Part shown: positions 1 to 34,964 of the stretch, piece by piece | How the letters are laid out: the number at the start of each line of letters is the position of its first letter | How positions within the stretch are numbered: the stretch's first letter is position 1 | Assembly (NCBI GenBank): GCA_902799855.1 | Contig: CADCCA010000006.1 | Location: forward strand, 1 to 34,964 | DNA from: an uncultured Erysipelotrichaceae bacterium | Lineage (GTDB): Bacteria; Bacillota_I; Bacilli_A; RFN20; CAG-826 | DNA length: 34,964 nucleotides | Direction of reading: 5' to 3' | Made by a program: the position numbers and the translations under genes | Notes under the pieces: model-generated | Seen by the model: the letters and a program-made list of their open reading frames with translations, nothing else | The model's database searches: none | Told to the model about the DNA's origin: nothing

Positions 1-945
1 GTTGCTATTGAAAGTAAACCAGGTGAAGTAGTGGAAATATCTTCCGCTAGAAGAAGCAATGAATTTAAAGCCTTTGTTAATGTCATTTATGGCTGCGATA
101 AATTCTGCACATATTGCATCGTTCCTTATACAAGAGGCAAGGAAAGAAGTAGACACTTTGATGATGTTCTTAAAGAATGTGAACAATTAATCAAATTAGG
201 CTATCAAGAAATCACCTTGCTTGGTCAAAACGTTAATGCATATGGCAAAGATCTTGATGAAGGAAAAGACTTTGCGGACCTATTAGAAGCGGTCGCAAAA
301 CTAGGCGTTCCACGCTTAAGATTTACTACCTCTCACCCATGGGATTTCTCCTCTAAAATGATAGACGTCATCGCTAAATATCCAAATATCATGAAGTTTA
401 TCCATCTCCCAGTGCAATCCGGAAATGATCGTGTTTTAAGAGCGATGGGTAGAAGATACACTAGAGAACAATATCTCGCTTTAGTGAAAGAAATGCGTGA
501 AAAGATTCCAGGCCTTTCTTTATCAACTGATATCATCGTTGGTTTCCCTAATGAAACAGACGAAGAATTCCAAGACACCTTATCCCTAGTGGATATCGTT
601 AAATATGAAGCTGCATTTACCTTCATTTATTCACCAAGAAAAGGTACACCTGCTGCTAAGATTGCTGATAATGTTTCTAAAGAAACAAAGTCTGCTAGAT
701 TCATGGAATTAGTCAAACACTTAGAAAAGAATATCGAAGCCCACAGTGCTTCCCTTATTGGTAAGACATTTGATGTTCTTGTCGATGGTGTAAGTAAGAA
801 TGATAAAGATATGTATTCTGGTTATACCGAAGAAAATAAACTCGTGCACTTTAAAGGCTGCAAAGAGTTAATCGGTAAAATCATTAAAGTTAAAATCACT
901 GAATCTCACACCTATTCATTAATTGGAGAAATTGTGAATGGATAA
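1..945 (+). CDS. miaB: MiaB, tRNA-2-methylthio-N6-dimethylallyladenosine synthase (5'-truncated by window edge)
   Basis: Radical-SAM methylthiotransferase that converts i6A37 to ms2i6A37 in tRNAs reading UNN codons. The frame is open from base 1, so the N-terminal UPF0004 domain lies outside the window. Visible are the radical-SAM cluster motif CDKFCTYC (CxxxCxxC) around bases 94-117, followed by the family's IVPYTRGKERSR, then the SAM-barrel motifs HLPVQSGNDRVL and STDIIVGFPNET, and a C-terminal TRAM-like beta domain (last ~65 residues). The GTG at base 31 is internal and not the start. The stop overlaps the next gene by 8 bases, so the two are co-translated. The next gene is the ymcA homologue, as in Bacillus subtilis ymcB-ymcA. 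The downstream miaA makes the substrate of this enzyme. Confidence 0.96.
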   Translation, partial: VAIESKPGEVVEISSARRSNEFKAFVNVIYGCDKFCTYCIVPYTRGKERSRHFDDVLKECEQLIKLGYQEITLLGQNVNAYGKDLDEGKDFADLLEAVAKLGVPRLRFTTSHPWDFSSKMIDVIAKYPNIMKFIHLPVQSGNDRVLRAMGRRYTREQYLALVKEMREKIPGLSLSTDIIVGFPNETDEEFQDTLSLVDIVKYEAAFTFIYSPRKGTPAAKIADNVSKETKSARFMELVKHLEKNIEAHSASLIGKTFDVLVDGVSKNDKDMYSGYTEENKLVHFKGCKELIGKIIKVKITESHTYSLIGEIVNG

Positions 946-1213
946 AGTTCTTGAGAAAGCTAAAGAATTACGCCTCGCTATCGAAGAAACTAATGAGTTT
1001 CAAGAGTACATGAAAAATAAGGAAATGCTAGAAAATAGCGAGGACGTGATAGAGTTAAAGCACAATATTGCTAACTTAAGGGCTAAAGGAAAATATACTG
1101 AGGCCACCAACTTAGAAAAACTCTATAACGCTCATCCAGTAGTGAATAATTATGAAGTTAGCAAAGCCGCTTTATATGAACTGCTTAAAACAATAGAATC
1201 AATAATTAAATAA
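938..1213 (+). CDS. ymcA: YmcA/YlbF-family protein (RicA-like), short form
   Basis: Small all-alpha protein of 91 aa from the YlbF/YmcA (COG3679) family. Residues are helical and charged, with the family-like segment FQEYMKNKEMLENSEDV near the N-terminus. In B. subtilis, YmcA (RicA) works with YlbF and YaaT as a complex that alters RNase Y activity and so mRNA processing, competence and biofilm. The position directly after miaB, with an 8-base overlap, is the same as in Bacillus and supports the YmcA rather than YlbF assignment. It is clearly shorter than the roughly 140-150 aa Bacillus proteins and contains no cysteine, so it cannot supply the Fe-S ligands reported for the Bacillus Ric complex. 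Family call firm; exact orthology moderate. Confidence 0.8.
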   Translation: MDKVLEKAKELRLAIEETNEFQEYMKNKEMLENSEDVIELKHNIANLRAKGKYTEATNLEKLYNAHPVVNNYEVSKAALYELLKTIESIIK

Positions 1214-1236
1214 ATGCGATTAATTCGCATTTTTTT
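1212..1236 (+). terminator. Intrinsic terminator after ymcA
   Basis: A short perfect stem AATGCGA / TCGCATT with a small loop is followed by a run of T. It begins at the ymcA stop codon and ends the miaB-ymcA transcript. An ATG inside the stem (1214) is in frame with miaA but is not a credible start for that reason. Confidence 0.75.
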
Positions 1237-1252
1237 ATGCTATGATTATCAC
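1219..1252 (+). promoter_or_regulatory. Extended -10 promoter giving a probably leaderless miaA mRNA
   Basis: An extended -10 box TGCTATGAT lies at 1238-1246 with a weak -35 (TTAATT, 1219-1224) 16 bases upstream. The ATG of miaA is exactly 6 bases after the -10 box, so initiation at the usual distance would fall on or next to the A of the start codon. No Shine-Dalgarno sequence precedes this ATG. Confidence 0.5.
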
Positions 1253-2137
1253 ATGTTAATCGTAATAGTTGGACCAACAGGCTCAGGTAAGACATCTTTA
1301 GCTACTCAGTTAGCGGATTTTTATCACGCTCCAATTATTAACGCTGATGCTTTCCAAATCTATCAAGATATGGATATTGGTACTGCTAAGATCGCTAAAA
1401 GCGATAAATACTATCAAGCCCATTATCTTTTAGATATTGTTAAACCAAATCAAACATATTCGGTTAAGGAATATCAAGAAGACTTTAGAAAGACTTATTT
1501 AAAACTCAAAGAACAATATCAAAACATCATTGTCTGTGGTGGCACTGGTCTATACATTAAAGCGGCCTTATATGATTACCATTTTGAGGAAGAAAAATCT
1601 GCGGACATATCTGATTTAGAAGAACTCACTAACGAAGAACTGTATGAAATGCTTAAGAATGTCGATTTAAAAGCCGCTAAAACCATTCACATGAATAACC
1701 GTAAAAGAGTGATTCGTGCTATTCAAATCGCTAGAACTCACGATATCAATAAGAGCGAAGCCATTGATCAACAAGAGCATCAACTCTTCTTTAAAGATGA
1801 AACAGTTAAGTTCTATTTCTTGAATCCAAATCGTGATGATTTATATAGCAATATCAATACACGTGTTGACCAAATGATTGATAATGGTCTAGTTAATGAG
1901 GTCAAAGGATTACTAGATAAATACGAACTATCGGTGACCGCTAAAGCCGCTATTGGTTATAAAGAAGTCATTGAATATTTAGAAAATAAATATAGTTTAA
2001 AAGAATGCATTGAACTCATTAAGAAAAGAACAAGAAACTACGCTAAAAGGCAAGTAACTTTCTTTAAACACCAATTACCTTGCTTAGAGTTTGATAATAA
2101 AGAAACCTTATTAAAGGAAGCCATGAAAAATGAATAA
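1253..2137 (+). CDS. miaA: MiaA, tRNA dimethylallyltransferase
   Basis: Transfers the dimethylallyl group from DMAPP to N6 of A37, giving i6A37, the substrate for MiaB. Residues 1-16 carry the P-loop (GPTGSGKT), followed by NADAFQIYQDMDIGTAK and the CGGTGLYIKAALYDY motif; the C-terminal part has the IDNGLVNEVKGLL and KAAIGYKEVIEY segments and the KKRTRNYAKRQVTFF motif, all typical of MiaA. The protein is 294 aa from this start, normal for the family. The ATG at 1253 was chosen because it directly precedes the P-loop strand; the in-frame ATG at 1214 lies inside a terminator stem. It overlaps tcdA by 8 bases. The DMAPP comes from the MEP pathway, of which ispF is encoded at 10620. Confidence 0.95.
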   Translation: MLIVIVGPTGSGKTSLATQLADFYHAPIINADAFQIYQDMDIGTAKIAKSDKYYQAHYLLDIVKPNQTYSVKEYQEDFRKTYLKLKEQYQNIIVCGGTGLYIKAALYDYHFEEEKSADISDLEELTNEELYEMLKNVDLKAAKTIHMNNRKRVIRAIQIARTHDINKSEAIDQQEHQLFFKDETVKFYFLNPNRDDLYSNINTRVDQMIDNGLVNEVKGLLDKYELSVTAKAAIGYKEVIEYLENKYSLKECIELIKKRTRNYAKRQVTFFKHQLPCLEFDNKETLLKEAMKNE

Positions 2138-2810
2138 AAGTATATTTGAACGTTCCATTGGTTTATTAGGCGAAGATAACTTTAACCACATCCAAGATAA
2201 AGTTATTGCTGTTTTCGGTTTAGGTGGTGTTGGTGGTACAGCCTTAGAAGCCTTAGCGAGAACTGGTTTTAAGCATTTCTTAATTGTTGATTTTGATAAG
2301 GTTGATCCTTCTAACTTAAATAGACAAATCCTCTATACCGCTAAAGATATTGGAAGAAACAAAACTGAAGCGGCCAAAGAAAGAATCTTATCAATCAATC
2401 CTGAGGCTGATATCAAAGAATACAATATGAAAGCCCAAGACTTCGATTTCAACCAGAAGATAGATTATGTCGTTGACGCTATTGATGATGTCGAAGGTAA
2501 ATTATATATTCTTCAAAAAGCCCAAGAATTTAGCGTTCCACAAATCATGTCTTTAGGCATGGCAAATAGATTTGATCCAGAACAAGTTCATATCGCTAAA
2601 CTCAATCAAACTCATAACGATCCTTTAGCGAAAAAGATTCGTTATATGAGCAAAAAAGCGGAATTAGATTTGAGTAAAATAAACGTCGTTATTTCAGAAG
2701 AATTGCCACAAAAGAATGGTGAAAAATTATTTTCCATTATGACCGTGCCTTCTTCTGCAGGATTAGTTATTGCAAAATATATTTTGAATAGCATAATAGA
2801 TATCAAATGA
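2130..2810 (+). CDS. tcdA: TcdA-like tRNA threonylcarbamoyladenosine dehydratase (ThiF/E1 family)
   Basis: E1-like ATP-dependent enzyme of 226 aa expected to cyclise t6A37 to ct6A37 in ANN-decoding tRNAs. The N-terminus FERSIGLLG resembles the TcdA/YgdL signature, followed by the nucleotide-binding glycine motif FGLGGVGG (about residues 30-37), DFDKVDPSNLNRQ with the conserved Asp and Asn-Arg-Gln, and DAIDDVEGK. There are no CxxC zinc ligands, which separates it from ThiF/MoeB. It starts inside the end of miaA with AAAGGAAG 8 bases upstream, so it is probably translated with miaA. It ends in TGA, which shows TGA is a stop here. Other E1-like activities cannot be fully excluded. Confidence 0.87.
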   Translation: MNKSIFERSIGLLGEDNFNHIQDKVIAVFGLGGVGGTALEALARTGFKHFLIVDFDKVDPSNLNRQILYTAKDIGRNKTEAAKERILSINPEADIKEYNMKAQDFDFNQKIDYVVDAIDDVEGKLYILQKAQEFSVPQIMSLGMANRFDPEQVHIAKLNQTHNDPLAKKIRYMSKKAELDLSKINVVISEELPQKNGEKLFSIMTVPSSAGLVIAKYILNSIIDIK

Positions 2811-2832
2811 ATTAATAAAAGGAGCTCTTATT

Positions 2833-4461
2833 ATGGGAAACATTTTCGATGTAGCAAAGATGATTAATGTTGATGAAAAGTACATCATACCTTTTGGTTA
2901 TGATAAGGCTAAAATCTCATTAAAAATCATGGATGAATTAAAAGATCGTCCAAATGGTAAATTGGTGTTGGTCACAGCGATTACACCAACTAAAGCAGGC
3001 GAAGGTAAAACTACAACTTCTATCGGCTTACATGATGGATTACGCTATATCGGTGTTCCTTCATTAGTGTGCTTAAGAGAACCTTCTTTAGGTCCTGTTT
3101 TTGGTATCAAAGGTGGCGCTACTGGTGGTGGTAAAGCTCTTGTTGTTCCTACCGAAGATATCAACTTACATTTCACAGGCGATATGCACGCCTTAACAAG
3201 TTCTATTAACTTAATCGCTGCCTGCATCGATAACTCCATTTGGCAAGGTAACGAACTTAATATCAACCCTGAAAGAGTGCTTTGGAAAAGAGCCCTTGAT
3301 ATGAATGATAGAGCCCTTAGAAAAATTACTATTTCTGAAGGCGAAACAAAATGCGCTCCAAGACAAGAAGAATTTGTCATTACAGTGGCTTCTGAATTAA
3401 TGGCTATTCTTTGCTTAGCAGCCGATGAAGAAGACTTCATGAGAAGAGTCAACAACATCATCGTTGCCTATAACTATGACAATAAACCAGTCTTCTTAAG
3501 AGATTTAAGAATTAGCCATGCTGTCATGAAATTAATGGTCACAGCCTTAAATCCAAACCTCGTTCAAACTTTAGAAGGTAACCCTGCCATTATCCATGGT
3601 GGACCATTTGCTAATATTGCTCATGGTTGTAACTCCATCATCGCTACAAAGATGGGTTTAAAACTTGCTCCAGTCGTGGTCACAGAGGCTGGCTTCGGTG
3701 CTGACCTTGGTGCAGAAAAATTCTTGGATATTAAATGCCGTGTCGCCGGATTAAAACCAGATGCCGTTGTCGTCGTTGCGACAATCCGCGCTCTTAAGAT
3801 GCATGGTGGTCAACCATTTGAAGAACTTGCTAACGAAAATGTTGAAGCCCTTGCTAATGGTGTTTGTAACTTAAGAAAGCACATTGAAAACGTTGAAAAA
3901 TATGGCATCCCTGCCATCGTTTGCATTAACCACTTTGCTTCTGATACAGAAAAAGAAACAGCCTACTTGAGTAAGTGGTGTGAAGATAATGGTTATGACT
4001 ATGCTTATTGCTCTGCCTTCGCTGACGGTGGTAAAGGTGCTGAAGCTTTAGCAAGAGGTGTCATGAACATTCTTAACAATAAGAAGAGTAATTATCACCC
4101 ACTCTATGATGAAAAACTCCCAATCAAAGATAAGATTGAAATCATCTGTAAAGAAATCTATGGTGCAGGTAAAGTTGAATATACCGAAGCAGCAGAACAA
4201 CAAATCAAAGATTTCACAGCCTTAGGCTTTGATAAGACACCAATTTGTATCGCTAAAACACCTCAATCATTAACCGATGATCCTAAAGTGCTTGGTGCAC
4301 CAAAAGGATTCACCGTCACAATTAGAGAAGTCAGACTCTCTGCGGGTGCTAACTTCATCGTTCCATTAACCGGTGCCATCATGACAATGCCTGGTCTTCC
4401 AAAGGTTCCAGCAGCGGTCAAAATGGAAGATGTTCCATACGATCAAAAACTCGATCACTAA
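2833..4461 (+). CDS. fhs: Formate-tetrahydrofolate ligase
   Basis: ATP-dependent ligase making 10-formyl-THF from formate and THF for purine and initiator-tRNA formylation. The 542 aa length is typical. The P-loop-like TPTKAGEGKTTT lies near residues 51-62, followed by the family segments REPSLGPVFGIKGGATGGG, NLHFTGDMHA, and near the C-terminus GFTVTIREVRLSAGANFI with LTGAIMTMPGLP. A strong RBS AAAAGGAG precedes ATG 2833. It lies 22 bases after tcdA and is closed by the terminator at 4482. With glyA (17096, minus) it indicates that one-carbon units are supplied both from formate and from serine. Confidence 0.97.
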   Translation: MGNIFDVAKMINVDEKYIIPFGYDKAKISLKIMDELKDRPNGKLVLVTAITPTKAGEGKTTTSIGLHDGLRYIGVPSLVCLREPSLGPVFGIKGGATGGGKALVVPTEDINLHFTGDMHALTSSINLIAACIDNSIWQGNELNINPERVLWKRALDMNDRALRKITISEGETKCAPRQEEFVITVASELMAILCLAADEEDFMRRVNNIIVAYNYDNKPVFLRDLRISHAVMKLMVTALNPNLVQTLEGNPAIIHGGPFANIAHGCNSIIATKMGLKLAPVVVTEAGFGADLGAEKFLDIKCRVAGLKPDAVVVVATIRALKMHGGQPFEELANENVEALANGVCNLRKHIENVEKYGIPAIVCINHFASDTEKETAYLSKWCEDNGYDYAYCSAFADGGKGAEALARGVMNILNNKKSNYHPLYDEKLPIKDKIEIICKEIYGAGKVEYTEAAEQQIKDFTALGFDKTPICIAKTPQSLTDDPKVLGAPKGFTVTIREVRLSAGANFIVPLTGAIMTMPGLPKVPAAVKMEDVPYDQKLDH

Positions 4462-4481
4462 AACTTTTTTGGACAAAAACG

Positions 4482-4519
4482 AAAAATCCCCTGTACTAGT
4501 TATATAGAGGGATTTTTTT
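4482..4519 (+). terminator. Intrinsic terminator of fhs that also contains the RBS of the next gene
   Basis: Stem AAAAAT(C)CCCT / AGGGATTTTT, with about 15 bases between the arms and a run of seven T at 4513-4519. The T-run touches the ATG of the ABC transporter gene (4520). The 3' arm contains AGAGGG (4506-4511), the only Shine-Dalgarno-like sequence for that gene, 8 bases from the ATG. Confidence 0.8.
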
Positions 4520-6631
4520 ATGAACCAAATTGAATTACACAATGTTTCACGCTTTTACCGCATTGATAAAAACGAAGAAAAATACGTTCTTAAAGACATA
4601 TCTTTATCATTTCCTTCCTGTGGATTAGTTAGTATCCTTGGAAAATCAGGATGTGGGAAATCAACATTATTAAATATCATTGGTAAGATTGATAAACCAA
4701 GCGAAGGAAAAGTCTATTTTAGTGGTGAGGATATTTCTAAGTTTAACGAAAAGAAAACCGCGATATTTAGAAGTCAAGTTATTAGCTATATTTTTCAGCA
4801 TTATCACTTATTAGAAAATCAAACCGCTATTTATAACGTCATGATACCCGCTCTTATCGGTGGCGATAGTTATAAAGTCGCTTATGAAAAAGCCACTAAA
4901 TTACTGGAAAGTTTTTCTATTGATAAAAGCCTCTATGAAAAAAGATGTGCAGATTTATCGGGTGGAGAAAAAGAAAGAATTGCCATCTTAAGAGCATTCA
5001 TCAATGAACCCAAAGTTATTCTAGCGGATGAACCTACAGGTGCGCTTGATAAAGAGAATGCTTATTTAACCATGCAAGCGCTCAAAAAAATTAGTGAAAC
5101 TTCATTAGTAATCATGGTCACTCATAACGAATCTTTAGCCAAACAATATAGCGATAGAATCATAAAAATGAGTGATGGCAAAATTGTGAAAGACGAAAGA
5201 ATCGATAACATGTATAACCGTAACGATTATTACCTGCCAAAAAGAATTAAATCTAACGGAAACTGGCTCAATAAAATTGTCTCCTCTAACTTTAAAAAAC
5301 GCTTCAAAAGAAACCTTTTTTCCATCACCTCTTTAGTGGTGGGTTTAGTGGCAACAATGCTCATTCTTGGCTTTGTAAATGGTAAAGACAAATCAATCAC
5401 TAAATCAATGGAAAATCAATTTGATTATGGCACTGCCTCAATTAGTAAAGAGAATCGTTTAATCAGTTCAGATTCGCCAATTACTCTCATTCAAACAATG
5501 AGACCAAATATCGAAGAAAGACAAATTCTAAGTGATACGTGTAGTGATTTTCATATCACTTATTCCTATAGTTCATTAATAACGTCATTCCCTACAATTA
5601 ATATAAATGAAGAAGTAGTTGAGGACTTTTCTTACCTTCCCGTTTATTCGTTTATTGATAAATCCACGAATCACGATTTATTGATAAAAGGCAAGATTCC
5701 CACCTTTGATACCCTCAATCAAGTTGTCATTAACCAGCACGCTTATGAGTCATTAAATAAGAAACTAAAATACGATTCGCTTAACTCGTATTTAAGAATC
5801 AAAGAACAACAAAAATTTTCTTTCCAAACTGATAATTCTGAAAAGCCATTTGTGAATGATTTTTTTGTTTATGATCGCCTAGTTCAAATCGTCGGAGTGG
5901 TCAAAGAAATTAACTTTTTAAACACCCCTAAAATCTATTACTCATATCTAGCGATGGATAGCTACATGAAGGAAACAATTTTGAATAATCTTTCCGTTTA
6001 TAAAGGAGAGACTACTTGGAAAGATATGGTTATGGATTCTTTGGATAACGAACCCTTATCTAGCTATTCTTGCCAGATGTTTTTAAAAGATTATTCCAAA
6101 CTATCTTCATTAAGAAATATCAACAAAGTTCTTGATGATAACTATAGTGTTACTTCTAACGGTCTAACAGTGGAAGAAACTCTGTTCTCTTTAGTGGGTG
6201 CCGCTAGTATTGGCATGGAAGTATTTTTAGGTATTGCCCTTATTGGCATAGTGATGATTTTAGGCATTATTTCTTTTGCCTCTTATAACGAAGATATTAA
6301 AGATTCCGCTATCTTGCTTTGCTATGGGGCAAGAAGAGATGATATCGCTTTAATTTATGTTTCAGAAAGCTTGATTCTAGGCTTAATAAGCGTAGTAACT
6401 TCTTTCCTTTTAGGATTCTTATTAACTAAGCCAGTTAATATGCTTATTGAACATTTCACTTCTTTAATTAATCCCATTGAGATTCCTTTTAAAAGATTTT
6501 TAAATCACCAATATTTGTTCCCCCTTCTAATAGTGGGCGCCACAATGTTTGTTTGCTTTTTAGCGACATATCTACCAATTGGATTTAGTAAAAAGATTTC
6601 ATTAAAGGAGGAACTTAAAGCTAATGATTAA
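4520..6631 (+). CDS. ABC transporter, ATPase fused to FtsX/MacB-type permease (subunit 1)
   Basis: A 703 aa fusion. Residues 1-230 are a LolD/MacB-class ATPase with Walker A GKSGCGKST (41-49), signature LSGGEKER and Walker B VILADEPTGALD. Then come one membrane helix (about 268-288), an external region of roughly 270 residues, and three C-terminal helices (about 565-690) in FtsX/MacB order. This NBD-TM-periplasmic-TM3 layout is that of type VII, mechanotransmission-type ABC systems, which act on envelope substrates from outside rather than moving solutes through a channel. The next gene encodes the same architecture and overlaps it by 8 bases, so a heterodimer is likely. Substrate unknown: peptide-antibiotic resistance, lipoprotein handling or peptide export are all possible. 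Confidence 0.85.
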   Translation: MNQIELHNVSRFYRIDKNEEKYVLKDISLSFPSCGLVSILGKSGCGKSTLLNIIGKIDKPSEGKVYFSGEDISKFNEKKTAIFRSQVISYIFQHYHLLENQTAIYNVMIPALIGGDSYKVAYEKATKLLESFSIDKSLYEKRCADLSGGEKERIAILRAFINEPKVILADEPTGALDKENAYLTMQALKKISETSLVIMVTHNESLAKQYSDRIIKMSDGKIVKDERIDNMYNRNDYYLPKRIKSNGNWLNKIVSSNFKKRFKRNLFSITSLVVGLVATMLILGFVNGKDKSITKSMENQFDYGTASISKENRLISSDSPITLIQTMRPNIEERQILSDTCSDFHITYSYSSLITSFPTININEEVVEDFSYLPVYSFIDKSTNHDLLIKGKIPTFDTLNQVVINQHAYESLNKKLKYDSLNSYLRIKEQQKFSFQTDNSEKPFVNDFFVYDRLVQIVGVVKEINFLNTPKIYYSYLAMDSYMKETILNNLSVYKGETTWKDMVMDSLDNEPLSSYSCQMFLKDYSKLSSLRNINKVLDDNYSVTSNGLTVEETLFSLVGAASIGMEVFLGIALIGIVMILGIISFASYNEDIKDSAILLCYGARRDDIALIYVSESLILGLISVVTSFLLGFLLTKPVNMLIEHFTSLINPIEIPFKRFLNHQYLFPLLIVGATMFVCFLATYLPIGFSKKISLKEELKAND

Positions 6632-9428
6632 ATTAATTAATGTCAGAAAGACTTATCAAAATAGAGTCGCTCTTTCAAATATCAGTTTTACCTTCCCTCG
6701 ACATGGCTTATATATCATCTATGGAGCGTCAGGTTCTGGTAAAACCACTTTATTAAACTGTTTATCTGGTCTTATTTCTTTTGAAGGTAGCATTGAAATA
6801 GACCATCAAAATATCGAAACTCTTTCAGATAATGAGTTAAGTAATCTAAGACTTAATAGCTATGGCTTTGTCTTTCAAGATTTCAAATTATTTGAAAATG
6901 AAACAGTGCTCGCTAACTTGCTTTTTCCTTTGGAAACACTCAATCATTTATCAAACAACATCAAATATCGTAAATGTTTAGATCTTCTTGCATTAGTAGG
7001 ATTAGAAAAGAAAGAAAAACAAATCGTCAATAAATTAAGTGGTGGAGAAAAGCAACGTGTCGCTATCGCTAGAGCGCTCATCAATGATCCCAAAGTTCTT
7101 CTCGCGGATGAACCAACTGGTGCGCTAGATGAGAAAAACGGCGAAGAGATTATGAATATCTTAAAATCCATTTCTAAATCTTCATTAGTTATCATGGTTT
7201 CTCATGACCAAGATTTAACCAGAAGATACGCTGATTCAATCATCGAAATGGATGAAGGAAAAAACATCAATATCATCAACCAAAATAAAGAGGAAGATGA
7301 AGAAAAGCACCTTCCTGTTGTTAAAAACAAACTATCAAATAAAAAGATGAGGATTCCTTCTAATTTCCTTCTTTCTCATACCTATCACAATATGAAACAA
7401 AAGAAGTTTAGAACTCTCATCTGTTATTCCATGACTTCTTTGGGTCTTATTGGAGTGGGCTTAGCCTTCACTTTGTCTTCCACAATTTCTAATAACATCA
7501 AAGATGCCTATAAAGAAATAGTGGATGAAAATTCCATGATGGTTTCTTTAAAAAAAGACCAGTCACTAAATAAAGGACAATTCGCCGCTAATTATTATGA
7601 AGTAGAAGAAATAAAGGAAAAATATGACCAATATATCGAAGATGTCGGAGTCACATATTATGCTAACTTTGAAAAGTTCTTTCCTGATTTAAATAATCTA
7701 GTTTTAGAGAACTCCCATCGCTATACAGTTGTACCAGGTTATAGTGCTAGACACATCAATGATTTCACCTGGCTGGAAGATGCCGAAAGCGAAATGTATC
7801 CAGAACGTTTTGAAACATTAGAAGAAGATGAAATAGTGCTTGGTCTAAATTATGACACTCTTATTGAAATCTGTTTTAATCTTCAAATTGAAAGAAGCGT
7901 TAAATCTTTAAGCACTTATTTAAAGACAAACGAACTAAAACTATACTTCGATTTTGCTAACCATGATTGGACCTATGATGACCAACAAATAGTGAGAATG
8001 GTGGGTTTCACTTTAGAGCCTGAATTAAAGATCTATCATAGCGATCATTTGTGGAACGAATATATGTATGAAACTAGGATGCGTTTTCCGACTAGTGACG
8101 CTCTTTCAATTAAGGATAATGACCCCTGGGTAATGAAGAAAATATACTATTTAAAAACCAAGGGAAAACGCAACGAGTTACTTAACCTATTATATGATGA
8201 TAAAATAGCGGATGAATATCTCTTTGAAATCGCTAATGAAACATATTATCCATGGCTATATTATGAAAAGGAAATGGAAGAAAGAGATCGCCTCTTAGTG
8301 TTCATAAATAACACCAATCATTTTCCTTTGTGGCAAGTCCCATATTTTTTGAACAACGATACGAATTTAAAAACACCAATTGTCTCAAATAATGCTGGTT
8401 ATGTGATATATCCAGAATCATTAATGATGGGCTTTTCTAAAACGATGTATTTTTCGCGTTATGATGAGGACTTAATTGAAATAATTGATCATCAAACTAC
8501 TAATAATGCTAATGGCTTTGTTCAAGAAGAATTACCACCCACAGTCAAAAGTGGTGATTACGCTAAAAGTTTGCAAAATGGCATCAATTTCTCTATACAA
8601 CCCCAGTCGGTTTTTATCGGAAGGCCAGCTGAAAAGATTAATGAAATAGTGATGTCTACTGCTTTGTTCACCGAACTAGGCTATGTCAATGTAGAAGATG
8701 ATCTTTATGTGGCAACTTCTAAAAATGAGATGCTAGTAAACGGTAATAAAATCATTAAGGATTATGTTTTAATAAAACTAAGGATAGTGGGCCTAGTGAA
8801 ATCTAATAAAATGATGGTCTATCACCACAAAAACTGGACCACACTTTTCTATCAATGTTTAGTGGGTATCTCCGCTTTTAACTTGCAGTGTCAGTCACTC
8901 TCTTTTCCCCTTAATAATCCTAATAAAATAGATAATAGTATTGAACTAGCTAAACAAGCATTTCCTGACTATGAAATAATTAACCCTCTTTCCGATGTCA
9001 ATAATAGTGTTGATACAGTCTGTTTTTATATCACAATTGTCCTGATAATTTTCTCTATGGTCGCTACAGTCATCTCCGTTCTTCTTTTAACGATTTGTAA
9101 TTACCTTTACATCATCGAAGGAAGAAAAGAAATCGCCCTAGCTAGATGCATTGGAGTCAATAAAAAAGAAAGCAAAAAATTCTTGTTCTGGCATTCGTTT
9201 ATGCAGTGCTTAATTTCCTTTGTTGTGGCCTCTATTGAATTATTAGCAATATCGCTTGTTGCTAACTTTGAAGTTGCTAATTCTTTATCTCTTGGCTTTG
9301 CCTTTTCTTTTGATCCAATCGCCTTATTACCAATGCTTGTGTTATCCCTAGTAATCGCCTTGTTCTCCAGTGTCTTTATGAGCAGGAAAATTAATAAAAT
9401 TAATCCGATTGAAGCGCTTAAAGCATAA
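6624..9428 (+). CDS. ABC transporter, ATPase fused to FtsX/MacB-type permease (subunit 2)
   Basis: A 934 aa partner of the preceding protein. The ATPase covers residues 1-225: Walker A YGASGSGKTT, signature LSGGEKQRVAIARAL, Walker B VLLADEPTGALDE and the H-loop VSHDQ. One helix lies around 265-290; a very large external region of about 500 residues follows, roughly twice the partner's; then three C-terminal helices, with a conserved-looking cytoplasmic loop REIALARCIGVNKKE-like before the second (sequence GRKEIALARCIGVNKKE), as in FtsX-family permeases. AAAGGAGG precedes ATG 6624 and lies within the end of the first gene. The large unequal external domains suggest the substrate is recognised outside the cell. 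Confidence 0.85.
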   Translation: MIKLINVRKTYQNRVALSNISFTFPRHGLYIIYGASGSGKTTLLNCLSGLISFEGSIEIDHQNIETLSDNELSNLRLNSYGFVFQDFKLFENETVLANLLFPLETLNHLSNNIKYRKCLDLLALVGLEKKEKQIVNKLSGGEKQRVAIARALINDPKVLLADEPTGALDEKNGEEIMNILKSISKSSLVIMVSHDQDLTRRYADSIIEMDEGKNINIINQNKEEDEEKHLPVVKNKLSNKKMRIPSNFLLSHTYHNMKQKKFRTLICYSMTSLGLIGVGLAFTLSSTISNNIKDAYKEIVDENSMMVSLKKDQSLNKGQFAANYYEVEEIKEKYDQYIEDVGVTYYANFEKFFPDLNNLVLENSHRYTVVPGYSARHINDFTWLEDAESEMYPERFETLEEDEIVLGLNYDTLIEICFNLQIERSVKSLSTYLKTNELKLYFDFANHDWTYDDQQIVRMVGFTLEPELKIYHSDHLWNEYMYETRMRFPTSDALSIKDNDPWVMKKIYYLKTKGKRNELLNLLYDDKIADEYLFEIANETYYPWLYYEKEMEERDRLLVFINNTNHFPLWQVPYFLNNDTNLKTPIVSNNAGYVIYPESLMMGFSKTMYFSRYDEDLIEIIDHQTTNNANGFVQEELPPTVKSGDYAKSLQNGINFSIQPQSVFIGRPAEKINEIVMSTALFTELGYVNVEDDLYVATSKNEMLVNGNKIIKDYVLIKLRIVGLVKSNKMMVYHHKNWTTLFYQCLVGISAFNLQCQSLSFPLNNPNKIDNSIELAKQAFPDYEIINPLSDVNNSVDTVCFYITIVLIIFSMVATVISVLLLTICNYLYIIEGRKEIALARCIGVNKKESKKFLFWHSFMQCLISFVVASIELLAISLVANFEVANSLSLGFAFSFDPIALLPMLVLSLVIALFSSVFMSRKINKINPIEALKA

Positions 9429-9451
9429 AACAAATTTTATTTTGTTTTGTA
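9426..9451 (+). terminator. Weak A/T-only hairpin after the ABC operon
   Basis: An inverted repeat of the type AAAACAAA / TTTTGTTTT sits right at the stop codon of the second ABC gene and ends in T-rich sequence. It contains almost no G-C pairs, so termination would be weak. Confidence 0.3.
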
Positions 9452-9474
9452 TTCTTATTCATTTCTTATATAAT
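9448..9474 (+). promoter_or_regulatory. Promoter of the ychF-ispF-argS-rpoE-nrnA operon
   Basis: A perfect -10 box TATAAT at 9469-9474, with only a poor -35 candidate (TTGTAT at 9448). The RBS AAAGGAGTGA follows before ATG 9506. No further promoter or terminator is obvious until 14890, so the following six genes are probably one transcript. Confidence 0.55.
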
Positions 9475-9505
9475 AAGTAGCGCACTAAAGGAGTGATTTA
9501 GGATT

Positions 9506-10618
9506 ATGGGATTAAAAGCAGGTATAGTTGGTTTACCAAATGTGGGAAAGTCAACACTTTTCAATGCGATTACTAATTCGCACGTTGAAGCCGCTAACTA
9601 TCCATTCGCAACCATCAATCCAAATACCGGTGTTGTTAACGTTCCAGATGATAGGCTCGAATTTTTAACTGATATCTTTAAACCAGAAAGGAAAATTCCT
9701 GCCACAGTGGAATTCACTGATATTGCTGGCTTAGTCAAAGGCGCTTCTAATGGTGAAGGCTTAGGCAATAAGTTCCTCGCTAATATTAGAGAATGTGACG
9801 CTATTGTCGAAGTGGTCCGCTGCTTTGAAAATGCTGATATCGTTCACGTTGAAGAATCAGTTGATCCAATTAGAGATATTGAAATTATCAATCTTGAACT
9901 CGTGATGGCGGACTTAGATACCGTTGAGAAGCGTATCGAAAAGAGTGAATCCAAAGCCAGAATCGCTAAAGATAAAGATGCCATTTATGAAATGGCTCTT
10001 CTCAAACCTTTAAAAGAAGTTCTCGAACAAGGTCAACCAGCTAGAAAAGCCAAACTCACTGAAGATCAAATTGCCTATTGCAAAGTCAATTATCACTTAC
10101 TCACCGATAAACCAATTATCTATGTCGCTAATGTCGGTGAAAATGACTTATTAGATTTAAATAGTTGTAAGTTCTACCAAGATGTTTTGAACTACGCTAA
10201 TCAAGAAGGCAATCAAGTCATTCCAGTGTCAGCGCAAATCGAAAGTGATTTGTCAGAATTATCACCAGAAGAAAGAAAAGAATATTTAGCAGAACTAAAC
10301 GTTTCTGAATCTGGTTTAGAAAAAGTAATTAAAGCTACTTATAAATTATTAAATTTATCCACGTTCTTCACTGTTGGCGCGGATGAATGTCGTGCCTGGA
10401 CGTTTAAAAACGGCATGAGCGCTCCTGAATGTGCGGGTGTGATTCATACCGACTTCCAAAAAGGTTTTATCTGTGCGGAAGTTTATCCATATGAGGCTAT
10501 TAAAGAATTAGGCAGTGAACACGCAGTTAAAGATGCGGGAAAGATTAGAACAGAAGGCAAAGGATATTATCCAAAAGATGGTGATATCATGTTCTTCCGT
10601 TTCAATGTGAAAAAATAA
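9506..10618 (+). CDS. ychF: YchF/Obg-family ATPase-GTPase
   Basis: A 370 aa P-loop protein of the OLA1/YchF family, which binds ribosomes and prefers ATP over GTP. Residues 1-22 hold [15 protein letters not shown] with the G1 motif. Next come [13 protein letters not shown], the G3 region [10 protein letters not shown] and the coiled-coil insertion around residues 130-190. The C-terminal TGS domain holds [22 protein letters not shown] and [17 protein letters not shown]. It begins a chain of genes joined by 1-base gaps or overlaps. Identity is secure; its role in translation or oxidative stress is family knowledge. Confidence 0.96.
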
Positions 10619-10619
10619 G

Positions 10620-11096
10620 ATGAGAATTGGTTTTGCAAGTGACATTCATAGATTAGTAGAAGGTCGTCGTTTGATTCTTTCAGGCGTCGTCGTTCCTTTT
10701 AATCTTGGTGAAGAAGCCCATAGTGATGGTGATGTTGTTTATCATGCAGTCGCTGAATCAATCTTAGGCGCTTTAGCCCTTGGTGATTTAGGCAAACACT
10801 TCCCAGATAACGATGCCAAATATAAAGACATTGATTCTTCATTCATCGTTAAAGAAGTGGTGAAGATGATGAAAGAAAAAGGCTACATCATTAATAACAT
10901 CGATGTATCAATCACTTTAGAAAAACCAAAATTAAAAGATTACATCCAAGCGATGCGAGATAACCTTTCTAGACTTTTAGAAACAGACATTAATAATGTT
11001 TCTATTAAAGCAGGCACTAATGAACATCTCGATGCATTAGGAAGAAATGAAGCTGTCAAAGCAGAAGCGATAGTGTTGTTAAAGGAGGAGAAATAA
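10620..11096 (+). CDS. ispF: IspF, 2-C-methyl-D-erythritol 2,4-cyclodiphosphate synthase
   Basis: MEP-pathway enzyme that cyclises CDP-ME 2-phosphate to MEcPP with release of CMP, on the way to IPP and DMAPP. The 158 aa protein has the metal-binding DIHRL (Asp and His near residues 7-9), the HSDGDVVYHA motif with the second metal His, the DIDSS segment, and near the C-terminus IKAGTNEHLDALGRNEAVKA. The start lies one base after the ychF stop and has no evident SD, so it probably relies on translational coupling. Its last base is the first base of argS. The other MEP genes are not in the window. Confidence 0.95.
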   Translation: MRIGFASDIHRLVEGRRLILSGVVVPFNLGEEAHSDGDVVYHAVAESILGALALGDLGKHFPDNDAKYKDIDSSFIVKEVVKMMKEKGYIINNIDVSITLEKPKLKDYIQAMRDNLSRLLETDINNVSIKAGTNEHLDALGRNEAVKAEAIVLLKEEK

Positions 11097-12715
11097 TGGA
11101 TATTGCGTTAAATCTCAAACAAAAGATTCAAGACGCTCTTAGAAAACTCGATCAAGAGGTTTCTTTAAACGATATCATTATCGAAAAGAGCAAAGATACC
11201 GCGCATGGTGACTATGCCACTAATGTAGCGATGAAGTTTTGCCGTCTTTTCTCTAAGTCTCCAAGAGATGTCGCTTCTTTATTAATTGAAAACCTTGATA
11301 TGGAAGGTATCGACAAGGTCGAAATCGCCGGTCCAGGTTTTATCAATTTCTTTATGAAAAACGATTCTTTACAAGTATTTGTGAAGAAAATTATAGATGA
11401 AGACGATAATTATGGTCGTTCTTCAAGGAAGAATCAAAAGATTAACGTTGAATTCGTCAGTGCTAATCCAACTGGTTTATTACACGTTGGTACCGCTAGA
11501 GGTGCCGCTATCGGTGATAGCCTTTGTAGAATCTTAGACTACGCTGGTTATGATGTGACTAGAGAATATTACATCAACGATGCTGGAAGTCAAATTACAA
11601 ATCTTGCCTTATCCATTCAAGCAAGATATAAAGAACTATTTGGTATAGAAGCAGATATTCCAGAAGATGGATATGCTGGTCAAGATATCAAAGATATCGC
11701 TCAAACACTAAAAGATGAAATCGGTGATGCTGCTCTTAAGATGGACGATCCAGTCTCATTTTTTAAAGAAAGAGGCATGAAGATTGAACTCGATAGAATC
11801 GTTAGCGATTTAGCAACATTCCGTGTTAAATTCGATGTCTTCAGTTCCGAGAAAGCTATCAGAGCGGATAACGCTATTGAAAAAGAAATCGCTTTCTTAA
11901 AAGATTATGTTTACGAAGCTGATAATGCTTTATATTTAAAAACCACAGCCTTTGTCGATGACAAAGATCGTGTTATTAGAAAAGGTAATGGTGATTATAC
12001 CTATTTCATGCCTGACATTTGTTATCACATTAACAAAATGTCCCGTGGCTTTGATCAATTAATCGACGTCTTGGGCGCTGACCATCACGGTTATATTAAC
12101 CGTATGAAATCTGCCTTAATGATGCACGGCTATAAAGAAGATGCCTTGCACGTTGAATTAATTCAAATGGTCCGTTTCTTAAAGGATGGCAAAGAATTCA
12201 AAGCCAGTAAGAGAAGAGGCGACGCTATCACACTACGTGATGTATGCGAAGAAGTGGGCGTAGATGCAATGCGTTACTTCTTTGCGATGCGCGCGGCCAG
12301 CACACACTTAGACTTCGATATGGACTTAGCCATTGAGCAAAGTTCAAATAACCCAGTCTATTATGCTCAATACGCTCACGCTAGACTTTGCTCTGTTCTT
12401 GAACAAGGCAAGGACATTCCTATTGATGAAACAGGTAAAAACCTCAAAGAAGTATCCGAATTAGCGTTATTAAAACACCTGGCTGATTTTAGCAATATGG
12501 TCAATGATGCCGCTAAGGATAAAGCGCCTTACAAAGTCACTAATTACATACACGCCCTCGCTGAATTAGTACATGCGTTCTATAACGATTGTCGTGTAAT
12601 TGACCGTGATAACCCTGAATTAAGTGGTTCAAGATTAGCGTTAGTGAAGGCTAGTAAAATCGTGTTAAGAAATGCACTTGCACTCATTGGTGTCAGTGCT
12701 CCAATACATATGTAG
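11096..12715 (+). CDS. argS: Arginyl-tRNA synthetase
   Basis: Class I synthetase, 539 aa. It has the ArgRS N-terminal Add-1 domain (about residues 1-85), then NPTGLLHVGTARG as the HIGH-type motif near residues 122-134. ADHHGYINRM and a KMSK-like FKASKRRGD follow, and a C-terminal DALR anticodon-binding domain (NNPVYYAQYAHARL onward). HIGH is present as HVGT, and the KMSKS lysine pattern is degenerate, as is common in ArgRS. RBS AAAGGAGGAG precedes the ATG, which shares one base with the ispF stop. No T-box leader is seen. Confidence 0.96.
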   Translation: MDIALNLKQKIQDALRKLDQEVSLNDIIIEKSKDTAHGDYATNVAMKFCRLFSKSPRDVASLLIENLDMEGIDKVEIAGPGFINFFMKNDSLQVFVKKIIDEDDNYGRSSRKNQKINVEFVSANPTGLLHVGTARGAAIGDSLCRILDYAGYDVTREYYINDAGSQITNLALSIQARYKELFGIEADIPEDGYAGQDIKDIAQTLKDEIGDAALKMDDPVSFFKERGMKIELDRIVSDLATFRVKFDVFSSEKAIRADNAIEKEIAFLKDYVYEADNALYLKTTAFVDDKDRVIRKGNGDYTYFMPDICYHINKMSRGFDQLIDVLGADHHGYINRMKSALMMHGYKEDALHVELIQMVRFLKDGKEFKASKRRGDAITLRDVCEEVGVDAMRYFFAMRAASTHLDFDMDLAIEQSSNNPVYYAQYAHARLCSVLEQGKDIPIDETGKNLKEVSELALLKHLADFSNMVNDAAKDKAPYKVTNYIHALAELVHAFYNDCRVIDRDNPELSGSRLALVKASKIVLRNALALIGVSAPIHM

Positions 12716-12727
12716 GAGGAAAAACAA

Positions 12728-13144
12728 ATGGCAAAATCATTATTAGATTATGCTTATGACTATGTCAGTGGACAAAGTCAACAAAGTAAGTTCGAAGACA
12801 TCTGGGCATACTGTGTCAAAGAAGCTGGTTTAAGCAAAGAAGAAGCAGACAAAAAAGTGTCTCGTTTCTACACCAACTTAATGCTCGATGGTCGTTTCGT
12901 CACCTTAGGCGAAAACGAATGGGACTTAAGAATTCGTCACAAATTTGAAAAAGTTCATATCGACATGAGCGAAGTTTACAGCGATGTTGAAACATATGAC
13001 GATGACAGTGAAGAATTAGAAGATGAAGAAGAAGCTGAATACAATTCTGCATTTGGTGAAGAAAAAGAATCCAAAGATGATGATTTAGGTTCTGATTCTG
13101 AAGAAGAAAACGACGAAGAAGAAAAAGAGGACAACGAGTTCTAA
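12728..13144 (+). CDS. rpoE: RNA polymerase delta subunit
   Basis: A 138 aa protein with a folded N-terminal HARE-HTH domain (about residues 1-78: SLLDYAYDYV, FEDIWAYCVKEAGL, FYTNLMLDGRFVTLG, EWDLR) and a long acidic tail of Asp/Glu repeats from about residue 95. This is the Firmicutes delta factor, which speeds recycling of RNA polymerase and reduces open-complex stability and non-specific DNA binding. RBS AGGAGG (12715-12720) precedes ATG 12728. The stop overlaps the nrnA start by one base. Presence of delta supports a Bacilli-type origin. Confidence 0.93.
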   Translation: MAKSLLDYAYDYVSGQSQQSKFEDIWAYCVKEAGLSKEEADKKVSRFYTNLMLDGRFVTLGENEWDLRIRHKFEKVHIDMSEVYSDVETYDDDSEELEDEEEAEYNSAFGEEKESKDDDLGSDSEEENDEEEKEDNEF

Positions 13145-14094
13145 TGTTTGAACAAATCATCTCCAAGATTGAACAACATGATTCGATAGTAATCTTCGGT
13201 CATCGCAATCCTGATGGTGATTGTTATGGTAGTCAAATTGCTCTTAGAAATATTCTAAAAGCAAGATATCCAGAGAAAAACGTTTATTGCGTTGGTAGTG
13301 GACTTAAAAAATTCTACGATATCATTGGAACAATGGACGCCGTTAGTGAAGAGATAATCAGCAATTCTCTTGCGATTGTTCTTGATAGCAACGACTTAGA
13401 AAGAATCGAAGACACGAGAGTCTATAAAGCTCGTGACTTCGCTAAAATCGATCACCACATTGATACCTTTACATTCACCGAAGGACCGGAAGTCATCGAT
13501 GATACAGCCTCTTCCACTTGCGAATTAATTTATCGCTTTGCAAAAGAGAATAATTTTGAAATTGATTTAATTTCCGCAAGCGCTTTATACCTTGGCTTAA
13601 TGACAGATACTGGCAGATTTCAATTTGCCAATAACTTTGTGAGACTGTTCTCCATCGTTAAGGATTTATGCGAACTTGGTGTTGATCCAATCTTGCTCAA
13701 TAAAACGAACAATCTTAACTCGCCAATATCTCTAGATATTAAATCTTTAATTTACACCCATATTATCAAAAGAGAAGATGGTATTATCTATGCGTTAGTC
13801 ACCAAGAAAGAAAGAGACAAACTCGGTGTTACTTCCGCCCAAATTTGTGGTAATACATCACTCTTAGGCTATATTATTGATCATCCAATTTGGTTTGTTG
13901 CTAGTGAAACGGATTTTAATGGCTTACAAGTAGAAATACGCAGCAGCATGTTTAACGTTCAAGCAATAGCCGCTCATTTTGGTGGTGGTGGTCATACTTA
14001 TGCGGCTGGCTTCACCACTAAATCATTCAATCAAGACATCATTAACGAATTAATTTCGCTCTGTGCAGAAACAATTAAAAAAGGTGGTAACTAA
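13144..14094 (+). CDS. nrnA: NrnA-like DHH/DHHA1 phosphoesterase (nanoRNase / pAp phosphatase)
   Basis: A 316 aa member of the DHH superfamily. The Mn-binding motifs are visible in order: GHRNPDGDCYGS (residues about 19-30), VLDSND, the DHH motif IDHHID (about 106-111), and the C-terminal DHHA1 motif GGGGHTYAAGF. Bacillus and Mycoplasma NrnA degrade 2-5 nt RNAs and also dephosphorylate pAp. The next gene is a probable bisphosphate nucleotidase or inositol monophosphatase, one base away, which fits a shared role in pAp or nanoRNA clearance. Separation from other DHH proteins is by length and motif spacing. Confidence 0.9.
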   Translation: MFEQIISKIEQHDSIVIFGHRNPDGDCYGSQIALRNILKARYPEKNVYCVGSGLKKFYDIIGTMDAVSEEIISNSLAIVLDSNDLERIEDTRVYKARDFAKIDHHIDTFTFTEGPEVIDDTASSTCELIYRFAKENNFEIDLISASALYLGLMTDTGRFQFANNFVRLFSIVKDLCELGVDPILLNKTNNLNSPISLDIKSLIYTHIIKREDGIIYALVTKKERDKLGVTSAQICGNTSLLGYIIDHPIWFVASETDFNGLQVEIRSSMFNVQAIAAHFGGGGHTYAAGFTTKSFNQDIINELISLCAETIKKGGN

Positions 14095-14095
14095 G

Positions 14096-14872
14096 ATGTG
14101 GGAAGAACAATTAAACGCTGCGATTGAAGCAGGTGTAAAAGCAATTGACGGTATATTAAAAATATACCACACTGATTTTTCCGTTGAGATTAAGGATGAT
14201 AATTCTCCCGTCACTCTCGCTGATAAAAACGCTGATAAAGTCATTAGGGAATGCTTACATAAAGCTTTCCCAGAATATGCTTTTTTAACCGAAGAAAGCA
14301 CTGACGATTTATCTAGATTAAATAACGATTATGTTTGGATTGTTGACCCAGTCGATGGCACCAAAGATTTCGTAGCCCGTGATGGTGGCTTTACCACTAA
14401 TATCGCCCTTGCTTATAAACATGAAGCAGTGGTGGGCGTTGTGGTTGTGCCATTAACTGGAGAAATCTATTATGCCGCTAAAGGTTTGGGTGCCTTCTAC
14501 CGCAAGGATGGCGTGACAAAACGCATACACGTCAACGATAAATTAGACAATTTGATCGTCTATAAGAGTGTTTTCCATAGTAAACCAATCGAAGAAGAAA
14601 TGTATGAAAAACACAAAGATAAAATTGCCAAAATTGAGAAGTGGGGCAGCGCTTTAAAACCATGCCGTATCGCTCAAGGTTTAGGTGAATTATCATATCG
14701 TTTAACCGACGGCACTAAGGAATGGGATACCGCTGCTAGCCAAGTAATCGTGGAACAAGCAGGCGGCATCTTCTTAGATACCAAACGTCAAAGAATCATG
14801 TATAACAGAGAAGATGTTCATAACCGCATTGGCTATGTCATCTGTAACCGCATCGAAAACTTCTTGTTATAG
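14096..14872 (+). CDS. Inositol monophosphatase/CysQ-family phosphatase
   Basis: A 258 aa Mg-dependent, Li-sensitive-type phosphatase. Metal-binding motifs are EES (residues 66-68), DPVDGTKDF (84-92, the DPxDGT motif) and WDTAAS near residue 216. CysQ-type members hydrolyse 3'(2'),5'-bisphosphates such as pAp, while SuhB/IMPase members hydrolyse inositol phosphates; the KDF after the DGT motif and the neighbour nrnA lean towards the pAp phosphatase role. The start at 14096 was chosen over an upstream in-frame ATG inside nrnA because AAAGGTGG precedes it by 9 bases and it follows the nrnA stop by one base. Confidence 0.87.
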   Translation: MWEEQLNAAIEAGVKAIDGILKIYHTDFSVEIKDDNSPVTLADKNADKVIRECLHKAFPEYAFLTEESTDDLSRLNNDYVWIVDPVDGTKDFVARDGGFTTNIALAYKHEAVVGVVVVPLTGEIYYAAKGLGAFYRKDGVTKRIHVNDKLDNLIVYKSVFHSKPIEEEMYEKHKDKIAKIEKWGSALKPCRIAQGLGELSYRLTDGTKEWDTAASQVIVEQAGGIFLDTKRQRIMYNREDVHNRIGYVICNRIENFLL

Positions 14873-14891
14873 TCAATCACAAAACAACACA

Positions 14892-14922
14892 AAAAAATAG
14901 ACTAGCCTTGCTAGTCTTTTTC
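14892..14922. terminator. Bidirectional terminator between the ychF operon and tRNA-Gln
   Basis: A GACTAG / CTAGTC stem is flanked by seven A on the left and five T on the right. It therefore gives a U-tail in both directions: for the plus-strand operon ending at 14872 and for the minus-strand nifU-tRNA unit ending at 14929. Confidence 0.85.
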
Positions 14923-14928
14923 ATTAAA

Positions 14929-15003
14929 TGGCTGGGGTGACTGGGATCGAACCAGTGAATGGTGAATTCAGAGTCCACTGCCTTACCGCTTGGCTACACC
15001 CCA
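14929..15003 (-). tRNA. tRNA-Gln (anticodon CUG)
   Basis: Read on the minus strand, the gene starts TGGGGTGTAGCC and ends with an encoded CCA. The acceptor stem TGGGGTG pairs with CACCCCA. The anticodon stem GTGGA/TTCAC carries the loop CTCTGAA, anticodon CTG; the T arm contains GGTTCGATCCC. The first U-A pair and overall sequence resemble the bacterial glutamine tRNA. It lies 10 bases after the nifU stop, so it is probably cut from the same transcript. Confidence 0.93.
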
Positions 15004-15013
15004 ATATTACCAA

Positions 15014-15259
15014 TTAAAACTGGTCTTCCTGGTATAAACGTACTTCGGTAACGCCTGGAACTTCTTCTTGTAAGATAACTTCCACTAAATCTTTAATATC
15101 GTTGTTCGCGTAAGCACAGTCCTGGCAAGCGCCATGGAGTCTCACATAAACGACACCATCAACAAAGGAGACGAATTCCACATCGCCGCCATCTCTTTGT
15201 AAGAAATGTCTGATTTTATCTAATGTTGCTACAATGAGTTTTTCTGAGTCGTCTTTCAT
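15014..15259 (-). CDS. NifU C-terminal-domain (Nfu-type) Fe-S scaffold/carrier protein
   Basis: An 81 aa protein consisting only of the NifU-like C-terminal domain, which binds a labile [4Fe-4S] cluster across a dimer and passes it to apo-proteins. The motif RDGGDVEFV near residue 22 and the cluster ligands CQDC (CxxC, about residues 51-54) are intact. This short stand-alone form is common in Firmicutes. MiaB (two Fe-S clusters) is a possible client. It is divergent from the gene at 15331 and co-directional with tRNA-Gln directly downstream. Confidence 0.92.
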   Translation of the reverse strand: MKDDSEKLIVATLDKIRHFLQRDGGDVEFVSFVDGVVYVRLHGACQDCAYANNDIKDLVEVILQEEVPGVTEVRLYQEDQF

Positions 15260-15296
15260 AGTCCACGTAAGATATTAACACAATGAAAAAGAAAAG

Positions 15297-15324
15297 TTCA
15301 CTTAAATGATAAAAATATTATAAT
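15297..15324 (+). promoter_or_regulatory. Sigma-A-type promoter giving a leaderless mRNA for the 15331 gene
   Basis: -35 TTCACT (15297-15302), 16-base spacer, consensus -10 TATAAT (15319-15324). The ATG begins 6 bases after the -10 box, so transcription would start at about the first base of the codon. No SD is present. Confidence 0.65.
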
Positions 15325-15330
15325 AGACCT

Positions 15331-15744
15331 ATGAGCATCTACGCAGAAGACATCGATAAAGCTATTGCCTTTCTTTCTTGTCTTTATAGATTTGAAGAGG
15401 GCGGTCCTTTTGTGCAAACTGTTTTAGCGATGACCAAAGAAGAAATATTAATCTATAACGATAATGCTCCTGATAAACAAGAAGGCGCTGATTGGTCATA
15501 TAAAGTGAAAATTCGTTTTCCTCTTAAATTCATCGAATTAGCCACTAACGAAGTCATCGAGTCTAGGCGTAAAATCAACGTTAAAACAAATCGCTTAACA
15601 CTAAATGTTAAAGATGGTGAAGAAAAGATAATTTATAATTTCTTCTATTACGATGATAGTAGAAGTTATGCCTATAACATCATCGCTGGATTAAAGAAAT
15701 ATAGTGTTAAAACTAAAAATATTAAAACAAAACTTTCATACTAA
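15331..15744 (+). CDS. Hypothetical protein, possible small PH-like beta domain
   Basis: A 137 aa cytoplasmic protein I do not recognise. It has no signal peptide, membrane segment or cysteine motif. After an N-terminal helix (about 5-20), the sequence alternates short beta-type stretches such as EEILIYND, YKVKIRFPLKFIELA, RLTLNVK and KIIYNFFYYD. It ends with an amphipathic helix around residues 113-127. Six or so strands closed by one helix is the pattern of bacterial PH-like domains, but this is only a suggestion. It sits between nifU and an acyltransferase gene, and the promoter makes it leaderless. Confidence 0.6.
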   Translation: MSIYAEDIDKAIAFLSCLYRFEEGGPFVQTVLAMTKEEILIYNDNAPDKQEGADWSYKVKIRFPLKFIELATNEVIESRRKINVKTNRLTLNVKDGEEKIIYNFFYYDDSRSYAYNIIAGLKKYSVKTKNIKTKLSY

Positions 15745-15757
15745 TTAAAATTAGTAT
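15738..15757. repeat. 20-base perfect inverted repeat over the stop codon of the 15331 gene
   Basis: ATACTAATT / AATTAGTAT separated by AA. It spans the TAA stop (15742-15744) and part of the -10 region of the next gene. It could be a weak terminator (A+T-rich, no good T-run) or an operator for the downstream promoter. Confidence 0.5.
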
Positions 15758-15770
15758 AAAATCTTTGAGT
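15755..15770 (+). promoter_or_regulatory. -10 region for the acyltransferase gene, near-leaderless
   Basis: TATAAAAT at 15755-15762 lies 8-10 bases before the ATG at 15771, leaving a leader of only a few bases and no SD. The -35 is not convincing. The preceding gene could also read through. Confidence 0.35.
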
Positions 15771-17093
15771 ATGTCTAAAAAGAAATTAACTATCGCTGAA
15801 GAATTAGCGGCCAGAAAATATAAAACCCCATCCAATGTAGTTTGGACGGCCTACGCTGCATTAGCAAGGTCCCCATTTTTTGGTCCGAAGTATCACGTTA
15901 GATATAAAAAGATTGATGATATTAATAAATACAAAGGTCCAGCTTTTATCATTTGGAATCACCAATCAAGAAGAGACTATCTCTTTTTAAAGAATCTCAT
16001 CGCTCCACACAAATTCAATATGCTCGCAGGCTATCAAGAATTCTTTAGAAAGAAATTCACTTGGCTTTTTAAAGTAGCCCAAGTCATTCCTAAGAAGAAT
16101 TTCACTAACGATCCAAAGAGCATTAGAGCGATGGACAGCATCATCAAAGGCGGTGGTACAGTCGCCTTCTCTCCAGAAGGTACATCCTCAATTTTTGGTC
16201 ATAATCAACCAATCGTTCCAGGAACAGGAAGATTCTTGAAACACTATCACGTCCCCGTCTATTTTATGAAATTAGAGGGTGCTTATCTCACCTCTCATAA
16301 AGTTTGTATCGATGATAGAATTGGTAAAATCAACGCCACATTGTCTTTGCTTTTCACACCCGAACAACTTCAAGCAATGTCTCCAGAAGAAATCGATTTA
16401 AAGATCAATGAAGCATTCCGTCATGATGATTATAAATGGAATAAAACCGCGAGAATCAAATATAAGAGCAAAGGTCGTATTATGACCAATATGCAAGATA
16501 TGCTCTATAAATGCCCAAGATGCGGTCATGAATTAGAGATGGACGCTCAAGGAAGATATATCAAGTGCAGCCACTGTGGTAATGGAGCCATCATGGATGA
16601 TTATTATGATTTCCATCCATTTGATGATACTTGCAAAATATTCGATACTCCAACCGATTGGGTTGACTGGGAAAGAGTGAATGTCATTCATGAAATTAGA
16701 GATAATCTAGATTATTTCATTGAAGAAGAAGTGAAAATTGGCAAATTACCAGAATATAAACCAGTTAAAGACAATAACAAAACAAGCATTCCATGTGGTC
16801 AAGGCAAAATTAGATTTGACCACCAAGGTATTCACTTTGAAGGAATTAGAGACGGAGAACCATGGAAATATGATTGGTCATATAATGTCATCTATTCTTT
16901 AATTATTGAAAATGATTTAACCCAATTTGCCTTAACCGTTGATGGCTTTGTTTATGATTTCATTCCAAAAAGACATATCGTTGGTAAATTAATACTCGTC
17001 ACTGAAGAAATGCATCGTTTGCATTTCAATACATGGAAAAACTTCCCATGGAATGATTACATGTATGAAGGCACAGAATTAGAAAAGAAATAA
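15771..17093 (+). CDS. PlsC-like 1-acylglycerol-3-phosphate acyltransferase with C-terminal zinc ribbon
   Basis: A 440 aa protein whose N-terminal half is a lysophospholipid acyltransferase domain. It has the catalytic HX4D motif NHQSRRD (His64, Asp69) and the FPEGT-type motif SPEGTSS at about 134-140. It would acylate 1-acyl-glycerol-3-phosphate to phosphatidate at the membrane. The second half is unusual: a zinc-ribbon with CPRCG (Cys248, Cys251) and CSHCG (Cys266, Cys269), then about 170 residues of mixed beta sequence. Ordinary PlsC proteins are about 200-250 aa and lack this. A TTG at 15765 in the same frame is a less likely start. It converges on glyA with only 2 bases between the stops. 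Confidence 0.8.
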   Translation: MSKKKLTIAEELAARKYKTPSNVVWTAYAALARSPFFGPKYHVRYKKIDDINKYKGPAFIIWNHQSRRDYLFLKNLIAPHKFNMLAGYQEFFRKKFTWLFKVAQVIPKKNFTNDPKSIRAMDSIIKGGGTVAFSPEGTSSIFGHNQPIVPGTGRFLKHYHVPVYFMKLEGAYLTSHKVCIDDRIGKINATLSLLFTPEQLQAMSPEEIDLKINEAFRHDDYKWNKTARIKYKSKGRIMTNMQDMLYKCPRCGHELEMDAQGRYIKCSHCGNGAIMDDYYDFHPFDDTCKIFDTPTDWVDWERVNVIHEIRDNLDYFIEEEVKIGKLPEYKPVKDNNKTSIPCGQGKIRFDHQGIHFEGIRDGEPWKYDWSYNVIYSLIIENDLTQFALTVDGFVYDFIPKRHIVGKLILVTEEMHRLHFNTWKNFPWNDYMYEGTELEKK

Positions 17094-17095
17094 TA

Positions 17096-18304
17096 CTAAA
17101 TATCTTGAATTAATTTCCAAGTAGAAGTGAGCTCTTTCACCATTGAACGAGCTTTTTCTTTATCTAATGATTTGTTTAAATAATTGTGAATAATAAAGGC
17201 GATTTGTTCGGCTTGTTCTTTAGAACATCCTCTAGTCGTGACCGCTGCAAAACCAATGCGTAATCCGCTTGTTTTGCTTGGTGGAAGTGTATCGTTAGGA
17301 ATCATGTTCTTATTCGTGGTAATACCGATTTCTTCTAAAGCAATTTGGGCTTCTTTGCCGTTAATACCATAGGTATCTAAAACATTCATATTAAATAAAT
17401 GGTTATCGGTTCCTAAAACAATCGCTCCTAATTCTTTTAATTTATCCGCACACGCTTTAGTGTTAATAACCACATTCTTCGCGTATTCTTTAAATTCATC
17501 GCTCATTGCTTCTTTAAAACAAACGGCTTTGGCAGCGATGATGTGCTCTAATGGTCCACCTTGATAATATGGGAAGATGGCAGAGTTAACTTTCTTAATA
17601 ATTTCTTCATCGTTAGTCAAAATCAAACCACCTCTTGGTCCTCTTAATGTTTTATGAGTGGTGGAGGTCACAATATCAGCGTATGGCACTGGATTCATAT
17701 GCACGCCCCCAGCGATTAAGCCAGCGATATGCGCCATATCAACCATTAAATATGCATCAACCTTATCAGCGATTTCTCTAAATCTTTTAAAATCAATCGC
17801 ATAGGGATAAGCACTATATCCGCTAAGAATTAAATCTGGTTTTTCTTCGATAGCGATTCTTTCGATTTCATCATAATCAAGATGGCCATTATTAAGTGGA
17901 TAGTGTACAAATGTATATAGGTGAGAGGAGAAAGAAACAGGCGAACCGTGTGTCAAATGTCCTCCATCATTTAAAACCAAAGAAAGGATCTTACCGCCTT
18001 CAGGAAGTAAAGCGCGATAAGCAGCAGCATTAGCTTGTGAACCGCTATGAGGTTGCACATTAGCGAATTTGCAACCAAAAAGTTGACACGCTCTTTCAAT
18101 GGCAATGTTTTCAATGGCGTCAACAAACTCACAGCCACCATAATATCTTTTACCTGGATAGCCTTCGGCGTATTTATTTGTGAGAATGGATCCTGACATT
18201 TTGCGAACTTCTTGACTCGCATAGTTCTCGCTAGCAATCAGTTCAATGCCGTTATTTTGCCTGTCTTGTTCTAATAATAAATAGTCGTTAATTTGTGTAT
18301 CCAT
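17096..18304 (-). CDS. glyA: Serine hydroxymethyltransferase
   Basis: PLP enzyme of 402 aa that converts serine and THF to glycine and 5,10-methylene-THF. Visible are ELIASENYAS near residue 22, KYAEGYPGKRYYGGCE, the aspartate segment VDMAHIAGLIAGG, and the PLP-lysine motif TTTHKTLRGPRGG. The C-terminus has the family's GLRIGFAAVTTRG. An upstream in-frame ATG exists (18325), but ATG 18304 has AGGTGA 6 bases before it and gives the normal family N-terminus MDTQINDYL, so it was chosen. Together with fhs it covers one-carbon supply. Confidence 0.96.
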   Translation of the reverse strand: MDTQINDYLLLEQDRQNNGIELIASENYASQEVRKMSGSILTNKYAEGYPGKRYYGGCEFVDAIENIAIERACQLFGCKFANVQPHSGSQANAAAYRALLPEGGKILSLVLNDGGHLTHGSPVSFSSHLYTFVHYPLNNGHLDYDEIERIAIEEKPDLILSGYSAYPYAIDFKRFREIADKVDAYLMVDMAHIAGLIAGGVHMNPVPYADIVTSTTHKTLRGPRGGLILTNDEEIIKKVNSAIFPYYQGGPLEHIIAAKAVCFKEAMSDEFKEYAKNVVINTKACADKLKELGAIVLGTDNHLFNMNVLDTYGINGKEAQIALEEIGITTNKNMIPNDTLPPSKTSGLRIGFAAVTTRGCSKEQAEQIAFIIHNYLNKSLDKEKARSMVKELTSTWKLIQDI

Positions 18305-18345
18305 AATTTCACCTGCCCATATCATATACCAAAATGCCTAGCTCT

Positions 18346-18363
18346 ATAAATAATATTATTTAT
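18346..18363. repeat. Perfect 18-bp A/T palindrome between glyA and the 18412 gene
   Basis: ATAAATAATATTATTTAT is its own reverse complement. It lies in the divergent promoter region, upstream of both genes. It could be an operator, but A/T-only palindromes arise easily by chance in DNA this A+T-rich. Confidence 0.35.
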
Positions 18364-18381
18364 TAATAAGATATATTAGAT

Positions 18382-18399
18382 TATAATCAATATGAAAGG
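18382..18399 (+). promoter_or_regulatory. -10 box and RBS for the 18412 membrane protein
   Basis: TATAAT at 18382-18387 would start transcription near 18394; GAAAGG at 18394-18399 is the only SD-like element, 12 bases before ATG 18412. A TTG at 18400 in the same frame is too close to it. Confidence 0.45.
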
Positions 18400-18411
18400 T
18401 TGGCTATCATT

Positions 18412-19026
18412 ATGAATACACAAGAATTCAAAAAATTTCCAATTGTTGCCACAGTTTTATCAATAGTCGCGATTCTTCTTTCAGTCATCGCAATTACATC
18501 TTCTTTAATGGAAGATACCTATTTATTTGCCGGTACAGTGGTGCTGGGCCTACTTCTTTTAGTGGCTTCAGTTTTATTTATCGCTGGTTTGACAACTGGA
18601 AAAATCGTCTTACTAAAAGTCATCTCTATCATTGCTTTTTTAGGCACAATAGTGACTAACTTTGTTTTAACAATTGTTAATTTTGAAAGCCGTAATGTTG
18701 AGTTGTTCGCGATTGTCTTATTAATGCTCATCGCAAGTGTCCTTGGTTATATTTATTTCTTAACTTCTCCAAGAAATGAACGCATTAGAAAGATGTTTAT
18801 CGTCACTTCTTCTGTTTTAACAGTCTTAATTGTCATTTACGCTGTTATTTACATTATTAAAGATGTTAATGGAAAAACTAGTCCAAATACCATCTTAATG
18901 TACCCATACTACTTGCTCTTATTTAGTTACGCTACTTTGTCAACTATCCCATTAGCGATTCATCTTTCTTTATCTGACAAAGAAGAAGAACAACCAAAAG
19001 AAGAAATTCCTGTTGACCAACAATAA
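18412..19026 (+). CDS. Hypothetical integral membrane protein
   Basis: A 204 aa protein with about six hydrophobic segments (for example FPIVATVLSIVAILLSVIAI at residues 7-26, then about 36-56, 62-82, 87-110, 121-143 and 157-180). It ends in an acidic, hydrophilic tail (KEEEQPKEEIPVDQQ). No enzyme motif or family signature is recognised. It has its own promoter and terminator, so it is a single-gene unit between glyA and htpG. Function unknown. Confidence 0.75.
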   Translation: MNTQEFKKFPIVATVLSIVAILLSVIAITSSLMEDTYLFAGTVVLGLLLLVASVLFIAGLTTGKIVLLKVISIIAFLGTIVTNFVLTIVNFESRNVELFAIVLLMLIASVLGYIYFLTSPRNERIRKMFIVTSSVLTVLIVIYAVIYIIKDVNGKTSPNTILMYPYYLLLFSYATLSTIPLAIHLSLSDKEEEQPKEEIPVDQQ

Positions 19027-19040
19027 AAATAAAGCAATTT

Positions 19041-19076
19041 AAAAGGCTCCTTCCTGTTCAATAAAGGAGCCTTTTT
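19041..19076. terminator. Strong terminator shared by the 18412 gene and htpG
   Basis: Stem AAAAGGCTCCTT / AAGGAGCCTTTTT with a loop of about 11 bases and a T-run on the plus strand. On the minus strand the same hairpin ends in TTTT, so it can also stop htpG transcripts. It lies between the two convergent stop codons. Confidence 0.9.
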
Positions 19077-19089
19077 CTTATTCCTAAAT

Positions 19090-21009
19090 TTATTTAGAAA
19101 ACGCTTTAATCATTAATTCGTTAAGTTTTCTGACAAACTCTTTTTTATTAACAATTTCTCTTCCTTCAAGAAGCATTGCTTCATCAAGTAAGACAGAAGC
19201 GTATTCTTTCACTAATTCGTCATCTTCTTGAATAGCGACGAACGCTTTGAATAAGTCGTGTTCAGGATTAATCTCTAAGACTTTTCTAGCTTTGACTTTT
19301 TCTTCATTGCCTGGTTGTTCATTTAGTGTCTTTTCCATTTCTAAGGAGAGACCATCTTTTGTGCTCAAGCAAAGTGGTGAATCGACGAGTTTAGAAGAGA
19401 TAACTACATCATCGATTTCTTCTTTTAATCCTTCTTTAAGATTATCGAGTAATCTCTTATTATCCGCGGACACCTTATCGATGTTTTCTTGTTCTTCTTT
19501 ACTAATTTCGTTAGTCGCGTCATCAGTGATGGACTTAAATTCAGTCTTATCATAATCTCTCATCATCATGATGCAGAATTCATCAATCTTTTGGTCGAGA
19601 AGTAAGACATCATAACCAAGTTTCTTATATCTTTCAATTTGTGGCAGTAACTTAATCGCATCAAGATTCTCACCTGAAACAAAGTAAATAGCCTTTTGGC
19701 CTTTGGCCATACCATCTTTATATTCCTTTAAGGTGATGTATTCATCATTCTTATTTAATGAATGGAACACTAAGACATCTTGGAGTAATTCTTTCTTACC
19801 ACCATAAGTGGAATAGATACCGTATTTGATATGTTCACCAAATTCTTTCCAGAACTTGTTGTATTTTTCTTTATCTTCTTTAAGAACTTCTTTTAATTTA
19901 TCGATGACTTTCTTTTCCACATTCTCTTTAATCTTTTCCATGATTGGAGAATGTTGGAGAATTTCTCTAGAAATATTTAAGTTAAGGTCTGGAGAATCCA
20001 CTAAACCTTTCACGAATTTTAAATAATCAGGTAATAATTCTGGAGCCTTATCTTTGATAAAGACACCTTTACTATAAAGTTGTAATCCCTTTTCATAATT
20101 CTCACTATAAAGGTTATAAGGAACGTGAGATGGAATAAATAATAAGGAATTATAAGTAATCTTGCCGTCTACAGACACAAATAATGAAATCGCTGGATCT
20201 TCATAATCCATAAATTTATCTTTATAGAATTTATTTAATTCTTCAGGAGTCACATCACTCTTATTCTTCTTCCAAAGAGGAATCATAGAGTTAAGGGTTT
20301 GTTCTTCTTTAACTTCTTCAGTTTCACCTTCAATTTCTTTACCGTCTTTATCTAATTTTGGTTTTCTAGATGTACAAACCATCTTAATTGGATAACGGAT
20401 ATAATCGCTATAGCGTTTCACTAAATCCTTAATTTGATATTCTTCTAAATATTTATCGTAATCGACTTCATCAGTTGATTTCTTTAAATATAAAGTAATA
20501 GTGGTCCCGTTACCTTCTTTACTAGCTTCTTCAATAGAATAACTATCTTCACCCTCGGAAGAGAATAAATAAGCCTCACCATCATAGGTCTTAGTTAAAA
20601 CATCAATCTTTTTAGCGACCATAAACGCGCTATAAAAGCCAACACCGAATTGACCAATGATATCTAAATCACCTTTTTCTTTAGCTTCTTTCACTTTGCT
20701 CATGAAATCCTTAGAACCGCTTCTAGCGATGGTGCCTAAGTTATTCATTAAGTCTTCTTTATTCATGCCAATACCGTTATCAGAAATGGTAATGGTTCTT
20801 TTCTTTTTATCTAATGCAATATGGATATCGTGATCAAGAAGAGGGACTTTCCCTTCACTTGTTAATGATAAGTATTTGTATTTATCAATCGCGTCAGATG
20901 CATTAGAGATTAATTCTCTTAAAAAGATTTCGTTATTGGAGTAAATGGAATTAATCATTAAATTAAGCAATTCCTTACTCTCAGTTTCAAATTTTTTAAT
21001 TTCTTTCAT
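19090..21009 (-). CDS. htpG: HtpG, Hsp90-family chaperone
   Basis: A 639 aa Hsp90 homologue. The N-terminal GHKL ATPase has ELISNASDAIDKYKYL (the metal-binding Asn), DNGIGMN, a GTIARSGS lid segment and GQFGVGFYSAF. The middle domain carries FVKGLVDSPDLNLNISRE with the catalytic arginine region. The C-terminal dimerisation domain is complete. RBS AAGGAGAT lies just before the ATG. The leader contains a small CCTAG-N5-CTAGG hairpin. A CIRCE element overlaps the promoter, so HrcA repression is expected, unlike B. subtilis htpG, which is not HrcA-controlled. Confidence 0.97.
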   Translation of the reverse strand: MKEIKKFETESKELLNLMINSIYSNNEIFLRELISNASDAIDKYKYLSLTSEGKVPLLDHDIHIALDKKKRTITISDNGIGMNKEDLMNNLGTIARSGSKDFMSKVKEAKEKGDLDIIGQFGVGFYSAFMVAKKIDVLTKTYDGEAYLFSSEGEDSYSIEEASKEGNGTTITLYLKKSTDEVDYDKYLEEYQIKDLVKRYSDYIRYPIKMVCTSRKPKLDKDGKEIEGETEEVKEEQTLNSMIPLWKKNKSDVTPEELNKFYKDKFMDYEDPAISLFVSVDGKITYNSLLFIPSHVPYNLYSENYEKGLQLYSKGVFIKDKAPELLPDYLKFVKGLVDSPDLNLNISREILQHSPIMEKIKENVEKKVIDKLKEVLKEDKEKYNKFWKEFGEHIKYGIYSTYGGKKELLQDVLVFHSLNKNDEYITLKEYKDGMAKGQKAIYFVSGENLDAIKLLPQIERYKKLGYDVLLLDQKIDEFCIMMMRDYDKTEFKSITDDATNEISKEEQENIDKVSADNKRLLDNLKEGLKEEIDDVVISSKLVDSPLCLSTKDGLSLEMEKTLNEQPGNEEKVKARKVLEINPEHDLFKAFVAIQEDDELVKEYASVLLDEAMLLEGREIVNKKEFVRKLNELMIKAFSK

Positions 21010-21056
21010 AATAATATCTCCTTAGCCTAGACTGACTAGGACTCACAGCATTTATA

Positions 21057-21084
21057 ATTGTAATCGTATTTAGCACTTAGTCAA
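21057..21084 (-). promoter_or_regulatory. htpG promoter overlapping CIRCE
   Basis: On the minus strand, -35 TTGACT is at 21084-21079 and -10 TACAAT at 21062-21057, with a 16-base spacer. The -35 box is formed by the spacer of the CIRCE element, so bound HrcA would cover it. Confidence 0.7.
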
Positions 21085-21096
21085 GAGGAGTGCTAA
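21070..21096. promoter_or_regulatory. CIRCE operator of htpG (one mismatch)
   Basis: TTAGCACTT-N9-GAGTGCTAA. It differs from the consensus TTAGCACTC-N9-GAGTGCTAA by a single base in the left arm. This is the binding site of the HrcA heat-shock repressor. Confidence 0.93.
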
Positions 21097-21173
21097 TTTT
21101 TCTTGTAAAATTCACTCAAAAATTACCAAAAAATGGTCAAAAAATAGGCATTTTTAGGCAAAATATCAAAAAC

Positions 21174-21192
21174 AATATTACGTAGTAATATT
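21174..21192. repeat. Perfect inverted repeat between the two CIRCE operators
   Basis: AATATTAC-GTA-GTAATATT, 8-base arms with a 3-base centre. It lies in the roughly 100 bases of A-rich, gene-free DNA between the htpG and clpB operators. It may be another regulator's site; no function can be assigned. Confidence 0.45.
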
Positions 21193-21201
21193 ATAAAATA
21201 T

Positions 21202-21228
21202 TTAGCACTCATGCTTGAAGAGTGCTAA
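21202..21228. promoter_or_regulatory. CIRCE operator of clpB (perfect)
   Basis: TTAGCACTC-N9-GAGTGCTAA matches the HrcA-binding consensus exactly. It overlaps the -35 region of the clpB promoter. Confidence 0.97.
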
Positions 21229-21242
21229 TTTTATGCTACAAT
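21215..21242 (+). promoter_or_regulatory. clpB promoter
   Basis: -35 TTGAAG at 21215-21220, located in the CIRCE spacer, 16-base spacer, -10 TACAAT at 21237-21242, followed by RBS AAAGGAGG at 21253-21260. Confidence 0.65.
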
Positions 21243-21268
21243 AATGGTGAATAAAGGAGGATTTGACT

Positions 21269-23380
21269 ATGAATATGAACCAAATTCCAGATTATGAGAA
21301 TGATCAAGACATCCTTTCTAAGTTCGGTCGTAACATCAATGAAGAAGTCAAAAAAGGTAAAATTGACCCCGTCATTGGTCGAGATGAAGAAATTAGAAAA
21401 ATCATTCAGATATTAGCCAGAAAAACTAAAAACAACGTCATCCTTCTAGGCGAACCAGGTGTTGGTAAAACCGCGATACTAGAAGGCTTAGCGGAACGTA
21501 TTGTTAAAGACGATGTTCCAACCATATTAAAAGATAAGGAAATATATGAATTAGATATGGGTGCGCTTGTCGCAGGTGCTAAATATCGTGGTGAATTTGA
21601 AGAAAGATTAAAAGCCGTCTTAAACAAAATCAAAGAATCGGATGGCAAGATCATTCTTTTCATCGATGAAATTCATTTAATCGTCGGAGCCGGTAGAAGC
21701 GATGGTGCTCTCGATGCTTCTAATATGCTCAAACCAATGCTAGCAAGAGGCGAAATCGATTGTATCGGTGCGACAACCTTAAAAGAATATCGCGAATACA
21801 TTGAAAAAGACCGCGCTTTAGAAAGAAGATTCCAACCAGTCTTAGTTAACGAACCAACAGTCAATGACACTATTACAATTCTTAGAGGTTTAAAAAACAG
21901 ATTTGAATCATTCCATGGTGTCAAAATCACCGATGGAGCGTTAGTTTCTGCGGCTACATTATCTAATCGATATCTTACAAATAGATTCCTTCCTGATAAG
22001 GCTATTGACCTAGTTGATGAAGCCTGTGCTTCCATCAAAGTGGAACTCGCTTCTATGCCTGCAGAATTAGATGAACTTGAAAGAAAGATTAGACAATTAC
22101 AAATTGAAAAAGTCGCTCTTTCAAAAGAAAGTGACGACTCTTCTAAAAAGAGATTAATTGATCTTAATAATGAATTAGATTCTTTGCTTAAAAAAGACCA
22201 AGAACTAGTCAAACAATGGCAAAAAGAAAAAGAAGAAATTAACAAAGTTAAATCGATTAAAGAAAAGCTCGAAAAAGCGAGATTTGATTTAGATGTTGCC
22301 TTGTCTCATTCTGAATATGAAAAAGCTGGTGAGTTACAATATAAAACCATCCCAGAATTAGAAAAGAATCTCAAAGAACAAGATATCGATGAAGATAATA
22401 AATTATTATCGCAAGTTGTCGATGAAGAACAGATTAGTAAAATCATTTCCAAGATGACTAATATTCCTTTAAGCAAAATCGAAAAAGGTGAAAGAGAAAA
22501 AGTCTTGGATTTAAAAAATACCCTCGCTAAAAGAGTGATTGGTCAAGATGACGCTATCTCATTAGTGAGTAACGCTATCCTTCGTCAAAGAGCGGGTATT
22601 AAAGATAGTAACCGTCCAATCGGTTCCTTCCTCTTCTTAGGTCCAACTGGTGTTGGCAAAACCGAAGTAGCCCGTGCACTAGCAGAATCACTCTTTGATA
22701 GTGAATCTCACATCATCCGTATTGATATGTCAGAATACATGGAAAAATATAGCACGTCCCGCCTAATTGGTGCCCCTCCAGGCTATGTTGGCTATGAAGA
22801 AGGTGGTCAATTAACCGAGAAAGTGAGACGTAATCCATATTCCATTGTCTTGTTTGATGAAATTGAAAAAGCTCACCCAGAAGTCTTTAATTTGCTCCTT
22901 CAAATGTTAGATGATGGTAGATTAACCGATAGCCAAGGCCGAGTAGTGGACTTTAAGAACACTGTCATCATCATGACTAGTAACTTAGGTAGTGAATATC
23001 TCCTTAATGGAGAAAGCGAGAAAGTTGAATCGCTCTTACATCAAACATTTAAACCAGAATTCTTAAACCGTATTGATGAAATCGTTTACTTCTCACCATT
23101 AAGCAAAGATACTCAAGCCAAGATCGTTGATAAGATGCTCAATTCTTTAAACGATAGATTAAAAGAGAATTATTATCAATTCTCCTTCTCAGATAGCTTA
23201 AAGAAATACATCTTAGACAGTGCTTATTCCGAAACCTATGGTGCTAGACCAATTAAACGTTTCATTCAAAACAAGGTGGAAACAGTCATCGCTAACGCTA
23301 TCATCGCCCAAAAAGTCGATACCGAACACAAATATCTAGTCGATTATAATAACGATGACATAGTGATTAAATCATTGTAA
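21269..23380 (+). CDS. clpB: ClpB disaggregase lacking the N-terminal domain
   Basis: Hexameric Hsp100 that threads aggregated protein with DnaK. It is 703 aa: AAA-1 has Walker A GEPGVGKT (about 62-69) and Walker [10 protein letters not shown] coiled-coil M-domain of ClpB type covers about residues 265-380 (WQKEKEEI and [16 protein letters not shown]). AAA-2 has Walker [10 protein letters not shown] and Walker [11 protein letters not shown], plus the GYVGYEEGG pore loop. The usual 140-residue Clp_N domain is absent: the protein begins at the linker [23 protein letters not shown]. There is no IGF/LGF loop for ClpP, and the M-domain excludes ClpC or ClpE. Mycoplasma ClpB has the same short form. 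ATG 21269 was chosen over TTG 21263 for RBS spacing. CIRCE-controlled. Confidence 0.93.
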
Positions 23381-23414
23381 GATGGTAGTAGATACCGAAA
23401 AGAAGGAAAAAATA

Positions 23415-23789
23415 ATGATGAAATTTTTAAGATGCAAAGTATGCGGCAAGATCGTTGCCTTAGTTAACGATTGCTCAAGTTGTCCAACCAAATGCTGTGG
23501 TGAACCAATGGAAGAAATTCCAGTCAATACACAAGACGGTGCGCATGAAAAACATTTACCAGTCTATAAACAAGAAGGCAATATCCTCAAAGTTAAAGTT
23601 GGTGAAGTGGAACACCCAATGTTAGACGCTCACTACATCCAATGGATTGCAGTGGAAACCGATAAAGGCAATCAAAGAAAAGTCCTTAAACCAGGTCAAG
23701 CCCCAGAAGCAGAATTTGCTCTTTTACCAGGAGAAAAAGTTCTTGCTGTTTATGAGTTCTGCAATTTACATGGCCTTTATAAAGCCTAA
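23415..23789 (+). CDS. Desulfoferrodoxin (two-iron superoxide reductase)
   Basis: Reduces superoxide to peroxide without making oxygen, a defence of anaerobes and microaerophiles. The 124 aa protein has both iron sites. The N-terminal desulforedoxin-type FeS4 ligands are Cys7, Cys10, Cys27 and Cys28 (CKVC...CC). The catalytic square-pyramidal site has His47 (EKHLP), His67 (EHPM), His73 (AHYIQW), Cys116 and His119 (CNLHG). The reductive cycle normally needs rubredoxin, not seen here. An upstream in-frame ATG (23382) has no RBS, while GAAGGA precedes ATG 23415 by 7 bases. It lies 34 bases after clpB and may be co-transcribed, placing it under CIRCE. Confidence 0.93.
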   Translation: MMKFLRCKVCGKIVALVNDCSSCPTKCCGEPMEEIPVNTQDGAHEKHLPVYKQEGNILKVKVGEVEHPMLDAHYIQWIAVETDKGNQRKVLKPGQAPEAEFALLPGEKVLAVYEFCNLHGLYKA

Positions 23790-23815
23790 AACAAAGATTA
23801 AAAAATCAACAAATT

Positions 23816-23843
23816 AAGAATGGATTTGATCCATTCTTTTTTT
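23816..23843 (+). terminator. Intrinsic terminator of clpB-superoxide reductase unit
   Basis: Stem AGAATGGA / TCCATTCT with a 5-base loop followed by a run of T. A smaller AACACC / GGTGTT hairpin follows at about 23849-23868. Confidence 0.9.
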
Positions 23844-23914
23844 GAACAACACCCAAACAATGGTGTTTTCTTTAATTGAGAGCATAAAAATGATATTTTG
23901 TATAAAACAAAACG

Positions 23915-23943
23915 TTGACTATTTGTTTAAAAAATGATAAATA
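23915..23943 (+). promoter_or_regulatory. Promoter of surface locus A
   Basis: -35 TTGACT (23915-23920), 17-base spacer, -10 TAAATA (23938-23943). Transcription would begin near 23950, just upstream of the riboswitch aptamer. The -35/-10 geometry and the TGATAAA around the -10 are shared with locus B. Confidence 0.75.
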
Positions 23944-23950
23944 TATATTC

Positions 23951-24025
23951 GAGAAAAGAGCAAAACTGGAGCAATCCAGTGACGCAAAACTACAGGGTCT
24001 TATAAATAAGATAGCCAGCAACCTC
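23951..24025 (+). promoter_or_regulatory. Cyclic-di-GMP-I (GEMM-I) riboswitch aptamer, locus A
   Basis: It shows the GEMM-I signatures in order: GCAAA (23960-23964); stem ACTGGA / TCCAGT capped by the GNRA tetraloop GCAA; the invariant GACGCAAA (23981-23988); then the second stem CTACAGGGTCTTA / TAAGATAG ending in AGCCAG and CC (to 24023). The tetraloop and ACGCAAA segment form the dinucleotide pocket in the known Vc2 structure. About 100 bases of further structured leader follow before ATG 24129. It controls the TasA-like and adhesin genes of locus A. Confidence 0.92.
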
Positions 24026-24077
24026 AACTTGTTTACGCAGTTGAGGTTTTATATTTTATGAGAGACAGCCAGTTGCC
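24009..24077 (+). repeat. Duplicated 3' strand of the c-di-GMP aptamer, locus A
   Basis: Copy A, AGATAGCCAGCAACC (24009-24023), is the aptamer's own 3' strand. Copy B, AGACAGCCAGTTGCC (24063-24077), repeats it after the first hairpin. AGAC-A-GCC of copy B can pair with GGGTCT of the aptamer's second stem as well as copy A does. Confidence 0.75.
24021..24057 (+). terminator. First terminator-like hairpin of riboswitch A
   Basis: Stem CCTCAACT / AGTTGAGG with a 9-base loop, then TTTTATATTTT. Its 5' arm overlaps the last bases of the aptamer (ACC), so aptamer closure and this hairpin compete. The T-run is interrupted, so termination may be partial. Confidence 0.75.
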
Positions 24078-24126
24078 TTAAAGACGAAAAGGAACGTCTT
24101 TCACAAAGGTGACTGGGATTTTTATT
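24067..24126 (+). terminator. Second terminator-like hairpin of riboswitch A
   Basis: Outer stem CCAGTTGCCTT (24069-24079) / AAGGTGACTGG (24106-24116), 11 pairs including two G-U; inner stem AAAGACG / CGTCTTT; then ATTTTTATT leading to the ATG. The 5' arm is copy B of the aptamer 3' strand. The 3' arm holds AAAGGTGA, the best SD-like sequence before ATG 24129, but 16 bases away. Confidence 0.75.
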
Positions 24127-24128
24127 AA

Positions 24129-25139
24129 ATGAAACAAAGAAGAAGCAGAAATAGTTTAAAAATTATTGCAGCGACTAGCTTGACTATTTTCTCATTGGCT
24201 TCTGTTTTTGTTGCAACTTATGCTTGGTTCTGTGCTAACGAGGAACTCGATAGTAGTGGCATGCAAATCCAAATTTCTAAAGCTTCAGGCAGATTGCAAC
24301 GCGTTTATTTCCATTCATTTGACGCTTCCGCTTCTTCAAATAGCACATTCAAATTTAATAAAGTTCCATTTGCGGAATATGAATATGACTGGGATCAAAA
24401 TACTATTAACGTTGTAGAAAACAATGTCAATTCATGGAGGTTAGGAGATTACTCCTGGACCGAAAAGAACCAATGTATGCTCATTGTTTTTGCGTTTGAT
24501 AAAGAATATACTTCCGCATCACAAGGAGATATGTTTGTTAGAGGCTTTACAGATGTTGGTGGCGATGATTTGGTTACAACTTATTCCGATGGTGGTGAAG
24601 CCTTATCTACAACAGGTGGTGGTTTCTTAGGTGCTAGAGATACCAACGGTACTCCGTTCTATACACTTCCACAAGAAGATATTTATGACGAAAATCATAA
24701 GGATCGTATTTTAAGACGTAGAGAACCAATGCTTGATGGAGAAGGCAACCAAATGTATGACAAGCAAGGTAGACCAAAATATTATGACTACTATGCATTA
24801 AGTTCAGTTGCGACATTCAGTCATACTACTTATGACAGCAGTTTTGATGCTACTTATGCACCAAATGCGACAGGCACAATTGATATTGCTACAAACAATC
24901 TTCAAACAACCGATGCGTTTACAACAATTAAAACCGATACTGACAAATATGTTTTTAATCAAGAGCCATATTTATTCAAATCTGATGGTAACAGCACCGT
25001 TAAATACGTAGCTTTAGTTGTTAATTATTCTCCTGATGCTATTGGTTATATTTATTCTACATATCTTGGCGATAGTGGTCTTAATAGATATGATAGTATT
25101 TTATATTTCACCTGCGATTGGCGATTAGAGGTGTTTTAG
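24129..25139 (+). CDS. Secreted TasA/CalY-like protein with AWF-type signal segment (locus A, first gene)
   Basis: A 336 aa exported protein. A basic N-terminus (KQRRSRNSLK) precedes one hydrophobic segment (about 10-33) ending in VATYAWFCANEEL, a pattern like the SipW-processed signal of TasA/CalY matrix-fibre proteins, where a small aromatic-rich motif follows the helix. The rest is acidic, Thr/Ser/Asn/Gly/Tyr-rich and beta-like, with no enzymatic motif. It has no LPxTG or type IV pilin cleavage motif. It is the first gene after the c-di-GMP riboswitch and ends 1 base before the large adhesin gene. A fibre or adhesin-partner role is inferred from signal type and context; no SipW-type peptidase is in the window. 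Confidence 0.7.
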   Translation: MKQRRSRNSLKIIAATSLTIFSLASVFVATYAWFCANEELDSSGMQIQISKASGRLQRVYFHSFDASASSNSTFKFNKVPFAEYEYDWDQNTINVVENNVNSWRLGDYSWTEKNQCMLIVFAFDKEYTSASQGDMFVRGFTDVGGDDLVTTYSDGGEALSTTGGGFLGARDTNGTPFYTLPQEDIYDENHKDRILRRREPMLDGEGNQMYDKQGRPKYYDYYALSSVATFSHTTYDSSFDATYAPNATGTIDIATNNLQTTDAFTTIKTDTDKYVFNQEPYLFKSDGNSTVKYVALVVNYSPDAIGYIYSTYLGDSGLNRYDSILYFTCDWRLEVF

Positions 25140-25140
25140 T

Positions 25141-28100
25141 ATGAAAAGTAGAAAACCTTTACTCGTCGCTTTAGGATCAACGCTTTTTACCGGCTTGGTT
25201 GCTGTCGGTATTACTATTGCTTGGCTTTCTCCATCTGCTCATATGAGAAATGAAGACAACCCAATTGAAGGCGTTGTGCAAGATAAGTACTATAACTCCG
25301 GTGACGGATTAACATATGATACCGCTTACGAGATTACTCAACCTCGTCACCTTTATAATTTGGCTTGGCTCCAATATTTAGGTTTCTATAACAAAAGCGA
25401 AGGTATTGATAACCACCAATTCTATTTCAAATTAGGCAATAATATTGATATGTCTCAATTCGGTCCAATTCCTCCAATTGGTACCGAAGACAACCCGTTC
25501 GTCGGTAATTTTGATGGACACGGGTACATTATTTCTGGTGTTACCGTGACTAACGATTTCGACGAATATGTCTCTCACCCAAGCGCGATTGATGGCTGGG
25601 ATAATGCAGATAAGAAACAGCCTCATATCCTTGGTCTTTTTGGTATTATCGGTGAATATCCTGATGGTAATAAACCAACAAATTATAGTTCTCAAATTAA
25701 TGAATTCGTCAATACGGGTGTCAGCAACGCTACCATCCAAACAGTAACCAACGACTCATTAATGGGTATTGCGGCTGGTTATGTTAGAGATTCTAATTTA
25801 AATGATGATCATAATGTTTTAGCAAATGTTATCGTTGATGATTCAACTATTTCTCTTCCTTCTTCTGGCGCTACAACATCATATGGTAAAGACGTTTCAG
25901 GAAATAATCTTGAAAATATTTCTGACTACACTTTAGTCGGTTACACAAATAATGTTTCCGATGTTGTTAAAGCTGACGAAACAGTTTACGGAATTAACAT
26001 TGATACGAATATTACATATAGCGCTTCTGAAAGTGGCAATATCGATGGTTGGGGCGGTTCTATTAATATGCTCAACCTATACGATAGAATCGTTGATATC
26101 CGTGATAACCATTCAACCGGCTTAACATCTTTTGACTGGAAGAAAAATCACGTTATTCGTCCAGGCGGTACAAAGAATGTTGCTGGTGATGACACAATAA
26201 TTGTCGCTGATAGTGATGTTGATACAGGTAGTTCTGCCTCTATTAACTTAAGACAATTCAATCGCTCCACAGGCGAAAACTACAAAGCTGGCAATTACAT
26301 GACAGCTCGAAGAGTCAACACTAATGCCCAAAACTATAATTACCTTACTGGGGGTATATATAACGTTTATAATTATCAAAAACTATATCATCACACAGGA
26401 CACGTTATTACTGTTGATGGTACTAACTATTTGACATGCACAAATCCTGCTAATTATGCAGCAACAACTTCTGCTTCTTCAGATACTGCTCTTATTTGGA
26501 CTGTTCCTGCGAGCGGAACTACCGGCAAGATTTACGCAAGATATAACAACATTGATTACTATCTTGCTGTGAACGGAACCTCTGTTATTTTAAGAACAAA
26601 TGCCGCTAATGGCACTACTTGGGAAATCGATAGAGATATCGCCGGCCATGTCCGCTATGTATATAACGGAAACTATTTAACATATGAAAATGGCTGGAAA
26701 ATGGTGGGCTTGCCAACTCTAAGAGAAGAACCAGTTGATCCAGAAGAACCAATTGATCCAGTTGAACCAACAGAACCACAGTTATCCGATTATTCTAGTC
26801 ATGCTAATGAATATCAAATATCAGATGGTGATTACTATCTAAAATATAGCGGCGGCACTGGCGTTTTCTCAACCGGTTATTCGGATAGTTATTGGCATTT
26901 AACAAATCCTAATGGCTCAACAACAAAAATCTATGTTAATGACAATGGCACCATTCGTTATGTTCGTGTTGCAAGCACTACTGGTAGTTCTAATGCTAGT
27001 TTTACCACCACAGAATCTAGTGGTACCACTTGGAGTAAAGGTGGAACAAACCAATTCTATTATCGTTCTGGTAACCGCTATTACTATTTAAATCGTCGCT
27101 ACAATAATAATTTATATGTTACAAGAGGCGGTAATAATGCTGCTCTTAATCTTTCTTATGCGACTTCGTTTACTCTTACACCTATGAGCACAATTCTTTA
27201 TAACGAAGCTCACGAACAATGGGAAACAGACCATGCTGCTTGGGCGACTGCTCATGCTTCATTTCCTGCTGCCCATGCCGCTTGGGAAACTGCCCATGCC
27301 AATTATCTTATCGATCATGCCAACTGGGTAAATGAACGTAATGCTTGGGTTGAAGAAATGGCTGCTTTGCATCCGATTACTTTAGAATCTGCAACAAGAG
27401 ATGGCCCAGATATTGATGCCGTTTATGACAGAACTGAGTATGGAATGGAATACGCATCAGAAAATACATCGTTCTTCCCGTTGAATGTTGTTAAAGATGA
27501 TGAAGAAACACATACTGCCACAACAAATAATATTGCCAATTATCATCCAAAACAAACAAATACTGGTTATATCACAGTCGGATCAACTTTCACACCGACT
27601 GATACTAACTTGCATAGAAACGTTAGTACCATGCGTGTTTCTCGCTATAATGCTGTTGGTAGTACTAGTACCAGTCACCCAGATGGCGGCAATATTCAAC
27701 ACAGCTTCAAAACAGGCGATACTAGCCTCCATGATGTTAAAACGATTAACTCTAGTGGCAATGTTGTTAGCATAACAGATTCGGTTGCTGAAACATTTGA
27801 AAAGTACACTGATACAAAAGCATCGTTCGAAAATATTTTGACTTCTAGTAGTGCTGTTTCTAGCGGGACAAGATATCTATATGGTTTGCACTTTATGGAT
27901 GCCACAATTTCTATGGACCATATTCTTAATGCTGACTGGGTCAATATTGGTGGCGTTCAAAAAACCAACTATGATTTACCAGTCAACGGTATTGACTTCA
28001 ATTTAAAAGAAGCTGGTTTTATTAATTTCTTTGCCGGTGCTTATTTCAGTGATGAAGTTAATTCATTCTTCTCTTTGCATAAAGTTGTTAGAAGCGGTAA

Positions 28101-28470
28101 TACAATCACGAATATTCTTGAGATTGAAGAAATTCTTAAGGATGCTACTACAACAGCAAAGAACCATTCATACGTTTATAAATTGAAAGATAAAAATGGA
28201 AATACTACATACTCATGCCCATATTCTCTTAACGCTCAAGGAACCAAAACTTCTTTGGTAAATGGCAAAGACCCAGAAGCTAATGATTTAACTTATTCTC
28301 AATTACCAAGTGGATACAAGGCTGCTGGATCCTCATGCTTCTCAACAAGCCAAATTAAAATCGATAGTGATATTACTAGTAATTTTGAATATTGCTTCTA
28401 TTTTGAAATCCCAATGATAAGTTCGTCACAGAAGAGAATTCATATCAATACCCTGTTGGTGTTGCTTTAG
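25141..28470 (+). CDS. Large GLUG-type beta-rich surface protein, 5' part (frameshifted, locus A)
   Basis: 1109 aa to a premature stop. An N-terminal membrane segment (about 5-30, ending ITIAWLSPS) is followed by a beta-helix-like module: DGLTYDTAYEITQPRHLYNL, FYFKLGNNIDM, NFDGHGYIISGVTV and GLFGII, characteristic of GLUG-type adhesins. Next are two Tyr/Asn/Thr-rich beta modules (about 400-520 and 560-685) joined by a Pro-Glu linker (PVDPEEPIDPVEPTEP). Seven His/Trp heptads follow (residues 690-738), then another beta-rich region. The last about 19 residues after FYFEIP are out of frame; the true reading continues at 28413 in the -1 frame to 29303, for about 1387 aa. RBS AGAGGTG overlaps the end of the previous gene. 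It is paralogous to the protein at 32118. Confidence 0.75.
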   Translation: MKSRKPLLVALGSTLFTGLVAVGITIAWLSPSAHMRNEDNPIEGVVQDKYYNSGDGLTYDTAYEITQPRHLYNLAWLQYLGFYNKSEGIDNHQFYFKLGNNIDMSQFGPIPPIGTEDNPFVGNFDGHGYIISGVTVTNDFDEYVSHPSAIDGWDNADKKQPHILGLFGIIGEYPDGNKPTNYSSQINEFVNTGVSNATIQTVTNDSLMGIAAGYVRDSNLNDDHNVLANVIVDDSTISLPSSGATTSYGKDVSGNNLENISDYTLVGYTNNVSDVVKADETVYGINIDTNITYSASESGNIDGWGGSINMLNLYDRIVDIRDNHSTGLTSFDWKKNHVIRPGGTKNVAGDDTIIVADSDVDTGSSASINLRQFNRSTGENYKAGNYMTARRVNTNAQNYNYLTGGIYNVYNYQKLYHHTGHVITVDGTNYLTCTNPANYAATTSASSDTALIWTVPASGTTGKIYARYNNIDYYLAVNGTSVILRTNAANGTTWEIDRDIAGHVRYVYNGNYLTYENGWKMVGLPTLREEPVDPEEPIDPVEPTEPQLSDYSSHANEYQISDGDYYLKYSGGTGVFSTGYSDSYWHLTNPNGSTTKIYVNDNGTIRYVRVASTTGSSNASFTTTESSGTTWSKGGTNQFYYRSGNRYYYLNRRYNNNLYVTRGGNNAALNLSYATSFTLTPMSTILYNEAHEQWETDHAAWATAHASFPAAHAAWETAHANYLIDHANWVNERNAWVEEMAALHPITLESATRDGPDIDAVYDRTEYGMEYASENTSFFPLNVVKDDEETHTATTNNIANYHPKQTNTGYITVGSTFTPTDTNLHRNVSTMRVSRYNAVGSTSTSHPDGGNIQHSFKTGDTSLHDVKTINSSGNVVSITDSVAETFEKYTDTKASFENILTSSSAVSSGTRYLYGLHFMDATISMDHILNADWVNIGGVQKTNYDLPVNGIDFNLKEAGFINFFAGAYFSDEVNSFFSLHKVVRSGNTITNILEIEEILKDATTTAKNHSYVYKLKDKNGNTTYSCPYSLNAQGTKTSLVNGKDPEANDLTYSQLPSGYKAAGSSCFSTSQIKIDSDITSNFEYCFYFEIPMISSSQKRIHINTLLVLL
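27208..27354 (+). repeat. Seven consecutive 21-base (7-residue) AHAxW repeats
   Basis: Translated in frame, the units are AHEQWET, DHAAWAT, AHASFPA, AHAAWET, AHANYLI, DHANWVN, ERNAWVE. His is at position 2 (six of seven units) and an aromatic residue at position 5 (all seven). This is a heptad array, so probably a helical rod or coiled coil between beta modules of the adhesin. Confidence 0.85.
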
Positions 28471-29303
28471 TTAGCATTCCAGATATCGGAGACATCGGAA
28501 CGAACGCTACTGTCATCAATGTTGACGCTTTGATTGATGATTCTGATTCTGCTTGTATGGTTATTGAGGCCACGGCTACAGGTGATTATGGCATTGATAG
28601 AAATACCGTTGATAATAACAACGATGATGTTGCCTTATCGCGACATAATCAGACGTTGGCGCCACCTGTTTACGCTGGTGATAACATTACAAAGGTTCAC
28701 GAAGAAGGCGACTCTGCAAATATCGCGCCACGATCTATTACCCATAGTAATTTCACGATCAAGAGGGTGACTTATTACGATTACATCGTTAACGCAGACT
28801 CCCTTTACGTTACTACTGTTACTGATAGATCAGATGGCTTAAGAACCATTGTTCAATCTTTATATAATGGTGATTCAGTTGATTCAAAAAAACTTGTTGC
28901 AACATATACTTATGACGGCACAAATGCAACAGCTGCTCAACTTGCCAGCATGAAGATTTACAACAGTGACAACCATGGTATTAAGTTCACAGTTGATCAA
29001 TTAACCGATAAACAAAGCGGCTTAGTGATTGCTGACAATAAGATGCCAAGCAATGTTGTAGTCACGTTCAAATTATTCTTGAACGGGTCAAGCGAGTTCG
29101 ATCCATGTCCGGTGTTAATCGCCACAGTTGATGGTTCTGTTAGCACAAGTAAGAACTACTTGTTTGATAGTTACAAGTTCGAATTAACATCTGAAAACAA
29201 TGGATCAGTAATTAAGGTCACTGTTTGGGACGGCACTCATGAAGTTTACTTCGCAACCTATGCTGTAACTGGTGCGCCGCAAACAATTACAATCGCATTG
29301 TAA
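28407..29303 (+). pseudogene. 3' part of the locus A surface protein, out of frame by -1
   Basis: The frame is open from 28407 after a TGA and reads NPNDKFVTEENSYQYPVGVA, a natural continuation of FYFEIP in the upstream frame. Adding one A to CCAATG near 28411-28416 (giving CCAAATG) would join the two into one protein reading FEIPNDKF. The first ATG in this frame is 28557, with no RBS, so independent translation is unlikely. The fragment holds about 295 residues of beta-rich sequence ending GAPQTITIAL. Whether this is a real mutation, phase variation or a sequencing error cannot be told from one sequence. Confidence 0.75.
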
Positions 29304-29319
29304 AAAAAGCCATTCAAAT

Positions 29320-29354
29320 AAGCGTTATTAGCGCATTGCTAGTAGCGCTTTTTT
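29320..29354 (+). terminator. Intrinsic terminator of locus A
   Basis: Stem AAGCGTTAT / GTAGCGCTT with an inner TAGC / GCTA stem and a run of six T. It lies 17 bases after the stop of the adhesin fragment. The remaining gene-free DNA to 29491 has only A+T-rich sequence and a TTTGTTC / GAACAAA inverted repeat (29448-29467). Confidence 0.88.
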
Positions 29355-29491
29355 CACAGTATAAAATTAACCTATTATTTGAATAAGAATCCAACAAAAA
29401 AATATGTGATCAATTACGCAAAAATCAGCGTTAATTCCTCATAGTTTTTTGTTCTTTTCTGAACAAATTAATATTTTTATTCCCCGAAATA

Positions 29492-29520
29492 TTGACACAC
29501 TTATCAAATAGTGATAAAAC
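29492..29520 (+). promoter_or_regulatory. Promoter of surface locus B
   Basis: Consensus -35 TTGACA (29492-29497), 17-base spacer, -10 TAAAAC (29515-29520) within TGATAAA. Transcription would start at about 29527, immediately before the aptamer. Confidence 0.72.
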
Positions 29521-29528
29521 TATTTAGA

Positions 29529-29601
29529 GAGAAAAGAGCAAAACCGGAGTAATCCGGCGACGCAAAACTATAGGGTCTCATGAAAGATAGCCAGCAACCT
29601 C
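29529..29601 (+). promoter_or_regulatory. Cyclic-di-GMP-I (GEMM-I) riboswitch aptamer, locus B
   Basis: Same layout as at 23951: GAGAAAAGAGCAAAA, a stem CCGGA / TCCGG capped by the GNRA loop GTAA, GACGCAAAAC, AGGGTCT and AGATAGCCAGCAACC. The first stem differs from locus A by compensated changes (ACTGGA/TCCAGT versus ACCGGA/TCCGGC-type), which supports a functional fold. It precedes the three genes of locus B. Confidence 0.92.
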
Positions 29602-29653
29602 AATTGTGCAAACGATTGGGGTTTTATAATCTTCAAAAAGATAGCCAGTTGCC
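29585..29653 (+). repeat. Duplicated 3' strand of the c-di-GMP aptamer, locus B
   Basis: Copy A AGATAGCCAGCAACC (29585-29599) and copy B AGATAGCCAGTTGCC (29639-29653) share their first ten bases and differ at three positions. The distance between copies is 54 bases in both loci. Confidence 0.78.
29596..29632 (+). terminator. First terminator-like hairpin of riboswitch B
   Basis: Stem AACCTCAAT / ATTGGGGTT with a 10-base loop, then TTTATAATCTT. The 5' arm overlaps the 3' end of the aptamer as in locus A. Confidence 0.7.
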
Positions 29654-29702
29654 TTAGTGATATGTAATATCACTACTATATTAGGCGGCTGGCATTTTAT
29701 TT
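29644..29702 (+). terminator. Second terminator-like hairpin of riboswitch B
   Basis: Outer stem GCCAGTTGCCT (29644-29654) / AGGCGGCTGGC (29683-29693), 11 pairs with two G-U; inner stem GTGATA / TATCAC; then ATTTTATTT. The 5' arm is copy B of the aptamer strand. ATG 29710 follows with no SD at normal spacing. Confidence 0.75.
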
Positions 29703-29709
29703 ACAGTTT

Positions 29710-30582
29710 ATGAAAAATAAAAGGATTGCGACAAGACTAAAAATTGTGGGTGCGACATTGACCGCAATCTTTTCCTTGTTCTCAGTCTTTACTGCAACTT
29801 ATGCTTGGTTTGCCGCTAATAAAGAAGTTTCTGTGACTGGAATGTCTGTTAAAGTCAAAGCTTTAGAAGGCATTGAGTTCAATTTATATTATTTAGACTA
29901 TTTCGGGATTAGAAATGGTGCTGGTTATAAGGATGGCAATTACGATACAGTTGCCCATTCTTTTGCAGGCTATGAGTTAGCGGCCGCTAATCCAGTTTTC
30001 AAAGAGGTCAATTTTGATACTGATGGTACTGTGATTGATGATCCTGATTACAATTTAGATCCAACTAGTATCAATCATTTATGGCCAAATCATAAACTCA
30101 CTTACGCTATTGAATTAACTGGTGGCACATTACATTCTTTCAATTTGGATTCATGGGGTGAAATAACTTCACCAAGCGTTCTCACTAGAATCGATGATGA
30201 AGATGTTGAAATCCATCTTTCCTGGGCTATCAATATCTATGGCGGAGCCTATTATGTCACTAATACTGGTGAAGAAAATGTCCTTGCTGATATCTCCACT
30301 GGTTTTGCTTCATATATAGCAGACAATACCGTTGAAGATAAGTTCCTTTATAGTGAATCCAATATGGCGCCAGATGAAAAGCCAGCGATTAATATTGTTG
30401 ATTCCATCTCTGGTTCCGCTGGTGGTTCTACACGTGTAATCTTGTATTTCTCCATCGAATTTTCCGATGATAGCAGTACTTACTATTCATATAACAATCC
30501 GTATTATACGAAAGACGAATTAGGAAATAGCAATTGCTACGAAAAACTTTCCTTAACCGATCTTTCTTTCAAATTGTCATAG
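29710..30582 (+). CDS. Secreted TasA/CalY-like protein with AWF-type signal segment (locus B, first gene)
   Basis: A 290 aa paralogue of the protein at 24129. The N-termini match closely: a basic start, LKIVGATLTAIFSLFSVFTA as membrane segment (about 10-30), then TYAWFAANKEV and a GMSVKV strand. The remainder is acidic and beta-rich, without cysteines in the exported part except one near the end, and without known catalytic motifs. This is the layout of TasA/CalY-type matrix subunits that are processed by a SipW-like peptidase and assemble into fibres; that assembly is an inference. First gene after riboswitch B. Its stop overlaps the RBS AGGAGGGG of the next gene. Confidence 0.72.
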   Translation: MKNKRIATRLKIVGATLTAIFSLFSVFTATYAWFAANKEVSVTGMSVKVKALEGIEFNLYYLDYFGIRNGAGYKDGNYDTVAHSFAGYELAAANPVFKEVNFDTDGTVIDDPDYNLDPTSINHLWPNHKLTYAIELTGGTLHSFNLDSWGEITSPSVLTRIDDEDVEIHLSWAINIYGGAYYVTNTGEENVLADISTGFASYIADNTVEDKFLYSESNMAPDEKPAINIVDSISGSAGGSTRVILYFSIEFSDDSSTYYSYNNPYYTKDELGNSNCYEKLSLTDLSFKLS

Positions 30583-30592
30583 GAGGGGAACG

Positions 30593-32116
30593 ATGAAACT
30601 ATTAAGTGGCATTAAAAAGATCTTCTCCAAGAAAGGCAACAATCACATCAAGATTGTCGCTTTTGTCGCGTTTGTTATTGGTAATTTAGCCGCTTTATCA
30701 GTTGCCACTTTAGCGTGGTTTGGCGTTAATGTTAGAGACTCAGTTATTGATATGGTGACTGGTGATCTTGATGTTGAAGTTAACAAAGTCACTGCTTATA
30801 AATACGTTTACCCATATTATCCTAACTCCACAGAATTCATTAACTACGATACTGATGGTGTGATTAAACAATACGTCATTGAAGACCACGTTCTTACATA
30901 TGATGATACTGACGTCGATGATATCGCTATTTCTTCCGATAACGCCACAATCACTCTAGGCACTAGAAATGAAGGAACATTCACAACTGATTCCGCTAGT
31001 GCAACCAGTAAAAACGTTTGTGTCCCTTCAACAGTAGCCCCTGCCATTTATAAACCAGAATTTAGATATTACCTCATCGGGGACGGTCTTTTCTGTGGTG
31101 TTAATAGTAATTGGTCAATCACTGATTCACCTGCCTTTGCTTTAAGAGAAAGCGTCACCAACGAAAGAGCAGCAGTTCTTCAAGATGTTGTTGTTTCTGC
31201 AGGTTCCTCATTCGCACTTCTCGAAGTATTAGAAGAAATTGTCGTGGGTAACGTTACATATTCATATAACTACTTCCCAATTGACTCCATTGCTGAAAGC
31301 GCTTCTCCATTTAGAGTGATTGATGACGATAGTGATGGTCATGGCGATAGACTACTTTGCTTAAGAAGTGGCATTTATACATTCACATATTCACCAAATC
31401 AATTAAGTATTGAATTACGTACTCAAAATGCTGGTGCTAAAAAGGATATTTCTGTTATCACCAATAACTCTCTTGACCCAACCAAAATCAGTATTGATTA
31501 CGCTGGTCATACAAACAAAAATAACCCAAGTGAACCTAATTACTTCCCAGATATCAGCGATTACATGCCAACCGCTATTTATGAGCAAAACACCACATTA
31601 GTGTTAGATGTTGAACTCAACTTCAAAAACGCTAATCCTGTGGATGCTAGTTTGAAGATTGAAAGAACAGCGGCTACAAGTAATTCCATCTATAACATCA
31701 CTAATAAATACGAAGATGAAACGCACTTCTTAAATGACGCTACTTTAAGAGCGTCTGATTTTTATAACTTCTACGCTAAATTCACTAAGACTCCATATGC
31801 TACAACCGATGCTTTGTGGACAGATATCCATCACATTGCGGATTCAGATTCACAAAAATTTGCTAACGATACCACATATGATAGAACAATTGACTGTACA
31901 CTCAATCTAAAAGAACTAGATGATTCTTTAGTGGTAGATGCCACTGACCCAGAAAGTCTCACTCCTAACATTTATCATTGTTATATCGCTATTGAATATG
32001 ATTATGAACACTGCGAATATTTCTTAAATAAAAACCGCCTTGGTAAAACATATATTTTGGACCGTGATTTTGGTTTCCATTTCTCTGGTATCCAACATTT
32101 AGAGGAGGGAGCATAA
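30593..32116 (+). CDS. Secreted TasA/CalY-like protein, larger subunit (locus B, second gene)
   Basis: A 507 aa exported protein. After a Lys-rich N-terminus, residues about 22-46 form one hydrophobic segment ending VATLAWFGVNVRDS, followed by VTGDLDVEVNKV. That segment resembles the TasA N-terminus, where a W/F motif is followed by a SGTLDL-like strand. The rest is a Thr/Ser/Asp/Asn-rich beta protein with no recognised enzyme motif. Locus A has no counterpart of this gene. RBS AGGAGGGG lies 5-6 bases before the ATG, stronger than any site in front of the riboswitch-linked first genes. It is followed 1 base later by the large adhesin gene. Confidence 0.72.
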   Translation: MKLLSGIKKIFSKKGNNHIKIVAFVAFVIGNLAALSVATLAWFGVNVRDSVIDMVTGDLDVEVNKVTAYKYVYPYYPNSTEFINYDTDGVIKQYVIEDHVLTYDDTDVDDIAISSDNATITLGTRNEGTFTTDSASATSKNVCVPSTVAPAIYKPEFRYYLIGDGLFCGVNSNWSITDSPAFALRESVTNERAAVLQDVVVSAGSSFALLEVLEEIVVGNVTYSYNYFPIDSIAESASPFRVIDDDSDGHGDRLLCLRSGIYTFTYSPNQLSIELRTQNAGAKKDISVITNNSLDPTKISIDYAGHTNKNNPSEPNYFPDISDYMPTAIYEQNTTLVLDVELNFKNANPVDASLKIERTAATSNSIYNITNKYEDETHFLNDATLRASDFYNFYAKFTKTPYATTDALWTDIHHIADSDSQKFANDTTYDRTIDCTLNLKELDDSLVVDATDPESLTPNIYHCYIAIEYDYEHCEYFLNKNRLGKTYILDRDFGFHFSGIQHLEEGA

Positions 32117-32117
32117 T

Positions 32118-34964
32118 ATGAAAAAGATTAATGTTCTTTCCGCTTTACTCACTTCCACAATATCCTTAGCGGCAGTCGCTGTTGTTTTAAATATTGGTTC
32201 AACTATTGCCTTATATAACAAAACCGTCAGTGGTAATGGCACATATGGCGAAGTATCCTTGCGTTCTTACTATGAATGTGGTAGTGGTACGCAAGAAGAC
32301 CCATTTGTCATTACACGTCCTCGCCATTTATACAACTTCTCTAGACTTCATGGTTTAGGCCTTTATGGTGAAAAGACATATTTCCAATTAGGCAAAGTTG
32401 ACTTAGGTGGTATTGATTCTAACGGTCAGCCACTTTGCTATGTTGACGACTCATCCAACACTAGAATCTCTTATCTAGACATGAGCAGTTCTAACTTCAA
32501 TACCATCCCAATCAATGCGATTGGTTCAGAAGCCTTGCCGTTCTATGGTGAATTCGATGGTCAAGATGTCGAAATCAAAAACTTAAACGTTTACGCTAAC
32601 CCAGAAGATGCCGGTCTATTTGGTTATACCGCTCACGGGTCTTCTGTTCATAATCTCTTCTTAAGCGAAGTAACCATTCACGCTTTAGGTTATACCAGTG
32701 ATTACGCTGATTTATATAATCCAGAAAGCACAATCGGTAATAACGTTTCATTCACCTATAATCCAAACGATGGTAGTGATGTCACCACAAACATTGATAA
32801 AGAGTATGGTGATACATTATTCTCTTATTTCTACGCTAATAACCTCACTGATTTTGAATATACAGCGCAAGGTTCATCCCCAATTCCATTTGTCACCATT
32901 AATGCTCCATCTAACAGTTATACATTTAACTCGTTGGTGTCTGGTGACTTAATCACCATTAATGAACAAAATCAAATCGCTCCTAATATGGATAGATTAT
33001 TTGAATTCTTCAAAGAAAAGAAAAACGAAGATGAGGCTAAGTTCCCAATTCAAGCTTCCTCTTCTGTTTCATTAGTTGTTTCTAGCACTGATAGATATGG
33101 TCAAAAGCACTCCAAAGTTCTTTTAGCTTTAGAATATGACTTCACATTAGAATCCGAATCTTCTAACTTCATTTCCATGGGTGTCCGTGTCGGTGGTAAC
33201 CATGGTAGTAATATCGGCTTAGTTGTTGGTCACTGTGATGGTTCTGTTTATGATTGCTATGTTTATAACGGTCATTTCAGAATGAACGATGGTGGTGCTG
33301 GTTATAGTAACTTAGCTAACGGCTCTAACCTTGGTTTAATTGGTTTGGTTGGTGGTACAGTACAAAACATCTTAGCGGATGAATCCGATGTCGGCGCTAA
33401 AGAAGGTAAGAACATCGGTGTTTTGGACTTCACAACTATTTATCGCGATATTATCGATAATAATTCATTTGCCCATTCCACTGATGTCGGTGGTACAGCA
33501 AGTTATGTGCCTTCCCCAACAACGAAGTACATGGATTATTTGCGTTATAACAATAATAACGTCTATGTTACTCAAGAAGTCGACTCTGTTTCATTTAAAG
33601 GCCGTACTATTGTCACAAATACTGATTTAGGTGTCTTTACAGTAGCAACTGACGCTACAACTTATGGCATTGGTGGTAGCTCTGGTACCAATATCGATAA
33701 ATCCGTTGTCTTAACAGATGACGATATAGCAGTTGATGATATCAGTGGTAATGATAACTATTACATTTATTATTCGACTGGTGAATATAACAAGGATACC
33801 GCCACTAAAATTGGTTCAAGTTTTACCAATTATTTAAATTCATACAATTCTTCAAACACAACTACTGATAACTCGCATATTTTGCCTGGCCATCACTTCC
33901 CACGCAGAGACCAAATCTCTAGAGAATCATTTGAATTAAGAGAAGCAAGACAAAACTACTTTGTCCGTTTCAAATTAGATCCTAACTACCGTCGTGGTAA
34001 AGGCTTCTATTTCTCTGATGTTGATACCGACACTGATGGTGGTTCCTTCATGGCTGATTACTTTAACTACAAGTTAGTGGACCAAAATAGTCACCATATC
34101 CCAATTGGTAATAATAAGTGTGGCGTCATGCTTAAAAACAATCTCCGTCAAGATATTGGTGTATTCTCTGCAAGTTTTGCTCTACCAGATTTATCTCCAC
34201 AACAAGCTGGTGGTGCAGCGGATGCCTACTGCTTAGAAGATGCTGAAGGTAATAGATACGTTAGTAACATGATTAACTTTGAAGTTAAAAATGATTTAGC
34301 TAACGTCACCATCGTGGCTGCTCCAACAGATAATACAAAAGCGGCAGCCTTAGGTATTTATAAACTCGATGATAGTGACTTCTCAGGCAGCATCGATTAT
34401 GAAACTAGTAACTATAACCTTATGTTCAACCAAAAATATGATAATCCTGACTATGCATTCTTCATGCCATCCGATAGTCGCTTAACATATTTTGATTACC
34501 ACATTAATAACTTAACTAAAAAAGGTGAAATCGGTACATTCTCAAGCGATGGTACTTTCACTGTTGCGGATAATAAGCTAGACGCTACTGTACCAACTGA
34601 ATACGGTAAAACCGAACTTGGTTATGAAGCGGGAAAGACAAGATTGTTCGCTCATACATTCTGTTTGCCGAGAGGTAGATATTGCGTTGGTAGTGCCAGT
34701 AGTTCTTCTCAATGTGTACCAAAGGTCTATTATCTCTGTGCTCAAGGTCAGGATGATGGTCAATTCGACTTTGATGATACAGTTTTTGCCAGTGACGATA
34801 GAGTGGAAGATGTCGACTTCATCAACATTCCACGTTTTGCTAACGATGGTACAGAAAACATTTCCATCGTTGATATCACTACCTATAATCCAACTAGCCC
34901 AACTGAAGGCAACAGATTAGGTAACCGTAGATGTTATGTTGTTTTAGTTAACTCTGATCGTACG
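32118..34964 (+). CDS. Large GLUG-type beta-rich surface protein (3'-truncated by window edge, locus B)
   Basis: The frame is open for 949 codons from ATG 32118 to the last base, with no stop, so the gene continues past the window. The N-terminal membrane segment (about 8-36, ending NIGSTIALYNK) is followed by SGTQEDPFVITRPRHLYNF, TYFQLGKVDL, GEFDGQDVEIKNLNV and DAGLFGYT. These match, in order, the beta-helix-like module of the protein at 25141. Further GLUG-like repeats occur later (SNIGLVVGHCDGSVYDCYV, LGLIGLVGGTVQNI). RBS GAGGAGGGAG precedes the ATG. It is the third gene of locus B and the intact paralogue of the frameshifted locus A protein. A role as cell-surface adhesin or matrix component is inferred. 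Confidence 0.82.
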   Translation, partial: MKKINVLSALLTSTISLAAVAVVLNIGSTIALYNKTVSGNGTYGEVSLRSYYECGSGTQEDPFVITRPRHLYNFSRLHGLGLYGEKTYFQLGKVDLGGIDSNGQPLCYVDDSSNTRISYLDMSSSNFNTIPINAIGSEALPFYGEFDGQDVEIKNLNVYANPEDAGLFGYTAHGSSVHNLFLSEVTIHALGYTSDYADLYNPESTIGNNVSFTYNPNDGSDVTTNIDKEYGDTLFSYFYANNLTDFEYTAQGSSPIPFVTINAPSNSYTFNSLVSGDLITINEQNQIAPNMDRLFEFFKEKKNEDEAKFPIQASSSVSLVVSSTDRYGQKHSKVLLALEYDFTLESESSNFISMGVRVGGNHGSNIGLVVGHCDGSVYDCYVYNGHFRMNDGGAGYSNLANGSNLGLIGLVGGTVQNILADESDVGAKEGKNIGVLDFTTIYRDIIDNNSFAHSTDVGGTASYVPSPTTKYMDYLRYNNNNVYVTQEVDSVSFKGRTIVTNTDLGVFTVATDATTYGIGGSSGTNIDKSVVLTDDDIAVDDISGNDNYYIYYSTGEYNKDTATKIGSSFTNYLNSYNSSNTTTDNSHILPGHHFPRRDQISRESFELREARQNYFVRFKLDPNYRRGKGFYFSDVDTDTDGGSFMADYFNYKLVDQNSHHIPIGNNKCGVMLKNNLRQDIGVFSASFALPDLSPQQAGGAADAYCLEDAEGNRYVSNMINFEVKNDLANVTIVAAPTDNTKAAALGIYKLDDSDFSGSIDYETSNYNLMFNQKYDNPDYAFFMPSDSRLTYFDYHINNLTKKGEIGTFSSDGTFTVADNKLDATVPTEYGKTELGYEAGKTRLFAHTFCLPRGRYCVGSASSSSQCVPKVYYLCAQGQDDGQFDFDDTVFASDDRVEDVDFINIPRFANDGTENISIVDITTYNPTSPTEGNRLGNRRCYVVLVNSDRT

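Follow-up and report, generated by a model that had tools for sequence, protein, structure and literature searches.

One aptamer 5′ half with two 3′ halves and two terminator-like hairpins in c-di-GMP-I type leaders

Two leaders in the window (the whole stretch of DNA that was analysed, 34,964 nucleotides from a bacterium of gut or rumen) combine a single c-di-GMP-I type aptamer 5′ half with two successive 3′ halves, copy A and copy B, which run into the terminator-like hairpins H1 (T1) and H2 (T2), respectively. What the sequences show directly is that both 3′ halves and both hairpins exist and are conserved, and that copy B plus H2 resembles single-copy switches. On balance, we favour an ON switch of the c-di-GMP-I type in which the one 5′ half would antiterminate T1 via copy A, would be handed to copy B, and would then antiterminate T2; the ligand, termination at the hairpins, and the hand-off are what we infer.

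With cmscan at default filters, RF01051 (gathering score 35 bits) matches leader 1 at 23949–24026 (51.9 bits) and leader 2 at 29527–29602 (45.5 bits), in both cases with copy A as 3′ strand. The features of the two leaders are as follows.

23951..23953, + strand: P1 5′ strand (GAG) of leader 1; its partner is the CTC ending copy A or the CTT ending copy B
23954..24001, + strand: aptamer 5′ half of leader 1, from the RF01051 alignment and the alignment of the double-copy loci
23959, + strand: G20-equivalent base (A) of leader 1, part of the 5′ half
23965-23980, + strand: P2 with GCAA tetraloop of leader 1, part of the 5′ half
23988-24001, + strand: P3 5′ strand of leader 1, part of the 5′ half
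24009..24023, + strand: copy A, first 3′ half of leader 1 (AGATAGCCAGCAACC); RF01051 match, 51.9 bits, default filters
24020..24058, + strand: H1, terminator-like T1, of leader 1 (−13.1 kcal/mol, z −5.28); main stem 24022-24046, U-tract from 24047, with AA 24020-24021 and the first U's extending the stem
24063..24077, + strand: copy B, second and canonical 3′ half of leader 1 (AGACAGCCAGTTGCC); RF03167 alignment, 14-mer found in 6 of the 83 single-copy loci defined below
24069..24123, + strand: H2, terminator-like T2, of leader 1 (−22.7 kcal/mol, z −5.33; pairing count); 5′ arm 24069-24077 (copy B), inner hairpin, 3′ arm 24108-24116, U-run 24119-24123
24129..25139, + strand: presumed controlled gene of leader 1, an ORF of 336 aa, predicted secreted, with an N-terminal ATYAWF segment
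29527-29702, + strand: leader 2 as a whole, same layout as leader 1
29529..29599, + strand: GAG (29529-29531), 5′ half and copy A (29585-29599) of leader 2; RF01051 match, 45.5 bits, default filters
29598..29633, + strand: H1, T1, of leader 2; main stem 29598-29621, tail 29622-29633
29639..29653, + strand: copy B of leader 2 (AGATAGCCAGTTGCC); RF01051 at 29527-29656, 52.9 bits, copy B as 3′ strand
29644..29702, + strand: H2, T2, of leader 2 (−27.7 kcal/mol, z −5.85; pairing count); 3′ arm 29684-29693, tail to 29702
29710..30582, + strand: presumed controlled gene of leader 2, an ORF of 290 aa with a similar N-terminus (ATYAWF segment)

Neither presumed controlled gene (336 aa, 290 aa) gave a Pfam match up to E 0.1. 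The ORFs between the leaders (25141-28470 and 28530-29303) lie in different frames and may be one interrupted long gene. By eye, TTGACT (leader 1) and a TGNTA motif precede GAG at similar spacing across the double-copy loci (23915-23953 and equivalents), a spacing that would place the transcript start near P1; a promoter scan of leader 1 returned no match.

The copies in leader 1 are spaced 54 bases apart and identical at 11 of 15 positions. When the downstream stretch was dinucleotide-shuffled 5000 times, 18 shuffles did equally well. In leader 2 they start at 29585 and 29639, likewise 54 nt apart, with 12 of 15 positions identical, and only one of 5000 shuffles did as well. A chance repeat is ruled out by the shuffles together with recurrence in 23 loci, and the observation of the initial annotation that the aptamer 3′ strand returns 54 bases on is thereby confirmed. 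The same holds for its assignment of the 5′ arms, copy A's end to H1 and copy B to H2, with which the folds of leader 1 agree. Copy A's AACC is paired in H1; when this hairpin was folded without its first bases, the energy was −5.3 (z −1.77). H1 of leader 2 (folded as 29597-29631) reaches −13.6 kcal/mol (z −5.29). Among the 23 double-copy loci, the 5′ arm of H1 includes the end of copy A in every case, and the 5′ arm of H2 is copy B, with a U-tract, in 20.

Five or six U's occur among the first eight bases of the T1 tail in 23/23 loci, and the U-tract is interrupted in the loci listed (e.g. UUUUAUAU). A simple terminator scan, with a rule of loops of 3–8, lists neither H1 nor H2 in either leader, so the hairpins are called terminator-like from stem and U-tract only. 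Two such U-tract hairpins thus follow one aptamer (H1 in 23/23, H2 in 20/23), the layout of a dual terminator, at which transcription would presumably end. No second 5′ half lies between the 3′ strands: the 43 nt from copy A to the AGCC of copy B consist of H1 and a short spacer in both leaders, and neither leader is a tandem riboswitch with two complete aptamers. A hairpin in the spacer before copy B was discarded as a feature; it can form in 23/23 loci, but also in 0.75 of shuffled spacers. In three of the 23 loci (L054, L060 and L136) the second hairpin lacks the terminator arm and the U-tract. The hairpin predicted on copy B in L054 and L136 takes in a GGTAATG close to the start codon, so in these two the second check may act on translation. 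Two of the three, L054 (2670-2774) and L060 (2545-2648), also carry a COG3943 RNA (RF02941; 107 and 99 bits) about 1 kb from the riboswitch.

The double-copy loci were collected in two ways. A pattern scan of genome contigs gave 45 loci, 14 of which were judged doubles by eye, all in MAGs titled Bacilli, Erysipelotrichaceae or Bacillales. The 20 doubles behind a covariance model (R1) included 18 from genomes that were then searched with it. Across the family R1 returned 252 matches in 106 of 224 genomes, with 21 matches in 14 genomes at 130 bits or more and the next best at 86.9; three of these 21 genome doubles, two from G125 and one from G105, had not been used in training. An order sample of 279 genomes, overlapping the family set, contained the same 21 doubles. 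In a class sample of 395 genomes, only the two of G001 scored at least 130 bits among the R1 matches listed. There are 23 doubles in all, the two of the window and 21 from 14 related genomes. The YchF of the window is 94–97% identical in 11 of the 14 double-bearing genomes and 79% identical in G002 and G011, and G005 gave no full-length YchF match. The doubles are closely related, and their counts are not counts of independent events. In G040 (YchF 79%) R1 found nothing over 83 bits.

Several weaker candidates were rejected as doubles. The wide-span weak R1 matches L192, L193, L196 and L137 are singles, L194, L195, L197 and L198 are complete tandem aptamers, and L138 is a single with a possible further strand. 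In L138 (G183:C16), a single-copy riboswitch, this strand, AGATAGCCGGCTAC, comes after the terminator-like hairpin, and a GTAGC immediately preceding the start codon is a potential partner for it; it may be an independent second 3′ half that would act on translation. In the singles L047 and L058, the start of the controlled ORF itself seems to contain the arm that pairs with the aptamer 3′ strand (GTAGCTGGC).

Single- and double-copy versions coexist in the same genomes, which makes the effect of the second 3′ half directly measurable. One gene family, whose products start with MYD or MYE and are K- and R-rich, is associated with doubles in certain genomes; elsewhere its members have singles whose T2 is similar. 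In many leaders of this type, doubles and singles (e.g. L106, G001:C4:25733-25870 plus flanks), a stretch of the H2 loop such as GAAATTAAA is complementary to the T2 U-tract region (TTTAATTTC); by eye the two seem to change together between loci, and the motifs TGGATGATAGGC and TTGGGACA recur. A pseudoknot across T2 is possible in these leaders. Four loci of this type scanned with Rfam (L104, L121 and L126 among the leaders looked at) showed no other family at gathering score.

The comparison with single-copy relatives identifies copy B as the canonical 3′ strand. For this purpose 83 singles were used, defined as fits to the motif G[AG][CT][AT]GCC[AG]GNNNCC with one 3′ strand, and other aptamers were dropped. 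The 14-mers of copy B are present among these singles for 22 of the 23 doubles, those of copy A for none. A profile derived from the singles gives copy B 22.0–27.8 bits and copy A 16.3–16.6, the lowest single scoring 22.0. In L046 and L068, among other singles, the only 3′ strand is of the B type and also forms the 5′ arm of a hairpin with a U-tract. The copy reported by Rfam depends on the filters: doubles come with copy A under default filters, with copy B in 17 of 20 (copy A in L054, L062 and L075) when 59 kb were searched at once with E-value filters, and with copy B in all 20 genome doubles given (of 21 known) when short stretches were searched with the laxest filters. Seven of these 20 copy B picks are RF01051 matches above the gathering score (50.8–59.7 bits); in the other 13 the best model is RF03167 (c-di-GMP-I-GGC), at 42.9–53.2 bits and hence below its gathering score of 59. 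With permissive filters, leader 1 likewise matches RF03167 at 23950-24081 with copy B (51.2 bits, gathering score 59), and leader 2 matches RF01051 with copy B.

Wherever RF01051 scores both copies of a locus, copy B is higher (8/8; 50.8–59.7 and 52.9 bits against 45.5–50.1 for copy A), and the permissive alignments take copy B as 3′ strand and treat copy A with H1 as an insert. The fit of copy B to the family consensus, which the initial annotation proposed, is supported. Its proposal that either 3′ half can serve as partner of the 5′ half agrees with the default and permissive alignments; in leader 2 the suggested RF01051 scan gave 52.9 bits for copy B and 45.5 for copy A. The permissive alignments also match its picture of copy B pairing, in which H2 would be opened and H1 would sit as a side branch in P3. 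Based on the B-type strand in the singles, the profile scores and the Rfam preference under lax filters, copy A with H1 looks like an addition, an extra 3′ half with its own terminator-like hairpin placed inside an ordinary riboswitch, with the direction of the change a matter of inference. The initial annotation had the 5′ half choosing between the two copies. Both halves are indeed pairable; copy B is the ordinary strand and copy A a modified extra. In our judgement, serial checking is more probable than free selection between the halves.

Both copies are conserved beyond the needs of their hairpins. AGATAGCCAGYAACC is found in copy A of all 23 doubles, and copy A's AGATAGCCAGYAA, of which the final AA alone can join H1, has two forms in the 23. 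In copy B, the AGA outside H2 is invariant in the doubles. By comparison, the mean pairwise identity is 0.66 for the distal part and loop of H1 and for the 45 nt after copy B, and 0.76 for the T1 tail with the spacer. Copy B's GCCAGUUGCC is identical in all 20 loci with a T2 arm, whereas 11 forms of the partner arm occur, as though something other than this arm constrained copy B through pairing. Of the H1 pairs, 98.8% are retained in 20 sequences, and at one pair both bases have changed.

For P1, the doubles have GAG in 23/23, CTC at copy A in 23/23, and CTT (20/23) or CTA (3) at copy B. The second and third P1 pairs occur in 65% and 60% of the singles against 44% in shuffled ones (sd 5), which supports the P1 register. 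The P3 pairs with copy B are nearly complete and nearly invariant in the doubles. No covariation of the P3 5′ strand with copy B was seen within the doubles, where this strand hardly varies, and because of this near-invariance covariation neither proves nor disproves the pairs. In the form with copy A, 40% of the cells of helix 47-49/77-79 are paired. Pair counts use the Rfam register; R1 places some pairs at the base of P3 in another. Alignment position 47, an A, pairs with U in 83/83 singles and 23/23 copies B and faces A in 23/23 copies A, so that the pair 47-133 of every single is broken with copy A. Non-standard pairs at positions 48 and 132 occur in 25 of the 83 singles. Since the 47-133 pair is missing, copy A may bind ligand poorly or not at all, and the pairing of position 47 with copy B only is a possible toehold.

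The same defect would be expected if only the 5′ half with copy B worked as an aptamer, and copy A with H1, within the P3 loop, acted independently of ligand as an attenuator or pause hairpin that slows the polymerase so that ligand binds before T2. The scores of copy A below those of every single, the interrupted U-tract of T1 and the Rfam preference for copy B in 20/20 loci under the most permissive filters are equally in line with such a role. Still, a mere hairpin needs neither copy A's AGATAGCCAG, which lies outside H1 and is the same in 23 loci, nor the GAG/CTC pairing kept in 23/23, and we consider this explanation unlikely, if worth serious attention.

The preferred reading, a switch that checks twice, was examined with ViennaRNA energies, which exclude ligand, tertiary contacts and kinetics. 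With P1 imposed, aptamer A is worse than H1 at T1 by a median of 12.4 kcal/mol (6.7 to 15.4). Once copy B is out, B with H1 is better than A by a median of 10.5 (2.2 to 13.8) in 23/23 loci, and in computed energy the hand-off between the two decisions is therefore downhill throughout. At T2, B with H1 is worse than H1 with H2 by a median of 12.8 (3.3 to 20.0; 22 loci). In the median locus, about 13 kcal/mol contributed by ligand and tertiary contacts would be enough for either decision. When P1 was not imposed, the median gain of the hand-off was 2.4 kcal/mol, with A lower in 5/23, and the P3 core of copy A and H1 were compatible. P3 with copy A clashes with H1 via P1 and the C92-equivalent base and not via the P3 core. 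At full length B with H1 and A with H2 are about equal (median −0.5 kcal/mol, B with H1 lower in 11/22). Read-through at T2 is not predicted by thermodynamics, and the full-length outcome would be kinetic, as the two ligand-competent states are nearly equal.

The following sequence of events would account for these features. As RNA polymerase nears T1, ligand would keep the 5′ half on copy A and P1, and H1 would be blocked. After T1 has been passed and copy B has emerged, H1 and copy B would jointly displace copy A; the 5′ half would be handed to copy B, with H1 as a side branch of P3. The re-formed canonical aptamer would block H2 and the gene would be transcribed. Conversely, with no ligand H1 would stop most transcripts and H2 the escapers. 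More tentatively, and short of calling it probable, we suggest that toehold strand displacement during transcription passes the 5′ half from a weakened copy A to the canonical copy B, that the sensor is read twice, at T1 and T2, and that leakage is the product of two read-through rates. If true, duplication of half an aptamer would have produced a proofreading, AND-in-time riboswitch. Splitting one sensor and using it again for a second decision would be a new way of making a genetic switch sharper with only one aptamer.

The near-equality of A with H2 and B with H1 at full length would also suit an ordinary dual terminator, in which the ligand acts on T1 alone and T2 remains closed or is governed by another factor. 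According to the available excerpts of PMC11218506, Bc1 of Bacillus thuringiensis, a single c-di-GMP-I aptamer followed by two terminators at a distance of 28 bp from each other, behaves in this way: T1 unfolds with ligand, T2 remains almost intact and masks the response. In the present loci, however, the 5′ arm of T2 is the canonical aptamer 3′ strand, and the same strand and hairpin are the expression platform of singles such as L046 and L068, which makes a ligand-blind T2 improbable. We give still less credence to an opposing switch, in which ligand on copy A frees copy B and H2 forms, for an OFF or banded response rather than ON. A and H2 are compatible, and B with H1 is the lower state in only 11 of 22 loci; but the 3′ arm of H2 is not yet made as copy B emerges, when B with H1 is favoured in 23/23 (P1 imposed), and if passing T1 needs ligand, strong expression would result under no condition. 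That the arrangement is a neutral remnant, left after a tandem duplication was stripped of the second 5′ half, is very hard to credit, although complete tandem c-di-GMP-I aptamers exist in the class (L194, L195, L197-L203), as it is kept in 23 loci including G002 and G011, and both copies are near-invariant while loops diverge.

The ligand would be c-di-GMP, cGAMP or both. The RF01051 gathering score of 35 bits is exceeded with copy A in both leaders (51.9 and 45.5) and with copy B in leader 2 (52.9). The P2 tetraloop is GCAA in leader 1 and GTAA in leader 2, and AGCC occurs in both copies of both leaders; a GNRA loop and its P3 receptor are thus present at the level of sequence, as distinct from the tertiary contact itself. 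The G20-equivalent base, which we take to be the base before GCAAA, is A rather than G in 20/23 doubles, including both leaders of the window, and in 54/83 singles. G20, A47 and C92 are named as key bases of Vc2 in the excerpts of PMC11218506, and GEMM-I with G20A is cited in connection with 3′,3′-cGAMP in those of PMC6274999. The A at this position makes sensing of c-di-GMP in particular less likely, and the RF01051 assignment rests on score. GGDEF domains are encoded in 14/14 genomes with doubles.

Compared with single-terminator c-di-GMP-I riboswitches (GEMM-I, RF01051), the aptamer is the same and copy B with H2 resembles the platform of single-copy relatives; what differs is that the P3 loop contains an additional 3′ half and an additional terminator-like hairpin, and that the G20-equivalent position is A in 20/23. 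c-di-GMP-I aptamers with a long P3 insert before GATAGCCAGTTGCC were also seen in Lachnospiraceae (L025, L027), a natural precedent for a large insert in P3. Partially double T-boxes have a duplicated terminator/antiterminator behind one sensor. They likewise make two serial terminator decisions, for another RNA and ligand, and it is the antiterminator that is duplicated there, not half of a small-molecule aptamer. Searches of the open-access literature listed no paper on them, and the excerpts of PMC2494555 contain nothing on partial doubles.

Searches of the open-access literature for a half-duplicated aptamer (tandem or two terminators, overlapping aptamers) gave no published match, and those for dual terminators gave Bc1 only. 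Whole c-di-GMP riboswitches are known in tandem (PMC12452182, in excerpts), and such tandems, including L194, L195 and L197-L203, likewise have two 3′ strands and two terminators in series; they consist of two complete aptamers, whereas the second 5′ half is absent here. The closest published system, as far as the excerpts describe it, is the dual-terminator c-di-GMP-I riboswitch Bc1, likewise one c-di-GMP-I aptamer followed by two intrinsic terminators (here terminator-like hairpins); by description rather than sequence, the excerpts of PMC11218506 mention no second aptamer 3′ strand. Strand exchange, much less known than other riboswitch mechanisms according to the excerpts of a review (PMC10907184), likewise involves mutually exclusive helices with a common switching strand. 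In those riboswitches the competition is between aptamer and expression platform; in the present leaders there would also be competition between the two forms of the aptamer, and the leaders would offer a compact natural case of strand exchange during transcription.
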